DNA of 64,000 bases. Origin: Pirellulales bacterium. GTDB lineage: Bacteria; Planctomycetota; Planctomycetia; Pirellulales; JAEUIK01. Every line of letters begins with the position of its first letter. The stretch's first letter is position 1. The notes under the pieces are model-generated. The model saw only the letters and a program-made list of their open reading frames with translations, was not told the DNA's origin and did not search any database. A program made the position numbers and the translations under genes. The stretch spans positions 1-64,000 of the forward strand of contig JAHBXR010000018.1 of assembly GCA_019636335.1 (NCBI GenBank), in the 5' to 3' direction. Positions 1-64,000 of this stretch are shown here, piece after piece.

Positions 1-11
1 TCAGGGACGGA

Positions 12-68
12 TTAAAGGCGACAGGAGTAGAATTTCGATGCAAACCACGACTCCCGTCCCCTTTATTG
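12..68. repeat. REP-like imperfect palindrome
   Basis: An imperfect inverted repeat. The left arm reads TTAAAGGCGACAGGAG and the right arm, read on the other strand, gives ATAAAGGGGACGGGAG; about 20 bases lie between them. This pattern resembles the short REP palindromes scattered in planctomycete genomes, sometimes linked to RAYT transposases, but no transposase is visible here. It lies just past the stop of the next gene, which is on the minus strand. A related half (CCCGTCCCCTTTA) occurs near 4169. Confidence 0.4.
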
Positions 69-114
69 ACTTCGTTAAACACAGGCGTCATGGGAAGAAT
101 ACTTCCCCAGGCTG

Positions 115-2628
115 CTAATCTCGGACGCGATCGCGGTTCTGTTCGGTCATCTTTGCTTCGATGTTTTCCACCTTACCTTCGCTTGTGTTGACACCAAGAA
201 CGACCGTCCATTTCGGTTCGTGCCCCAGCATCGATAAGAGCTCCACGAGGTCTTCGGCAAATCGCTTGCGTGCCCGAGCGCCGTGTTCCTTCTCAGCAAA
301 TTTGACAATACGGACGACCGGGATGCCATCAATCGAAACAAGCGGATGCCACCTGTCCTTCACGCAGACGATGGGTTGATCCTTCTCCCAGCGAACGCCC
401 GTGAATGGGGCGACTTTCGCGTAAATATGCTCGACAACGGGTTGCCGGTGCAAAAATGTCGGATCGACGCCGGGCACCAATCGCTCTAAGAGCCAATAAC
501 CGATCGAATCGACGGCGGGATCGCCGCAGTTGCTAACGACAGCGACGCCCACCATATGCTCGGGAGCAAAACCAATCCAAGCACTGCAATTGCTTCGGCC
601 GCCATTCTTTTTCAGTGTCCGTCCGATAGGTTTGTGCGTGCGCACGGACCAACCGAGCGCCGTTCGAGCGACGGTCCCATTAGACAGCGTTGTCTCTCGA
701 TGGAGCCATTCAAGCATGTCGCTCGAAAAGAAACCTGGCTCCATTTGCGCTGCCAAGAATCTGGCCAAGTCCGGGGCCGATGCAACAAGACCGCCAGAAG
801 GAGCCAGGCGGTCGCGGTACGAATGCTCTTCAGGCCGTCGAGGAAGACCGTCGCCATAGCCAACTGCCAACGGCAACTTGTCATTGAGTGGAATCGCAGT
901 TTGATCCAGGTGTAGCGGCTCGCAAATGAATTCATCAAGAAGCCAGTCAAACGGTTTTCCTGCAGCACGCTCGAGCAGGTGCCCCAGCAGTCCCATCCCG
1001 AGATTTGAATAGAGCTCGTTCGTGCCCGGTTCGAACTCTAACGACACTTTCGACAGTTGGTCGTATAGTCGCTGCGGTTCCAACTCATACCGGCCATCAA
1101 CCGACTGTACGGGCCCCGGCAGATCGCGCGGCAACCCGGACGTGTGGGAGGCCAGCTGTCTTAAGGTGATCGTCGCGCCTCGATCCGGGCTCGTGCTGAT
1201 CGCAACCTCGGGCGGCAAATACTTAATTGCGGGTTGATCAAGATCAATAACGCCGCGGCCATGAAGCAGCGCGGTCAGAGACGTCGTGAAGACCTTGGTC
1301 ACCGATGCAACATGATAGGAAGTCTCGATTGTCGCCTTAGATCGCGATTCTAGATCCGCGAGGCCAATCGCGCGTTGATACGAAATCTTGCCGTCGCGTA
1401 CAATTGCAACGCTTACGCTCGGATAATTCGCCAACGCCACCTGCTCTCGCAGCCAGGCATCGATCTCCGTAGTCGCCTTGCCGTCAAGGGTGCTGACATC
1501 GTCAAATTCCGGCGCCCGCAGTTTCTCTATATGACGGACCGGCGAATCTTGCGGCGTCTGCGATGCCTGCGCGTTCGATCCGCCGTGTGATGAAGCGATT
1601 CCATGAATCAGGTCGTTACGCCTGTACGGCCCTGACTCGCCACCGTTTGGCGCACTGAACTTCAACAGCAACGGAAGGCTTTTCGGAGAATAGATGTCCG
1701 GTGCCGTCATGGCTTGAAGATGCAGATGCGGATGCGAGCTATTGCCAGAGTTGCCGCATTTCGCAAGTGGCTGTCCCACCTGAACCCGCTCATTCTCTCG
1801 AACCAGTACGCTTCCTTCCTGGAGGTGGGCCAATAGTACGAATGCTCCGGAGTCCGTTTTGATCGTCACAGAATTACCTGCCGCGTGGATTGGGTCCGAG
1901 TCGCCTATCGGCTGATCGGGCAACTCGTTTTCGATATCGACCACCAAACCGTCCACCGGCGAGAACAACGGCTGACCATAGGTACGGTAATCCTCTAAGT
2001 CGGGTGTGCCGTCCCAATCCAGCGGCCCGTCCTCGGGCAAGATGAGATCGAGAGCGAATCGCTGCGATCCGACGTAATAGTGATGGTTAGTCAAGCAACT
2101 ATTGCCGCCTTGGATTGCGTACCAATCTCCCTCGAATGGAGGCGACACAACGACAGCCCCGGTACCGGACGGAGGGAGATGAATCTTCGCCAGTTGAAAT
2201 ACCAGGAACATGAATAAAAGTGAAAACGCCACGTTGCTCGGCCAGGAGATGTGCCGAGACGGAACCCACTCCAGCAAGCACAGAATCGCGATCGCGCCCC
2301 ACAATTGAAGCAGGACATAGCGCCAAAAGTTCGCGGGTATCTGGATCGGCACAAGCGAGAGAACGATAACAATTCCCACGGTCGCCCAGAAAAGAGTGCG
2401 CCAGACCGCCTGGATCAAGTAGGGCCTCGACGCTGGGTATTCTGTTCTTCTCCAGATACCCACATAGAGGCGCTTTCTGAGAAATCCAATGAGGCGGGTA
2501 CACCCCGTCCAAGCTACGCAGGCCATGAGCCAAAGCACAAGGACGTTCATCAACATCCCGAACAGGGCAGCGGCAGCCATCACGACAAGCAGCAGTGCGA
2601 GTGCGATGAATTCAAACGCTACTTTCAT
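115..2628 (-). CDS. Membrane protein with M23-like and beta-lactamase-like serine hydrolase domains
   Basis: An 837-residue fusion. Residues 1-150 hold several hydrophobic segments (about 7-45, 80-98, 104-120 and 130-148), so the protein should be membrane-anchored. Residues 170-310 resemble the LytM/M23 peptidase fold, with the late motifs A-H-L (His268) and H-L-H (His301, His303). The usual first zinc motif HxxxD reads RFALD (Arg190-Asp194), so the metal site may be incomplete. Residues 375-700 are a class C beta-lactamase/esterase-like domain with the Ser-x-x-Lys motif SVTK (Ser442, Lys445) and a later YSN (Tyr-x-Asn) motif; the usual KTG/HTG triad looks like NGG. The active domains are presumably outside the cytoplasm and may act on peptidoglycan or a small ester or peptide. 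The domain calls are solid; substrate and activity are not known. Confidence 0.85.
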   Translation of the reverse strand: MKVAFEFIALALLLVVMAAAALFGMLMNVLVLWLMACVAWTGCTRLIGFLRKRLYVGIWRRTEYPASRPYLIQAVWRTLFWATVGIVIVLSLVPIQIPANFWRYVLLQLWGAIAILCLLEWVPSRHISWPSNVAFSLLFMFLVFQLAKIHLPPSGTGAVVVSPPFEGDWYAIQGGNSCLTNHHYYVGSQRFALDLILPEDGPLDWDGTPDLEDYRTYGQPLFSPVDGLVVDIENELPDQPIGDSDPIHAAGNSVTIKTDSGAFVLLAHLQEGSVLVRENERVQVGQPLAKCGNSGNSSHPHLHLQAMTAPDIYSPKSLPLLLKFSAPNGGESGPYRRNDLIHGIASSHGGSNAQASQTPQDSPVRHIEKLRAPEFDDVSTLDGKATTEIDAWLREQVALANYPSVSVAIVRDGKISYQRAIGLADLESRSKATIETSYHVASVTKVFTTSLTALLHGRGVIDLDQPAIKYLPPEVAISTSPDRGATITLRQLASHTSGLPRDLPGPVQSVDGRYELEPQRLYDQLSKVSLEFEPGTNELYSNLGMGLLGHLLERAAGKPFDWLLDEFICEPLHLDQTAIPLNDKLPLAVGYGDGLPRRPEEHSYRDRLAPSGGLVASAPDLARFLAAQMEPGFFSSDMLEWLHRETTLSNGTVARTALGWSVRTHKPIGRTLKKNGGRSNCSAWIGFAPEHMVGVAVVSNCGDPAVDSIGYWLLERLVPGVDPTFLHRQPVVEHIYAKVAPFTGVRWEKDQPIVCVKDRWHPLVSIDGIPVVRIVKFAEKEHGARARKRFAEDLVELLSMLGHEPKWTVVLGVNTSEGKVENIEAKMTEQNRDRVRD

Positions 2629-2749
2629 TTGCCGCCTCGCAGGGCGCCCACCTACGTCGACACGTCTCGATATCTACCATAAAGGGGCCGGGAATCGTTG
2701 TTTGTATTTCGTACGTGTCCGGCATCACGTATCAATAGCCGGACAAACG

Positions 2750-3931
2750 TCACTCCACGCGTTCCACGATCATCGCCACCGCGTTGCCGCCGCCGAGGCA
2801 GAGGGACGCCAGTCCACGTCGCAATCCGCGTGCCGCCAGGCTGTGCAGCAGCGTGACCAGCACGCGGGCGCCGCTCGCGCCGATCGGGTGCCCCAGGGCG
2901 ATCGCGCCCCCTTCGACGTTCGTCTTTTCGGCGGGCAGTCCCAGCGGGCGCATGCAGGCCAGGCACTGCGCGGCGAAGGCCTCGTTCAGCTCGATCAGGT
3001 CGATATCGGCGAGCGTCAAGTTGGCCTTTTTCAAAACCTTCTCCATCGCCGGCACAGGAGCAATAAAAATTTCCTTCGGCGGCACGCCACTAACCGCCGT
3101 GGCCACGATGCGCGCTTTCAGCGGCGATTTGAATCCCTGGGCCACTTCCTCCGAGGCCACGACCACCGCAGCCGCGCCATCGCTGATCTGCGAGGCATTG
3201 CCCGCGGTCACCGTGCCATCAGCGCCGAAGGCCGGCTTCAACCTGGCGAGCACCTCGGCCGTCGTATCGGGACGCGGGCCTTCGTCCTTGCTGACGACCG
3301 TGTCTCCCTTGCGACCGGCGATCGTGACCGGCACGATCTCCTGCTCGAACAGCTTTCCCTCGATGGCAGTGGCGGCGCGCTTGTGGCTCTCGGCGGCGAA
3401 GGCGTCTTGATCCGCGCGGTTCACTTCGCGCGTTTGTGCGATGTAATCGGCCTCGGCCCCCATGGCCATGTCTTCGACCGCGCACCAGAGGCCATCTTTA
3501 ATCATCGAATCGACGAGTTGTTGATGGCCGTACTTGAGTCCTTCGCGCGCGCCCATGAGCAAGTGGGGGGCACGGCTCATGCTCTCCATGCCACCGGCGA
3601 CGATGAGTTGCGCGTCGCCGGCGCGGATGGCCTGATCGGCCAGCATGACCGCCTTCAGCCCCGAGCCGCACATCTTGTTAATGGTGAGCGCGGCGACTGC
3701 CGGCGGCAACCCCGCCCCGAGCGCCGCTTGCCGCGCGGGCGCCTGCCCGAGCCCCGCGCTCAAGATGTTGCCCATGATGACTTCTTCCACGGCGCCGGCA
3801 TCGACGCCGGTGCGGCGAACCGCCTCGGCCACGACGATCGAACCGAGCTTCGTCGCCGGCAGGCTGGAAAGGCCCCCCATGAACTTGCCAATGGGAGTGC
3901 GACATCCGCCGAGAAGATAGGTATGAGGCAT
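2750..3931 (-). CDS. Thiolase, acetyl-CoA acetyltransferase family
   Basis: A 393-residue thiolase that condenses two acyl-CoA or cleaves 3-ketoacyl-CoA. The start at 3931 (MPHTYLLGG) was chosen over an upstream in-frame ATG at 4015 because family members begin this way and an AGGA box lies about 8 bases upstream. The nucleophilic Cys88 is in NKMCGSGLKA, the acid/base His is in GHPIGASGAR and the C-terminal CLGGGNAVA loop is present. Length is normal. It stands alone between a protein on its 3' side and a 600-base gap, so context does not separate a biosynthetic acetyl-CoA acetyltransferase (AtoB/PhaA type) from a degradative one. Confidence 0.93.
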   Translation of the reverse strand: MPHTYLLGGCRTPIGKFMGGLSSLPATKLGSIVVAEAVRRTGVDAGAVEEVIMGNILSAGLGQAPARQAALGAGLPPAVAALTINKMCGSGLKAVMLADQAIRAGDAQLIVAGGMESMSRAPHLLMGAREGLKYGHQQLVDSMIKDGLWCAVEDMAMGAEADYIAQTREVNRADQDAFAAESHKRAATAIEGKLFEQEIVPVTIAGRKGDTVVSKDEGPRPDTTAEVLARLKPAFGADGTVTAGNASQISDGAAAVVVASEEVAQGFKSPLKARIVATAVSGVPPKEIFIAPVPAMEKVLKKANLTLADIDLIELNEAFAAQCLACMRPLGLPAEKTNVEGGAIALGHPIGASGARVLVTLLHSLAARGLRRGLASLCLGGGNAVAMIVERVE

Positions 3932-4528
3932 GGTAATCAGTCCTGAAAAGAATTGGCATGCATGCAGCTTGACTATCGTAAACCATCGTGCGGAAGCGCG
4001 CAAGTGGCCAGGCACAGCGCCCAGGAGGACTGCAAAGTCGTGTGAGTCCGAGCGTGGCGAGTCCGAGGGTGGTTTTCCAGGCGATCTGATCGGCGCGAGC
4101 GCAGAGGGGGAGCCTGTACCGCCGCACGCAAGGCACGGCGGAAGAACGTGCGCTCTTGACCGACTCGCCCGTCCCCTTTAGTTCTTCCGCTTCCTGAACG
4201 GACGAAGAACCTTTTGCGCCTGAAGGCGCGCGCGATCAGTGGGAATTAGTGCCGATTAGTGTTCTTTGCCGGTGTTCGACTCGGCAGAGTAGACAAAGCC
4301 AAATTCAAGGAACAAAGAACACTGATTTGCATTCATCACTCAAAAGGGGGCGGATCGTGAGGTCCAGGTTGAGCTTCTGGGACAGGCGTGCGACCTGCTT
4401 CTCCTCACCGTGCGGAAGGCCGATCGCGGTCGAACGGCGTAGATCCGCACGGGAGCCACACGCCTACGCAGTTCGTTCTTGCTGAGGCTTTGGGTTGTGT
4501 GTGTCGGGCCGTCGTGGTGCAGGAATCA
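3932..4528. other. 597-base intergenic region with one long-loop inverted repeat
   Basis: No convincing gene. It lies between the start of the thiolase gene and the end of oppF. An 11-base inverted repeat (AGTGTTCTTTG at 4258-4268 and its complement at 4313-4323) surrounds a 44-base loop. The motif CCCGTCCCCTTTA near 4169 repeats part of the palindrome at the window's left edge. Short forward ORFs here have no recognisable content. Confidence 0.4.
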
Positions 4529-5537
4529 TCATGCGAGAAAGCACGACACCTGGTGATCGTCTCCTTCCAGCTTAGGGGATTCCTCTTTGCAACGCTGCTC
4601 GGCGATGGGGCAACGATCGGCGAAGGGGCAGCCTGGGTAGGCACGGTCGGGCGAGGGGATCTCGCCCGTGAGCATCGTGCGGCGGCGCTCGCGCTCGATC
4701 GTGGGATCGGGAATCGGCACCGCCGAGAGCAACGCCTTCGTGTAGGGGTGTTTGGGGTTGCGGTATAGCTCCTCGGCGTCGGCCACTTCGACCAGCCGGC
4801 CCAGGTACATCACGCCGATGCGGTGCGACACGTGCCGCACGACCGCCAGATCATGCGCGATGAAGAGATAGGCCACGCCGAGCCGTTCCTGCAAATCGAC
4901 GAGCAGATTGACGACTTGTGCTTGGATCGAGACGTCGAGCGCCGAAACCGGCTCATCGCAAAGGATCAAACGGGGCTCGACCGCCAGCGCCCGGGCGACG
5001 CCGATGCGTTGCCGCTGGCCACCGGAGAACTCGTGCGGGTAGCGATTCAAATAGCGCGGGTTGAGCCCGACCAGGTCCAAGAGTCGCATGACTTCGAGTT
5101 GTCGCCGGCGCCGGTCGTGCAGGCCGAAGATCTTCATCGGCTCGCCGACGATGGCCCCCACGGTCATGCGCGGATTGAGCGAGGCGAACGGATCTTGAAA
5201 GATCATCTGCGCCCGCTGGCGATAAGGAAGCATCGCGTGCTCGTCGAGGCCATCGATGCGATTGCCGTCGAGCCACACCTCGCCACTGGTGACGGGCACC
5301 AGGTTCAAGATGGCGCGGGCGGTGGTCGATTTGCCGCTGCCCGACTCGCCGACGAGGCCGAACGTGTGGCCTTTCTCGACCGAGAAGGTGGCGCCATCGA
5401 CGGCGCGGACGACGCCATGCTCGCGGTTCCACAGGCTGCCGCGCACGAAGGGAAAGTACACCTTCAGATCGCGCACTTCGAGCAGCGGCTGGCCGGTCTG
5501 TGCGGGCAAGGTGGCGCTGCCGGTGCCGGTTTGTCGA

Positions 5538-5545
<8 letters not shown>
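4529..5545 (-). CDS. oppF: Oligopeptide/dipeptide ABC transporter ATP-binding protein OppF
   Basis: One of two ATPase subunits powering peptide import across the inner membrane. The GTG start at 5545 (338 residues) follows a near-perfect AAGGAGG box; a longer in-frame extension upstream overlaps oppD and looks non-coding. Visible motifs are Walker A GESGSGKST, signature SGGQRQRIGVARAL, Walker B LILCDEPVSALD and the switch His in FIAHDLAVV. The C-terminal oligopeptide-transporter tail carries the Cys cluster CPFADRCPIAEQRC typical of OppD/OppF. It overlaps oppD by 8 bases, which points to translational coupling. It is the last gene of a five-gene operon. Confidence 0.95.
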
Positions 5546-6551
<1,006 letters not shown>

Positions 6552-6583
6552 ACGAATCGGTGCCGCTGGGGAATTCGGGCCGG

Positions 6584-7708
6584 CTATTTATTCTTCATGC
6601 GGGGGTCAAGGGCGTCGCGGAGGCCGTCTCCCAGAAAGTTGAGCGCGAACAACGTGAGGGACAGCGCCACGCCGGGATAGACGACGAGCCACCAGTAGAT
6701 CTTTACCGACGTGATCGCGCGGACCCCTTCGTTGGCGAGCAAGCCCCACGAGACATCGGGGGGCTGCACGCCCATGCCGAGGAAGGAGAGGAAGGCCTCG
6801 AAGAGCATCACGCGGGGGATGGTCAGCGTGAGGTAAACGATGATCACGCTCCACAGATTCGGCACCAGGTGGCCGAAGATGATTCGCCAGCGGCTGGCGC
6901 CGGTGGTGCGGGCCGCCTCGACGAACTGCTCGTTCTTGAGCGAGAGGACCTGCCCGCGGACGACGCGGGCCATGGTGAGCCAGTAAATCGCCCCGATCAC
7001 CAGGAAGAAGATCGTGATGCGGTCGATATGGAGCTTGTCTTCGAGCCAGGTGCGGATCGATTCCTCGCTCAGGATGGTCATCAGGTAGATGACGACGAAG
7101 ATGAAGGGAACCGAGTAGAGGACGTCGATCAGGCGCATCATGGCGTTGTCGAGGCGGCCCCCGATGTAGCCGGAGATGGCGCCGTAGGAGACACCGATCA
7201 CCAGCGAAACGAAGGTGGCGACGAGACCCGCGAGGAGTGAGATGCGGGCGCCCCAGAAGAGGCGCGAGAAGACGTCACGGCCCAGTTCGTCGGTACCGCA
7301 GATCGAGGCGATGGCGCGCTCGCCGAAGATGGCGACGCGGAAGCGGACGAGGAGGCGATTGAAGAGGTTCAGATTGCCAAAGGCGTTGTCGAGCTTGATG
7401 CCGTCGAGGCGTCCGTCGGCGTCGAGCAGGTCGATCCCCTTGGCAAAGAAGGGAGAGTAGACCGGCGGCTCGAACTGCCGCGCGGTTTGCACCTCGCGCG
7501 GGGACTGCAAGGGGAGGGCAGGGGTGAGGAGGGCGAGCACGCCGAGGACGACCAGCGTGGCGAGGCAGACCATTGCCACACGATTGCGGCGCAACCGGCG
7601 CCAGGCGTCTCGCCCGAGCGACACGCCTTTGATCTGCTCGGCTTCGGCCAGCACGCGAGCGAAGTCTTCGAGCTCGCTCTTGCCGGGGCGCGCGGGAGTC
7701 ACGTTCAC
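6584..7708 (-). CDS. oppC: Oligopeptide ABC transporter permease OppC
   Basis: An inner-membrane permease, 374 residues with a GTG start 4 bases after the oppB stop. It has an N-terminal cytoplasmic stretch, a first membrane segment (VCLATLVVLGVLALLTPAL) and the usual permease core with an EAA-type loop (EAARTTGASRWRIIFGHLVPN). About 90 periplasmic residues separate the first segment from the core (through GIDLLDADGRLDG to SICGTDELGRD), making it longer than typical OppC proteins of about 300 residues. Such an extension is seen in a subfamily of OppC proteins; its role is not known to me. Confidence 0.94.
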   Translation of the reverse strand: MNVTPARPGKSELEDFARVLAEAEQIKGVSLGRDAWRRLRRNRVAMVCLATLVVLGVLALLTPALPLQSPREVQTARQFEPPVYSPFFAKGIDLLDADGRLDGIKLDNAFGNLNLFNRLLVRFRVAIFGERAIASICGTDELGRDVFSRLFWGARISLLAGLVATFVSLVIGVSYGAISGYIGGRLDNAMMRLIDVLYSVPFIFVVIYLMTILSEESIRTWLEDKLHIDRITIFFLVIGAIYWLTMARVVRGQVLSLKNEQFVEAARTTGASRWRIIFGHLVPNLWSVIIVYLTLTIPRVMLFEAFLSFLGMGVQPPDVSWGLLANEGVRAITSVKIYWWLVVYPGVALSLTLFALNFLGDGLRDALDPRMKNK

Positions 7709-7712
7709 CGGG

Positions 7713-8630
7713 CTACTCCAACTTCACGCGAGGATCGAGTAGCCCATACGACAGATCGACGAGCAGGTTGGCCAGGCAGAGCAAGACGGCGTAGAGGAGA
7801 ATCACGCCCATGGAGAGGGTGTAATCGCGCTGTAGCGCGGCTTGAATAAAATGTGCTCCCAAGCCCGGGATGGCGAAGATCTGTTCGATCACGAGCGAAC
7901 CGGTGAGGATGTCGGCGGTCGCCGGTCCGAGGTACGACACCACGGGCAGAAGTGCGCCGCGCAGGGCGTGCCGCACGATGACCGTTGGCGTGGAAAGACC
8001 TTTCGCGCGTGCCGTGCGAATATAGTCCTGCGAGAGGACGTCGAGCATGCCGGTGCGCGTCAGGCGCGCGATGTAGGCGGCGTAGGGGGCGCCGAGGCAA
8101 AAGCCGGGCAGCACCAGATGACTGAGCGTGCCCCAACCGCCGGCGGGGAACAGTGGCACGAGAAAGACGAACAGGATGATCGCCACGCCGGCGATGGTGA
8201 AATTCGGCACGGCGATACCGATCGTGGCGAGCGTCATCAGCGAGAAGTCGAAGGGGGAGCCCCGCCACACGGCCGACACCACTCCGGCGGTAAGGCCCAG
8301 GATCAGCGCGAACGTCATCGCGAAGATGCCCAGCGATGCCGAGATGGGAAAGCCCTGCCGCATGACTTCGCCCACGCTGAAATCGGCCAGTTTGTAGCTG
8401 TAGCCGAGATCGCCGCGGCCGATGTTCGACAGCTCGCGCAGATATTGTTTCCACAGCGGCTCGTCGAGATGATACCGCTTGAGCATATTGGCTTCGATCT
8501 CGGGCTCGAGCGCACGCTCGGCTGAAAACGGCCCCCCCGGCACGGAGCGCATCAAGAAGAACGACGCCGTGAAGATGATCCACAGCGTGAGCAGCGTCCA
8601 GAGGAGGCGCTTGAAGACGAAGGCGGTCAC
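7713..8630 (-). CDS. oppB: Oligopeptide ABC transporter permease OppB
   Basis: An inner-membrane permease, 305 residues, with the usual first membrane helix (LLWTLLTLWIIFTASFFLM), a periplasmic loop and five further helices. The EAA-type loop reads IRTARAKGLSTPTVIVRHAL. The GTG start overlaps the oppA stop (GTGA), giving tight coupling with the upstream gene. It pairs with OppC to form the channel. Confidence 0.95.
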   Translation of the reverse strand: MTAFVFKRLLWTLLTLWIIFTASFFLMRSVPGGPFSAERALEPEIEANMLKRYHLDEPLWKQYLRELSNIGRGDLGYSYKLADFSVGEVMRQGFPISASLGIFAMTFALILGLTAGVVSAVWRGSPFDFSLMTLATIGIAVPNFTIAGVAIILFVFLVPLFPAGGWGTLSHLVLPGFCLGAPYAAYIARLTRTGMLDVLSQDYIRTARAKGLSTPTVIVRHALRGALLPVVSYLGPATADILTGSLVIEQIFAIPGLGAHFIQAALQRDYTLSMGVILLYAVLLCLANLLVDLSYGLLDPRVKLE

Positions 8631-10618
8631 CGCAGCGCCTCCTCGGCCAGCACGCGCTGTTTTTCTTCGGCGTCGATCGACATGCCCTGAATCGGGTGGA
8701 CGTCCTGGATGTTGGCGTAGAAGCCCTTCACGTAGGGGCGGACCATATCGAGCGAGACGTAGAAGTAAATTGGGATGATGGGCATCTCGTCCATGAGAAT
8801 TTGCTCCGCCTCGTGGAATTGCGCGAGGCGTTTGGTCTCATCCACTTCGTGCTTGGTGGCCTCGATCAGCTCGTCGTAGCGCGCGTTGCCCCAGCCTGTC
8901 TGGTTGTTGGCTCCGCCGGTGACGAACATATCCAGGAACGTGTTGGGATCGACGTAGTCACCGATCCAGGCCGCGCGGCTGACCCAGTACTTCTGCTGCC
9001 GCGTCTGACTCTGGTAGACGCTCCATTCCTGGTTTTCGAGCGCCACGTCGATGCCCAGGTTCTTCTTCCACTGCGTCTGCAACAGCTCGGCAATGGCCTT
9101 ATGGGTTTCATGGGTGTTGTACAGGATGTAGATGCGCGGGCAACCTTTTCCGCCGGGATAGCCTGCTTCGGCGAGAAGTTTTCGAGCCTTTTCGACGTTG
9201 AATTCGCCGCATTCACCCGGCTGGTAGGGCATGTAGTCTTGAATGGCGGCCGGCACGAAGCTGCGCGCGGGGATCTGCCCGGCGCGCGTCACCTTCTCGA
9301 CGATCTCGCGCTTGTCGGTGGCCAGGTTGAGCGCCTGACGCACCAGCTTGTTGTCGAGGGGAGGGCGTTTCACGTTCAAGCGGTAATAGTACGTGCCCAG
9401 GTAGGGAGCGGGGGTGAAGTCGGGACGCTTTTGCGCGAGCAACTCGGGCACCACCGTGGCGGGCGTCTGCGGGATGTAGTCCACCTCGCCCGTCATGTAG
9501 AGATTCAGCGCCGTCACGGTCGACTGGATCGACAGTGCATCGACGACATTGAAGTGGACGTTGTCCTGGTCCCAATAGAGCGGGTTCTTGACCATTCGCA
9601 CCCGGTCGCGGATGCGACGCTCGGCCAGCAGGTAGGGTCCGTTGGTGACGATGTTCTCGGGCTTGGTCCACAGCGGGTAGCCGTGCGTTTCGACACAGCG
9701 ACGATTCACGGGAAAGAGGGGATAGAAGCCCATCAACTGCGTGAAGTAGGGGGTGGGATCGATCAGGTCGATCCGTAGCGTGTAGTCGTCGAGGGCGTGG
9801 ATGCCGACCTCTTCAAAGTCGGGCAGTAGCCACTTGTAGTCGCGCGTGCCTTTGGCGCCGCTCTTCGAGAAGCGCTCTTCGCGGCCGTCGATCTCGACGA
9901 CGAAGACCTTCTGGGCGTCGTCGATTTTTTCCTTGGCGACTGCTTCGTGCGCGGCATCGGACGGGGGGACCGCGACGTCGGTCGTTTCGACCGAGTCGGC
10001 GGGGGTGTCGGTTGTCGATGGTGTGGGTTCGGGCGTCGCCTGGGCGAGGATTTTGCCGTCGGTCGACTCGATCCGCAGCAACCGCCCCCGCAGGATGATG
10101 CCCGCGGCATAGGGTAAAGATCCTTCGGGCTGCTCGTGCAACTCGATTTCGACTGCTTTCCCTGGCGCGACCTTGGCGGTGGTGAAGTCACGGGCGCCCA
10201 CGATATACCACAGTTCGTAGGAATACTCGGCGGCGGTCTCGGGATGGAGCATGCGGCGGTTGGACCAGACAAAGTCGTGCGCCGTGACGGGGGTATCGTC
10301 CGACCAGCGGGCGTTGCGCCGCAAGCGGAAGGTATAGGAGCGGCCATCCTCGGAGATTTCGGGCAGTTCCGACACACCGGGAACCGGCTTGAGCGTCTCC
10401 GGGTCCCAATTGACCAGTCCCTCGAAGATGCAGCGGATGATCCGCCCCTCGGGCTGCCCGGTGACGATGGCCGGGTCGACCGTCTTGATCTCGGTGTCGT
10501 TCGAAAAGGTGAAATCGGCGGGGGGCAGGGTGCCGAACGAGACTGCCCAGCCCACGGCGGCCAGACCCAGGGCGAGGACGACAAAGGGGGCGAGCTTGCG
10601 AATCAGGATCGGCGTCAA
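8627..10618 (-). CDS. oppA: Peptide-binding protein of the oligopeptide ABC transporter (OppA)
   Basis: The extracytoplasmic solute-binding protein, SBP_bac_5 family, 663 residues. The start is TTG, 6 bases after GAGGAG. Residues 9-28 form a hydrophobic anchor with no lipobox Cys, so it is likely held by an uncleaved helix rather than lipid. The family opening (FSNDTEIKTVDPAIVTGQPE) and later LNLYMTGEVDYIP and GWGNARYDELI blocks are clear. An insertion at roughly residues 180-260 is Thr/Pro/Glu/Asp-rich (TPEPTPSTTDTPADS) and absent from classical OppA, which is about 540 residues. First gene of the opp operon; the promoter should lie in the gap after 10618. Confidence 0.9.
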   Translation of the reverse strand: MTPILIRKLAPFVVLALGLAAVGWAVSFGTLPPADFTFSNDTEIKTVDPAIVTGQPEGRIIRCIFEGLVNWDPETLKPVPGVSELPEISEDGRSYTFRLRRNARWSDDTPVTAHDFVWSNRRMLHPETAAEYSYELWYIVGARDFTTAKVAPGKAVEIELHEQPEGSLPYAAGIILRGRLLRIESTDGKILAQATPEPTPSTTDTPADSVETTDVAVPPSDAAHEAVAKEKIDDAQKVFVVEIDGREERFSKSGAKGTRDYKWLLPDFEEVGIHALDDYTLRIDLIDPTPYFTQLMGFYPLFPVNRRCVETHGYPLWTKPENIVTNGPYLLAERRIRDRVRMVKNPLYWDQDNVHFNVVDALSIQSTVTALNLYMTGEVDYIPQTPATVVPELLAQKRPDFTPAPYLGTYYYRLNVKRPPLDNKLVRQALNLATDKREIVEKVTRAGQIPARSFVPAAIQDYMPYQPGECGEFNVEKARKLLAEAGYPGGKGCPRIYILYNTHETHKAIAELLQTQWKKNLGIDVALENQEWSVYQSQTRQQKYWVSRAAWIGDYVDPNTFLDMFVTGGANNQTGWGNARYDELIEATKHEVDETKRLAQFHEAEQILMDEMPIIPIYFYVSLDMVRPYVKGFYANIQDVHPIQGMSIDAEEKQRVLAEEALR

Positions 10619-11078
10619 AGGGGCTCCTCGGCGAAAGCGTGTATGGTACCGCTGTCGATTTGAGCGACAACGTTTTTCGATGCGACACGTTTTTCAGCGT
10701 TCCTGGTGGCGCCGGGGCCGCGAGGAACTGGGGACGCAGCGATCCACTACCACCAATGGCGGATCGCCTGCGGGAGGGCTGTTTTTGGCCGCGCCGGCGC
10801 TTTTACTTTTTACGCAGCCGGTATAGAATGCGGCCAGTTCCGCGTGAAAAAGTGCCCACGCCGGAAAAGCAGCGCGTTCTGTGCTGCTCGTCGGGCACCC
10901 AGAAGCGCGTTTCATGTCCTGTCGTTCTGACGGGCTGCAATCGAGTGCAGCATGGATCGAATCCCGGGATGGGAAGTTCGCCCCGCGAGCAACTGCGCGC
11001 CTGTGCCTTGCGCGACGCGTATCGCCAGCCCCTCGGTCCCCTTCCCACGGGAATCGGCCGCAAGAGAAAAGGCATACA
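10619..11078. other. 460-base divergent intergenic region between oppA and the ArsR-type gene
   Basis: No gene recognised. It must carry the promoters of oppA (minus) and the ArsR-family regulator (plus). A TATAGAAT box at 10822-10829 sits in an AT-richer island after a TTTTACTTTTTA tract, but without a convincing -35 partner. Forward ORFs here are short and carry no known motif. Confidence 0.4.
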
Positions 11079-11489
11079 ATGATTACGCACTACCGCGAGC
11101 AATCGCACGTCGCTGAAGAGTCCGCGCTGACGGACGTTTCCGAGGGTGCCATCAAAGACCTCGTGCAGGTGTTCAAGCTGCTGGCCGATGCCACGCGCTT
11201 GCGCATTCTGCTTTACCTCTCGCACGTCGAAGAAATGCACGTACGGGCCCTCTGCGAGCTGCTCGAGCAGAGCCAGCCGGCAGTAAGCCATCACCTGGGT
11301 TTGCTGCGCGAGGCGAACCTGATCGAGTGCCGCCGCGAGGGCAAGCACAACTTCTATCACCTGCTGCCGGGGCGCTTCCGCCAGTTGCTCGACACGGTCT
11401 TCGACAGCGTGCCCGAGGATGAACGCAAGATTCGTTTCGAGAGCTACGTGCTGAGCTACGCCCCCGTCGAACAATTCGTGGCGCGGTAG
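11079..11489 (+). CDS. ArsR-family winged-helix transcriptional regulator
   Basis: A 136-residue ArsR/SmtB-type regulator. The ATG at 11079 was chosen because the HTH domain begins about 25 residues later; a longer in-frame extension from 10881 looks non-coding. The core reads LLADATRLRILLYL, then the recognition helix SQPAVSHHLGLLREANLI and a beta wing with REGKHNFYHLLPG. There is no CxCxxC metal-binding motif of classical ArsR, so the inducer is unclear. Divergent to the opp operon, which may be its target, though this is inference. Its stop is 12 bases before a palindromic repeat. Confidence 0.9.
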   Translation: MITHYREQSHVAEESALTDVSEGAIKDLVQVFKLLADATRLRILLYLSHVEEMHVRALCELLEQSQPAVSHHLGLLREANLIECRREGKHNFYHLLPGRFRQLLDTVFDSVPEDERKIRFESYVLSYAPVEQFVAR

Positions 11490-11501
11490 CGCACGCGCGA
11501 T

Positions 11502-11581
11502 GTAGGTCAGGTACGCCGTACCTGACAACTGTTCGATGTGGCCAACTCGATCCATTGTCAGGTACGGGGTACCTGACCTAC
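11502..11581. repeat. Nested palindromic repeat, family A copy 1
   Basis: An 80-base element. Two 25-base outer arms are inverted repeats of each other (one mismatch), and each arm is itself a palindrome (TCAGGTACGCCGTACCTGA). The 30-base spacer holds TGTTCGATGTGGCCAACTCG. It fills the gap between two convergent genes and may act as a bidirectional terminator. Other full copies are at 15092, 31125 and 48144, with a half copy at 34033. Confidence 0.9.
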
Positions 11582-11587
11582 GTAGCG

Positions 11588-12727
11588 CTAGTGATACTGG
11601 CCATCGACGAGTCGGCGCGAGAGCTCGTCGACGACGTCTTCGCCAACCAGTTTGGCGAGATCGGGGGGCGGTGACGTTTTGTCCTTGCTGGCCAGGCCCT
11701 GCGAAAGCTTGCGCAACTGCACGAGCGCGGGGGACGAGCAGAGGGGAAAGTCGAAGGCCACGGCACGCCGCTCGTTCGTCGCAGTCGCGAATACGACGTC
11801 GAGCACTGCGGTGGGAACGATGCGACCCCCTTCTTTCAGGATGGGGATTTCGTCGAAGCGGATGCCGACTGGCCGGCCCCAGGCGTGATCGGCGCCGCTG
11901 AGCCACAGGCGGCAGTCGCTGTCGGGGTGGAGTGCCTCGCCGTAGAAATCGACGGCGTAACGACCATCGATCTGCTTGAGCACTGCGATCACGCGTCCGT
12001 AGAAAGTGGACTTCGACTTGAGGGACTTCGGAATGTCCCAAACGTCGAGGTTGCTGTAGGGCTGGGCATCGATGGGGAACTCCGCACGCGGGAATTCTCG
12101 CGACGCCTGCTCTTTCTCGCCCTTGAAATCTCCCGTCTCTAAATCCATATCACCACGTAGCAGCTTGATGCTGGCCGTTTCGCTGTCCATCGGGGCCGCG
12201 AGTTGCACGATCACCTTGGGCGCCTTGCCCGACGTGTAATCGAGCCATTCCATTTCAGCGCCGGCGACGGCCGAAGGGTGCGAGATGCGGACCGGCCCCA
12301 GCGGCTTGGGGAGAGTCAAGCGAGCAGGATCGTTCGTCGTGTATTTCGAGTCGAAATCGTCGTCGGTGCCGTTGCGCAGATCGCCGAAGACCGGCACTTC
12401 GTCGAGTGGAACTTCGAAGCAGTATTTCGCTTCGAGCGACAGCCGCTGATCGGGATCGGCGAAGGCGTCGCTCGACTGCCGGCTGTAGCAGAGTTGGCCG
12501 TCGACCTCGCGCGGCCGCACGACGCTGGGGTTCCACGATGCCGCAGCGGAATCCTCTTCGCTGGCGAGGGTCTCGGCAGGCGCAACGGTGACCTCTTCTT
12601 CGACGACGACTTCTTCCTGGGCCCGAACTTGCCCGGACAGGCAAATGACGACAGCCAAGACGGCGAGCGGCAGCCCGCGGATTGCCAGGCGGAGGAGTTC
12701 TCGCTGGGAGGAAAGCCGTGAGTTCAT
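11588..12727 (-). CDS. Secreted protein of unknown function
   Basis: 379 residues from the ATG at 12727, which has a GGAGAA box 6 bases upstream. The N-terminus is a signal peptide (LAIRGLPLAVLAVVICLSGQVRAQ), followed by an acidic stretch (EEVVVEEEVTVAP). The remaining chain is globular in composition and I do not recognise a family. Near the C-terminus is a Pro/Lys stretch (SKDKTSPPPDLAKLVGED) and a helical tail. It is convergent with the ArsR-type gene and stands alone. Confidence 0.8.
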   Translation of the reverse strand: MNSRLSSQRELLRLAIRGLPLAVLAVVICLSGQVRAQEEVVVEEEVTVAPAETLASEEDSAAASWNPSVVRPREVDGQLCYSRQSSDAFADPDQRLSLEAKYCFEVPLDEVPVFGDLRNGTDDDFDSKYTTNDPARLTLPKPLGPVRISHPSAVAGAEMEWLDYTSGKAPKVIVQLAAPMDSETASIKLLRGDMDLETGDFKGEKEQASREFPRAEFPIDAQPYSNLDVWDIPKSLKSKSTFYGRVIAVLKQIDGRYAVDFYGEALHPDSDCRLWLSGADHAWGRPVGIRFDEIPILKEGGRIVPTAVLDVVFATATNERRAVAFDFPLCSSPALVQLRKLSQGLASKDKTSPPPDLAKLVGEDVVDELSRRLVDGQYH

Positions 12728-13023
12728 CGAGTTTCTCCGCCGGTGGGTGGGGCGATCACCGCCAAAATCGCCTGGATCTACTACGAATGATAACCTGACC
12801 GGGCAGGGGGGACGCGCCAAGAGCAGGGGAATTTGCCGGTCGGGGCCTCTTGTGCTGGGACGAATTGCTCTGGAGGAAGCCAAAATCGTGCCCTGGGCAG
12901 GACTTGTCGGTCTTGCTGGAGGGCGTTAAACTGCTCGTTTCCCTTTGGCGGCGGTAGGCTTGCGTGTGCAGGTCCGCCCCGCCCAGGGCCTGCTTGTACG
13001 CATGATGTAGAAGCGAGTTTGCG

Positions 13024-13455
13024 ATGAAGACCTACATGGCGAAGCCCGGCGAAGTCGAGCAGAAGTGGCATCTCGTCGACGCCCAGGACAAGATCGTCGG
13101 CCGGTTGGCCAGCGAGATCGCCGTACTGTTGATGGGCAAGCACCGCCCGACCTATACGCCCCACGTCGATACCGGCGATTTCGTCGTCGTGATCAATGCC
13201 GAGAAGGTTTCGTTCTCGGGACGCAAGTGGGAGGCCAAGGAATATACCTGGTACACGGGCTACGGTGGTCTGCGTCGGGAGACGGCCGCCGCGCGTCACG
13301 CCCGTCGCCCCGATGCCGTGCTGACCGATGCCGTGCGTCGCATGCTGCCGAAGAGCAAGTTGGGGCGCAAGATGCTCACCAAGCTCAAGGTATATGCCGG
13401 GGCCGAGCATCCGCATCAGGCGCAGAACCCCGCCCCTCTGGAATTGGCCGTCTAA
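13024..13455 (+). CDS. rplM: 50S ribosomal protein L13
   Basis: 143 residues of the large-subunit protein L13, an early assembly protein binding 23S rRNA. The N-terminal [20 protein letters not shown], the [17 protein letters not shown] block and the C-terminal [18 protein letters not shown] are characteristic. It precedes rpsI, the usual bacterial L13-S9 pair. The 296 bases upstream contain no gene and should include the promoter and leader; I could not single out a ribosomal-protein binding structure. Confidence 0.98.
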
Positions 13456-13503
13456 AGCGGACGGTGAAACAAATCACTCGAGCGAATTACTGAGAGAATC
13501 GAC

Positions 13504-13920
13504 ATGAGCGTCGGCAGTGCTGGTGGATCGGCCGTGAAGGATTCCCTGGGTACCGGGCGTCGCAAGACCTCGGTGGCGCGTGTCCGCGTGCGAGCGGGGA
13601 GCGGCAAGATCACGATCAACAAACGGCCGCTCGAAGATTTCTTCTCGAACCTGCACGACCGCAACAACGTCATGGCTCCGCTCGAAGCCACGGGCCAGAC
13701 GGATAAGGTCGACGTCTTCATTCGCGTTCACGGCGGCGGTATCTCGGGACAATCGGGGGCGATCAAGCTCGGTATTTCCCGCGCGCTGAAGCTCCACGAT
13801 GCGGAGCTGTTCGACACCCTGCGGCATGCCGGTCTGATGACCCGCGACAGCCGCATGAAGGAACGCAAGAAGTACGGTCTGCGTGGTGCCCGTCGTGGCA
13901 CGCAGTTCTCGAAGCGTTAA
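13504..13920 (+). CDS. rpsI: 30S ribosomal protein S9
   Basis: 138 residues of small-subunit protein S9, whose C-terminal tail reaches the P-site tRNA. The family markers GTGRRKTSVARVRVR, GGGISGQSGAIKLGISRAL and the terminal basic KKYGLRGARRGTQFSKR are all present. It follows rplM after 48 bases and should be co-transcribed with it. A short N-terminal extension (MSVGSAGGSAVKDS) precedes the conserved start. Confidence 0.98.
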   Translation: MSVGSAGGSAVKDSLGTGRRKTSVARVRVRAGSGKITINKRPLEDFFSNLHDRNNVMAPLEATGQTDKVDVFIRVHGGGISGQSGAIKLGISRALKLHDAELFDTLRHAGLMTRDSRMKERKKYGLRGARRGTQFSKR

Positions 13921-13935
13921 CGCGCAGGTCCGGTC

Positions 13936-14862
13936 ATGGAGCCGTTCCAGCACGCCCTTGTCGGTTTTGGACGTGGCGATGCGGATCGGTCTGTCCTGGC
14001 GCAGGGGGCGTTGGTTGGCGCGGCACTCGGTATCGAGCGTTACACGCTGGCGCATGTGTTGCGCACGGCTGACTTGCCGGACGGTGCCTCGGCGCCGCAC
14101 GATCCCCAACAGCAGCGCGAGCAACTGCTGGCCGAAATGGATGAGGCCAAGCTCGCCACCGCGGGCTGGCCAGCACAGGTGCAGTTCGAGCACGTGCTGC
14201 TCGCGGGCATGGCCGGTGATCAACTCGTGCGATTGGCCGCCCAGGAGAAGGTCGATCTCGTGGTGATCGGCCGCCAGCGACACAAGACGCAGACCACTCT
14301 GGGACTGGCCGCCGGACGGCTCGTGCATCAGTCGCCTGCCTCGGTGCTGGTGGCCGCGCGCGAGGCACGCCCCGCGCTGAAAAAGATCCTCGTGCCGGTC
14401 GATTTTTCCAGTCCCGCGGGGGATGCCCTCTCGGTCGCGCGGCAGATTGCCGCGGCGACCGGCGCCGAGGTCGTGGCGCAGCACGTCTACCGGGTGCCGC
14501 CGGGCTTCGAAAAGCGGGGAGACGAGTTCAAGGATCTCGCCGCGACGTTGCGCGCGCACGCCGAGCGACAATGGAGCGAGTTCTCCGCCGCGATCGCCAC
14601 GCCGCCGCCGCTTCCCGAGGTGCGTTACGATCTCATTCCGCAAGAAGACTGGCAGACCAAGCCGGCCGACGTCGTCGTGCAGAGGGCCGACGAGTTGGAG
14701 GCCGATCTGATCGTTTGCGGCAGCCAGGGGCATTCGGGACTCACCCGGCTGTTTCTCGGCAGCACGAGCGAAGGTATTCTCAAGCGGACCCAGCGGGCCG
14801 TCCTGTGCGTGAAGCGGAAGCAGGAAAACCTCGGCCTGTTGCAGGCGCTCTTTGGCGAATAG
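13936..14862 (+). CDS. Tandem universal stress protein (two UspA domains)
   Basis: 308 residues with two UspA folds, about 1-145 and 150-295. The second has the full ATP-binding pattern, LKKILVPVDFSSPAGDA at its start and GSQGHSGLTRLFLGSTSEGIL near its end. The first is more divergent (ALVGFGRGDADRSVL and VIGRQRHKTQTTLG), so it may have lost nucleotide binding. It begins 15 bases after rpsI and could be read from the same transcript. Proteins of this family are cytoplasmic stress or nucleotide-sensing factors; a specific role cannot be given. Confidence 0.9.
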   Translation: MEPFQHALVGFGRGDADRSVLAQGALVGAALGIERYTLAHVLRTADLPDGASAPHDPQQQREQLLAEMDEAKLATAGWPAQVQFEHVLLAGMAGDQLVRLAAQEKVDLVVIGRQRHKTQTTLGLAAGRLVHQSPASVLVAAREARPALKKILVPVDFSSPAGDALSVARQIAAATGAEVVAQHVYRVPPGFEKRGDEFKDLAATLRAHAERQWSEFSAAIATPPPLPEVRYDLIPQEDWQTKPADVVVQRADELEADLIVCGSQGHSGLTRLFLGSTSEGILKRTQRAVLCVKRKQENLGLLQALFGE

Positions 14863-14906
14863 TGCTGCCGCGTCTGTTCTGGCGCGGAAAGCGCCATCTC
14901 AACCCG

Positions 14907-15083
14907 ACGCGTTACTTTTGAAGTTGCGCCTTTGGAGGTTCCTTGGCCTCAGTCCTCGGCAAATAGACCCATCCTAACCCGAAGCGTCAGCGAGGAGATT
15001 CTTGGAAAGAGCGTCGAGCAAAGTGCTTCCTCGCTGACGCTTCGGGTTAGGATGCCGCGAAAAGCGCAACTTCAAAGCGCGTT
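14907..15083. repeat. MITE-like element with nested inverted repeats (family B)
   Basis: About 177 bases with two levels of symmetry. The outer ends are imperfect inverted repeats (ACGCGTTACTTTTGAAGTTG at 14907 and the complement of CAACTTCAAAGCGCGT at 15068-15083). The inner arms, 27 bases each, match perfectly: 14970-14996 (CATCCTAACCCGAAGCGTCA then GCGAGGA) and 15028-15054. No ORF is inside. The structure suggests a non-autonomous mobile repeat or a large transcript hairpin. A family A repeat starts nine bases later. Confidence 0.75.
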
Positions 15084-15091
15084 CGCGAGGC

Positions 15092-15174
15092 CGTAGGCCA
15101 GGTACTCCGTACCTGACGATGTTCGATGCGACCAAGCCAATAGATCGTCAGGTACGGAGTATCTGACCTACGGA
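15092..15174. repeat. Nested palindromic repeat, family A copy 2
   Basis: An 83-base copy with arms GTAGGCCAGGTACTCCGTAC(CTGAC) and its inverted partner ending CTGACCTACGG, slightly diverged at two positions. The spacer has TGTTCGATGCGACCAAGCC, matching the spacer of copy 1 in its first half. It lies between two genes on the plus strand, downstream of the universal stress gene. Confidence 0.88.
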
Positions 15175-15283
15175 TCTCCGGGGCAGCCGTTCCCCCTGCG
15201 CCCCGCAAACTTGCGGCTCGTCACGTCCCGAGTACCATGAAGGACAGGCATTTCTCCTCTCCTGTCGCTCGGAACAGACTCGC

Positions 15284-16735
15284 ATGTCGCGACGTAATCT
15301 CTATCTGGTGTTGGCGTTCGGCATCGTGGCGCTGGCCTGCTACGTGCAGGTCGGCTCGACGCGCCGCGACGCCTATGGCCGCGTCCTGCTCGATACGATG
15401 CAGGAAATTCACAATCACTACCTCGAAGACGTGACGGATCGCGAACTGTTCGAGGCGGCCATGGCGGGCATGGCGGGGCGGCTCGACGAGTATTCGCAAT
15501 ATCTGGGCCCCGAGTCTTTCCGCGAATTCAACGAGAATATCGAGCACCGTTTCGGCGGCATCGGCATTCAGGTCGTCGTCGATCGCGAAACGAACGTCCT
15601 GACCGTGGTCACGCCCCTGGTGGGCACGCCCGCTTATGCGGCGGGCATTCTCGCGGGGGATCGGATCGTCGAGATCGACGGCGAAAGCACCGAAGGTTAC
15701 TCGATCGAAGATGCCGTCAAGCGGATGCGGGGCGAGATCGGCGCCCCGGTGCAGTTGAAGATCCTGCATCCCGATACCAAGGAGCCGGTCGAGTACAAGC
15801 TGACCCGCGAGCAGATCAACGTCGACACCGTGCTCGGCGACCTGCGTCATCCGAACGGCAGTTGGGACTTCTTCCTCGAGGGTCACCCGGGCATCGGCTA
15901 TATCCGGCTGGTCTCGTTCAGCGAACGCACCGTCGAGGATCTGAAGAAGGCGCTCGACTGGCTCGTCGAGCACAAGATGAAGGGGTTGATTCTCGACCTG
16001 CGGGGCAATCCGGGGGGGCTGCTCGAGTCGGCCGTGCAGGTGAGCGACTTGTTCCTCGACGAGGGACGCATCGTGACAACCCGCGACCGTGACGGCATCG
16101 ATCGCCAGGTCTTCGAGGCCGAGCGCGAGGGGACGTATCGAGGATTTCCGATGGCGGTGCTGGTGAACTTCGGCAGTGCCAGCGCCAGCGAGATTGTGGC
16201 GGCGGCCCTGCAGGATCACGGGCGAGCAGTCGTCATCGGCGAACGCACCTATGGCAAGGGGAGCGTGCAGAATGTCATTCCGCTGGAAGGGGGCTCGAGC
16301 GCGCTCAAGCTGACGATTGCCAGCTACTGGCGGCCGAGCGGGCAGAACATTCACCGCGGGCGCAAGGCGACCGAGGAGGATCAGTGGGGCGTTTTGCCCA
16401 ACGACGGTTATGAGGTGAAGTTCGAAGAGGAAGAGTTGCGCGACGTGATGCGTGCCCGCCGCCAGCGCGACGTGGTGCGTACGCCGGGGGCTTCGGGTCT
16501 TCCGCCGGAAGAAGCGGTAGAGTCGGAAGCGGCGAGCGAAAAGCCCGTGTCGAAGTCCGAGAAATCGGCCGGCGATACCGCCGCCAGCGCTAGCGCGGAC
16601 GAGAAGGACGAGACCGGGACGGGGTCCGAGGAGGCCGCGGACGAGCCGAAGGGCCCGGCGGTCGACAAGCAACTCGAAAAGGCGATCGAGTACCTCGACG
16701 CCCGGCTGCGCGAGCCTGAAATCAAGGCCGCCTGA
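15284..16735 (+). CDS. S41-family carboxyl-terminal processing protease with PDZ domain
   Basis: 483 residues. An N-terminal membrane or signal segment (LYLVLAFGIVALACYVQVG) places it in the periplasm. A PDZ domain at about 85-170 (FGGIGIQVVVDRETNVLTVV, AGILAGDRIVEIDGES) is followed by the TSPc protease core to about 370. The catalytic Ser is in GSASASEIVAAAL and the Lys in YGKGSVQ, giving the Ser/Lys dyad of CtpA/Prc enzymes. The last 100 residues are low-complexity (SEKPVSKSEKSAGDTAASAS). Family members process exported proteins or murein hydrolases. The gene stands alone between two repeats. Confidence 0.95.
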   Translation: MSRRNLYLVLAFGIVALACYVQVGSTRRDAYGRVLLDTMQEIHNHYLEDVTDRELFEAAMAGMAGRLDEYSQYLGPESFREFNENIEHRFGGIGIQVVVDRETNVLTVVTPLVGTPAYAAGILAGDRIVEIDGESTEGYSIEDAVKRMRGEIGAPVQLKILHPDTKEPVEYKLTREQINVDTVLGDLRHPNGSWDFFLEGHPGIGYIRLVSFSERTVEDLKKALDWLVEHKMKGLILDLRGNPGGLLESAVQVSDLFLDEGRIVTTRDRDGIDRQVFEAEREGTYRGFPMAVLVNFGSASASEIVAAALQDHGRAVVIGERTYGKGSVQNVIPLEGGSSALKLTIASYWRPSGQNIHRGRKATEEDQWGVLPNDGYEVKFEEEELRDVMRARRQRDVVRTPGASGLPPEEAVESEAASEKPVSKSEKSAGDTAASASADEKDETGTGSEEAADEPKGPAVDKQLEKAIEYLDARLREPEIKAA

Positions 16736-16770
16736 GTGCCGATGGCGCCGGTGAAAGGGAGCCAAGGACA

Positions 16771-16852
16771 AGTGGCACAGGCCGCCGGGCCTGTGCAGAG
16801 ACTAGGGCAGGCGCTTCCACTTTTTCCCCACAGGTCGGCGGCCTGTGCCACT
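16771..16852. repeat. Inverted repeat, family D (GTGGCACAGGC)
   Basis: Arms 16771-16795 and 16829-16852 are inverted repeats of about 24 bases with one mismatch and a small gap, starting AGTGGCACAGGCCGCC and ending GGCGGCCTGTGCCACT, around a 33-base spacer. The 417-base gap it lies in (16736-17152) holds nothing else I recognise. A shorter hairpin of the same sequence type is at 18385. It may end transcription of the S41 protease gene. Confidence 0.75.
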
Positions 16853-17152
16853 GTAACGCCTGATGCTGCTCAGTATTCCCGGCGACCGGTGCCGGCAAAG
16901 ATGCCCGTTCGCGCATCAGGGCACGCTCACTCTTTACACGCGGTTGAAAGAATGACCGAAAAACCTCCGCGATTGCTCCGCGCGCGCCAGCGAGGCAAAC
17001 CCTGCCGGCGCTTGATCTAAGTCGTGCTAGCATCGGCGTCTGAATTCGCCCGGGAGGCGATTTCCTCGCTCGCGCATCGCTTGGCCCGACGTTTGCATTA
17101 TTGGGCGGTCCATTCGGGTCCCACTTCGGCAATGACGCGGGAGGAACGACGC

Positions 17153-17554
17153 ATGAGCCAGCCACGTCGCGGCAGTCGAGTAACGGTTATCGAGATGACG
17201 GCGGTCCCATCGGGTTGGCGTGCCGGGTTGCACCAGATCGCCCGTGAGGTGACGACCTGGACCGACCCGTTGCTGACCTTGTTCTTCGACAAGCAGCGTC
17301 TGCGCGCCGAGTTGGAGCGGACGCAGGAGATGGATCTTGTGCGCGAACGTCTGCCCCTGGAGGCGCCGCCACTCGATACGCGGTCTCCCGAACATCGGGT
17401 CGAGGACGCCTGGCCGGGGGATCACTGGCCCGTCGAGCGACCGCGCGAGTCGCGTGAGAATCGGGCCGAACGGGCAGAGCTGCCGCCGCAGCTCGATGAC
17501 TGGGACAACGAAGGCGCCCGCACTAACTGGGAAGGGGAGTGGCCGACGCGTTAG
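17153..17554 (+). CDS. Hypothetical small protein
   Basis: 133 residues from the ATG at 17153, which follows GAGGAACGACGC. An upstream in-frame extension has no better start signal. The N-terminal half is moderately basic (MSQPRRGSRVTVIEM) with a helical middle (DPLLTLFFDKQRLRAELERT). The C-terminal half is charged and low-complexity (ERPRESRENRAERAELPPQL). No family recognised and no membrane segment. Confidence 0.6.
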   Translation: MSQPRRGSRVTVIEMTAVPSGWRAGLHQIAREVTTWTDPLLTLFFDKQRLRAELERTQEMDLVRERLPLEAPPLDTRSPEHRVEDAWPGDHWPVERPRESRENRAERAELPPQLDDWDNEGARTNWEGEWPTR

Positions 17555-17746
17555 TTCGAGCCACCGTTGCCGAGGCCAGCCGGCTCGGCCGTCCGCGGGG
17601 GCGCTCAAGGCACTGGCCAGGAAGTACGGCATCGAGGCGGACGTCTAAAAACTAGGCTCAAAACTGCTCTCGGCCCGCTGGGGCATGGCTGCTACAATTC
17701 GCCGCCCCGTCTACTTGTTTCGAGTCCGGGAAGGGAGTCTGGACCC

Positions 17747-18349
17747 ATGTCTACGCGTACCTTGTTGCTTTCGGTGGCCGGTTGTGTGGCAGTGTGCCTG
17801 GTGGCCGCCGGATGCGATTCTGAAGAACCGATGAGCCGGGCGGCTGCGGTCGCTGGCTCGGCGGTGAAGGCCGCCAGCTACGAGGTGGCGACCACGCAGG
17901 ATGCCGCCGCTCAGCGAGCCGCCCTCCCCGAGGCGTTCGAAGGCGTCGTCGAGTTGTTCGGCCAGAAGCTGAAGGCGCGCCGGCAGGTGAAGCTCGACGC
18001 CGTAGGCAACTACGTCAATCATGGCGAAGCGGTCGCCTGGTACGAAAGTGGCCAGAAGGCCGGCACCATGCAGTTCCGCGAAGGGGTGCCCAACGGACCG
18101 CAGAAGGTCTGGTATCCCAGCGGTCGCAAGAAGCTGCACGGCCAGTGGGAAGATGGCGTCGCCATCGGCCAGTGGACCGAGTGGCACGAGTCGGGCAACA
18201 AGATGTCCGAAGGGGTCTACCTCTCTGGCGAAAAGCACGGCCCCTGGCGCTTTTGGAATCCCGATGGCCGGCTGAACGAACTGGTCGACTACGACCACGG
18301 TCAGGAGTTGCCGGTGGCCGGGCGCCCACGATCGGGCAGCGTGCGTTAG
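17747..18349 (+). CDS. Lipoprotein with MORN/YwqK-like repeats
   Basis: 200 residues. The signal peptide MSTRTLLLSVAGCVAVCLVA ends in a lipobox with Cys at AAGC, so it should be lipid-anchored. Residues 70-190 carry repeats of the toxin-antitoxin YwqK/MORN type: VAWYESGQKAGTMQFREGVP, KVWYPSGRKKLHGQWEDG, TEWHESGNKMSEGVYLSGEK and WRFWNPDGRLNELVDYDHG. Such repeats form beta-hairpin ladders; their role is unknown. A TACAAT box at 17693-17698 may be its -10 element. Confidence 0.85.
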   Translation: MSTRTLLLSVAGCVAVCLVAAGCDSEEPMSRAAAVAGSAVKAASYEVATTQDAAAQRAALPEAFEGVVELFGQKLKARRQVKLDAVGNYVNHGEAVAWYESGQKAGTMQFREGVPNGPQKVWYPSGRKKLHGQWEDGVAIGQWTEWHESGNKMSEGVYLSGEKHGPWRFWNPDGRLNELVDYDHGQELPVAGRPRSGSVR

Positions 18350-18384
18350 CACGCAATGATTTGCCAATCGCCGACGACACACCC

Positions 18385-18413
18385 GTGGCACAGGCTTCCA
18401 TCGCCTGTGCCAC
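18385..18413. terminator. Hairpin in a convergent gap (family D sequence)
   Basis: GTGGCACAGGC, a 7-base loop, then GCCTGTGCCAC: an 11-base perfect stem. It sits between the lipoprotein gene (plus) and mfnE (minus), which converge, so it could end transcription from both sides. There is no strong T tract, so Rho-independent action is uncertain. Confidence 0.55.
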
Positions 18414-18421
18414 GTTGCTTG

Positions 18422-19036
18422 TCAGGCATGAACGAATGAACGTTCGGGGAAGCCTGGCTGTTTTAGATTCACCAGGCGCACTCGCGGCAAGTCGGCGGCA
18501 GCGACCGCGAAGTGTTCGTCGACGAATCCTGACTTGGCGATTGCCGCGAGCGATTCGGTTGCTTCCGGCAGCGTCGACTTGAGGAGCACCAGCTCGCACG
18601 CGCCCAGCGTCGTCGCGAGGCGCGCGGCGATCGAATCGCTCGTCACGCTCCAGCCGTAGGGGAGCCGTTCGCCCGGTTGCCGCGGCTCCTGCTCGGCGAG
18701 GAAGTGACGCACGTCGACGATGGCGGTCGCGGCGGCGGATGCTTCCCACGTTGCCATTCGCTCGACGAGGGGCAATTCGACTAACGCCACCGCGATGTGA
18801 GCGGTCACGCTCATGGCGTCGATGGCGAGCCAATGCGCGGCCTTTTCGCCAAGCTGCTGCCGGCGATCGATGTCGCGAATCGCATCGACGAGCGCTCCTC
18901 CGCCGACCACGACGAGGTTGCGCGCGGGCGTTTGCTGGGCGAGCCAGGTAGAGAACTGCCGGCGCAACGACGGCTCGTCGAGCAGGCTGCCCCCCAGCTT
19001 GATGACGCGCGTCGAGATGGCCGCCGGCACATTCAC
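18422..19036 (-). CDS. mfnE: Amino acid kinase family protein, MfnE-like ((aminomethyl)furan phosphate kinase)
   Basis: 204 residues of the amino acid kinase fold. Visible motifs are VIKLGGSLLDE at the start, NLVVVGGGALVDAIRDID, HWLAIDAMSVTA and the nucleotide-binding GWSVTSDSIAARLATTLGA. In methanogens and methylotrophs this subfamily phosphorylates aminomethylfuran phosphate in methanofuran synthesis. The start chosen is GTG at 19036, which overlaps the mfnF stop as GTGA and has GAGGA 9 bases upstream; an ATG at 19045 is in frame but has its ribosome site too close. The assignment is strengthened by the mfnF and mfnD neighbours. Confidence 0.82.
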   Translation of the reverse strand: MNVPAAISTRVIKLGGSLLDEPSLRRQFSTWLAQQTPARNLVVVGGGALVDAIRDIDRRQQLGEKAAHWLAIDAMSVTAHIAVALVELPLVERMATWEASAAATAIVDVRHFLAEQEPRQPGERLPYGWSVTSDSIAARLATTLGACELVLLKSTLPEATESLAAIAKSGFVDEHFAVAAADLPRVRLVNLKQPGFPERSFVHA

Positions 19037-20043
19037 AGGTAGCATTCCTCGGCCAGCACCGCCACGGCATGCGCCGTCGCCGCGCGAGACAGCTCGCCCC
19101 CGAGTCGCTCGGCCAGCGAGACCACGGGCACCGTCAGACGCAGCTTTTCGACCATGCGTCGCGCGAGGAATTCTCCCTGCCCCGACACGACGATCGACTG
19201 TGGCGGCACACTTAGCGCGCGCAATACCTGCTGCGCGGCCCGACCCAATCGCGAAAGCTGGGCGCTGGCGATGGCCTCGGCGGCCGCGCGGGCATCTTCG
19301 GCCGAGAACATGGTTCGATCGGCGCAGATCGCGCGTGCCAGGCGATCGTGTGCCGCGGCGCGCGTGGCGGCGCGGCCGTCGGCGGTCTCCGTGTTCGAGG
19401 AGTCTTCGGCGAGGTCCTCCAAGGTGAGATACGCATCGAGTGTCGTGGCAAACAACTCGGCCGCCACCGGACAGGGGGCACCGCGCCAGGGAAGGGTGGC
19501 CGTCGCCGCACAGACGGGGGTGCGCACGACCCCGGTGTAGACCAGTTCGCCCGACAGCATTCGCTCGGGATCGGTGTGCCCCGTGGTGCGTGGCGCGCCG
19601 TCGACGAGCGGAATGAGATCGGTCGTCGTCGAACCGATGTCGATGAGCAGGCCCGGCGACGTGGGCACGTAGCGGCACGCAAACGATGCCAGCGCATGCC
19701 AGTTGGCCGCGGCGACGAGGAGGGGCTCGGCGTTGGCCTGCACGCTTTCGACGAAGTTGCCGTCGTGGCGATAAAAGGCCACTTGCCGCGGACCAGCCGC
19801 CGCCAGGGTCGCGGCCACGATCGAAGCGACCCCCTCGGCCTTGGTCGTGTAGCAGTCGGCCAGCTCGCCCGTCATGGTCACCGCGACACGCTCGGCCGCC
19901 GGGGCCGAGGCGAGAAGCTGTTGCAAGGCGGCGGGCAATTCGTTGGGCGTGCGCCAGAGGGGAAACGGCAGCGAGCGGGCGTAGCCCAGCGTATCGGCTA
20001 CCTTCAGATGAGCGCCGCCAATGTCGAGACCGAGCCAGGCCAT
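19033..20043 (-). CDS. mfnF: Hydantoinase/oxoprolinase-like protein, MfnF-like (C1-carrier biosynthesis)
   Basis: 336 residues of the group annotated as H4MPT-linked C1 transfer pathway protein. It starts with the ASKHA-type phosphate loop MAWLGLDIGGAHLKVAD, then VAVTMTGELADCY, a second loop LLIDIGSTTTDLIPL and a C-terminal IVVSGQGEFLARR. In archaea MfnF joins the aminomethylfuran diphosphate to gamma-glutamyltyramine. It sits 19 bases after mfnD and overlaps mfnE by 4 bases, so the three form one operon. Confidence 0.85.
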   Translation of the reverse strand: MAWLGLDIGGAHLKVADTLGYARSLPFPLWRTPNELPAALQQLLASAPAAERVAVTMTGELADCYTTKAEGVASIVAATLAAAGPRQVAFYRHDGNFVESVQANAEPLLVAAANWHALASFACRYVPTSPGLLIDIGSTTTDLIPLVDGAPRTTGHTDPERMLSGELVYTGVVRTPVCAATATLPWRGAPCPVAAELFATTLDAYLTLEDLAEDSSNTETADGRAATRAAAHDRLARAICADRTMFSAEDARAAAEAIASAQLSRLGRAAQQVLRALSVPPQSIVVSGQGEFLARRMVEKLRLTVPVVSLAERLGGELSRAATAHAVAVLAEECYL

Positions 20044-20062
20044 GCGTTCGTACCGCCAGGTG

Positions 20063-21097
20063 CTACATCATCGTTTGAGGCGTGAAGCGGATCGTTCCGT
20101 CGGCGTCGAATTGTACGGGCGTGTCGGCGAACGACAACGCGGTGCGTCGCCCGGCCGCCAGGTCGAGCCAGGCTTGCGCGAGATTTCCGCGGGCGGCGGC
20201 GCGCAGGCCGATATACGAGGTCGTGAGTCGTGGATTGATTTCGATCACGCGATCGTCGCGACCGTGGGGATCTTGACCCAAGATCAGATCGATCCCCAGG
20301 TATCCGCGCGGCTCGGGCAGGGCCTGCAAGACGCGATGCGCAAGTTCGGTGGCGCGTTCGCGGAGAGATTCCTCGACGATGGTCGCTCCGCCGAGATAGC
20401 GGAACCGCCCGTCGTCGCTCAGCCGCTGCCAGCAGGGAGGAAGAATGATTCTTTCGCGCGGTCCGGCAATCGCGGCGACACTGGCCGCACGTCCCGGACA
20501 GTAGTGTTCCAGGCGTGCGGCAGACGATGGCGCGGGTTGTCGCTCGGCCGCAGGTACATCGGCGATGAAGTAGGTCTCTTGCGAGCCCGCCCCATCGCGA
20601 GGCTTGAGTACCGCGGGATAGGAAAAATCGCGGGGCAGGGGCTCGCCCGGCGCGAGACAGATGCCCGATGGCGTGGCGATGTCCACGTTGGCGAGGAAGC
20701 GGGCCGTACGATCTTTGTCGCTGGCTAACTCGATCAACTCGAGCTCTGGTCCCAAGAGTTGCGACATGCTACTTGCCCAACGACTGCGAGCGGCGAGCAA
20801 CCCGGCCGTCTCGGGCGCCACGACGATGACGGCATCGGCCGCGCTGGCCAACCGCTCGAATTGCCATGCCTCGTCGTCGCGGCCAGAGGCCGTGGTGACG
20901 CGGACGGCGGGGAGCGTGAGGGGCTCATGCCGCGCGTCGCAGAGGACGTCGACCTGCACGTCGCGACAGGCGGCCAGATCGGTGGCGAGGGCCTCGAGCA
21001 TGGCGCGCCCCTCGCGCAACAGCGAGACGGGGAGCGGCTCGCCAGGGGGGAGGGGAAGGCCTCCGGCGGTGACCATTTCGTAGGCGAAAATCCGCAT
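20063..21097 (-). CDS. mfnD: ATP-grasp ligase, MfnD-like (tyramine-glutamate ligase type)
   Basis: 344 residues. The ATP-grasp core runs from about 115 to 310: a lysine motif FSYPAVLKPRDGAGSQETYF, a middle PGRAASVAAIAGPRERIIL and the metal-binding end GYLGIDLIL...RVIEINPRLTTSYIGL. The NPRLTTSYIGL ending is close to MfnD, which ligates glutamate to tyramine for the methanofuran tail. First gene of the mfnD-mfnF-mfnE operon. Other ATP-grasp specificities cannot be excluded from sequence alone, but the neighbours argue for this role. Confidence 0.82.
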   Translation of the reverse strand: MRIFAYEMVTAGGLPLPPGEPLPVSLLREGRAMLEALATDLAACRDVQVDVLCDARHEPLTLPAVRVTTASGRDDEAWQFERLASAADAVIVVAPETAGLLAARSRWASSMSQLLGPELELIELASDKDRTARFLANVDIATPSGICLAPGEPLPRDFSYPAVLKPRDGAGSQETYFIADVPAAERQPAPSSAARLEHYCPGRAASVAAIAGPRERIILPPCWQRLSDDGRFRYLGGATIVEESLRERATELAHRVLQALPEPRGYLGIDLILGQDPHGRDDRVIEINPRLTTSYIGLRAAARGNLAQAWLDLAAGRRTALSFADTPVQFDADGTIRFTPQTMM

Positions 21098-21270
21098 CGG
21101 CGGGTCGGTTCTGGGGGGTGGTTCGCTTTGGGTTTGCCGCCATGTTATCGCGCGTTTGCTCCCGGCTGGGCAATTCCTTGTCCTGCGAACCGCGTAAGTC
21201 TCGATAAAACGGCAAGATTTTCCTTGGCGGGCCGATTTTCGGCCGGATATCCTGAAGTAGTTATGCCGCT

Positions 21271-21311
21271 CCGCGCATCCAATGAACCTAGGACGCCCAA
21301 CGGAAGCCCGG
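21271..21311. repeat. Dispersed 41-base repeat (family E) copy 1
   Basis: About 83% identical to 31386-31426 (shared core CCAATGAACC, then ACGGGAGCCCGG in the other copy). The match extends weakly some 15 bases to the left (GAAGTA...). It lies in the 299-base divergent gap between mfnD and the TPR gene, close to where the TPR promoter should be. Confidence 0.6.
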
Positions 21312-21396
21312 AATGCGTGAGCTCACCGTTCTTCAAGGTGGCTCCTTGGCCGCGCGGACAGCAAGAGCCCTTATTTGGCACGCGGAGCAGTGAATT

Positions 21397-22743
21397 ATGA
21401 CGGGTCGACCCGTTGCGATGTTGATCGTACCGATGCTGGTTCTGTGGGCCTCGCTGGCGTGCCCGGCGGCGAGCCATGCCGCCGACGAATTCAACGACGC
21501 CGAGGCGTCGTATCGCGCCGGCGTGAGCAACGCGAAGGAAGGGCGGTATCGCGAGGCGATCTCTTACTTCAATCGCGCGATCGAGATGAATCGCACCTTC
21601 GCGGCGGCCTATACCGAGCGCGGTCTGGCCCGCTCGGCCGTGGGAGATCGGAGCGGCGCGATTGCCGATTTCGGTAAGGTGATCGAGCTGAAGCCCGAGT
21701 CGGACGTGGCCCACGTGAATCGCGGCTGGACCCTCTATCTCGAAGGGCATCTCGAGCGTGCCCTGGTCGATTTCAATCGGGCCGTCGAGATCAACGGCAA
21801 GAATCACGAGGCGCTGTACTGTCGCGGTCTGGTTCACCGTCGGCGGAAGGATCTCGACGCGGCCCTGGCCGACTTTTCGGCCGCGATCGAGGCCAAACCC
21901 GACTATGCGTACGCCTTCAACGAACGTGCCAAGATCGAGCATGCCCAGGGAGATGGCGACGCGGCGCGCGAGGACTGGTTGCAAGCCACCAAGCTCGATC
22001 CCAAGCTCGGCGAGGCGTGGCTGGCCCTGGGTATCCTGCAGCAGGCACAAGGGGACGCGAAAGAGGCGCTGGTCAACTTCGATCGGTCGATCTTGCTGAG
22101 TGGCAAGAGCGCGCTGGCGCACTATCACCGCGGCATGGCCCGGGAGGCGACGAAGGATCTTCAGGGTGCCTTCGACGACTACAACGAGGCGGTGACGCTC
22201 GATCGCCGGTTTGCCCTGGCCTACTATCGACGCGGCCTGCTGCTACGGCAGTCGGGCGAGAACGACCTGGCGATCAACGACTTCACCAAGGTGATCGTGC
22301 TCGAGCCCGACTTCATTGATGCCTTTCGCGCGCGCGGCAAGGCGCGGCGGGCCAAGAACGATCTCGAAGGGGCCATCAGCGATTACAACCGGGCCATCGC
22401 GGCGAATCCCAAGCTGCCCGAAGCGTACGTGAACCGCGGCGAGGCGAAGCTGGCCGGCGGCGACTTCAACGGCGCCATCGACGACTTCACGCGGGCGATT
22501 CAGATCGATGCGAAATTCCCCGATGGCTATGCCAATCGAGGGCTGGCCCTGCTGCGGGCGGGTAAAGATGCCGAGGCGAAGAAGGACTTCGAGATCTTCT
22601 TCGAGCTGATGCCCGAGGCCCAAGAGGCCTTCCAGGAGCAGATCACGCGGATCATGAAGGCCCGGGAAGTAGCGGCCAAGAACGCGGCAGCCGAGGCGGC
22701 GGCTGCGGAACCGGCCGCCACCAGCGGTTCGGCCACCCCATAA
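21397..22743 (+). CDS. Secreted tetratricopeptide repeat protein
   Basis: 448 residues. The signal peptide MLIVPMLVLWASLACPAASH ends near residue 28. About eleven TPR units follow (for example YREAISYFNRAIEMNRTFAA, LERALVDFNRAVEINGKNHE, LEGAISDYNRAIAANPKLPE), with the typical small residues and the closing Pro. The C-terminus is Ala/Glu-rich (EVAAKNAAAEAAAAEPAATS). TPR solenoids are protein-binding scaffolds; no enzyme domain is present and the partner is unknown. It is divergent from the mfn operon. Confidence 0.92.
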   Translation: MTGRPVAMLIVPMLVLWASLACPAASHAADEFNDAEASYRAGVSNAKEGRYREAISYFNRAIEMNRTFAAAYTERGLARSAVGDRSGAIADFGKVIELKPESDVAHVNRGWTLYLEGHLERALVDFNRAVEINGKNHEALYCRGLVHRRRKDLDAALADFSAAIEAKPDYAYAFNERAKIEHAQGDGDAAREDWLQATKLDPKLGEAWLALGILQQAQGDAKEALVNFDRSILLSGKSALAHYHRGMAREATKDLQGAFDDYNEAVTLDRRFALAYYRRGLLLRQSGENDLAINDFTKVIVLEPDFIDAFRARGKARRAKNDLEGAISDYNRAIAANPKLPEAYVNRGEAKLAGGDFNGAIDDFTRAIQIDAKFPDGYANRGLALLRAGKDAEAKKDFEIFFELMPEAQEAFQEQITRIMKAREVAAKNAAAEAAAAEPAATSGSATP

Positions 22744-22852
22744 AGTTGCCCGATGCTTGAATCGGGTAGCAGGGATGGAATCTTCACGGCGATGGTGCCG
22801 AGAATTTAGCAGCGGCATGGAGCAGCAAGATGCCTATGCTCCACTCGCTCTA

Positions 22853-22875
22853 CACTGGCGAAGCCAGTGGCACCC
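22853..22875. repeat. Short hairpin repeat, family C (CACTGGC...GCCAGTG)
   Basis: CACTGGCGAAGCCAGTGGC then ACCC forms a hairpin with a tight loop. It matches the arms at 31248 and 31499. It lies between the convergent TPR and sufT-like genes and may act as a transcript end. Confidence 0.6.
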
Positions 22876-22960
22876 AGACAGCGCTTGGATTACTCCGCAA
22901 CAACATCGGTGCTACTCACTTGCCTTGGCATAGACCGGCGGCCTGGGCCACTCTGTTTTC

Positions 22961-23275
22961 TTAGAAGATGCCGAGTTGATCGCGGGCTTCTTCGGTCATG
23001 CGATCGGGGGTCCAGGGGGGATCCATCACGAGCTTGACGTGGACCTCGCCGACGTTTTCCATGCGGCCGACGACGTCCTTGCTCTGCTGGATGAGCTGTG
23101 GGCCGGCGGGGCAGGCGGGGCTGGTCATCGTCATCTCGATGCCGACGTTCGTCTTCTCTCCCTCTTCGGCGAGGTTCACGTTGTAGATGAGCCCCAGGTC
23201 GACGATGTTGACGAACAGCTCGGGGTCGATGACCTGCTTGAGCGACTCGCGGATGGCGTCTTCGGAAATCGCCAT
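22961..23275 (-). CDS. sufT: MIP18/DUF59-family iron-sulfur assembly protein (SufT-like)
   Basis: 104 residues of the MIP18 family, auxiliary factors in iron-sulfur cluster maturation. It shows the N-terminal helix RESLKQVIDPELFVNIVDLG, the beta strand LIYNVNLAEEG and the conserved MTMTSPACPAGPQLI, with the Cys in the TSPACP loop. The C-terminus VKLVMDPPWTPDRMTEEARD is typical of this subgroup. It follows the Rieske gene after 122 bases on the same strand and likely belongs to the suf block. Confidence 0.9.
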   Translation of the reverse strand: MAISEDAIRESLKQVIDPELFVNIVDLGLIYNVNLAEEGEKTNVGIEMTMTSPACPAGPQLIQQSKDVVGRMENVGEVHVKLVMDPPWTPDRMTEEARDQLGIF

Positions 23276-23397
23276 GATGGATACTCCTGCGCTTTTTGCT
23301 GTCCGCGCGGCGAATGAGTCTCGCGACGGAGCGATGCTATCACATTTTCCGGGCTTCCGTTGGGCGCCCTATAGGTTCACTGGCCGCGCTGAGCGGA

Positions 23398-23715
23398 TTA
23401 ATCGTCGCTGAGGCGGACGAAGATCTCGTCCCCTTCGACCTTCACTTCGTGCGATGCCGTATCGTGCGTGGCCGGCATCGACAAGACATGACCGTTGCGG
23501 ATGTCGAAACGGGCGCCATGTCGCGGACAGGCGATGGCGTAGCCATCCAACTCGCCCTCGGCCAGCGGACCCCCGTCGTGCGTGCAGACGTCGTCGATGG
23601 CGTAGATCTTGCCCTCGACGTGGAACAGCGCCACCAGCCGCTCGTCGACATCGACGACCAGCTTGCCCCCTGCGGGCAACTCGGCAACCTTGGCCACGCT
23701 TACGAACTCGGACAT
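23398..23715 (-). CDS. Rieske-type [2Fe-2S] ferredoxin
   Basis: 105 residues, non-heme-dioxygenase type. Cluster ligands are visible as CTHDGG (Cys, His at about 44-46) and CPRHGARF (Cys, His at about 63-66). The start ATG at 23715 is 11 bases past the sufD stop; a longer in-frame ORF overlaps sufD and is not supported. Rieske ferredoxins of this type carry electrons and are a common member of suf operons, where they may serve as donor or as a cluster client. Confidence 0.94.
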   Translation of the reverse strand: MSEFVSVAKVAELPAGGKLVVDVDERLVALFHVEGKIYAIDDVCTHDGGPLAEGELDGYAIACPRHGARFDIRNGHVLSMPATHDTASHEVKVEGDEIFVRLSDD

Positions 23716-23726
23716 CGAATCCTCGA

Positions 23727-25031
23727 TCAATCGTATTCGCGAATCTTGCGACCGATGGCCAGTCCCAGGGCTTCGCGGACGCTTTCGATCGTGATGCGGT
23801 CGAAGACCTGCTGGAAGAAGCCCGCCACGATCATGCGCACCGCCTCTTTTCGCGTCAGACCGCGGCAGCGGGCGTAGAAAATCTGCTCGTCGTCGACGCG
23901 ACCCGCGGTCGAGCCGTGCGTGCAACGCACGTCGTCCGCTTCGATCTCGAGCCCGGGAATGGAATCGGCCCGGGCATGCTCCGATAGGACCAGGTTGTCG
24001 TTGCGCTGGTAGGCGTCGGTCTTTTGGGCACCGGGATCGACCTTGATCATGCCGCGCCAGACGAGGCGCGAATTGTCTTGCAGCGCCCCCTTGTAGAGCA
24101 GGTCGCTGCGGCAATGGTCGATCTCGTGGCGCTGCAGCGTGTGGTAGGAGAGGTGCTGCTTCCCCTCGGTGAACATGACGCCGTTGACCTGCGCGTCGGC
24201 GCCGGCGCCGACGAGCGAGACGTGCTGATTCACCTTGGCCAGCTTGCCGCCGAGCGCTCCGATCGTCCATTGCAGGCTGGCGTCGCGATCGACCACGGCC
24301 TTTTGATGGGCGAAGTGCCAGACGCCCGATCCCCAATGCTGGAGATTCACGTAGCGCAGCCGGGCACCGGGGCGGACGATGAGTTCTACGGCGCCGGTGT
24401 GGAAACCGTTATCGTCGCCGCCGGCCGTTTCGGAGAGGACGGTAGCCTCGGCCCCCTCGTCGAGCACGATGAGCAGGCGACCGAGATCGGTCCCGCCACG
24501 ACTCAAGGCCGAGAGGACGTGCAAGGGTTGATCGACCACGACGCCGCGCGGCACGTAGACGAGCGTTCCGCCCGACCAGCAGGCGGCCGACAGCGCCGCA
24601 AAACGGTCGTAATGAGCATCGACCGCCGAGTAGAGGAAACGCTGCACGAGCTCGGGATGCTCGGCGGCCAGCGCATCGAGACTACCGAACAGCACCCCCT
24701 TTTTCGACCAGCACTCGTCGAGCTGCTGCGACACCGGCAGGCTATCGAGCGACACCGCGCGCCCGCCCAACTCGACCCCCGCGGTCAACAGGGCCGGCGG
24801 CAGCGCCGGCTCGGCGGGCAGTTCCGTCGGCAAGGCGTAGCGATCCAAACGCAGCAGGCGGATATCGGTGCGGCGCCACTCTTCGTCGCTGGTGGTGGGC
24901 ATGGGGAGCGCGAGGAAGCGTTCCCAGGCCTCGCGGCGCAGGCGCACCAGCCAGGGGGGCTCGGCGCGGCGCGAGAGAAACGATTCGAACGTCTCCGGCC
25001 GAAAGCCGGTGGATAACGCGGTTTGGGTCAT
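23727..25031 (-). CDS. sufD: SufD, Fe-S cluster scaffold complex subunit
   Basis: 434 residues. It forms the SufBC2D scaffold with SufB and SufC. The N-terminal part (EAWERFLALPMPTTSDEEWRRTD) is the SufD-type helical domain; the beta-helix core includes VYVPRGVVVDQPLHVLS and RNDNLVLSEHARADSIPGLE. The C-terminal TEEAVRMIV-like block reads GLTRKEAVRMIVAGFFQQV, with the conserved His in DVRCTHGSTAG. It starts 19 bases after sufB stops. Confidence 0.96.
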   Translation of the reverse strand: MTQTALSTGFRPETFESFLSRRAEPPWLVRLRREAWERFLALPMPTTSDEEWRRTDIRLLRLDRYALPTELPAEPALPPALLTAGVELGGRAVSLDSLPVSQQLDECWSKKGVLFGSLDALAAEHPELVQRFLYSAVDAHYDRFAALSAACWSGGTLVYVPRGVVVDQPLHVLSALSRGGTDLGRLLIVLDEGAEATVLSETAGGDDNGFHTGAVELIVRPGARLRYVNLQHWGSGVWHFAHQKAVVDRDASLQWTIGALGGKLAKVNQHVSLVGAGADAQVNGVMFTEGKQHLSYHTLQRHEIDHCRSDLLYKGALQDNSRLVWRGMIKVDPGAQKTDAYQRNDNLVLSEHARADSIPGLEIEADDVRCTHGSTAGRVDDEQIFYARCRGLTRKEAVRMIVAGFFQQVFDRITIESVREALGLAIGRKIREYD

Positions 25032-25050
25032 AGGTGTGCGCGGCAGTCGA

Positions 25051-26472
25051 TCAGCCGACCGAGCCTTCCATTTGCAGCTCGATCAGGCGGTTCATCTCGA
25101 TGGCATACTCCATCGGCAGCTCTTTGACGAGCGGTTCGATGAAGCCGTTGACGATCATCGTGCTGGCCTCGGCCTCGGAGAGACCGCGGCTTTCGAGGTA
25201 GAACAACTGCTCTTCACCGATCCGCGAGACGCTCGCCTCGTGGCCGACGGTCACGTCCTGCTCGTCGATCTCGATATAGGGGTACGTATCGCTGCGGCTC
25301 TTCGAGTCGAGGATCAAAGCGTCACAGACGACGTTCGACTTCGACTTCTTGGCGCCGTGGTCGATCTTGACCAGGCCGCGATAGCTCGAGCGGCCGCCAT
25401 TCTTCGAGATCGACTTCGAGATGATGCGGCTCGACGTGTGCGGAGCACAATGCACCATCTTCGCGCCGGCGTCCTGATGCTGGCCGGCCGAGGCAAACGC
25501 GATCGACAGTACCTCGCCGCGGGCTCCCGGCTCCATCATGTAGACGGCCGGATACTTCATCGTCAGCCGGCTCCCCAGGTTGCCGTCGACCCACTCCATG
25601 GTGGCCCCTTCGTAGGCCATGGCACGCTTGGTCACCAGGTTGTAGATGTTGTTGGCCCAGTTCTGGATCGTCGTGTAACGGCAACGGGCGTGCTTCTTCA
25701 CCACGACCTCGACCACGGCCGAGTGGAGGCTTTCGGTCGAGTACATCGGCGCCGTGCAGCCTTCGACGTAATGTACCTGCGCGCCTTCGTCGACGAGGAT
25801 CAAGGTCCGCTCGAACTGGCCCATGTTCTCGGCGTTGATGCGGAAGTAGGCCTGCAGCGGATACTCGATCTTCACCCCCTTGGGCACGTAGATGAACGAG
25901 CCCCCCGACCAGACCGCCGAATTGAGCGCGGCGAACTTGTTGTCCGACGGCGGAATCACCGTGGCGAAGTATTGCTTCACCAGGTCGGGATACTCGCGCA
26001 CCGCCGAGTCGGTATCGGTGAAGATGACCCCCTGCTTGGTGAGTTCTTCGCGGAGCGAGCCGTAGACCACTTCGCTCTCGTACTGGGCCTTCACCCCGGC
26101 GAGGAACTTCTTCTCCGCCTCGGGAATGCCGAGCTTGTCGAAGGTGCGCTTGATGTCCTCGGGTACATCGTCCCAGGTGCGACCCTGGTGGTCGGAGGGC
26201 TTGATGTAGTAGTAGATGTCTTGGAAGTCGAGCGCGACATCGCCCCCCCAGCGTGGAATGGGCTTCGAGTTGAAGATCTCGAGGCTCTTCAACCGGAAGT
26301 CGCGCATCCACTCGGGCTCGTTCTTCATGTCCGAGATCTGATGCACGATCTCGGCGTCGAGCCCCTTGCGGCTCTTGAAGATGTACTTCTCCGCGTTGCG
26401 GAAATCGTACTTGTTGATTTCACCCAAGCCGACGTCGAAGGAATCTTGCTTCAGGTCGGTAGCCATAGTCAT
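25051..26472 (-). CDS. sufB: SufB, Fe-S cluster scaffold protein
   Basis: 473 residues of the scaffold on which SufBCD builds clusters. Conserved blocks are [30 protein letters not shown] (conserved Cys), [40 protein letters not shown] and the C-terminal [20 protein letters not shown]. Three close starts exist (GTG 26475, ATG 26472, ATG 26466) with no strong ribosome site; 26472 is given, and 26466 is equally possible. Between sufC and sufD in the operon. Confidence 0.97.
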
Positions 26473-26525
26473 CACCGCGCAATCGAATGAGGGAAACGTG
26501 CGTCGTCAGCGAGCGAAAAACGTGG

Positions 26526-27353
26526 CTAGGCGATGCCCGCCTCCGCGGTTTGTTTTTTCTCCATGGCTTGATTCGCCTCCGCGGCATCGGGATAAGCCGC
26601 GCGGACGCGATCGTAGCCTCGTTCGTGCAATTCTTCGGCCAACTCGGGCCCCCCCGTCTCGACGATGCGCCCCCCCAACATCACGTGCGTGAAGTCGGGG
26701 CGATTGTGCTCGAGCAGCTTGTCGTGGTGCGTGATGATGAGGATGCCCATGTCGCGACCGCCGATCTCGGCAATGCTTTGGCTGGCCAGCCGCACGGCGT
26801 CGACGTCGAGCCCGCTATCGGTCTCGTCGAGAATGGCGAACTTGGGGCGGAGCATGGCCATCTGCAGGATCTCGGCCCGCTTCATCTCGCCGCCGGAGAA
26901 GCCGTCGTTCACATAGCGGCGGGCGAACTCGGTATCCATGCGCAGTTGCGACATCTTGTCCTTCAGTTCCTTACGGAACTCGCGCATCGGCAGCAGCTCT
27001 TCCCCCTCTTTGCGGTCGGGGCGACGGACGTTCGTCGTGGCATGCCGCAGAAAATCGGCCATCTTCACGCCCGGTATCGACATCGGTCGCTGAAAGGCCA
27101 GGAAGATGCCGGCCCGGGCTCGTTCGTTCGGGTCCATCGCCAGCACGTCGCGACCGTCGAGATCGATGGCGCCGTCGGTCACCTCGTAACCGGGATGCCC
27201 CATGATGGCGAAGCCGAGCGTGCTCTTGCCCGAGCCATTCGGCCCCATCAGGGCGTGGGTTTCTCCGCGGCGAATCACGAGGTTGACGCCGTTGAGAATC
27301 GGCTTGCCCTCGACACTGACGTGCAGATTCGTGATCTTGAGCGTCTCGGTCAT
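26526..27353 (-). CDS. sufC: SufC, Fe-S cluster assembly ATPase
   Basis: 275 residues, an ABC-type ATPase without membrane partner. Walker A is GPNGSGKST, the signature is FSGGEMKRAEILQMA, Walker B is FAILDETDSGLDVDAVR and the switch His is in LIITHHDKLL. All are typical of SufC, including ETDSGLD. The C-terminal tail (about 25 residues past ELHERGYDRV) is longer than in E. coli. The sufB start follows after 53 bases. Confidence 0.97.
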   Translation of the reverse strand: MTETLKITNLHVSVEGKPILNGVNLVIRRGETHALMGPNGSGKSTLGFAIMGHPGYEVTDGAIDLDGRDVLAMDPNERARAGIFLAFQRPMSIPGVKMADFLRHATTNVRRPDRKEGEELLPMREFRKELKDKMSQLRMDTEFARRYVNDGFSGGEMKRAEILQMAMLRPKFAILDETDSGLDVDAVRLASQSIAEIGGRDMGILIITHHDKLLEHNRPDFTHVMLGGRIVETGGPELAEELHERGYDRVRAAYPDAAEANQAMEKKQTAEAGIA

Positions 27354-27465
27354 GGTCTTTCTAGTCTGGCAGGTGGTGTTGGCCCACCGGCTGGAAGGTG
27401 GCGGCTTGCTCGTTCCGGGCTGCTGGTTCGAAGCTCGGCACGGCGGCCGACCCTCGAGCCGCGGA

Positions 27466-28104
27466 TCAGCCGGTCAGTTTCTGGTGATCGAAAACGGGTT
27501 CGTCGTCGCGGGCCGCGACGTAGCCGGTATGGTGGGGGACGGGGAGTTCATCCTCGATACGTTCTCCCAACTGGCCGGCCGTCTGCAGCCAACTCATCGC
27601 GCCGCTGCCTTGGCGCCGCTTGGCGATCTTGTGCCCCTTGATCTTGTCTTGGATGCGCATCACGCCTTCGAGCAGGGCCTCGGGACGGGGGGGGCAGCCG
27701 GGCACGTAAACGTCGACCGGCACGACCAGGTCCACCCCCTTCACGACGTGGTAGCCGTACTTGAAGTAGGGACCGCCGCCGACGGTACATGCGCCCATGG
27801 CGATCACGAACTTCGGATCGGGCATCAAGTTGTAGAGACGCCGCACGCGGCTGGCCATTTTGTAGGTCACCGTGCCCGCCACGATCATCAAGTCCGCCTG
27901 ACGGGGTGTCGCGCGAAACGCGCCGGCGCCGAAACGGTCGAGATCGAAGCGGCTGGCCCCGGTGGCCATCATTTCGATCGCACAACAGGCCAGGCCGAAC
28001 GTCATGGGCCAAATGCTCGACTGGCGGGCCCAGTTGATGGCTTGCTCGATCGTCGTCGTGATGACGTTTTCTTCAAAACGCCCTTCGATCCACGGCTGTG
28101 TCAT
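27466..28104 (-). CDS. nuoB: NADH-quinone oxidoreductase subunit B (NuoB)
   Basis: 212 residues of the complex I subunit holding the N2 [4Fe-4S] cluster. Start at [14 protein letters not shown]. Ligand cysteines are visible in [19 protein letters not shown] and [14 protein letters not shown]. The conserved [10 protein letters not shown] and [14 protein letters not shown] blocks are intact and length is normal for a NuoB with a short extension. Unusually, no other nuo gene is present: it sits between the sufR-like regulator and sufC, on the same strand, 112 bases before sufC. Confidence 0.95.
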
Positions 28105-28223
28105 GGTCTTACGTGTCCGGTATTGCTGGCGGAATCGCTTGCGCCGCAGGGGGCCCCGGGGGCCTCGACCTCCGCGGTCGATCACCTGCACGCTCCGAAG
28201 AAACCGCCGATTGTAACCGTCGA

Positions 28224-28841
28224 TCAACTCGTTTGAAACTGGCAGCAGGCGTGGCCGTCGAGCCGGCACTGGGCGAGACGCACGTCTTGCTGGAGCAACT
28301 CGGAAAACAACATCTTCTCTACCGCGCAGATGCCGCGATCCTCTTCGGCCAACTGCGGATAAGGGCAATCGCGAGCGACTAAAACGGGCAGTCCGCCCGA
28401 CTCCTCGACCGCAAAGGGGACGTCGCGCTCGGCCAGCAGCCCGCTGACCGACTGCATCCGCTCGCGGGTGTCGTTCCCCTCGACCCGCGACGAGTACAAG
28501 CCGGCAAAGCCCTGCACCACCCGGGCGAGCAGCCCGCGCCGCAGCTCGGGATCGCGCACGGCACGCAGCTCGCGCCAGAGGACGATCGCCAGGTCGGCAA
28601 AGTTGTTGCCGGCGCGGCGGCGAGCCAGCTCGGTCAGCGAGTAACGGTGGCGGGGACGCCCACGCCCGGCTCGGCTTATCTCGCGCTCGACCAGCCCCTG
28701 CTGCTGCAGACGGGCTAGCCGTTGCCGCACGGCGGTCGGGGTGACCCGCATCGCCGTCGTCAACTCGACAACCGTCCGCGCCCCTTCGGTGCGGAGCAGG
28801 TCGAGCAGTTGAGCGTCGGATGTTTCGGGCGTGGTATGCAT
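28224..28841 (-). CDS. sufR: SufR-like iron-sulfur-sensing transcriptional repressor
   Basis: 205 residues. The N-terminus is a winged-helix DNA-binding domain ([57 protein letters not shown]). The C-terminal half carries conserved cysteines, C-x12-C ([15 protein letters not shown]), then one in LAQCRLDG and a final GHACCQF. This fits SufR, which binds a [4Fe-4S] cluster and represses the suf operon when clusters are sufficient. It is the first gene upstream of nuoB-sufCBD on the same strand. The start ATG at 28841 is preferred over a GTG at 28862. SufR is the likely job; the cluster was not shown. Confidence 0.9.
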
Positions 28842-28890
28842 GACGGTCCTGGCTTGCGCCACCCGGGGCGGCTAAGTACCTTACGAATTA

Positions 28891-28918
28891 ACTATACAGG
28901 GTCGGCGAATTTCGGCAA
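28891..28918 (-). promoter_or_regulatory. Candidate promoter of the sufR-nuoB-suf operon
   Basis: On the minus strand, TTGCCG (28918-28913) and TATAGT (28896-28891) are separated by 16 bases, close to the sigma70 pattern. It lies 50 bases before the sufR ATG. I see no CAAC-N6-GTTG operator of cyanobacterial SufR type; the AT-rich ACGAATTAACTATA next to the -10 could hold a different operator. Confidence 0.5.
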
Positions 28919-29062
28919 TGGTTTATGCGAAAAATAGATCGCTGACAGCAGAAGTGCCGTAAATTGTTGACTGGGAACATTTTATTGTCTAGAAGTCTGC
29001 CCAGAAGCCGGGGCCGCAGGCGCACTTCGCGGCAGACAGCTTGACGATGGGAACGGACCCTC

Positions 29063-30670
29063 ATGCGTGGTCGTGCGTGGGCTCTTGGCATAGTCGTTGT
29101 GGCAATCACCCTTGGTGGGGGCATGCCGGCGCTTTCGCAGGAGGAGGAGCGGGTCTTGGAACTGGGGCTTCCGGATGCCGCCCCCGCCACCAGCGGCTGG
29201 ATGGAGCAGGTCGACCAGGCCTTTGGAAAGTGGCTCGTGGCGCCGCTCGAAAAGGTCCTCTTCTTCGATTTGCGATGGTTCGTACCGGGTTCGGAGACCG
29301 ATCCGAAGTCGCGACTCCCCTTTGTCGTGATCTGGCTTTTTGTCGGCGCCATCTATTTCACGCTACGGATGAACTTCATCAATCTGCGTGGGTTCTGGCA
29401 TTCCGTGCGACTGACCAGAGGGGATTACGACAATCACGATGACGCCGGCGAGGTGACCCACTTTCAGGCCCTCGCTTCCGCACTCTCGGGGACGCTGGGG
29501 CTGGGGAATATCGCGGGGGTGGCGATTGGGGTCGGCAAGGGGGGGCCTGGCGCAATCTTCTGGCTGATCGTCGCGGGGCTGTTCGGCATGAGCAGCAAGT
29601 TTGTCGAGTGCAGCCTCGGGCAGATGTACCGCCAGGTCGACCAGGATGGCACGATCTCCGGCGGTCCGATGCACTATCTGCGCGAGGGGCTCGCCGAATT
29701 GGGATTGCGCCGGTTGGGCAGTTTTCTGGCGGCGGTGTTCGCCGTGATGTGCATTGGCGGGGCGGTCGGTGGGGGCGGGGCTTTCCAGGTGGGGCAATCG
29801 ATGGGGGCCGTCGCCGCGCAGGTGAGCCTGTTCGACGAAGATCATTACCCCTGGCTCTATGGACTGATCATGGCGGTGCTGGTGGGCATCGTCATCATCG
29901 GCGGCATCAAACGCATTGCCGCCACGGCGGAACGCATCGTGCCGTTCATGTGCGCGCTTTACATGCTGGGCTGCTTTTACATTCTGTTCGTGTTCGCGCC
30001 CGACATCCCCGCCGCCTTCGTCGCCATCTATGAAGGCGCCTTTCATGCCGACGCCCTGTATGGCGGTTTTTTGGGCGTGATGGTCGTGGGGGTGCAACGG
30101 GCCGCCTTCTCGAATGAAGCGGGAATCGGCTCGGCTTCGATCGCCCACGCGGCCGCCCGGACGAAGGAGCCGATTAGCGAAGGCATCGTCGCCCTGCTCG
30201 AGCCCTTTATCGATACGGTGGTGGTCTGCACCCTGACGGGACTGGTCATTGTGGTGACCGGCGTGTATCGCGATCCCGCGCTGGATCATCTGGTGCAGGG
30301 GAGCAAGGGGTCGGAACTGACGGCGGCGGCTTTTGGAAGAGCGGCCGGCTGGTTTCCTTGGATCGTGACGGTCTCCTCCTTCCTCTTCGCGTACGCCACG
30401 CTGATCTGCTGGTCGTACTACGGCGAGCGCTGCGCAACGACGTTGTTTGGAGCGTGGGCTTCCTTGCCTTATAAACTGCTGTTCCTGGTGTTCGTCGTGC
30501 TGGGCTCGATCATCACGGCGACGAACATCCTCGTGTTCAGCGATTTGATGATCCTGGCCATGGGGTTGCCGAACGTCGTGGGGCTCGTGCTCTTGAATCG
30601 CAAGGTACGCCGCGCGCTCGACGATTACTGGCAACGTTACCGGGCGGGCGAATTCGAACCGCGCCACTAG
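29063..30670 (+). CDS. Alanine/glycine:cation symporter (AGCS family)
   Basis: 535 residues with about 10-11 membrane helices. It imports alanine or glycine with Na+ (family knowledge). Family blocks are visible: SALSGTLGLGNIAGVAIGVG, GGPGAIFWLIVAGLFGMSSK, GGPMHYLREGL, FSNEAGIGSASIAHAAA and the late LICWSYYGERCATTLFG. The N-terminal 20 residues look like a signal sequence (WALGIVVVAITLGGGMPALS), followed by a soluble stretch of 65 residues before the first core helix, longer than in many relatives. Divergent from sufR. A TTGACT-N17-TAGAAG pair at 28967-28995 may be its promoter. Confidence 0.95.
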   Translation: MRGRAWALGIVVVAITLGGGMPALSQEEERVLELGLPDAAPATSGWMEQVDQAFGKWLVAPLEKVLFFDLRWFVPGSETDPKSRLPFVVIWLFVGAIYFTLRMNFINLRGFWHSVRLTRGDYDNHDDAGEVTHFQALASALSGTLGLGNIAGVAIGVGKGGPGAIFWLIVAGLFGMSSKFVECSLGQMYRQVDQDGTISGGPMHYLREGLAELGLRRLGSFLAAVFAVMCIGGAVGGGGAFQVGQSMGAVAAQVSLFDEDHYPWLYGLIMAVLVGIVIIGGIKRIAATAERIVPFMCALYMLGCFYILFVFAPDIPAAFVAIYEGAFHADALYGGFLGVMVVGVQRAAFSNEAGIGSASIAHAAARTKEPISEGIVALLEPFIDTVVVCTLTGLVIVVTGVYRDPALDHLVQGSKGSELTAAAFGRAAGWFPWIVTVSSFLFAYATLICWSYYGERCATTLFGAWASLPYKLLFLVFVVLGSIITATNILVFSDLMILAMGLPNVVGLVLLNRKVRRALDDYWQRYRAGEFEPRH

Positions 30671-30699
30671 AAGTGCGCTCGACAGAAAGGTGTTTTTCC

Positions 30700-31128
30700 A
30701 TGAGCTGGGCTCCCCGCAAGAAGGTCGTCGTGCCGATCGACTTTTCCGACGATTCGTTCGCGGCGCTCGAGACGGCGCTCGAGCTGGTCGACGACCCGAA
30801 GAAGATCAGCGTGATCAATGTGCTGGCGGTGCTCGAGCCGGCCGAGCCGGGGGTGATCTGGGCCACCGTCGACGAGGAGAGCCGCGCCCGGCATGCCGAG
30901 CAGGCGCTGCGCGAGCGTCTGGCGGAGGCGAAATACCAGGGCATCGAATTCAAGATCGAGTTCGGCGACCCGGGGCACGAAGTCGCCAACTTCGCCCAGG
31001 AGCAAGGGGCCGATCTGATCGTCCTCAGTTCGCACGGCCGCACGGGAATCAAGCGGCTGCTGATCGGCTCGGTGGCCGAACGCATCGTGCGACTCGCCCA
31101 CTGCCCCGTGCTCGTGCTGCGGAAGTAG
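30700..31128 (+). CDS. Universal stress protein UspA-like
   Basis: 142 residues, a single UspA domain. It has KKVVVPIDFSDDSFAALETA at the start and the ATP-binding GLIVLSSHGRTGIKRLLIG-type end (SSHGRTGIKRLLIGSVAERI), so nucleotide binding is likely. It is 29 bases after the AGCS symporter gene and likely co-transcribed. Start at 30700 with GAAAGG 9 bases upstream. The stop codon TAG is the second to fourth base of the family A repeat. Confidence 0.93.
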   Translation: MSWAPRKKVVVPIDFSDDSFAALETALELVDDPKKISVINVLAVLEPAEPGVIWATVDEESRARHAEQALRERLAEAKYQGIEFKIEFGDPGHEVANFAQEQGADLIVLSSHGRTGIKRLLIGSVAERIVRLAHCPVLVLRK

Positions 31129-31202
31129 GTCAGGTACGCCGTACCTGACAAACAATCGAGTGGCGATATCGAACGCTGTCAGGTACGGCGTACCTGACCT
31201 AC
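31125..31202. repeat. Nested palindromic repeat, family A copy 3
   Basis: A 78-base copy, with near-perfect arms (TAGGTCAGGTACGCCGTACC plus TGAC and its partner). The spacer reads as the reverse complement of the copy 1 spacer (TCGAGTGGCGATATCGAAC against GTTCGATGTGGCCAACTCGA), so it is inserted in the opposite orientation. It supplies the TAG stop of the UspA gene and lies in a convergent gap. Confidence 0.88.
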
Positions 31203-31247
31203 GAGTTGCCTGTGCGAATGCTTCGTCTGAGGTTTCCGCTACTCGCG

Positions 31248-31523
31248 GGGTGCCACTGGCTTTGCCAGTGCCAGTTCGAGACAACGAACTTATTCAGCTT
31301 GATGCTCACGCAGCATGTCAAAGATAAGTGACACGAAATTACGCGGCCTCTGCTGGCTTGCATTCTCTCGAAGTATTATTCACCTCTGCGCTGCCAATGA
31401 ACCCAGGGCGACCAACGGGAGCCCGGCCAGCGTGCCGGTGATCAATACATTCGGGCTCACTTGCCGCGCAGCCATCAATAACATCCCCCACAGGCCAAGG
31501 CACTGGCAATGCCAGTGGCACCC
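31248..31523. repeat. Pair of inverted hairpin repeats (family C) flanking about 225 bases
   Basis: The left arm, 31248-31272 (GGGTGCCACTGGCTTTGCC then AGTGCC), and right arm, 31499-31523, are inverted repeats with one mismatch. Each arm is also a small hairpin. Inside, 31386-31426 is a copy of the family E repeat. No ORF of note is inside. The whole 516-base gap (31129-31644) between the convergent UspA and dusB genes is made of repeat material. Confidence 0.65.
31386..31426. repeat. Dispersed 41-base repeat (family E) copy 2
   Basis: Matches 21271-21311 at about 34 of 41 positions, in the same orientation. Here it lies inside the family C inverted pair, unlike the first copy. Confidence 0.6.
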
Positions 31524-31644
31524 AGAGTTCCCCGCTTCAACTTCGAGTTGAACGCAGAAGGAAACCGTGTCGTGAAACTTGACTCGGCACTTGCTAACTC
31601 CAGGCCAATGCCGGCCAGGCTGATGCATCGAGTTGCCATCTCCG

Positions 31645-32703
31645 CTACCCGCTGCGCGGGAAGAATTGCTCGACGACTGCTGCAAATTCGTCGGGCCGCG
31701 TGACGCGGGAGACCTTCGAGCGGAACTCGCGGGCGCCCGCTCTCCCTTGGGCGTAGCAGCAGGCGAACTTGCGCATCAGGATCGTTCCCATCCGCTCGCC
31801 GAAGCGTTCGACCACCAGGCCGTAGTGACGCAGCAGCAAGGCTCGTTCTTCGGCGAGCGTCAGATCGGGCGGGATCGGTTTGCCCGCGAGCGCCGCGCGC
31901 ACCTGCGCGAAGAGCCACGGCTTGGACAACGCCGCGCGGGCGATCATCACGCCGTCGACGCGATAACGCTGAAAGGCGGTTACCACCTTGGCGGGCGTGT
32001 CGAGGTCGCCATTGCCGATGAGCGGAATGCGACGCAGGACGCTCTTGATTTCGGAGATGCGTTCCCAATCGGCCGAGCCGGTGAAGTAGTCCTTCGCCGT
32101 GCGGCCATGCACCGTCAGGGCGGCGGCCCCGGCCTGCTCGACCACCTGCGCCACCTCGCAGGCATTCATCGTCTCGCGCGTGCAGCCGAGCCGGATCTTG
32201 GCCGTGACGGGGGTCGGGGCACACGCCTGCACCACGCGTTCGATGATCGCCCCCATCCGCTCGGGATAACGCAGCAGGTACGAGCCGCTGTGAGCCTTTT
32301 CGGTGACGTCCTTCACCGGGCAACCAAAATTGATATCCACGACACTCACGTGCAATTCGTGAGCCAGCTTCGCGCCGACGGCGGCGAGCGTCGCCGGATC
32401 GTTGTCCCACATCTGCACGGCCAGCGGCCGCGCTTCGTCGGCCACGCCCCACAGACGCTCGGGCAATTCGTGCTCGTGCTCGTCGAGGTAGAGGAACCCA
32501 CGGGCACAGATCATCTCGGTCGCTTGCAGTCCGGCTCCCCCCAGTTCGCGCACGATCTGGCGAAAGGCATAGTTCGTAAAGCCCGCCATGGGGGCCTGCA
32601 GCACCGGCGGATCGATCACCAGCGGACCGATGCGCAACGCTGGCAAAGCCAGCGGCGTGGGACGATCGGCAATCGCAGTGGAAGCAGAGGGCATACGCCT
32701 CAT
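31645..32703 (-). CDS. dusB: tRNA-dihydrouridine synthase, DusB-like
   Basis: 352 residues. It reduces uridines in the tRNA D-loop using FMN. Visible blocks are APMAGFTNYAFRQIVRELGG, the conserved-Cys motif DINFGCPVKDVTEKAHSG, VTAKIRLGC, ALTVHGRTAKDYFTGSADW, IPLIGNGDLDTP and GVMIARAALSKPW. A short N-terminal extension precedes the barrel; ATG 32694 is an alternative start. It is divergent from the enoyl-CoA hydratase-like gene. Confidence 0.94.
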   Translation of the reverse strand: MRRMPSASTAIADRPTPLALPALRIGPLVIDPPVLQAPMAGFTNYAFRQIVRELGGAGLQATEMICARGFLYLDEHEHELPERLWGVADEARPLAVQMWDNDPATLAAVGAKLAHELHVSVVDINFGCPVKDVTEKAHSGSYLLRYPERMGAIIERVVQACAPTPVTAKIRLGCTRETMNACEVAQVVEQAGAAALTVHGRTAKDYFTGSADWERISEIKSVLRRIPLIGNGDLDTPAKVVTAFQRYRVDGVMIARAALSKPWLFAQVRAALAGKPIPPDLTLAEERALLLRHYGLVVERFGERMGTILMRKFACCYAQGRAGAREFRSKVSRVTRPDEFAAVVEQFFPRSG

Positions 32704-32782
32704 TCAAGGTGAAACCACCCGCCGCGCCAAGCGTGAAGTGACTGGCACGGTGGGGTCGAGAGCCACTAGAATCGCCCTCGCC

Positions 32783-33577
32783 ATGAGCCTGCCCCATTCC
32801 ATTTCGCTTGGTACGATCGACGTCGAGCTCGACGGTTCGATGGCGCGGGTGTGGCTCAACCGACCTCAGGTGCGGAATGCACTCAGCCGACAATTGGTCG
32901 CCGACCTGGGCAGCGCCATCGAGTTCGTGGCCGCGCACGAGGAGATCGGCGCCTTGGTGCTCGCTGGCCGGGGCGAGGCCTTCTGTGCCGGGGCCGACCT
33001 GCGCGAGATCGGCTCCCTTGCGGCGGACGAGGCCGTGCAGTTGGAACTGGAGGGGGCGGCCATCCTCGACCGGCTTGCCGCACTGCCCCTCATCACGATC
33101 GCCGCGCTGCATGGGTACGCTGTCGGGGGCGGGTTTTCCTTGTCGCTCTATTGCGATGTTCGCCTGGCCGCCGAGGGCACGCGAATGGGGTTCCCCCCTG
33201 CGGCGCGGCATTGGCTCCCCCCGTGGGGTCTGGCACAATTGGCCGGCTGGGTGGGGGTGGCCCGAGCGCAGCAGATTGTGCTCGCCGGCGGGATGTTCGA
33301 GGTGACCAAGGCGGAACGCTGGGGCCTTGTCGACGAGATCGTCGCGCTGGGGGATATGCCAACACGAGCCACCGAGGTCGCACGTGAGCTGAGTGCGGCG
33401 CGGCGCGAGGTTATCTCTGAAGTGCGGTCGTTCTTCGCCCAGTTGCGAGGAACGCCGAATGCCAAGTGGGATCGTCTCGCAGGCGAAGGCTTTGGCCGCC
33501 TGTTTGCCAGCGCGCCGGCGCAACGGGCCGTGCAGGAGTTTGTTGCCCGAGCAAGAAACAAAGACGCGACTGAGTAA
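32783..33577 (+). CDS. Enoyl-CoA hydratase/isomerase family protein
   Basis: 264 residues of the crotonase fold. The oxyanion-hole block GEAFCAGADLREIG and HGYAVGGGFSLSLYCD are clear, as is the later VTKAERWGLVDEIV. The usual catalytic Glu after GGG (GGGxEL) is Ser (GGGFSLSL), and the second Glu region reads FPPAARHWLPPWG, so classical hydratase chemistry is doubtful. The next gene, a thioesterase, follows after 28 bases, so the pair probably handles one acyl-CoA substrate. Confidence 0.88.
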   Translation: MSLPHSISLGTIDVELDGSMARVWLNRPQVRNALSRQLVADLGSAIEFVAAHEEIGALVLAGRGEAFCAGADLREIGSLAADEAVQLELEGAAILDRLAALPLITIAALHGYAVGGGFSLSLYCDVRLAAEGTRMGFPPAARHWLPPWGLAQLAGWVGVARAQQIVLAGGMFEVTKAERWGLVDEIVALGDMPTRATEVARELSAARREVISEVRSFFAQLRGTPNAKWDRLAGEGFGRLFASAPAQRAVQEFVARARNKDATE

Positions 33578-33605
33578 TACTCCGGAAAATGCCCGAGGAA
33601 TCACG

Positions 33606-34004
33606 ATGAAAGAAACGTTGCTGCCCGGCACGAAAGGGGAGGTACGCCATCGCGTTGTTACGGAAAACCTGGTGAGCCACGTCAATCCGAAGGGGCCCGC
33701 GGTGCTGGCCACCCCCTGGGTCCTCTCGCTCATGGAACACGCGGCGTACAACGCTATCCAGCCACACCTGGATGAAGGGGAGCAGTCGGTGGGCGTAGGC
33801 TTCGAGTTTCGTCACCTCGCCCCGACGCCGGCCGGCGCGCAGGTCGTCGCCTCGGCAGAAGTCACGTCGATCGAAGGCATGATGGTCACGCTCACGATCG
33901 AGGCCCGCGACGAGCACGAGTTGATCGCCCAGGGAACCCACGTCCGCGGCGTGATCGAGATGGCTCGTTTCCACAAACGACTCGAGCGGAAACAACGCGG
34001 CTAA
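33606..34004 (+). CDS. FlK-type acyl-CoA thioesterase (hotdog fold)
   Basis: 132 residues. The fluoroacetyl-CoA thioesterase-like pattern is present: Thr in VLATPWVLSLMEHAA, the Glu of the same helix and the His in FRHLAPTPAGAQV match the Thr/Glu/His triad of FlK. The C-terminal ARDEHELIAQGTHVRGVI is typical. GAGGAATCACG precedes the ATG at 33606. The likely reaction is hydrolysis of a small acyl-CoA; the specific substrate is unknown. Confidence 0.88.
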   Translation: MKETLLPGTKGEVRHRVVTENLVSHVNPKGPAVLATPWVLSLMEHAAYNAIQPHLDEGEQSVGVGFEFRHLAPTPAGAQVVASAEVTSIEGMMVTLTIEARDEHELIAQGTHVRGVIEMARFHKRLERKQRG

Positions 34005-34032
34005 GTCATAGCGTGCGCGCGGCGCATCGATC

Positions 34033-34053
34033 GTCAGGAACGGGGCGCCTGAC
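34033..34053. repeat. Half copy of the family A palindrome at a gene end
   Basis: GTCAGGAACGGGGCGCCTGA plus C is one degenerate arm of the nested palindrome, preceded by GATC as in copy 2. It overlaps the last six codons and the stop of the TolC-like gene. Confidence 0.55.
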
Positions 34054-36733
34054 TTGCGCGGGCCGAGCGTTCGACTGCGTCGCTCGGCGAACGGCCGCTG
34101 CCGGTCAGCACCAGGGCGCTAGCGAGCCTGGCGGGAGGGGTCGTCGAGGGCAGCACCAGCGTCACGTACTCGGCGATCGACTGGTTGTAATCGGTGAGGG
34201 CCGCGAGAAAGGCCTGCGTCTCCGACGTCTCTTCGGCCATCGTGGCCAGCACTTCGTCCATCGAACCGGCCCCCATCTGGTAGTCGTGAATCGCCGTGGC
34301 GCGGGCTTGATCCGCCATAACCACTGCCGCCGCGAGATCGGTGAAGACGGTGTGTTGTCCCGGTACCGTCTCGGCCAGGCGCTGAATCGCGGGAGTCGCC
34401 GCGATGGGGGCGGGCTGCGATTCGAGCTTTAGTTTGTAGCCCCCCGCGTGCGGCACCGTCTGCGGACGGATCCACGTGCCATGTACGGCGTATCCGGCGA
34501 CCAACGTCAACTGAAACTCCGCGGTCAACAACTCGGCCTTCGCCAGTTGCAATTCCGCCGCCGCGGCCGCCTTGGCCGCTCGCAGGCGCAACATGTCGAG
34601 CGGGCCGGTCGGGGCGCTGCGGCGCTCGAGCACGCTCGGGGCGAGCACCTCGAGCAGTCCGATCTGCTCCGTGACGACCTGCGTGCGGGCCAGCTTTTCG
34701 CGAGCGATCCAATAGGCGTCGATGGCCGGCAGCCTCGAGCCAGGGGCCACGGAATTCAGCAGGTCGGGCAGCGTCATCGCCGCGACCGGATGATCGGACG
34801 ATTGCAACTCGGGGGCCCGATCCCAATGCAGGAGCGAGGCCAGCCGTTGAGCTCGTTTGGTGGGGGTGGTCGACAACAGGGTGTGATAATTGGTCGCAGG
34901 ACTGTTCGTCTCCATCGGCTGTTCGGGCGCGTAATGGACGGTGTGCTCGACGGGGGACCGTGCCGCCACGGCATCGAGCGGGGCCGGTACGCCGTGCGCT
35001 GCCGAGTGCTCGCGGGCGGGCTGGGACGAGGCGGGCGCGCCACCGGCGCCTGCCGGGGCAGGTTCATTTGCCGAGGGCACCTCGAGCGGGGGGATCTCCA
35101 GGTCGAACTCGGGACCCTCGATCGCGCCGACCGGGGCTGCGGTCGAGGCCGACGGTGCGGGGGGAGTCAACGGACGAGGCTGCTCGGCCGGATCGTTCGA
35201 GATCGGGAAGGGAGCGGGCTCGGCCAGGGTCGGTTCCCCCGCCGTCGCGGCGTTCATGCCTTCGCGGCGCGGATCGGCCAGGGTCGGTTCGTTGCGCGCC
35301 GGCCGATCGAACCCGGCAGGCACGACCCCCTGCTCCAGCGGCAAGTATTGTCCGGGCGCAGTGAAGGCGGCATCCACCTGCGGCACAAGTCGCTCGTGGG
35401 CGGCGATGTCTTCAAGCTTGATCAGCATCGAGGTCAATTCGCGGCTGCCCGTGCCGAGCGGGGCGATGCCCAGGGCGTAATGGGCGATCTCGAGGTTGTA
35501 TCGCTCGACCGCCGTGAGGAACGCCGCGCGCTGTTGACGCAGCGAGGCGAGCGAGTCGATGACGCTCCGGGGGCTGGCAGCCGCCTGGCTCCAGGCCTCG
35601 ACGGCAGCGTCCAACGCATCGTTGGCCGCCTGTACGGCCACCGCACGCTGGCGGATCTCTTCGAGACGAATCGGCAGCAGACGATCGGTCAGATAGGCCT
35701 GCGCCGGCGCGGGGCCTTGCCCGAAAATCGTCTCGAATTGCGTGCGGTAGGTGCCTACGTGGGGCGGATCGGTCGCCAAGGGGAGTCCGGCCCGGGTGTC
35801 CATCGGCACGAGGCCAGCCAACTCGTGCTGGGCCCCGATGGCCGCCAGTTCGGCGGCGTGGGCGTCGGCCTTGGCTCGGGCGAGCGCCGCGTGGATGGCC
35901 AGCGTGTCTCCCTCGCTTCCGTGCGCGAGCGCTTCCGAGGTGGAGAGTTCTTCGAGCAGACGATACTCGGCCAGGCGGAGATGGTAGTCGGCGATCGCCG
36001 CCGACAGTTTCCAGTAGGCCTGCGTCGCGCGCAATTGCTGGCTGCGGTCGGCGATGAGCGTGAGCATATTGACGAGCGACAGCGGCTGCCCGACGAGCTG
36101 GCCCTCGGCCGGCGGCATCAAGGTCGCGGACAACAGTGCCGCGGCTTCGCTTGGCGGTGTTGTCGCCGGCGGGGTGGTCGAGCCTCGCGATACGGCGCCT
36201 GGCATCGAGGAGGGGGTCATGTGCTCATGAATCGCCGAAGGGCTCGAGTCACGCGCCGGCGCCGTCCAGGTTCGCGCCGTGGGCGCTGTGGAATTCGTCG
36301 TTGGAGGTGCGCTGGAAGGTCCCGTCGGCACGGGAGCCACCGTAGCCGGCGGACGCGATTCGGCCGGCATCACCGGGGGGGGCGCCAAGGTACCGGTCGG
36401 AGCGCTGCGGACCGGAGGAGCGACGTTGGCCGGGGGAGTGGTTCTGGTTGGGGGCGTCGAGGACGCGGGCGTTTCGCTATCGAGTACCGGCGGCGCGCTG
36501 CGATAGCGATCGTAGCGGTCGCTGCGCGGTGTCGTGGACGGAGCAGCACTGCGTGGCGCGGCGCTGGCCGGGATGTCGCCGGGCGCGGACGCAGCGCCTG
36601 GTGGTGCAGTATTACCGGCCGGAGCAACCTCGGCGGCCTGGCGTGCGGGGGGCACGTTGTCGAAGGGCCCGGTGGCTGGCGGCGCGGATTGTGCGACCAG
36701 CGCCGCGCAAAACAAGAACGATGCGGTACCCAT
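34034..36733 (-). CDS. TolC-like outer-membrane efflux protein with long Pro/Ala/Thr-rich linkers
   Basis: 899 residues. The start at 36733 gives a signal peptide (MGTASFLFCAALVAQSAPPA) and has AAGGGGA upstream. Residues 25-200 and 450-600 are low-complexity Pro/Ala/Thr/Ser segments. Two alpha-helical blocks, about 215-420 and 630-890, have the heptad-like composition of TolC repeats: QLRATQAYWKLSAAIADYHL in the first, LPAIDAYWIAREKLARTQVV in the second. It resembles the large TolC-like proteins of planctomycetes, probably with a role in efflux or envelope architecture. No pump genes are nearby. The C-terminus is encoded in a palindromic repeat. Confidence 0.72.
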   Translation of the reverse strand: MGTASFLFCAALVAQSAPPATGPFDNVPPARQAAEVAPAGNTAPPGAASAPGDIPASAAPRSAAPSTTPRSDRYDRYRSAPPVLDSETPASSTPPTRTTPPANVAPPVRSAPTGTLAPPPVMPAESRPPATVAPVPTGPSSAPPTTNSTAPTARTWTAPARDSSPSAIHEHMTPSSMPGAVSRGSTTPPATTPPSEAAALLSATLMPPAEGQLVGQPLSLVNMLTLIADRSQQLRATQAYWKLSAAIADYHLRLAEYRLLEELSTSEALAHGSEGDTLAIHAALARAKADAHAAELAAIGAQHELAGLVPMDTRAGLPLATDPPHVGTYRTQFETIFGQGPAPAQAYLTDRLLPIRLEEIRQRAVAVQAANDALDAAVEAWSQAAASPRSVIDSLASLRQQRAAFLTAVERYNLEIAHYALGIAPLGTGSRELTSMLIKLEDIAAHERLVPQVDAAFTAPGQYLPLEQGVVPAGFDRPARNEPTLADPRREGMNAATAGEPTLAEPAPFPISNDPAEQPRPLTPPAPSASTAAPVGAIEGPEFDLEIPPLEVPSANEPAPAGAGGAPASSQPAREHSAAHGVPAPLDAVAARSPVEHTVHYAPEQPMETNSPATNYHTLLSTTPTKRAQRLASLLHWDRAPELQSSDHPVAAMTLPDLLNSVAPGSRLPAIDAYWIAREKLARTQVVTEQIGLLEVLAPSVLERRSAPTGPLDMLRLRAAKAAAAAELQLAKAELLTAEFQLTLVAGYAVHGTWIRPQTVPHAGGYKLKLESQPAPIAATPAIQRLAETVPGQHTVFTDLAAAVVMADQARATAIHDYQMGAGSMDEVLATMAEETSETQAFLAALTDYNQSIAEYVTLVLPSTTPPARLASALVLTGSGRSPSDAVERSARASQAPRS

Positions 36734-36957
36734 CCGTGGTCCCCTTGTCTCTCGCCGAGGCGGTAGTTGTGGGCGTGCGCGCCGCGCGAATCTCGCGCGG
36801 AAATCCATCCTCCGCGCACACGTTCAAGGATAAGCGTGACGATTCGTGGGAAACGCGTCAATCCAGATCGGTGGCGCGACCGCGCGACCGGGAGAGAACA
36901 CAGTGTCTGTCCCACGCCGGTGTGGCCCGGCGTGGGACAGACGTGCTGCGGTTGATC

Positions 36958-37164
36958 CTACTTTTGCAGGAGTAGTTTGCCGTTGCGGGTGAGCAAGAGG
37001 CGATAGCGTTCGCCGGCGTGCTCGATGAGGACTTCGCGATGGCCTTGGAGCAGGTCTTGCGAGTTGAGCACGCGGGGAGAATTCGCTGCGGCATCGTCGG
37101 CGGGATTAGCGGGGAGCGAGTCGGAGCGAATGTTCATGGGGCGGGGCGACAGTCGAATGGCCAT
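36958..37164 (-). CDS. hemP: Hemin uptake protein HemP
   Basis: 68 residues. The HemP signature is clear: LNSQDLLQGHREVLIEHAGE then RYRLLLTRNGKLLLQK. HemP is a small protein made with haem/iron uptake genes and, in some bacteria, an activator of them. Two starts are possible, ATG 37164 or the internal MNIRSDS. A strong Fur box sits 60 bases upstream. No haem receptor or transporter lies in this window, so it is separated from its usual partners. Confidence 0.93.
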   Translation of the reverse strand: MAIRLSPRPMNIRSDSLPANPADDAAANSPRVLNSQDLLQGHREVLIEHAGERYRLLLTRNGKLLLQK

Positions 37165-37224
37165 CGATCGATTGGTTCCGTTCGAAATAGAGCGGATTTA
37201 GTGCGTGGCGGCTTATGGCTTCGC

Positions 37225-37243
37225 TGATAATGAGTCTCAATAT
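37225..37243. promoter_or_regulatory. Fur box upstream of hemP
   Basis: GATAATGAGTCTCAATATC matches 15 of the 16 arm positions of the Fur consensus GATAATGATAATCATTATC. It is 60 bases before the hemP ATG, so hemP should be repressed by iron through Fur. It could also influence the plus-strand promoter at 37363, about 120 bases away. Confidence 0.88.
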
Positions 37244-37362
37244 CGCTTTTTTGTCCGGCTGTCAACCGTGCCCCCCGAGAATCCCTCCAAAATCTGATCT
37301 GTCGCCACGGACTCGACTTATGGTGAAAAAATCGACACGCAAACTTTTTCCTGACCAGACCG

Positions 37363-37390
37363 TTGACGCACTATTGATATCTGGTATCAT
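37363..37390 (+). promoter_or_regulatory. Candidate sigma70-type promoter
   Basis: TTGACG and TATCAT with a 16-base spacer match the consensus at 5 of 6 positions each, in an AT-rich stretch. It would drive the exported-protein operon starting at 37893, leaving a leader of about 490 bases. Confidence 0.6.
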
Positions 37391-37892
37391 TCCTTCCATC
37401 GAGTCACAAGGGGCTCGATTTCTCTGAGCAGGCGGAACGACGTTCAAAAGCTTTCGTACCGCCCGATTCGCTCGGCGAACAGCAAGCAGTCGACGCAATG
37501 TCGTGCGGGCCTGCCCCTGGCGGGCCGCACCACCTGTTACCCGGAGTTGGACAGCTAATGACGGATGAGCGTCGGGCGCCCGTTGCCCGACGGTCGTAGC
37601 ACGAGCGGATCGTCCTTTTTGGCCGCCGTGCCGCTGTCCACACCCGTGGTCGAACCGTTGGAATCTCGCGTCTCTCGCTAGCTAGTTCGCGCCAGGCATC
37701 ACCCCCGTTGACGGTGTATGCCCACCTCTACCGAGCCAGGGATTGGGGCCCTCTTTTGCCCCTCCTCCAAGCCAGGGAATCGCGCTGCTTGGGCGTTGCG
37801 CCCCCAAGCTCCATCGATCGCGTTCCGCGGAACCGATCGCTCCCGCGTCTGATAAACACGCTCGATTTCCCTCTGGTGTTTTGGAGTTTGCG
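37391..37892 (+). other. Long structured leader region with a relict ORF
   Basis: Three hairpins are visible early on: ATCGAG/CTCGAT (37398-37419), GGCGG-A-ACGA/TCGT-A-CCGCC (37431-37463) and a GC-rich one around 37502-37525. A tiny ORF starts at 37558 (MTDERRAPVARRS). After it, a +1-type frame reads SGSSFLAAVPLSTPVVEPLE then SRVSR, resembling the LEPLESR motif at the N-terminus of planctomycete surface proteins. It could be a degraded gene start, or a regulatory leader. Confidence 0.4.
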
Positions 37893-38882
37893 ATGAGCAA
37901 GTTTACTCTTGCAGTGCTGATTTTGGTGGTGGCTCTCGGGGCGCTACGTAGCGCTTCGGCCGATTCGATCACGATCAACGAATCGAACTCGACGTTGTTT
38001 GATCGCTGGATGTATCCCTTCAACGGAACGCCCGGCGAGCGTTTTCTCGCACCGGTGTTCGGAGCGATCGGCTCGTATCCCGATTTCGACAATCGCGATG
38101 GTCAGTTGATCATCGGTTTCGACACCTCATCGTTCGTGCCGACGGGACAGCCGCTGTCGAGTTACAACATTGCCTCGGTCAAGGTGCGCGTGACGCACTC
38201 GAGCGGGACATTCATTTACGATCCGACGTACGACTCGTACCTGACCTACTCGCCGGACGGCGTCGCGCCCGCCCCACAGGCCGACTCCGATCCCGGTCGT
38301 CCGATCGAGCTGCATGGCGTCGGTTTGCGCAATGGCTACACGAGCCTGGGCTTTGGCGGTGTCTCGCCCGGCCCCCCGGTCTTCGAACAGGGAGACATCT
38401 ACGGCAGCCCGCGCAGCGTGTTTCCGCTTGGATTCGGTGTTCCCAACGCTGAAGGGGACGTATCGAACAACGTGCAGTTTGGTTTCGAGAGCAATCCCTG
38501 GGCGATCGGTCAGGCGACGTCGGGCATTTTGCCGGGCCAGAGCGTGCTGTCGGGTACGTCCTCGAGTGCCGGCGAGACGTTCGAGTTTGATCTGGGTCTG
38601 ACGCCGCAAGTGTTGGCCTATTTGCAGAATGGTCTGGCGAACGGCGGGCTGTTCTTCGCGATCACATCGCTGCATTCCGCGGCGGAAATGGTGGGGGGTA
38701 CGAATCCCAACTTCTACACGAGCGATCATCCCTCTCTGTTCGCTTTGTCGCCCCAGGTGACAATCGAATTTGCCGAGGTGCCGGAGCCGACCACGTGGGC
38801 CCTGGGCCTGACGGGCTTTGGCTGCGTGGCCGCTTTCGGTTGGGTGCGACGTCGCCGTCAGAGCCAGCTTAGCGCCAACTAG
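37893..38882 (+). CDS. PEP-CTERM-anchored secreted protein
   Basis: 329 residues. It has a signal peptide (TLAVLILVVALGALRSASAD) and a C-terminal PEP-CTERM sorting signal: VPEPTTWALGLTGFG, a hydrophobic segment and RRRRQ. The middle is beta-rich with Gly, Ser and Pro and no catalytic motif. PEP-CTERM proteins are cut by an exosortase and stay at the cell surface or matrix. GGAG lies 8 bases before the ATG at 37893. It heads a four-gene operon; the DUF1559 gene starts 8 bases on. Confidence 0.9.
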   Translation: MSKFTLAVLILVVALGALRSASADSITINESNSTLFDRWMYPFNGTPGERFLAPVFGAIGSYPDFDNRDGQLIIGFDTSSFVPTGQPLSSYNIASVKVRVTHSSGTFIYDPTYDSYLTYSPDGVAPAPQADSDPGRPIELHGVGLRNGYTSLGFGGVSPGPPVFEQGDIYGSPRSVFPLGFGVPNAEGDVSNNVQFGFESNPWAIGQATSGILPGQSVLSGTSSSAGETFEFDLGLTPQVLAYLQNGLANGGLFFAITSLHSAAEMVGGTNPNFYTSDHPSLFALSPQVTIEFAEVPEPTTWALGLTGFGCVAAFGWVRRRRQSQLSAN

Positions 38883-38890
38883 GAATCGCC

Positions 38891-39880
38891 ATGAACTGCG
38901 GCAAGGATCGTCCGTTCGCGGTACGTCGCGCGCGCCCTGGCGTGCGTGGGGCGTGCGGCCTGCATGCGACAGGATTTACGCTAGTTGAACTGCTGGTCGT
39001 CATCGCAATCATCGGTATTCTGATCGCGCTGTTGCTGCCGGCGGTACAGGCAGCGCGCGAAGCGGGACGACGTTCGCAATGTGCGAACAACCTGCACCAG
39101 CTTGTGCTGGCGATGCACTTGCATGACGACTCCTACGGACGCTTGCCGTATGCGAACGAGCGTGGCCGTGGCGGGAGCGACAGTCCGTTTATTCATCTGC
39201 TGCCGTTCCTCGAGAACTCGACCTTGTCCGACGCTTACGATTTCGGCTGGAATCTTTCGCCCGAAGCGAAGGCCCAGAATGCAAGAATTACTTCGACGAG
39301 AGTTCCGGCGTATCTGTGTCCCTCGATGACGATTCTGCGCGATGTGCCCGATCCGGACTGTACGGCCGGTCAAGAGAGTGGTGCTCCTGGCAGCTACGCC
39401 GTCAACGTCGGGACTGAGAATCCGTTTCTGTCGGGCGCCGAGTCTGGGTTCAACGGGGCCTTTATCGTGGTCACGTTGACGCAGCAGAACCCCACGCCGT
39501 CGCGTAAGATCAGCGTGCGGGGCCATGAGATCCGGGACGGACTCTCGAACACGCTTCTCATCGGCGAGCTCGACTTTGGTTTGCGAAACCTGCAGATCGT
39601 CGATTGCATTCCGAAGTACGGCCAGCCGCGTGGCGGTCACACGTTCTGGTCGATCGGTTATGCCGGTTACAGTTGGGCCAGTACCTGCGGCATTTACAAC
39701 GCGGACTGGATGGTCACGACGAACTTCGAGCGTGCCACGTTCCGCAGCGACCATCGGGGGGGCTGCAACTTTGCCATGGCCGACGGGTCGGTCCGATTCA
39801 TCGCGGACTCAGTCAACGCGAATACACTCGACGCGTTGGCGACGCGGTCGGGACAGGAGATCATCGAAGATGATTTCTAA
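38891..39880 (+). CDS. DUF1559 protein with prepilin-type N-terminus
   Basis: 329 residues of the large planctomycete DUF1559 family (pseudopilin-like, often present in hundreds of copies). The prepilin cleavage motif is GFTLVELLVVIAIIGI with Glu at +5 of the cut, followed by LPAVQAAREAGRRSQCANNL. The C-terminal H-X9-DG pattern reads FRSDHRGGCNFAMADGSVRF. It is likely inserted in the membrane or a pseudopilus. The next gene overlaps it by 11 bases. Confidence 0.95.
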   Translation: MNCGKDRPFAVRRARPGVRGACGLHATGFTLVELLVVIAIIGILIALLLPAVQAAREAGRRSQCANNLHQLVLAMHLHDDSYGRLPYANERGRGGSDSPFIHLLPFLENSTLSDAYDFGWNLSPEAKAQNARITSTRVPAYLCPSMTILRDVPDPDCTAGQESGAPGSYAVNVGTENPFLSGAESGFNGAFIVVTLTQQNPTPSRKISVRGHEIRDGLSNTLLIGELDFGLRNLQIVDCIPKYGQPRGGHTFWSIGYAGYSWASTCGIYNADWMVTTNFERATFRSDHRGGCNFAMADGSVRFIADSVNANTLDALATRSGQEIIEDDF

Positions 39881-40346
39881 TTCCGCCAGGTCACGCGGTG
39901 ATGGTGTCCGGCCATGGCGCGCCGTGCGAACTTGGATTTGCTATCTCGGTCTGTTGAGCGTGTTGTTCGGCATTGCCGGTTGTGGTCCATCGGGTCCTCC
40001 CCGAGTTAGTGTCAGCGGCTCGGTGTCGCTCGATGGCAAGCCTTTAGATCACGCGTCGATCTTGTTTCGTCCTCAACGGGGGGTCTCGGGCCCGCAGGGA
40101 GGGGGCAAGATTGTTCAGGGGAGGTACGACATTCCCCATGATTTTGGCCCCGCTGTTGGTAAGCTCCGCGTGCAGATTTGGCCCGACAGTGAAGCGGGTG
40201 GGACCCCCAGCGATATTAAACAGACGGGGCCGCCGCCCAAGCCCGTTTCGCTTCCGCCGCGCTACAACAAAGCATCGACTCTTGCCGTCGAGACTACGCT
40301 CGACGGCCCAAATGTCTTCGACTTTGAATTGACTAGCGACAAATAG
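39870..40346 (+). CDS. Small lipoprotein, carboxypeptidase-regulatory-like
   Basis: 158 residues. The N-terminal hydrophobic segment ends in a lipobox (LSVLFGIAGCGPS), so it is exported and lipid-anchored. The rest (VSVSGSVSLDGKPLDHASIL, FRPQRGVSG...GRYDIP) is a beta-sandwich of the type common next to DUF1559 genes in planctomycetes. The start ATG at 39870 lies in the last codons of DUF1559, giving translational coupling. Confidence 0.85.
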   Translation: MISNSARSRGDGVRPWRAVRTWICYLGLLSVLFGIAGCGPSGPPRVSVSGSVSLDGKPLDHASILFRPQRGVSGPQGGGKIVQGRYDIPHDFGPAVGKLRVQIWPDSEAGGTPSDIKQTGPPPKPVSLPPRYNKASTLAVETTLDGPNVFDFELTSDK

Positions 40347-40400
40347 GTCGCGGCATGCATCCAGTTGGTCGCTAACCCTCGTTTTCTAAGGAGTTCGTAC

Positions 40401-41831
40401 ATGCGTCCTATTCTGTCGACGTCGGTCCTCGTGCTGGGCGCCGTCGTGGCCCTGTTCTCGTTGCGTCCTGCCCAGGCGCACTTCGTGTGGGCCTATGTGC
40501 CCGAGGGCTCCGCGAACGTGCAGATCTCGTTCGCCGAGGATCCTTCGCCCGGCACGGCGAATCTGATCGATCGCCTCAAGCCGACCCAGGCCTGGTTGCA
40601 CGTGCCCGGTCAGCCGGTCTCGGAGCTCAAGCTCCATGAGAACGTCGACCAGGCGGCCGAAACCGCCACGCTCGACGCCAGCGTTCCGCAGTCGGGCGCC
40701 TATGCCGTCGAGGTCTTCTGCCGCTACGGTGTGTTCGCCAAGACGGGCAAGCCGCTGTTGCTCGACTACTATGCCAAGCACCTGTCGGGCGATTGGACGC
40801 AGGCCAAGGAGTTGGCTCAGCCGTCGTCGCGTCTCGCGTTCGATGTCGTTCCCCGGTTGGCCGACGGCGGTATCACGTTGCAGGCCCTGTGGAAGGAAGC
40901 GCCGGCGGCCGGCGTCGAACTGACCCTCTGGAGTCCGAGCGGCGATGAACAGAAGCTCACGACCGACGAGCAGGGCCTGGCCAAGATCAAGCGTGCCGCG
41001 GCGGGGGAGTACCACCTGCTTGCCAAGCACGTCGACGAGAGCGCCCAGGGGGAACTTGACGGCAAGGCCTACAACGGCAATTGGAGCTTTGCGACGGTGA
41101 CCTTCCACGTGGCCGATACGACGACGGCGTCGACCGCTTCGACGACGAGCGAGTTGGCCGCCGCCACGGAAGCCAAGCCCGAGGAAAAGGACATCACGGC
41201 CTCCGAGCTACTGGCCCGCGCCCGTGCGGATCGCGCCCTGTGGCAAGATTTCCACGGCTTCACGGCTGACGTGAAGGTACACATCGACAACCAACTCGAG
41301 ACCGGCACGATCGAGATCGACGAGAACGGCAAGTCGAAGTTCGTCGGCATCGAGAAGAATCTGACGCCGCTGTTGCGCCAGCAACTCAGCTCGATGATCG
41401 CGCATCGTCTGCCCGACTCATCGATTGGCGACGAGGCCGACTACCAGGAAGAGAGTGGCCTGCACGTGCTGGGGCGCAAGCTCAAGCTGGCCGAAGAGTC
41501 GATGGGGAGCATCTACCGCATCCAGGACGACGTCGTTACGGAAGTGAACCGCGAGATGGGCAACCAGAAGTTCACCATCTCGATGCTCGACGTCGAGCAC
41601 AACGCCGAAGGCAAGTACCTGCCCAAGGTCTTCAACGTCAGCTTCTGGGACGCCAAGTCGGGCGATCTCGCCTCGTCGATGACCTACTACCACAAGTGGG
41701 AGCGCGTCGGGAAGTACGACCTGCCGGCGTTGTTCGTCCTGGTCTCGGCCGGCAAGGACAAACGCGAAGTGCTGAAGATCGAGATGTCGAACTTCCGCCT
41801 GACGGACGGCACGAAGGTGTCGTCGAAGTAG
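40401..41831 (+). CDS. Secreted protein with DUF4198-like and DUF3386 domains
   Basis: 476 residues with AAGGAG before the ATG at 40401. A signal peptide (LVLGAVVALFSLRPAQA) leads to an N-terminal region of about 30-250 that starts HFVWAYVPEG and holds DGGITLQALWKEAPAAGVEL, resembling DUF4198/carboxypeptidase-regulatory folds. Residues 275-470 match DUF3386 (ASELLARARADRALWQDFHG, GSIYRIQDDVVTEVNREMG, LPKVFNVSFWDAKSGDLASS). DUF3386 proteins are known mainly in cyanobacteria and planctomycetes and have no assigned function. It is last in its operon and is followed by a strong terminator. Confidence 0.85.
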   Translation: MRPILSTSVLVLGAVVALFSLRPAQAHFVWAYVPEGSANVQISFAEDPSPGTANLIDRLKPTQAWLHVPGQPVSELKLHENVDQAAETATLDASVPQSGAYAVEVFCRYGVFAKTGKPLLLDYYAKHLSGDWTQAKELAQPSSRLAFDVVPRLADGGITLQALWKEAPAAGVELTLWSPSGDEQKLTTDEQGLAKIKRAAAGEYHLLAKHVDESAQGELDGKAYNGNWSFATVTFHVADTTTASTASTTSELAAATEAKPEEKDITASELLARARADRALWQDFHGFTADVKVHIDNQLETGTIEIDENGKSKFVGIEKNLTPLLRQQLSSMIAHRLPDSSIGDEADYQEESGLHVLGRKLKLAEESMGSIYRIQDDVVTEVNREMGNQKFTISMLDVEHNAEGKYLPKVFNVSFWDAKSGDLASSMTYYHKWERVGKYDLPALFVLVSAGKDKREVLKIEMSNFRLTDGTKVSSK

Positions 41832-41879
41832 CGCACGCGCTGCTCATCACGCTCGGGCACGGCGCCGCCGTGCGAGAAC

Positions 41880-41904
41880 AGGCCGCAAGGATGCGGCCTT
41901 TTTT
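41880..41904 (+). terminator. Rho-independent terminator
   Basis: AGGCCGCA, loop AGGA, TGCGGCCT followed by TTTTT: a perfect 8-base stem with a T run, 49 bases after the stop of the DUF3386 gene. It ends the exported-protein operon. Confidence 0.9.
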
Positions 41905-42007
41905 CTTGCCGGGTGTGTTTTGAGTCTCGGAGCGGGGAGTTGTCTGCCGTCCCGGTCCTTTCTCTCGGTCGCAATGAGCCGCGTCAAAGAAGACCGTCAA
42001 ACGAAAC

Positions 42008-42037
42008 AAGGCTTCGCCGGTTCGCCGGCGAAGCCTT
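42008..42037 (-). terminator. Terminator hairpin after ilvC
   Basis: AAGGCTTCGCCGG, loop TTCG, CCGGCGAAGCCTT: a perfect 13-base stem. On the minus strand it is followed by TGTTTCGTTTG, so a modest T tract. It lies 53 bases past the ilvC stop. Confidence 0.8.
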
Positions 42038-42090
42038 GGGATTCGTGTGCTTCGGACTGGAGCGGGTCGAGCGGCTGCTCGTGCGATTGC

Positions 42091-43098
<1,008 letters not shown>

Positions 43099-43144
43099 GA
43101 AGGACTCCTGGCGCTGTGGCGCGCCGCCGTGGCAGGGTGAACGT

Positions 43145-43666
43145 TTAGTCTTTGCGATCGGCCGCGCCGGCGTTCTCGCGATCGCGACTCGTGCAGCGCA
43201 CCATGGCGATGCGACCGGTCCGCACGAGCTCGATGATTCCGTAGGGGCGCATCAGTTCGATGAAGGCCACGATTTTGCGTTCCTGGCCGGAGATCTCGAT
43301 CATCACGTCCTGCGGACCGACATCGACGATGCGGCCGCGGAAGATCTCCGTCAGCTCGCGGACTTCGGTCCGCTTGCCCCCCGGTGGGGCCTTGATGCGG
43401 ATCAGCATCAGATCGCGCTCGACGAAATCCTGCGAGCTGATGTCGTCTACCTCGACGACCGTGACGATCTTTTCGAGTTGCTTGCGGACCTGCTCGAGCG
43501 TGCTGTCGTCTCCGACCAGCACGAAGGTCATCCGCGAGATATCCGGGTTCTCGGTCTCGCCCACCGCGAGGCTATCGATGTTATAGCCGCGCGAGGCGAG
43601 CATGCCGGAGATGTGCGCGAGGACTCCGGGCACGTTTTGTACGAGCGCCGAGAGCAAGTGCCGCAT
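43145..43666 (-). CDS. ilvN: Acetolactate synthase small (regulatory) subunit
   Basis: 173 residues with an ACT domain at the start ([40 protein letters not shown]) and the C-terminal small-subunit domain ([34 protein letters not shown]). The ACT part binds valine for feedback control of the IlvB subunit. The size fits the long IlvH/IlvN type. It is upstream of ilvC in a likely ilvN-ilvC transcript. Confidence 0.96.
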
Positions 43667-43933
43667 GCCGCAACTCCGACGATCTAACTGACTGACCAGG
43701 GGGCAGAAAAAGTGAATCCACGATCATAGTCCCCTCGAGAGGAGCCAACAAGGGGCTGGGTATTGGGTTAGGTTCGTCCCGTCCCCGCCCGGTTTTACGC
43801 GCCGCCAGCCGTGCGACAGGATCGTGTCGATCAGATAGAATCGTGGAAGGCTCCGTTTTTCCACGCTATGCTGCTCCGAAGGACTTCCGTGGCGGTCGCG
43901 CCACGGACCTTTTCCCGCGATGGAGAGAGGGAC

Positions 43934-44251
43934 ATGAATCTACGACCTGGGTTCGCTGGCAGGCTGACCATCGCGGGCGTTTGTCTCGCCTGGCTGCATA
44001 TCGCTCCGGCGATGTCGCAGGGGGCTCCAAGCGCCCCGCGGACGGCAGGTTCAACGCTCGAATTCAGTTTGGACGGCGGATTGGGGAGCTCGACGCTCGC
44101 GGGCGAACCGGACTGCATCATGTGCTGTGCGGACTCAGCCCGGCCCGCGGGAGGGTGGCGTGCCCTGGGCAATTCCATCGCCACCGCAGGCACGGCGGCG
44201 GCCGGGTTGACCGTGGTGGGCTTGCTCATCAAACGCCGCCGCCGCGGATAA
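43934..44251 (+). CDS. Small exported protein with C-terminal membrane anchor
   Basis: 105 residues. The signal peptide (AGVCLAWLHIAPAMSQG) precedes a short region with the unusual Cys cluster PDCIMCCADS; a membrane segment (ATAGTAAAGLTVVGLLI) and a basic KRRRRG tail end the chain. No family recognised. It lies 7 bases before modA on the same strand and GAGAGGG is 5 bases before the ATG, so it is probably the first gene of the mod operon. A Cys-rich metal-handling role is only a guess. Confidence 0.7.
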   Translation: MNLRPGFAGRLTIAGVCLAWLHIAPAMSQGAPSAPRTAGSTLEFSLDGGLGSSTLAGEPDCIMCCADSARPAGGWRALGNSIATAGTAAAGLTVVGLLIKRRRRG

Positions 44252-44258
44252 TCGACTC

Positions 44259-45212
44259 ATGGGCCAATCCTCTCCCGAATGGCAGTCGTCGCGGCAGACG
44301 AATCAGGGCCTGCTGCTGGTGGTCGGTTCTCTCGTCGCCCTTGCCCTGTTGGGGTATCTCCTCTTCCGAGGCGCGACGACCGCGCCAGGTGCGAAGGGCA
44401 CGGCTCAGGAAACTCGCGAGAAGTCCGCGCGGGAGTCCGGCGCGAACGATCGGGAATCTCCGGCGCTCGATGCGGTCAGCCCACAGGACGCCACACCCCT
44501 GATGGTCTACTGCGCCGCGGGGGTGAAAGCTCCTGTCGAGGCGATCGCCAAGGCGTTCGAAGAAGAGCCCTTTGGCGTGCCCGTGCAATTGCAGTTCGGC
44601 GGTTCTGGCACCTTGCTCAGCAATTTGCAGGTGGCGCGACGCGGCGACCTCTTCATCGCCGCCGACAGCAGCTACACGGATCTGGCGCGCGAGCGGCAAC
44701 TTGTCGGCGAGACACTACCCCTGGCGCGACAAACCCCCGTCATCGCGGTGGCCAAGGGGAACCCGAAACAGATCGCTTCGATCGCAGACCTGACGCGCGA
44801 CGAGGTGCGTCTGGCGTTGGCCAATCCCGATGCGGCCTCGATCGGTCAATTGACGAAGAAGTTGCTCGAGGCGTCGGGGGAGTGGGACGCGGTTGCCGCG
44901 CACGCCAAGGTCTTCAAGCCGACGGTGTCGGACGTGGCGAACGATGTGATGCTGGGGGCCGTCGATGCGGCGATCGTCTGGGATGCGAACGTGCGACAGT
45001 TCTCCGACAAGCTCGACGCGGTCGAGGTACACGACTGGCAGCAGCATCCGCAAGACGTGACCGCGGGGGTACTGAGCTTTAGCGAACGTCCCGAGGCCGC
45101 CTTGCGTTTTGCGCGTTACATGCAGGACTCGGCCCTGGGTGGCAGGGAGTTCCTCTCTCGCGGCTATGGGCCCGTTGAAGCGGGCACACCAGCAGGGGCC
45201 GTGGCACCGTGA
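44259..45212 (+). CDS. modA: Molybdate-type ABC transporter substrate-binding protein (ModA)
   Basis: 317 residues. An N-terminal helix (LLLVVGSLVALALLGYLLF) with no lipobox suggests an uncleaved membrane anchor. The ModA core starts at about 80: LMVYCAAGVKAPVEAIAKAF, FGGSGTLLSNLQVARRGDLF, ANPDAASIGQLTKKLLE and GAVDAAIVWDANV. The FGGSGTL loop is a typical oxyanion-binding site. Molybdate or tungstate is the likely ligand; thiosulfate or sulfate cannot be ruled out by sequence. Confidence 0.9.
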   Translation: MGQSSPEWQSSRQTNQGLLLVVGSLVALALLGYLLFRGATTAPGAKGTAQETREKSARESGANDRESPALDAVSPQDATPLMVYCAAGVKAPVEAIAKAFEEEPFGVPVQLQFGGSGTLLSNLQVARRGDLFIAADSSYTDLARERQLVGETLPLARQTPVIAVAKGNPKQIASIADLTRDEVRLALANPDAASIGQLTKKLLEASGEWDAVAAHAKVFKPTVSDVANDVMLGAVDAAIVWDANVRQFSDKLDAVEVHDWQQHPQDVTAGVLSFSERPEAALRFARYMQDSALGGREFLSRGYGPVEAGTPAGAVAP

Positions 45213-46093
45213 ACGAGTCGGCCCATTCGCGAGACGCCCGAGCCGTGCATCGCGCAGGCTCGGACTTGCCGTTTTACCTGGCGTTCGGCGCGATCGGCGG
45301 CGCCTATGTGGCGTTGATCGTGGCGATGGTGGTCGCCGAAGCGACCTATACGACGCCGAACGCGATTCTTTCCGCGCTCCAGAGTCCCGAGGTGCGCTAT
45401 TCGATTCGCTTGAGCCTGATTTCGTGCGCCGTCACGACGTTGCTTTCGCTCTGGGTGGCGGTGCCCATTGGCTACTTCATGTCGCGCCACCCCTTCGTGG
45501 GACGCAGCCTGATCGATGCGGTGCTCGACATTCCAATCGTGCTTCCGCCCCTGGTGATCGGGCTGTGCCTGTTGATCCTGTTTCAGACGCCGTTGGGAGA
45601 CGTGCTCGAAGATCTCTCGCGCGCCGTGACCGGCACGCTCAGCCAGTGGTTTACCGGCCGCCGAGTCGAGATCGGGGTGACGTATGAAATCCCGAGCGTG
45701 ATTCTCGCGCAGTTCATGGTGGCTTGTGCCTTTGCCGTGCGGACGATGCGGGTCACGTTCGATCAGATCCATCCGCGTTGCGAGCAAGTGGCGCTGACAC
45801 TGGGTTGTAATCGTAGCCAGGCCTTCTGGCGGGTCGTCTTTCCGCAGGCACGACGGGGACTGCTGGCCGCCGGCACGCTGGCCTGGGCACGTTCGCTGGG
45901 GGAGTTCGGCCCGATCCTGGTCTTCGCCGGCGCCACGCGGATGAAAACCGAAGTGCTGCCGACCACCGTGTTCCTCGAACTGACCACCGGCAATATCGAA
46001 GGGGCCGTCGCGGCCTCGTTGATCATGGTGCTGGCCGCGGTCATCGTTTTGATCGTGGCGCGGATTTTCGGGCTGCGGCGGATCGGCATTTAA
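45209..46093 (+). CDS. modB: Molybdate-type ABC transporter permease (ModB)
   Basis: 294 residues with about six membrane helices and an EAA loop of ModB type (CEQVALTLGCNRSQAFWRVV then FPQARRG, followed by GTLAWARSLGEFGPILVF). A loop between helices (RAVTGTLSQWFTGRRVEIGV) is longer than in E. coli ModB, which has 229 residues. The start GTG overlaps the modA stop (GTGA), so the two are translationally coupled. Confidence 0.92.
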   Translation: MNESAHSRDARAVHRAGSDLPFYLAFGAIGGAYVALIVAMVVAEATYTTPNAILSALQSPEVRYSIRLSLISCAVTTLLSLWVAVPIGYFMSRHPFVGRSLIDAVLDIPIVLPPLVIGLCLLILFQTPLGDVLEDLSRAVTGTLSQWFTGRRVEIGVTYEIPSVILAQFMVACAFAVRTMRVTFDQIHPRCEQVALTLGCNRSQAFWRVVFPQARRGLLAAGTLAWARSLGEFGPILVFAGATRMKTEVLPTTVFLELTTGNIEGAVAASLIMVLAAVIVLIVARIFGLRRIGI

Positions 46094-46157
46094 AGTTCCC
46101 CTGCGTGGCGCGACCGCGCGCGTTCAACATTCCACCAACCGCTCGACACACCACGCG

Positions 46158-46820
46158 ATGATCGTCGTCGAAAAACTACACCTTCGAGTCGGCGAGTTCG
46201 AACTGCGCGAGCTCGACTTCGCCGTACCGCAGGGGGAGTACGCCGTCTGCATGGGGCGCACCGGCAGCGGCAAGACCACGCTCGTCGAAGCCCTTTGTGG
46301 ATTGAGGCCCATTGCTGCGGGCAGGATCCTGCTGCTGGGCGAGGATGTCACGCACCGCAAGCCGGCCGAACGCGGCATCGGCTATGTGCCACAAGATGGT
46401 GCGCTCTTCGACACGATGACCGTGGGAGATCATTTGGCCTTTTCGCTCGTCGTGCGGCGTTGGCGGCGTGCCGAGATCGACGCACGAGTCGCCGAACTCG
46501 CAAGCACGTTGGGAATCTCGCACCTGTTGGCTCGATTTCCGCCAGGGTTGAGCGGCGGAGAACGCCAACGCGTGGCACTAGGGCGGGCACTGGCCTTCCG
46601 GCCGGGCATCCTCTGTCTTGACGAGCCGCTGAGTGCCCTCGACGAACAGACGCGCGAGGAAATGCACCACCTGTTGAAATCGGTGCAGCGTCAGACGGGG
46701 GTGACCGCGCTCCACGTCACGCACAGCCGTGAGGAGACGACGGCGCTGGCGGATTGTGTCTTGCAGATCACGGCCGGTAAGTTGACGAGCTATACCCGCG
46801 CCGAATGGGAGTGTGACTGA
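46158..46820 (+). CDS. modC: ABC transporter ATP-binding protein (ModC)
   Basis: 220 residues: Walker A GRTGSGKTT, Q-loop GYVPQDGALFDTM, signature LSGGERQRVALGRALAF and Walker B GILCLDEPLSALDEQ, with the switch His in TALHVTHSREE. It lacks the C-terminal molybdate-sensing TOBE/mop domain of E. coli ModC (352 residues), so any regulation must lie elsewhere. It follows modB after 64 bases and closes the transporter operon. Confidence 0.92.
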   Translation: MIVVEKLHLRVGEFELRELDFAVPQGEYAVCMGRTGSGKTTLVEALCGLRPIAAGRILLLGEDVTHRKPAERGIGYVPQDGALFDTMTVGDHLAFSLVVRRWRRAEIDARVAELASTLGISHLLARFPPGLSGGERQRVALGRALAFRPGILCLDEPLSALDEQTREEMHHLLKSVQRQTGVTALHVTHSREETTALADCVLQITAGKLTSYTRAEWECD

Positions 46821-46824
46821 GGCG

Positions 46825-48132
46825 TCAGCCTGGTGGCCTGCGCGCTTGTTGCGGGGCCGGAAGCGCGCGTAAGAGCCAGGCGGCGCGATCGTCGGCGGGC
46901 AGCTTGTCGGCCGTCGGCGGGACGAGCGCCTTGACGAGCACGGTGACCGGTTGGCGCTGGTACTGGATGGGAATGGCCAGCAAGGGCAAGGGGCCATCGG
47001 TCAGCAGAGGATAGCCAGCGTCGCGGCCCTCTTTGTCTTTGAGCAGCGGGGCGTTCGGGAGCGGGGTCAGGTGAATTCCCGTGCCATCGACGTCGAAATG
47101 GCAGGCCAGCGAATCGTAGTGAATCAGCTCGGGAAGGCCGATGATCTTGCCCTCTTCCGTCGTTTGTCCACCGAAGAGCAACCGCAGCGAGCGCCACGAA
47201 CTGTCGATCAGGCTGAGTGCGATGTGTCCTGGTCCCGCGGTGATCGTGCCGCGCGCGGCGACGAGCCGTTCGTTCTCGAGCGACGCCTCTTCGAGCAGGA
47301 CCTCGGCGCTGCCGCGCATCGAGTGGGGAAAGTGCGCCTCGATGGCATTGCGCACGTCGACTTTGCTGAAGCGGCCCCGGATCGTCGTAATCCAGTCGGC
47401 GTTGGTTCCTTCGACCGACTTTACGCGACCGCGGAACTCGGCCTGCGGTCCAAACCAGGGAGCGGCGCTCCAGAGGGGCTCGGCCAGGGCACAGGGGAGG
47501 GGATCCTCTTCGGCGATCAACTCGAAGCGAAACGTGGGGGGATTGGTGCGGCGGTCGCGGTCGACGTGCAGCGTGACCTTGTCGGCGTCGTTGGCGTCGT
47601 TGGTCGAGAAGGTGAGCTCGAGCTTCGTCTCGACGGCACTCGAATCGAGATGGGCCTCGACGGCGTGCAACACGAGGGGTTGCTCGGCGGCATGGGTCGT
47701 CAGCGACGAGGCCGTGATGCGCAATTGCCCATGCGGCAGATTGCCCCCTTGCCGTCGCAGTCGCCGATCGAGCGCGTGCCAGGCGTTGGCCAGGCCGCCG
47801 GACTCGAGCTTGGCATCTTCCAGGTCCAGCGCGATCAGGTCCGCGGTCTGGGTCAGGGTGACACGTTCGGCGCGGGCGATGAGCAGGCCGGTCTCGGGAT
47901 CGCGCAGCTCGAGTTGCACGAGCCGCATCTCGCCGGGACGCAGGTGGTCGATCGCCTTGAGGCTGGTGTCGAGCCCCGTGCGCTCGGCAATAGTGGCCTC
48001 GAAGGCGTCGACATAACCGGGCATGTGCCGCACAGCGGTCCAACTGGCGAGACCCGCCGTGGGGATCACCGCCAACAGCACGAACGCGAGACGAAACAGA
48101 CCGCGCCGCGTTGCTTCGTGAAGTGAGAACAT
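46825..48132 (-). CDS. Membrane-anchored protein of unknown function
   Basis: 435 residues. An N-terminal membrane segment (GLFRLAFVLLAVIPTAGLAS) is followed by a long extracytoplasmic domain with many Leu/Glu beta-strand stretches (LRPGEMRLVQLELRDPETGL, AEVLLEEASLENERLVAARG). It has an AsmA/translocase-like flavour in its beta-rich composition, but I cannot assign a family. The end is Pro/Ala/Arg-rich. It is convergent with modC, 4 bases away, and lies upstream of family A copy 4. Confidence 0.75.
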   Translation of the reverse strand: MFSLHEATRRGLFRLAFVLLAVIPTAGLASWTAVRHMPGYVDAFEATIAERTGLDTSLKAIDHLRPGEMRLVQLELRDPETGLLIARAERVTLTQTADLIALDLEDAKLESGGLANAWHALDRRLRRQGGNLPHGQLRITASSLTTHAAEQPLVLHAVEAHLDSSAVETKLELTFSTNDANDADKVTLHVDRDRRTNPPTFRFELIAEEDPLPCALAEPLWSAAPWFGPQAEFRGRVKSVEGTNADWITTIRGRFSKVDVRNAIEAHFPHSMRGSAEVLLEEASLENERLVAARGTITAGPGHIALSLIDSSWRSLRLLFGGQTTEEGKIIGLPELIHYDSLACHFDVDGTGIHLTPLPNAPLLKDKEGRDAGYPLLTDGPLPLLAIPIQYQRQPVTVLVKALVPPTADKLPADDRAAWLLRALPAPQQARRPPG

Positions 48133-48143
48133 CCTTGCCTCAT

Positions 48144-48238
48144 GTAGGTCAGGTACTCCGTACCTGACACTGTTCGACATGGCTAACTTGATTGATGGCT
48201 AACTCGATTGATTGTCAGGTACGGGGTACCTGACCTAC
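48144..48238. repeat. Nested palindromic repeat, family A copy 4 with internal duplication
   Basis: A 95-base copy with the same arms (TAGGTCAGGTACTCCGTAC...). Its spacer carries a 16-base tandem duplication, ATGGCTAACTTGATTG then ATGGCTAACTCGATTG (48179-48210), making it the longest copy. Its right arm ends 3 bases before the aroC stop codon (minus strand), with nothing between. Confidence 0.9.
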
Positions 48239-48241
48239 TTT

Positions 48242-49381
48242 TTATCGCTCGCGGGCGAGCTGCATGAATTGATCCCAGCGTGCTTTCATTTCGATCAAGC
48301 TGTCGCCGCCGAACTTTTCGATCAGCGCCGCGGCAACCTCGAACGCCACCACGTTCTCGACGATGACGCTGGCTGCCGAGACGGCGCAGACGTCGCTCCG
48401 CTCGTACGCGGCGGGATCGGGTTGCTTCGATTGCAGATTGATCGACTCGAGCGGCTTGCGGAGCGTGCTGATGGGCTTCTTGGCGGCGCGAATCACCAAG
48501 GGTTGACCGTTGGTCATGCCCGCCTCGAGCCCGCCGGCATTGTTCGTGGGGCGCGTGTAGCCGAGCGAAGGGGTGTCGCGTTGCGACTCGTCGTACTGGA
48601 TGGGGTCGTGTACCTGGGAGCCGCGGCGTCGCGCCGCTTCAAAGCCCAGACCGATCTCGACTCCCTTGATCGCCTGCACCGCCATCACGGCCTGCGCCAG
48701 GCGGCCATCGAGCTTGCGATCCCACTGGGCGTGCGTGCCGAGGCCGAAGGGGAGACCTTCGACGCGCACCTCGACGATGCCGCCGAGCGTATCGCCTTCT
48801 TTCCCGCACACATCGATGGCGTGCTTGATCTCGTCTTCGCGCTCGGGATTCAGAATGTAGAGCTCGCTGGCATCACGCCGCGCACGCTGTTCTTCGAGCG
48901 AGCCGGGCAAGGGCTCGGCCGCGATGCCCCCCAATTCGACGACATAACCAAAGGCTGTAATGCCGAACTCGCGGAGCAATTGCTTGGCCAGGGCGCCGGC
49001 CGCCACGCGAACGGTCGTCTCACGGGCGCTGGCCCGTTCGAGCACGCCGCGGATCGAACCGAGATACTTCACCGCGCCGGTCAAATCGCCGTGGCCGGGC
49101 CGGGGGCGTTCGAGATCGTCGAGTCGCTCGAGCTTGTAGTCCTTGTTCACCACCGAGAGCGCGATGGGGCTGCCCAGGGTCTGGTTGCGCCAGATGCCGG
49201 TCAGGATCTCGACGCGATCGGTTTCGATCCGCTGACGCCCGCCGCGGCCATAGCCCCCCTGGCGCCGCTGGAGCTCGAAATCGATCGAGTCTGTCTCGAG
49301 CGTGACTCCGGCGGGGAATCCATCCACCAGTGCCACCAGGCACTTGCCGTGCGATTCTCCGGCGGTCCAATAGCGCAACAT
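48242..49381 (-). CDS. aroC: Chorismate synthase
   Basis: 379 residues. It makes chorismate from EPSP with reduced FMN, the last step of the shikimate pathway. Signatures are GESHGKCLVALVDGFPAGV, RRQGGYGRGGRQRIETDRV, SARETTVRVAAGALAKQLL and the C-terminal CAVSAASVIVENVVAFEVA. Length is normal. It begins at MLRYWTAGESHG. No other aro gene is nearby. Confidence 0.98.
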   Translation of the reverse strand: MLRYWTAGESHGKCLVALVDGFPAGVTLETDSIDFELQRRQGGYGRGGRQRIETDRVEILTGIWRNQTLGSPIALSVVNKDYKLERLDDLERPRPGHGDLTGAVKYLGSIRGVLERASARETTVRVAAGALAKQLLREFGITAFGYVVELGGIAAEPLPGSLEEQRARRDASELYILNPEREDEIKHAIDVCGKEGDTLGGIVEVRVEGLPFGLGTHAQWDRKLDGRLAQAVMAVQAIKGVEIGLGFEAARRRGSQVHDPIQYDESQRDTPSLGYTRPTNNAGGLEAGMTNGQPLVIRAAKKPISTLRKPLESINLQSKQPDPAAYERSDVCAVSAASVIVENVVAFEVAAALIEKFGGDSLIEMKARWDQFMQLARER

Positions 49382-49609
49382 GTTCGTCGACAGCAGGTTG
49401 TGGCAAGGGAGCAGAAGACCGGCGAGGGGCAGAAACTACCCATCTTGACCGATTCTAACCGCAGCGACCGTTGCCGGACAGGTCGGTTCAGAGGGGCCAG
49501 CAGGTCGTTCGGGATGGTTTCGCGGGTCCGGCCACGTGCTATCCTTGCCACGTGGCGTCAGTCGCCGGCAGGGAAACGAGTTCCATCATTCGAGCAGGCT
49601 ATTCCGGTT

Positions 49610-49753
49610 ATGCGCAAGTATCGCGTTTTCTTCGTGATCGTGGCCCTCATCGCCGTCGTATCGCTCTTCGTCTTCCAGATGATGGACGACGGCGCCATGG
49701 AACCGCAATCGGGGGGCGAGCCGCAGCAGGCGATCATCGACGGCGGCGAGTAG
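49610..49753 (+). CDS. Small membrane-anchored protein (47 residues)
   Basis: A 47-residue ORF starting at MRKYRVFFVIVALIAVVSLF and ending in a short acidic tail (MMDDGAMEPQSGGEPQQAII). It is a single-helix protein with a basic N-terminus, so likely anchored inside-out. It is in the same frame as a long antisense ORF over aroC, but this start is 229 bases beyond the aroC ATG and the hydrophobic pattern looks real. Function unknown. Confidence 0.6.
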   Translation: MRKYRVFFVIVALIAVVSLFVFQMMDDGAMEPQSGGEPQQAIIDGGE

Positions 49754-49839
49754 GGCCGGGGGCCTGCCGGCTTTCGGGGTGAGCAAGGGGCGTCGGTTGT
49801 CGGCCTGTGCATGCTTTCGCGCTCGCGCGGCGATTTACT

Positions 49840-50457
49840 CTACAGCCCGAGTCCCAGCGCATCGAGTTGGGTCCGCGTCGACGCGTAGTCGGTGTGCAGG
49901 ATGCCGTGGATGCCCAGTTCGTTGGCGATGTCGACGAACATGGGGCGATCTTCGAGATAGGCTACTTCTTCCGGCGCGGCCTGCGAAATATCGAGCGCGA
50001 TGCGATACATGTCGGCATCCGGTTTGCGGAAGTGGACATAGCACGACGAGACGAAGGCGTCGATAAAGTCGCGCAGCCCGAACTTGCGAATGCGATGCGC
50101 GTTCAGCTCGCGTCCCTCGTTGCTCACGGCGATGACGGTGAGGCCATGTTTCGCCTTTAGTTTTGGCAAATACTCGAGCATGTCGGGCAAGGCCTGCGAT
50201 TGCTCGAACATGAAGTCGACGAAGTCCTGCCGCGCGAAGGCACGCGGCTCGTAGAAGACGATCCGCGTCAGGTACTCGTCGAGCGTGAGCTTGCCTTCTT
50301 CGTAGGTGTCGAAGGTGAGGTGATGCCGCTCGTGCAACTCCTCGTGGTTGAGGCCGAACTGGTCGGCGGCGTGGGCGCGGGCCTTCCGATCCCAGCCATT
50401 GGTAAGCATCACGCCGCCAATATCGGTAAAGAGCGTGCGAATGCGAGGAGCGGGCAT
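49840..50457 (-). CDS. HAD-superfamily hydrolase
   Basis: 205 residues. HAD motif I is LFTDIGGVMLTNG with the nucleophilic Asp; the second Asp of DxD is Gly (TDIGGV), as in many haloacid dehalogenase/epoxide hydrolase-like members. Motif II is VIAVSNEGRE, the motif III Lys is in HFRKPDADMYRIAL and motif IV is YLEDRPMFVDIANELG. A helical cap lies at about 20-95. A phosphatase or dehalogenase-like role is likely; substrate unknown. Confidence 0.9.
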   Translation of the reverse strand: MPAPRIRTLFTDIGGVMLTNGWDRKARAHAADQFGLNHEELHERHHLTFDTYEEGKLTLDEYLTRIVFYEPRAFARQDFVDFMFEQSQALPDMLEYLPKLKAKHGLTVIAVSNEGRELNAHRIRKFGLRDFIDAFVSSCYVHFRKPDADMYRIALDISQAAPEEVAYLEDRPMFVDIANELGIHGILHTDYASTRTQLDALGLGL

Positions 50458-50622
50458 CGTGGGGCTTTCTTTTTTTTCTTGCGCAGGCGCGGAGCCGCAG
50501 AGAGAGATTGATTGCAGGCGGAAGTTATCTAACCGTGTTTCAAATTTATGTCAGGCAGAATGCTGACGATGTATCACCGGCTACGAATCCTCTCTCCGCG
50601 TGAGAACTACTTCCGCAGGCCT

Positions 50623-51090
50623 TTATGGCGAACCGGTATCTCGAGCCGCGATCTCTTGCGCAAGCACCTTTTCGAGCCGTCGTCGGTGCCGTTCGGCGCC
50701 GCTGAAGCGAGCGGCGAGAAAGGCATCGATGATTTCGCCCGCGAGCGAGGGGCCCGTCACGCGCCCCCCCAGGCAGATGATGTTCATGTCGTCATCCTCG
50801 ACCCCCTGTCGTGCGGAGAAGGTGTCTTGGATGAGGGCCGCCCGAGCGCCGAAGACCTTGTTGGCGGCGACGCAGGCCCCCACGCCACTGCCGCAGACGG
50901 CGATGCCCCGTTCCACCTCGCCGCGAGCGACGGCTTCGGCCAGCGGGATGACGTAGTCGGGATAATCGTCGGTCGAAGTGAGTTGCAGGGCGCCGAAATC
51001 GACCACCGCGTGCCCCGCGGCATCGAGCCGTTCGGCCAGGAGTTGTTTCAGCTCGAAGCCACCGTGATCTGTCGCGATGCCGATGCGCAT
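50623..51090 (-). CDS. rpiB: Ribose-5-phosphate isomerase B
   Basis: 155 residues, RpiB/LacAB family, interconverting ribose-5-P and ribulose-5-P. The start MRIGIATDHGGFELKQLL, the base-binding region VERGIAVCGSGVGACVAANK with the active-site Cys, and MNIICLGGRVTG are all visible. It stands alone on the minus strand; the upstream gap (51091-51415) is non-coding. Confidence 0.96.
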   Translation of the reverse strand: MRIGIATDHGGFELKQLLAERLDAAGHAVVDFGALQLTSTDDYPDYVIPLAEAVARGEVERGIAVCGSGVGACVAANKVFGARAALIQDTFSARQGVEDDDMNIICLGGRVTGPSLAGEIIDAFLAARFSGAERHRRRLEKVLAQEIAARDTGSP

Positions 51091-51415
51091 GGAGTTTGCC
51101 GGTTAGGGTGAATCTGCTTGAAAGGGGTTCGATAGCGCTCGCGCACGAAAAGTATGCCGCACCCTTGGCGGTCAGGCAAACTGCGCCAGAACGGCGGCCG
51201 CCGCGCGCGAGGCTTTATGGCGCAAGGCGCCAGGGGCTGAAGATTCTGTATCCCCGGCTCGATTCCTGTAACAGGCCTTGCGACGAACACTTTGCGCGAC
51301 CTTGACGGCTAGGCAAGGTCCACGGGCTCGAGCCTTGATGCCCGTTTGGCTCGCGTTAGGCCCCCCTACCTCACGCCCCCACCCCCGCCTCGATTTCGCC
51401 CCGACGGAGACCACC
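51091..51415. other. 325-base intergenic gap
   Basis: Between the divergent rpiB and a small hypothetical gene. I see only one small hairpin (TGGCGC AAG GCGCCA near 51219) and no ORF or promoter I can defend. Confidence 0.35.
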
Positions 51416-51754
51416 ATGCAATTCTGGAACTGGCTGTTTGGCCGCCGACATGCCGAGCGAATTCGGACCTTGGCCGATCAGCTTGCTCGCGAGTGTGTCT
51501 CGGGAGTTTGGGGGCGAGTCAGCCGTCGTGCTCCGTCGATGAGCCTGGCCGAGGCCCGTGGGTATGTCCGGGCACGAGCCGCATCGGTCGTCCAGGCCGC
51601 GGTGCGTCGCGAGTTGGGGGGGCGCGACGAGCACGTCTGGCAGCCCGATCCCTCGCTGCTGACCAGTGAGACGACAGACGCCGTGGTGCGGCTGGTGTTG
51701 AAGCAGGTGCTCGACACGAAGCCGGCGCTGGTGCCCGTGCGCCGCGCGGCGTAA
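51416..51754 (+). CDS. Hypothetical small protein
   Basis: 112 residues from the ATG at 51416, with GGAGA 6 bases upstream. It starts MQFWNWLFGRRHAERIRTLA and is Arg/Ala-rich, predicted mostly helical. A similar-looking WNW/GRR start occurs on small planctomycete proteins, but I cannot name a family. No membrane segment. Confidence 0.65.
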   Translation: MQFWNWLFGRRHAERIRTLADQLARECVSGVWGRVSRRAPSMSLAEARGYVRARAASVVQAAVRRELGGRDEHVWQPDPSLLTSETTDAVVRLVLKQVLDTKPALVPVRRAA

Positions 51755-51993
51755 GGACTGTCGGCGGCACTCCTTTCGGTGGCTACGCGGACGGGTCTCG
51801 ACGGCCACCCCACCCGTGTGGGGCGCGGGCAGGGTGGGGCGAGGCTCGTTGGTTGACAAACGGCCCGGCCTGTTCTAGTAAGACTCCACGGCCAGCGTTT
51901 TTATTGACGCGGCCGAAGTCCTCAATCGCGAGAGACGCTGTGAGCCGTGATGTTCGGCTTGCAGGGTTCGATTAGCAGACCAGGAGTTGATCC

Positions 51994-52284
51994 ATGTCAC
52001 GGTCCGTCTGGGCGGAACTCGACGAACGCCAGCCGCCGCACGAAATCGAAGTGTTCGAGGAGCGGGCCGTTCCTGAAGTCCCTCCGGTGTCCTCCTCGGG
52101 GGACGAAGAGGCCGATGACGTCGACGACGACGATTTCGACGATGACTTCGACGACGATTTCGAGGAGGAGCTCGACGAAGGCTTCGACGACGACCTGCTC
52201 GGCGACGACGAGGCGAATATCGACGGCGACGACAATATCGACGAGGACGACGAAGACGCCGAATTCGAGGATGATTTCGAATAA
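51994..52284 (+). CDS. Small, extremely acidic Asp/Glu-rich protein
   Basis: 96 residues. After MSRSVWAELDERQPPHEIEV and a Pro linker, the rest is almost all Asp and Glu with a few Phe and Leu (DDVDDDDFDDDFDDDFEEEL). Such tails are likely disordered; proteins like this occur near DNA-repair genes in planctomycetes but are unassigned. It ends 6 bases before the end of nfo, convergent with it. Confidence 0.8.
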   Translation: MSRSVWAELDERQPPHEIEVFEERAVPEVPPVSSSGDEEADDVDDDDFDDDFDDDFEEELDEGFDDDLLGDDEANIDGDDNIDEDDEDAEFEDDFE

Positions 52285-52290
52285 GCGCCG

Positions 52291-53148
52291 TCAGCCGGCA
52301 ATCAGTCCGCGCAGCGTGGCAAGATTGATCGTGTCGAGATCCACACCGTCGCGCATGCCCTTGGGGGTCTCCAGGTACATGGGGACCTTGCGGAAGCGGC
52401 GGTCGTTCATCAACAGGCGAAACGGTTCGAGCCCCAGGCAGCCTTCGCCGATGTGCTCGTGCCGGTCGACGCGCGAGCCCCGTCCCTTCTTGCTGTCGTT
52501 CAGGTGAAACGCCTTGACCCGGTCGATGCCGACGGTCTGGTCGAGGTTCTTCATCGTCTGCGCGTATTCGCTCTTCGTGCCGAAGGCATAGCCGGCGGCG
52601 AAGATATGGCACGTGTCGACGCAGACGCCCAGACGATCGGGATCGCGCACCTGGTCGATGATGCTGGCCAGTTGTTCGAACTTCCAACCGAGCGTGCTCC
52701 CTTGGCCGGCCGTCGTTTCGAGCAGGCATTGCGACTTGATGCCCCGGGTCTGCTTGTGGACCTCGTCGAGTGCTTGGGCGACTCGAGTCAGGCCGGCCTG
52801 CTCGGAGCTGGTAGTGAAGGCGCCCGGATGGGTCACCACGTAAGGGATGCCCAATCGGTCGGCCCGCCACAGCTCGACGACGAAGGCATCGATCGACTTT
52901 TGCCACAGCTCGTCGTCGGGGGCGGCCAGGTTGATGAGGTACGAGTCGTGGGCGATGGGGTGCGCGATCTTCAACTCGCGCAGGGCATTTTGAAACAGCT
53001 CGATGTCCTGATCGGAGAGCTCCTTGGCCCGCCATTGATTGTTGTTCTTGGTGAAGATCTGCACGCAGTCGCAGCCGGTGCGTTGGGCGGCCTCGACGGC
53101 TCGGTAATAACCGCCACTGATCGACATGTGAGCACCGAGAATCGCCAT
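52291..53148 (-). CDS. nfo: Endonuclease IV (AP endonuclease)
   Basis: 285 residues. It cleaves DNA at abasic sites in base excision repair, with a three-zinc site. Conserved blocks are LGAHMSISGGYYRAVEAA, PIAHDSYLINLAAPD, LLETTAGQGSTLGWKFEQL, GVCVDTCHIFAAGYAFGT, KAFHLNDSKKGRGSRVDRHE and HIGEGCLG, containing the His and Glu/Asp ligands. It is a normal length for Nfo. The upstream gene is divergent. Confidence 0.98.
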   Translation of the reverse strand: MAILGAHMSISGGYYRAVEAAQRTGCDCVQIFTKNNNQWRAKELSDQDIELFQNALRELKIAHPIAHDSYLINLAAPDDELWQKSIDAFVVELWRADRLGIPYVVTHPGAFTTSSEQAGLTRVAQALDEVHKQTRGIKSQCLLETTAGQGSTLGWKFEQLASIIDQVRDPDRLGVCVDTCHIFAAGYAFGTKSEYAQTMKNLDQTVGIDRVKAFHLNDSKKGRGSRVDRHEHIGEGCLGLEPFRLLMNDRRFRKVPMYLETPKGMRDGVDLDTINLATLRGLIAG

Positions 53149-53359
53149 GCGTTTTCACCTGGGGATAGGGAGCCAGGACGCCGATGCGGCGGCCAGCGGG
53201 GAGGGCAAGCAGGGTCGGAATTTAACCCGGATTCCGCGCGCTTGCCACACGCTAGTCGGCGGGACTAGAATCGGATCTGATGTGCCGTGGCGCGCGGGTG
53301 ACGTGCGACAGTCCACGGCCCTGCTTCTTCTCGGTGTTCTCTCATCTGGAGATCGACAC

Positions 53360-53851
53360 GTGACTCCTGTGGCATGGATTGTCGTCGGAGCTGTCGCCGG
53401 TGCCTTGGTTGCCATCGCGCTCGCCTGGCGTCCGTTCCGTGCCGCGATGGAAGAAGCCCGTTTTGTCCGCGCGCGCCGTGATTTCCACCAACAGCGCGAA
53501 CGGATCGAGGCCCGCTTTGTCGATCTGGCCAGCTCGAGTGGCCGGCCGCGTGGTCTGCGCTGGATCGATTGCGAATTCGAGAATGACGTGGCCTATGCCC
53601 GCGACCGCCGCACGGGGGAGTTGTCGGCCTTCGTCGGCGTGACGATCGCCTTCGAGGCCATCGAAGGGGGAGGCATGGAGCACGTCGAGGCGGTGGGCAA
53701 TCTTCGAGCGGCGACGGCGGTCTTTCGCCACCAGCGCGCCGGGTGGCAGACGGATGGCCGGGTGGTCTTCAATCTGAATCCCACCGAGGCGATCGCCTAC
53801 TATCACGACCATTTCGAGATGGTAGGGCAGGAACTGGCGCAGCGGGTCTAG
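53360..53851 (+). CDS. Membrane-anchored hypothetical protein
   Basis: 163 residues from the GTG at 53360 (GGAG 9 bases upstream; a longer in-frame ORF overlaps nfo's start and is not supported). It begins with a membrane helix (MTPVAWIVVGAVAGALVAIA), then a soluble part with repeating Arg/Glu and a compact alpha-beta segment (GRPRGLRWIDCEFENDVAYA, VTIAFEAIEGGGMEHVEAVG). I do not recognise the family. Its end overlaps the opposing small gene by 83 bases. Confidence 0.75.
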   Translation: MTPVAWIVVGAVAGALVAIALAWRPFRAAMEEARFVRARRDFHQQRERIEARFVDLASSSGRPRGLRWIDCEFENDVAYARDRRTGELSAFVGVTIAFEAIEGGGMEHVEAVGNLRAATAVFRHQRAGWQTDGRVVFNLNPTEAIAYYHDHFEMVGQELAQRV

Positions 53852-53996
53852 TTCCCTGATGTTGCCGGATCGCCATGGCGAGCTTCACGCGGGCGTCCAG
53901 CAGTTGGCGTTCTTCGGCGCTCATCTCCAGGAAGTCGGCCGCGTCGCCTAATTTCCAGCCCGCCGCCTCCAGCGTCTTACGCTTTGCCGCATCCAT
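53769..53996 (-). CDS. Small protein resembling an XRE-associated antitoxin N-terminal
   Basis: 75 residues starting MDAAKRKTLEAAGWKLGDAA then DFLEMSAEERQLLDARVKLA. This opening is close to a common bacterial family of short proteins (MDAAKRKxLEAAGWKVG) sometimes annotated as antitoxin-like. The last 25 residues are read from the opposing gene and may be irrelevant, since the conserved part stops near residue 47. No partner toxin is adjacent. It lies just downstream of the initiator tRNA terminator on the same strand. Confidence 0.7.
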   Translation of the reverse strand: MDAAKRKTLEAAGWKLGDAADFLEMSAEERQLLDARVKLAMAIRQHQGTRPAAPVPALPSRNGRDSRRSPRWDSD

Positions 53997-54056
53997 CGTT
54001 CGATCCTTCCGGCCAGTTCTATACCGCAAAAAGGCTCGGAAGCTGTAGAAAAAGAA

Positions 54057-54091
54057 AAACCCCTGAGCCGAGCGAGTCGACTCAGGGGTTT
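54057..54091 (-). terminator. Rho-independent terminator of the initiator tRNA gene
   Basis: On the minus strand, AAACCCCTGAG, a 13-base loop, CTCAGGGGTTT, then TTCTTTTTC. It begins 3 bases after the tRNA end, a textbook strong terminator. Confidence 0.93.
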
Positions 54092-54093
54092 AG

Positions 54094-54167
<74 letters not shown>

Positions 54168-54427
54168 TCATGTTTTGATGCACCACCGCGGCCATGGCCG
54201 TGTGGCGTCTGTACCTCAATCATAACCAATCGTCGGTCGAAGTCGAGTCGTCTTTCGAGGAAATCAGGGGAATCGGCCGGTTTTCTCAACCCGATGCGTT
54301 CCAAGCGTTTCGACTTGGAGTTGGTCCTTCCGTTTCGATAAACTTTGCAGCCAGCGAGTGGTCCGAGGCATTGCCACCTGGTGGCTTCGAAAGTGGGTTG
54401 ATTCCCGAGACGGAAAGGTCCCGCATC

Positions 54428-55210
54428 GTGCGTCCGTGGAAGCTGGCCGAGACGAACTACGATTACGTCCGCGCGCACCAGTTCGAGGTGGCGGTGCTGC
54501 CGCTGGGGGCGACCGAGCCCCACAATCTGCACCTGCCCTATGGCACCGACACCTTCGAGGGGGACGCCATCGGCGAGCGAATTTGTGGCGATGCCCATGA
54601 CCGCGGGGCCAAGGTCGTGCTGCTGCCGACCATTCCCTACGGCACGGAGACGAACCAGCGCGCCTTTCCGCTGTCGCTCAACGTCAACCCCTCGACGTTG
54701 GGCCGCGTGATTACCGATCTCGTCGAATCGCTTGTCACGAGCGGGATCCGCAAGATCGTGCTCTTGAACAGCCACGGCGGTAACGACTTCAAGCCGCTAC
54801 TGCGCGAGCTGTATGGCCAGACCGAGGCACATTTGTTCTTGATCGACTGGTTCCGTGCCGTGCGCGACGTGGAGCGCGAGATCTTCGCCGACCCGGGGGA
54901 TCACGCGGGAGAATTGGAAACCGCACTAGGGCTGGCCTACTTCCCGCAGTTCGTGGCACGACGTGACGACGGCAGCCTGATGGCCGACGACGGCGCCACG
55001 GCCGCAACGCGATTCGAGGCGGTGAACCGTGGTTGGGTCTCGATCACGCGCCCCTGGCACCTGCTGACGACGAACAGCGGCGCGGGCAATCCCCACCCGG
55101 CCACGGCCGAAAAGGGGCGGCAGTTGATGGACGTGCTGGCGGAGCGCTTCGTACCGTTTCTGGTTGAACTGTCCCAGACGAAGCTGGATGAGAAGTTTCC
55201 CTTTGCGTGA
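54428..55210 (+). CDS. Creatininase-family amidohydrolase
   Basis: 260 residues from the GTG at 54428; a much longer ORF begins at 54194 but the conserved start is here. Metal-binding motifs are GATEPHNLHLPYGTDTFEG (with Glu, His, Asp) and LLNSHGGN, and the C-terminal DPGDHAGELETALGLAYFP supplies the final acidic ligands. Family members include creatinine amidohydrolase and mycofactocin MftE, and act on cyclic amides or small peptides. It precedes the YcxB-like gene after 41 bases. Confidence 0.9.
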   Translation: MRPWKLAETNYDYVRAHQFEVAVLPLGATEPHNLHLPYGTDTFEGDAIGERICGDAHDRGAKVVLLPTIPYGTETNQRAFPLSLNVNPSTLGRVITDLVESLVTSGIRKIVLLNSHGGNDFKPLLRELYGQTEAHLFLIDWFRAVRDVEREIFADPGDHAGELETALGLAYFPQFVARRDDGSLMADDGATAATRFEAVNRGWVSITRPWHLLTTNSGAGNPHPATAEKGRQLMDVLAERFVPFLVELSQTKLDEKFPFA

Positions 55211-55251
55211 AGCCAGAAAAGAGTCGTCGCAAAAAAATCGGGGCAGCAGCG

Positions 55252-56193
55252 ATGTCCACCGACGAACGCTTGAATCCCTTCGCCGCGCCGCAGACGCAGG
55301 CAACGACGTCCACGCTGAGCGCTCAATGCGAGATTCCACTCGAGCCCCCCATCGAATTCGAAGGGCGAGAGAGCCTGGCAGAACTGATCGAGGCGGCCAG
55401 CCTCATGACTCGGGCGATTTGGCACCCGGGCAAGCGTGTCCTGTTCTACGTCATTCTGCTGGTGCTGAGCGTTTGGGCGCTCGTGCGCATTGTCGCCGCA
55501 CCGAGTCTTCCTATCGGTATTTTGCTGGTCGTCTGCGGAATGCTGTGGGCCATTCAGTTTATCAATGGCCCTTGGACTCGCATGCGGTTACGAAAGTTTT
55601 ACGCTTTACAAAGTCAATCCGGCCGCAGGGTACGGGGGTTCATCACTTCCGACGGGTTGCAGACGATTGTGGAGCCACGGCCTCCTACGGGCGAGAACGA
55701 CCTCGACGGCAACGTTCGCTGGCACGATTTTGTCGAGGCACGGTTAGGCCACGCGGCGCTGGTATTGCGGCGGCCCGATCCGCTGCAAGCTCGACGTTCG
55801 CTATTTCATATCTATTCGCGGAGCATTTTTCGCAATGAAGCCGACTGGCAGCGGTTCCGCGATTACGTTGCGCGGCGGTTCGATTTGTTGCCCAAGGTCA
55901 TCGCGACCGCGCCATGCGGGCGTTGTCGGCGCGAGTACCCGTTGCCGGAGTTGGCGCCCCCCAGCCTGCTCCTACGTTGGTTGTGGCCGCCGATGTTGCT
56001 GAGCACGTTGTTGACCAACGGACGCCAGGTGAACTATTGCCGACCTTGCCGGCGGAGCGTTTCGTTCGCGCTGTTCTTCATCGGATTCATGCTCGCCGTG
56101 GTGTTGCTCATGATTGTTCTGAGTGCGGTTCTGCCCCAGATGAGTCGGACGAACGCGCCAGGTGTGCCGCGTGCTAGCAGCGGCACGCCCTGA
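55252..56193 (+). CDS. Membrane protein, YcxB-like
   Basis: 313 residues from the ATG at 55252; the first codons (MSTDERLNPFAAPQTQATTS) are a typical planctomycete start for this group, whereas the upstream GTG at 55207 lacks it. Two helices at 65-105 (VLFYVILLVLSVWALVRIVA, GILLVVCGMLWAIQFI) are followed by a YcxB-type domain (RVRGFITSDGLQTIVEPRP, VRWHDFVEARLGHAALVLRR). After a cysteine pair (CGRCRRE...CRPCRR) comes a last membrane helix. Function unknown. Confidence 0.75.
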   Translation: MSTDERLNPFAAPQTQATTSTLSAQCEIPLEPPIEFEGRESLAELIEAASLMTRAIWHPGKRVLFYVILLVLSVWALVRIVAAPSLPIGILLVVCGMLWAIQFINGPWTRMRLRKFYALQSQSGRRVRGFITSDGLQTIVEPRPPTGENDLDGNVRWHDFVEARLGHAALVLRRPDPLQARRSLFHIYSRSIFRNEADWQRFRDYVARRFDLLPKVIATAPCGRCRREYPLPELAPPSLLLRWLWPPMLLSTLLTNGRQVNYCRPCRRSVSFALFFIGFMLAVVLLMIVLSAVLPQMSRTNAPGVPRASSGTP

Positions 56194-56347
56194 ACCGCCC
56201 CAGCCAACGCACTGGACGGAGCCCGGCGGTCGCGGTAGGGTGAGCGGGAGTCGACGTAGCCAAGGATGCCTCGATGGAGGATGGCGACGCCGACCTGCCC
56301 ACTATCTGCCTGCCTGACACGCCCACTCTCGGATAAGGATCATCCCC

Positions 56348-56884
56348 ATGCGACGCCTCACTGCTTCGCTTGCCTTGGCTGCCCTCGTGTGTGCCTGCCT
56401 CGACGTCGAACTGCACGCCGCCGAGTTGAAGGCGGGGGACAAGGCGCCCGACTTCACGCTTGCCGGCTCCGACGGCAAGACCTACAACCTGAAGGATTTC
56501 GCCGGCAAGCAGACCGTGGTGCTGGCCTGGTTTCCGAAGGCCTTCACGCCCGGCTGCACCAAGGAGTGCAAGGCGTTCAAGGAGCAGGGAGACGCCATGC
56601 GCAAGTTCGACGTGGCCTATTTCACCGCGAGCTGTGACACGGCCGAGTTGAATCAGAAGTTCGCCGAGGAACTGTCGGTCGACTATCCGATTCTCAGTGA
56701 TCACGACAGCAGCGTGGCCACGGCCTACGGCGTGGTGAACGAGGAACGCAAGGTGCCGTTTCGCTGGACTTTTTATATCGGCGAGGATGGCAAGATCCTG
56801 TACATCGACAAGGACGTGAAGACCGAATCGCACGGTGCCGACGTCGCCGCCAAGTTGAAGGATCTCGGCGTCCCGGCCAAGTAG
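56348..56884 (+). CDS. Exported peroxiredoxin (AhpC/TSA family, BCP-like)
   Basis: 178 residues. A signal peptide ([20 protein letters not shown]) leads to a thioredoxin fold with the peroxidatic Cys in [17 protein letters not shown]; the C-x3-C pattern is typical of BCP/Prx[21 protein letters not shown] is the family start, and the conserved Arg is in [15 protein letters not shown]. It should reduce peroxides outside the cytoplasm. The next gene, ligA, is convergent. Confidence 0.92.
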
Positions 56885-56954
56885 TCGTGTCGCCGGAGCA
56901 GGGCAGGGGAGAGCGGGCGACGGCTAAACGCAGGATCGCGCCTGCCGTGGCACG

Positions 56955-58997
<2,043 letters not shown>

Positions 58998-59157
58998 TCA
59001 CGCGGAGGCGCGGAGCCGCGGAAAGAGTTTAGCAACCGGAGAGAGGAAGCCCTAGAACCCGCGCGGACAAGATAGCCTCTGCCACTTGGCGGTCGGGCCG
59101 ATGCCGGAACCTCTTCCGTGTCTCCACGCCTCGGCGCGAGCAGTCTGCCCAGAAGGG

Positions 59158-59550
59158 CTACTTGGACGCCGGCACTTCGCACTCGGGACGTTGCGCGACG
59201 GGGAGCGTCGCCGCCGAGTTCGGCACCAGGCAAAGAAACTTCATCGGCTGTGTCCCAGTATTGCGGAATTGATGCACCTCGTCTGGTTTGACGAAGATCA
59301 CATCGCCCGTCTTGAGGGAATGTTCCTGGTTCCCCTCGAGCACCACTCCTTCGCCGGCGATTACGAACACCTCGTGCTCGTAGGGGTGGTGGTGATGCGG
59401 CGTGTAGCCGCCGGGTTGAATTTCGAACTCGCGCATGGCAAAGTTCGGCGCCCCATCGGTGGGGCCGACCAGGATGCGGATCGTGCAGCCGCGCGAGCCT
59501 TCCATTTCGACCGCGCGCGATTCCACCTGCGACGAGGGTTGTACTTTCAT
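59158..59550 (-). CDS. Cupin-domain protein
   Basis: 130 residues, single cupin. The metal-binding motifs are TPHHHHPYEHEVFVIAGEGV (His and Glu) and the second PDEVHQFRNTG (His). It is a general small beta-barrel; many relatives are dioxygenase-like or sugar-binding, so the reaction is open. It is followed 12 bases away by a small membrane gene on the same strand. Confidence 0.9.
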   Translation of the reverse strand: MKVQPSSQVESRAVEMEGSRGCTIRILVGPTDGAPNFAMREFEIQPGGYTPHHHHPYEHEVFVIAGEGVVLEGNQEHSLKTGDVIFVKPDEVHQFRNTGTQPMKFLCLVPNSAATLPVAQRPECEVPASK

Positions 59551-59562
59551 CGGAAAAGCTCC

Positions 59563-59868
59563 TTACGTTTGCTGAGTGGGCGTGCGAGAGGCATTCGAGG
59601 CATCCCTGGCCGCGGCGCGACGCTCCCAGTAGCTATCGGTGCCGATGGCGGCAAAGGTGGCGATCGCCAGCAGCCCGAGCTCGACGGCCAGCAGCGTGCC
59701 GCCATGTTCCTCGAGAAACGCCAGCAGCCCTGTCTTGGTATCGGCGTAGTTCGACTGCATGGCGAGAAATGTCATCACGCCATAGGCACAGGCGGTGACG
59801 GCAAACGCGATGCCCGCGACGATGAGCACGATGTAGAACGGGTTGATGGGACCGGAACGCTTGGCCAC
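59563..59868 (-). CDS. Small membrane protein
   Basis: 101 residues. The chosen start is GTG at 59868, with AGGA 8 bases upstream, because homolog-like starts read MAKRSGPINPFYI; a longer ORF extends to 59958. Two membrane helices: PFYIVLIVAGIAFAVTACAY and LLAVELGLLAIATFAAIG. It lies just upstream of the cupin gene on the same strand (12 bases). Function unknown, but conserved in this phylum in my reading. Confidence 0.72.
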   Translation of the reverse strand: MAKRSGPINPFYIVLIVAGIAFAVTACAYGVMTFLAMQSNYADTKTGLLAFLEEHGGTLLAVELGLLAIATFAAIGTDSYWERRAAARDASNASRTPTQQT

Positions 59869-60001
59869 CGTGAGATTCCTGCTGGCTGCGACACGAAGGG
59901 CGTTAAGCCGCGAATTGTAGCGAGGAGACTCGAAACGTGGCATGCGAGAGTTTCGCATCCCCCCCGTCGGGCATGGCCGCCTTGAAGTCTACCTCGGCGC
60001 G

Positions 60002-60919
60002 TTAAGAGGCGCGCCAGGGCAATTCTACGCGTTCGCCGTTGGCTTTGTGGGTGGGGTCGAGCGTGTGCAATTCCAGCGTGGCGCCCTGCTCCAGCAGCGC
60101 AAGTTCTACCCAGCCATTGGGATCGGACTTGACGAAAGGATAGGCCGTCGGCGGAAGATTCACCAGATGGATATCGTCCCACTTCTTCACCTGCCAGTGG
60201 TGCGTGTGGCCGAAGATGTAGGCCTTCACCTGCCGGCGCGGCACGAGCACCTCGAACAGGGCATCGGTATCCTTGAGCCCCATGCCGGCGCCCCCCTTTA
60301 CCGGCTGATGGTGGCCGAAAATGATCGCCGGCTTGTCGGCGTGCGCGTCGAGTGCCTCGGCCAGCCACTGGAGTTGCTGTTCGCCCAGACGACCGGGGGT
60401 GACGTTGGTTTGATCGAGCGAATCGAGCTGGAATAGATTGGCCCGTGCTGACTCGATGATCGAGACCTGTTTGTTCTCGACCGGCCGCGCTGCCGCGTCG
60501 TCGGCGGCGGCAAGTTGGGCCGAGTTCCAGAAGTGATCGCGCTGGTCGTGATTGCCGAGCGCCAGGTGGACCGGTACGCCTGCCGTGCGGATCGGCTCGA
60601 GCAAACGTACGAGGACTTCGTAGTCCCCCGGCTTGCCTTGGAGGAACGCGCAATCACCGTTGATGAGGACGGCCGCCGGCCTGCGGAGTCCGGCCAGCGC
60701 CTCACTGCCCGCGCGCGCCAGGTTCTCGGCCATATTCGCCCCCAAATGGACCGTGTCACGCACCTCGCTGATGTGCGTGTCGGAGAAGAGGGCGAAGCGG
60801 TGCGGATCGACCTCCAGCGTGCGTCCCCACGACAGACGGGGCGTGAGGGCCGCGGCCCCAGCGGCCAGGGTCCCGGCAAGGAATCGTCGACGAGTCAGTG
60901 GCGGCAGGTGGATCGGCAT
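60002..60919 (-). CDS. Tat-exported metallophosphoesterase
   Basis: 305 residues. The start at 60919 gives a twin-arginine signal (LTRRRFLAGTLAAGAAALTP). Calcineurin-like motifs are FALFSDTHISEV, VLINGDCAFLQG, HLALGNHDQRDHF, IFGHHQPVKGG and YIFGHTHHWQV. These are the full set of metal ligands, so a phosphatase or phosphodiesterase in the periplasm is likely. Convergence with nothing nearby; substrate unknown. Confidence 0.92.
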   Translation of the reverse strand: MPIHLPPLTRRRFLAGTLAAGAAALTPRLSWGRTLEVDPHRFALFSDTHISEVRDTVHLGANMAENLARAGSEALAGLRRPAAVLINGDCAFLQGKPGDYEVLVRLLEPIRTAGVPVHLALGNHDQRDHFWNSAQLAAADDAAARPVENKQVSIIESARANLFQLDSLDQTNVTPGRLGEQQLQWLAEALDAHADKPAIIFGHHQPVKGGAGMGLKDTDALFEVLVPRRQVKAYIFGHTHHWQVKKWDDIHLVNLPPTAYPFVKSDPNGWVELALLEQGATLELHTLDPTHKANGERVELPWRAS

Positions 60920-61009
60920 GGCAGGCTCCCGAGACGGGCACGGCAAGGGGCGGAACAGGTGCCGCCCATTTTGCTCGATCGCCCTGCCGCCGCCAACCGG
61001 GAAAGCGAA

Positions 61010-61429
61010 TTACGCTTCGGGCGCGTCGGTAGAGTCCTGCCCGGCGGCCGCGGTTTCGACCGCACGCAAGTGAGCATCGGCTGCGCGGACAATCGCTGGC
61101 GAAACGATCGGTCGGGCGAGGTACTCGGCCAGCCAGCGCCGCCGGCGGCGCCGCTCCGCATCCCTGCGTTTCAGTCTCCGGATGTGGCAAAGTCGACACG
61201 GCAGATAGACGCGACCGCCGCAGCCGGGGCAACGTGTGGGCGGGCCGCTTTCGACGGTGGTCAGGAGGTCGTCCGCCGTCGAACGCACGGGATAGTCGAG
61301 GCGCGTGCCGTTGGCGATCGCCCCGACCGTGGCCCGGCTGATGCCCGTCATCCGTGCGATGCGTCGTTGCGAAAGGGTTTGGTCCGCCAGCAGCCGTCGG
61401 ATTTCATCCACCATTCCTTGCGAGATCAT
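61010..61429 (-). CDS. HTH and zinc-ribbon regulatory protein
   Basis: 139 residues. The N-terminus is a resolvase/XRE-like helix-turn-helix (LSQRRIARMTGISRATVGAI), then a zinc ribbon (RCPGCGGRVYLPCRLC) and a strongly basic stretch (RRLKRRDAERRRRRRWLAEY). It would bind DNA; the targets are unknown. This combination occurs repeatedly in planctomycetes. It is upstream of an acidic gene on the same strand. Confidence 0.78.
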   Translation of the reverse strand: MISQGMVDEIRRLLADQTLSQRRIARMTGISRATVGAIANGTRLDYPVRSTADDLLTTVESGPPTRCPGCGGRVYLPCRLCHIRRLKRRDAERRRRRRWLAEYLARPIVSPAIVRAADAHLRAVETAAAGQDSTDAPEA

Positions 61430-61504
61430 GGCCCTGCCTCCACGCGAATCAACGAAGTCAAAAACGGTGCGGCCACTCCGTCACGAGCGGCCTTGCCGAC
61501 GTCA

Positions 61505-61729
61505 TCAGTCCCATTCGTCCGGCTCGATCGAGGGCTCGTCGCGCCAGTCCTCGGGTTCGTCCTCTTCGTCGAAGAGAACGTCGAACGCCCGATCGCTCGC
61601 GAGCTCGTCGTCGGCCGGATCGAGCGTGTCCCAGTCCTCGGCCTCGAGTTCGAGGTCGGAGTCGTGCGTTTCCTCCCAGCGGTCCTCGGGGGACTTGTCG
61701 CGATCGCCTGCGTGTAGGTCGTGTGGCAC
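61505..61729 (-). CDS. Small acidic protein
   Basis: 74 residues, dominated by Asp and Glu with Trp (DRWEETHDSDLELEAEDWDT, EEDEPEDWRDEPSIEPDEWD). Probably disordered. It is located 75 bases from the HTH/zinc-ribbon gene on the same strand and could be its acidic partner, which is inference. Confidence 0.68.
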   Translation of the reverse strand: MPHDLHAGDRDKSPEDRWEETHDSDLELEAEDWDTLDPADDELASDRAFDVLFDEEDEPEDWRDEPSIEPDEWD

Positions 61730-62005
61730 GGGGCACCTCGGGGGGGGCGTTGGGGTGGGGCCGGTCGAGGGGCCGTCCCGCTTCGCGGGTTGGAAGGGGG
61801 CGTGGCGGTCCGTGGCCGGCCGAGGGCATCCTAGCGGCTTGTGGCCTAATTTAAGAGCATAATTTTGTTCAAAATTTAGCGCTTAAATTGCCGGGCGATT
61901 GACCGTCCGTTTCGGTCAAAGCTAGACTGGAGCCGGGCAGCACCTGGTCTCTTTAACCTAGACAGCGGGGACGCCTGTCATGCTGGCGGCGGCGAAGGCG
62001 AATTC

Positions 62006-62308
62006 ATGACCCTCGAAGTTTACGACCCCGAGAAGCTCGATCAGTGGGCGCTGCGCGTGCTCGATGTGGCGGCAAACCTGCGCCATATGGCCAATCAATG
62101 CCGTGAAAATGACCTGGCAGGACCGGTTCTGCACGACAAGAAGGCCTCGGAGTGGCTGGCCAAGCTCGAGCAGTGGAGCCAGCAGGCCACGGCCCATGTC
62201 CACCTGCGCGCCGTGCAGGCGCGGGCACAACGCCGCGCCATGGCCAGCACATCACTCGAGAGGAAGCCAGCCCCCGCGAGGCGCAAATCGCAGCGGAAAG
62301 CACGCTAG
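62006..62308 (+). CDS. Hypothetical small helical protein
   Basis: 100 residues. The first 75 look helical (MTLEVYDPEKLDQWALRVLD, VAANLRHMANQCRENDLAGP); the end is basic and disordered (RKPAPARRKSQRKAR). No family recognised. It starts about 280 bases after the acidic gene's start, on the other strand. Confidence 0.65.
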   Translation: MTLEVYDPEKLDQWALRVLDVAANLRHMANQCRENDLAGPVLHDKKASEWLAKLEQWSQQATAHVHLRAVQARAQRRAMASTSLERKPAPARRKSQRKAR

Positions 62309-62600
62309 TTTTTTGGCCAAAATTTATGCAATATTTCGGGCGCAAAGCGGGCGTTATTCAGTGCCCGTGGACCGTTGCCAGGCGCAAATCGATTTGACGA
62401 CAGCAGGGGGAAGGAGGTCGTTTTCCCGCGCTGGAACTGCTTGTCAGGTTCGATCCGAACTCGAACAATACAGACAGTCGACCGCTCGGATGCCCCCGCC
62501 TACCCGCGATGCTTCGCGATGGCGACGAGTACGAAACCACACACCTTGCTCGTCGCGGCGACCTCGCCCGGAATGCGCCACCCAGTAAGGGAGTCACACC

Positions 62601-62861
62601 ATGAAACGCTTCGCCCTGTGGATTTGCTTGTCGCTGGCCGTGTTCGCCGGCACGTTGACCGCGACCGCTGGCAAGGCCGACGCCGGTCCGTGGGCTTATC
62701 GTCCCTACCGTGCTTACCGGCCCTACGCGTATCGACCCTATGTCTATCGGCCGTACGCCTACCCCTATCGGGCGTATTATGCTCCACCGGTTTACTACGG
62801 CCCCCCCGCCTACGGCTACTACTACGGCCCGGGCGTCTCGGTCGGGGTGGGCTGGTACTGA
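62601..62861 (+). CDS. Secreted Tyr/Pro/Arg-rich repeat protein
   Basis: 86 residues. A signal peptide (MKRFALWICLSLAVFAGTLT, through AGKADAG) is followed by tandem YRPY-type repeats (AYRPYRAYRPYAYRPYVYRP) and a Tyr/Gly/Pro end (YYGPPAYGYYYGPGVSVGVG). Composition suggests an exported, possibly cross-linkable surface or adhesive peptide. AAGGGAG is 9 bases upstream of the ATG and a hairpin terminator follows the stop. Confidence 0.85.
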   Translation: MKRFALWICLSLAVFAGTLTATAGKADAGPWAYRPYRAYRPYAYRPYVYRPYAYPYRAYYAPPVYYGPPAYGYYYGPGVSVGVGWY

Positions 62862-62899
62862 GCTGACCAAACTCGCGCGCGAGAGCCCCGTCAACAACG

Positions 62900-62933
62900 C
62901 GACCCGGCGGTCGAACGCTCGACCGTCGGGTCG
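62900..62933 (+). terminator. Hairpin terminator between convergent genes
   Basis: CGACCCGGCGGTCGA, loop ACGC, TCGACCGTCGGGTCG: 14 of 15 pairs, then TTTGTCGTTTC. It ends the Tyr-rich gene and may also serve the opposing pirin gene, whose stop is at 62943. Confidence 0.82.
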
Positions 62934-62942
62934 TTTGTCGTT

Positions 62943-63806
62943 TCAGGCGAGCGAGCCCATGCGACCTTGCTGATAGTCGGCAAAGGCCTGCCGGATCTCG
63001 CGCTCGCTATTCATGACGAAGGGGCCGTGCCCCACGACCGGTTCGTCAATCGGCTGGCCGCTGAGCAGGAGCGCCATGGTGTCTTCCTCGCTCGCCAACT
63101 CGATCGAGTCGCCGCGTCGATCGAACCCCACCAGATCGACCCCCTGGGCAGGCTTTTCGCCATTCACGACCAGCGAACCGCGCTGCACGACCAGCAAGGC
63201 CGTATAGCCATCGGTCACCGGCAGCGTGAGGGTCTTGCCCGCTCGTAGACGCAGATCCCACAAGTGGACCGGCGTAAACGTCTGCGCGGGGCCTGGCGTT
63301 CCCAGTAGCTCGCCAGCGATGACGCGTGCCGAACCAGCATCGCCCGGCAACTCCACCGTGGGAATCTGTTGTTCGACGATCTCCTGGTAGCGCGGCGCCG
63401 ACATCTTCCACCGCGCCGGCAGGTTGACCCACAACTGCACCATCTCGAGCGTGCCACCCCGTTGCGTGAAATCGCGTTGGTGGAACTCCTCGTGGACGAC
63501 GCCGGAGGCCGCCGTCATCCACTGCACGTCACCGGGACCGATGCGCCCGTGGTTGCCGGCCGAATCGCGGTGCTCGAGCTCGCCCTGGTAGACGATCGTC
63601 ACGGTCTCGAATCCACGATGCGGATGTTCTCCCACGCCGCGCGGCTGTTGGGCCGGCGCGAAGTCGTACGGGCCCGCGTAGTCGAGCAGCAAGAACGGGC
63701 TGACCACCTCGGGATGGTTGTGATAGGAGAACAGGCTCCGCACGGGAAATCCGTCGCCCACCCAATGCCGCGGAACGTTGCGGGTAATTTCGCGAATGGC
63801 CTTCAT
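62943..63806 (-). CDS. Pirin-family protein
   Basis: 287 residues, bicupin. The pirin metal site reads EHPHRGFETVTIVYQGELEH and GPGDVQWMTAASGVVHEEFH. The second half has the C-terminal pirin domain (AGKTLTLPVTDGYTALLVV, IDEPVVGHGPFVMNSEREIR). Family members are quercetinase-like or transcription co-regulators, so the role is not certain. It is convergent with the Tyr-rich gene. Confidence 0.95.
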   Translation of the reverse strand: MKAIREITRNVPRHWVGDGFPVRSLFSYHNHPEVVSPFLLLDYAGPYDFAPAQQPRGVGEHPHRGFETVTIVYQGELEHRDSAGNHGRIGPGDVQWMTAASGVVHEEFHQRDFTQRGGTLEMVQLWVNLPARWKMSAPRYQEIVEQQIPTVELPGDAGSARVIAGELLGTPGPAQTFTPVHLWDLRLRAGKTLTLPVTDGYTALLVVQRGSLVVNGEKPAQGVDLVGFDRRGDSIELASEEDTMALLLSGQPIDEPVVGHGPFVMNSEREIRQAFADYQQGRMGSLA

Positions 63807-63922
63807 CGGAATGCTCCTTTTGCTCGGAGGGCACGAGTACCGCGAGAGCTCGCCGCTCGATGCCTTCTATCGCGGTCCGCCCGGCGCGGCAAGCGCCGCA
63901 TGGCCGGCCGTTCGAAGCCGGT

Positions 63923-63951
63923 TTGCCCGGCCCTACGAAGACTTCTACAAT
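63923..63951 (+). promoter_or_regulatory. Candidate promoter near the window's right edge
   Basis: TTGCCC and TACAAT with a 17-base spacer. It is followed by an ORF open to the edge (ATG at 63950, 17 codons), but that ATG overlaps the -10, so it cannot be the start if this promoter is real. Low confidence. Confidence 0.3.
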
Positions 63952-64000
63952 GGAGCCGCGAAAACCTTACAGCGGGGCGATTTTCCCCCTGGATGGGGCA

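Follow-up and report, generated by a model that had tools for sequence, protein, structure and literature searches.

The three adjacent genes at positions 18422 to 21097 of the window (the whole 64,000-nucleotide stretch of a Pirellulales bacterium contig that was analyzed) very probably constitute an operon, mfnD-mfnF-mfnE, for the late core steps in the biosynthesis of a cofactor of the methanofuran type, the likeliest product being methylofuran. The operon and its flanking genes are as follows:

20063-21097, minus strand: mfnD, ATP-grasp ligase, predicted tyramine (or tyrosine):L-glutamate ligase, 344 aa
20044-20062, minus strand: mfnD-mfnF gap, 19 bases, read from the sequence
19033-20043, minus strand: mfnF, hydantoinase/oxoprolinase fold, predicted furan-to-glutamyl-tyramine (or analogue) coupling enzyme, 336 aa
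19033-19036, minus strand: overlap (GTGA) of the mfnF stop with the mfnE start, read from the sequence
18422-19036, minus strand: mfnE, amino-acid-kinase fold, predicted [5-(aminomethyl)furan-3-yl]methyl phosphate kinase, 204 aa from GTG
21397-22743, divergent: TPR protein, upstream of the operon
17567-18349, plus strand: MORN-repeat protein, downstream of the operon, convergent

The mfnD stop codon (TAG, 20065-20063) is followed by the mfnF start codon (ATG) at 20043, and the mfnF stop codon (TGA, 19035-19033) overlaps the GTG start of mfnE (19036-19034), for which an alternative in-frame ATG at 19045 would yield a product of 207 aa. An earlier note, made from the letters of the sequence, had described three open reading frames in this order, and their coordinates and minus-strand orientation are borne out, as are the short intergenic gap and the overlap that it had reported. 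The motif EINPRLTTSYIGL, which it had pointed out in the ATP-grasp protein, is present in MfnD, and the folds that it had named were matched by the ATP-grasp_3 and preATP-grasp_3 domains (MfnD), Hydantoinase_A (MfnF), and AA_kinase (MfnE). Because the flanking TPR and MORN-repeat proteins have no known link to the pathway, the operon apparently comprises three genes. A small MORN-like lipoprotein encoded elsewhere in the genome (L046:14057-14449) resembles, by eye, the MORN-repeat protein of the window.

At the level of sequence, the assignment of the three genes is not due to chance, since MfnF exceeds the cutoff of TIGR03123, the MfnD_Meth and MfnE models are the top NCBIfam matches of the other two products, and the gene order recurs in other genomes. 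TIGR03123 (“probable H4MPT-linked C1 transfer pathway protein”), by which NCBI models the bacterial MfnF family, is matched at 310 bits against a cutoff of 244, while the archaeal NCBIfam MfnF model is matched at 3e-56 (191 bits), short of its equivalog cutoff of 520 bits. The closest solved structure to MfnF by sequence is an archaeal protein (PDB 3c0b/3cet; E 2e-42, residues 4 to 331), and identity to proteobacterial MfnF proteins ranges from 36 to 42%. MfnE is the weakest of the three by sequence and is held by its top match (the MfnE model, 1.6e-11, 44 bits), its motifs, and the gene order. K16, G18-L21 (GGSL), G48-G50 (GGG), and H71 (numbered from the ATG) are invariant in 23 homologs, in most of which the motif WSVTSDSIAA is also kept, and MfnE shares 29% identity with Orf21 of Azoarcus. 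For MfnD, the top match, MfnD_Meth (9e-16), reaches 58 bits against a curated cutoff of 400 (NF040722), a model which was set on methanogens; the proteobacterial Orf1 proteins likewise score 49 to 68 bits, and Methanosphaera MfnD also falls short. MfnE is similarly below its cutoff (44 versus 300 bits; NF040622), as is Azoarcus Orf21 at 72 bits. Because Orf1 and Orf21 are also far below, these curated cutoffs do not discriminate among bacterial proteins. The evidence for MfnD includes a tree; that for MfnF and MfnE consists of profile matches, pairwise identities, and genomic context.

Bacteria with this pathway encode up to three relevant ATP-grasp ligases, namely, Orf1 (an MfnD paralog), OrfY (MyfA), and Orf5 (MyfB) (PMC8141765), and reference proteins for each were drawn from islands already annotated in Thiodictyon, Azospirillum, and Azoarcus, where gene position and annotation served to identify them. 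The window MfnD is 32 to 38% identical to Orf1 of these three proteobacteria (E 5e-38 to 2e-21), whereas pairwise comparison with the proteobacterial OrfY and Orf5 proteins yielded no significant match (OrfY at E 0.07 or worse). In a tree of 45 ATP-grasp sequences, which included three archaeal MfnD proteins from Methanothermococcus and Methanosphaera, five groups were resolved, each of which a single branch sets off from the other sequences. The planctomycete proteins, Orf1, and archaeal MfnD fell together with a support of 96/88, and OrfY and Orf5 lay outside, their groups each including the matching protein from the Pirellulales genome. The grouping of the window MfnD with Orf1 and archaeal MfnD is clear, its depth being uncertain because the archaeal branches are long. 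The earlier note had made its assignment depend on the position of the proteins in trees, and for the ATP-grasp protein this position, apart from MyfA and MyfB, is the one that it had anticipated. The residues E286, N288, R290, K128, and K165, of which the E-x-N-x-R motif and the lysines represent the Mg/ATP residues of ATP-grasp enzymes, are invariant across 36 sequences from planctomycetes, proteobacteria, and archaea. It is highly improbable that the gene instead encodes MyfA, the ligase for the second glutamate of methylofuran: MyfA has partial similarity to MfnD (PMC8141765) and has the ATP-grasp_3 domain in common with the window protein, but the similarity to Orf1 rather than OrfY, the presence of a separate MyfA homolog on contig C25 of the same genome (G000:C25:70907-72022), and the separation of the two proteins in the tree led to the rejection of this identity.

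In 26 of the 29 relatives for which flanking sequence was fetched, mfnD is followed by a same-strand mfnF, and in 21 of these 26 mfnE was observed next, the flanks reaching only a few hundred bases of mfnE. Scanning of a genome-contig collection with an archaeal MfnF sequence (from the PDB) returned four methanogen loci, and mfnD is directly followed by mfnF in Methanosphaera (L065:8962-11032 and L066:8936-11032); no match was found when the same collection was scanned with the window MfnD. The mfnD-mfnF adjacency is also present in proteobacterial C1 islands. As this adjacency thus spans planctomycetes, proteobacteria, and methanogens, the mfnD-mfnF pair is usable as a marker of the tetrahydromethanopterin (H4MPT) pathway. 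Across 57 genomes of the order, MfnD and Mch are both present in 49 and both absent from 7, with one mismatch, an 81% complete genome with a partial Mch and no MfnD. MfnD therefore occurs in 49 of the 50 genomes with Mch and in none of the 7 without it, and no genome with MfnD but without Mch was found among the 57. The associated Fisher P value of 3e-8 serves as a guide and overstates independence, because the counted genomes are related. These data bear on the suggestion that the three genes are relics or belong to an unrelated ligase-kinase pathway, such as that of a gamma-glutamylated natural product. The separation of the operon from the remaining C1 genes in this genome, together with the weak MfnE score, would be in keeping with such an origin, but the reading frames are open with key residues kept, the co-occurrence with Mch is almost exact, and the proteobacterial counterparts lie inside C1 islands, rendering it very improbable.

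The remainder of the pathway was looked for in the genome one protein family at a time. MfnB was found on contig C9 (200 bits) and Mch on C1 (409 bits), Fae and an Mpt_N (MtdB-type) dehydrogenase are encoded side by side on C25, FhcB-FhcA and FhcD are located on C2, FhcC is located on C4, and a second FhcD is located on C7. The MyfA (OrfY) homolog lies near Fae (E 1.7e-39; OrfY tree group at 100/96), and the MyfB homolog is a RimK-type ligase encoded directly after mch on C1 (Orf5 tree group at 100/99). The earlier note had proposed a search for mfnA, mfnB, mfnC, and fhcABCD and had made its reading depend on the presence of H4MPT-linked C1 genes: MfnB and FhcA, FhcB, FhcC, and FhcD were recovered and Fae, the MtdB-type dehydrogenase, and Mch are present, while a dedicated MfnA was not found. 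Its inference of a methanofuran-type C1 carrier is supported by the MfnD tree and by these other C1 genes. The two FhcD paralogs (L046:9404-10336, plus strand, on C7, and L045:9174-10070, plus strand, on C2) both exceed the TIGR03119 cutoff. The genome also encodes the DUF1559, PSD1/PSCyt2, and DUF1501 families, which are abundant in planctomycetes, and its assignment to this phylum was based on them.

MyfA and MyfB are the glutamate-chain enzymes of bacterial methylofuran, the biosynthetic pathway of which has been published (PMC8141765). Because homologs of both are present, the product is likely to be methylofuran, the polyglutamate-tailed variant of bacteria, which also fits the suggestion of the earlier note that the tail may differ from the archaeal one. 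The MyfB homolog alone is no proof of a polyglutamate tail, since its top NCBIfam match is MptN_Meth. This match, together with the mfnD-mfnF order common to Methanosphaera and the closeness of FhcB to archaeal FwdB, would be compatible with the synthesis of archaeal methanofuran, in which a short glutamate chain carries a terminal tail. This form is nevertheless considered unlikely, as the genome encodes homologs of both MyfA and MyfB, these fall among the proteobacterial enzymes, and MyfB directly follows mch, as it does in proteobacteria.

For methylofuran as the product, we infer the reactions, their sequence, and the tail from characterized relatives, the direct basis in this genome being sequence family, gene order, co-occurrence, and the presence of the other pathway genes. 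MfnD is predicted to perform the ATP-dependent ligation of L-glutamate to tyramine or tyrosine, while MfnE would convert aminomethyl-furanmethanol phosphate to the diphosphate, and MfnF would then couple the two halves, releasing diphosphate. MfnB, encoded on another contig, would supply the furan phosphate together with a putative transaminase (MfnC), for which five candidate homologs, none singled out, have been reported in M. extorquens (PMC8141765). MyfA and MyfB, encoded elsewhere, would subsequently extend the glutamate chain. The resulting cofactor is presumed to be used at the end of the H4MPT pathway that handles the formyl group, following Fae, the MtdB-type dehydrogenase, and Mch, and preceding FhcD and FhcA.

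MfnA is associated with the tyramine form of the core, and family profile searches of the genome revealed no clear MfnA. A decarboxylase on C17 matches TIGR03812 at 200 bits against a cutoff of 299 and was not adopted as MfnA because strong copies are few and patchy, one of them occurring in a genome without Mch. A decarboxylase on C37 was set aside as a glutamate decarboxylase. A PF00282 decarboxylase on C28 (L062:6503-8173, plus strand), which is 63 to 73% identical in 25 relatives, occurs in 26 of the 50 Mch-positive and none of the 7 Mch-negative genomes (P = 0.012) and represents a weak candidate for the missing tyrosine decarboxylase. Since most surveyed strains with an MfnD-type paralog are of the tyramine type (PMC8141765), a tyramine core may be favored over a tyrosine core; in a genome with no clear MfnA, this is a guess. 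The tyramine form of the core yields fragments of m/z 213.09 and 230.12 (PMC8141765).

The closest described arrangement is that of plasmid pAZKH of Azoarcus sp. KH32C, where orf1-orf9-orf21 (MfnD, MfnF, and MfnE) occur in the same order and as overlapping genes, as they do here. In Azoarcus, MfnB comes next on the opposite strand, and the surrounding island also harbors fae, mch, fhc genes, and a gene for a PQQ alcohol dehydrogenase, whereas the planctomycete C1 genes are distributed among several contigs. Both genomes encode MyfA and MyfB separately and possess Fae, Mch, and Fhc genes. The planctomycete proteins are 29 to 36% identical to their Azoarcus counterparts and up to 42% identical to those of other proteobacteria. 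The MfnD, MfnF, and MfnE families are also common to archaeal methanofuran biosynthesis (MfnA to MfnF); the planctomycete differs in having no clear MfnA and in possessing MyfA and MyfB, which suggests a polyglutamate tail. PMC5020050, which cites Chistoserdova et al. (2004), indicates that H4MPT/methanofuran C1 genes have long been known in planctomycetes; the H4MPT-linked pathway is, on this account, already established in the phylum. The operon is, therefore, a further example of a known pathway, a solid but expected result. In the literature searched, neither a description of the three-gene mfnD-mfnF-mfnE operon in planctomycetes nor a measurement of methylofuran from these bacteria was found. 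The present analysis cleanly assigns the methanofuran core genes of a planctomycete order, and the detection of methylofuran in planctomycetes would extend the known range of this cofactor.

A more surprising set of features than the operon itself is that of FhcB, encoded on C2:

L045:5208-6977 (G000:C2), minus strand: FhcB, with an FwdD-like domain N-terminal to FhcB in one open reading frame

This protein is closest to archaeal FwdB (PDB 8rja and 5t5i; E 3e-102 or better) and keeps the N-terminal iron-sulfur cysteine motif. Its Cys265, within the motif SVCHGPS, corresponds in the alignment to Cys118 of 5t5i chain B, which we take to be a tungsten ligand of archaeal FwdB. A cysteine ligand in the B subunit has been described (PMC11656701; PMC10100899), consistent with this role of Cys118. 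The fused domain resembles the pterin-binding domain of FwdD (PF01568, 2.9e-10; FwdD model, 2.6e-9), in contrast to the reported absence of fwdD from planctomycetes (PMC5020050). Bacterial FwdB homologs are known, and FhcB has been described as a scaffold without a metal cofactor (PMC10100899). The FhcB proteins of Azospirillum and Azoarcus were found to have neither the Cys118-aligned cysteine nor the FwdD-like domain, and the absence of the cysteine agrees with this description. The sequence features of FhcB suggest a redox-active formylmethanofuran dehydrogenase in the Pirellulales bacterium, in which oxidation of the formyl group to CO2 may be possible, since the tungsten-ligand-aligned cysteine is kept and the FwdD-like domain is fused. 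We tentatively propose, as a possibility which we hold with less than even confidence, that methylofuran-type biosynthesis (MfnD/F/E with MyfA and MyfB) could here be combined with a redox-competent, archaeal-type formylmethanofuran dehydrogenase. If so, the formyl group would be oxidized to CO2 within one complex with no release of formate, and the enzyme would be intermediate in type between archaeal Fwd and proteobacterial Fhc. The FhcB features thus bear on the final step of formaldehyde/formyl oxidation in planctomycetes.
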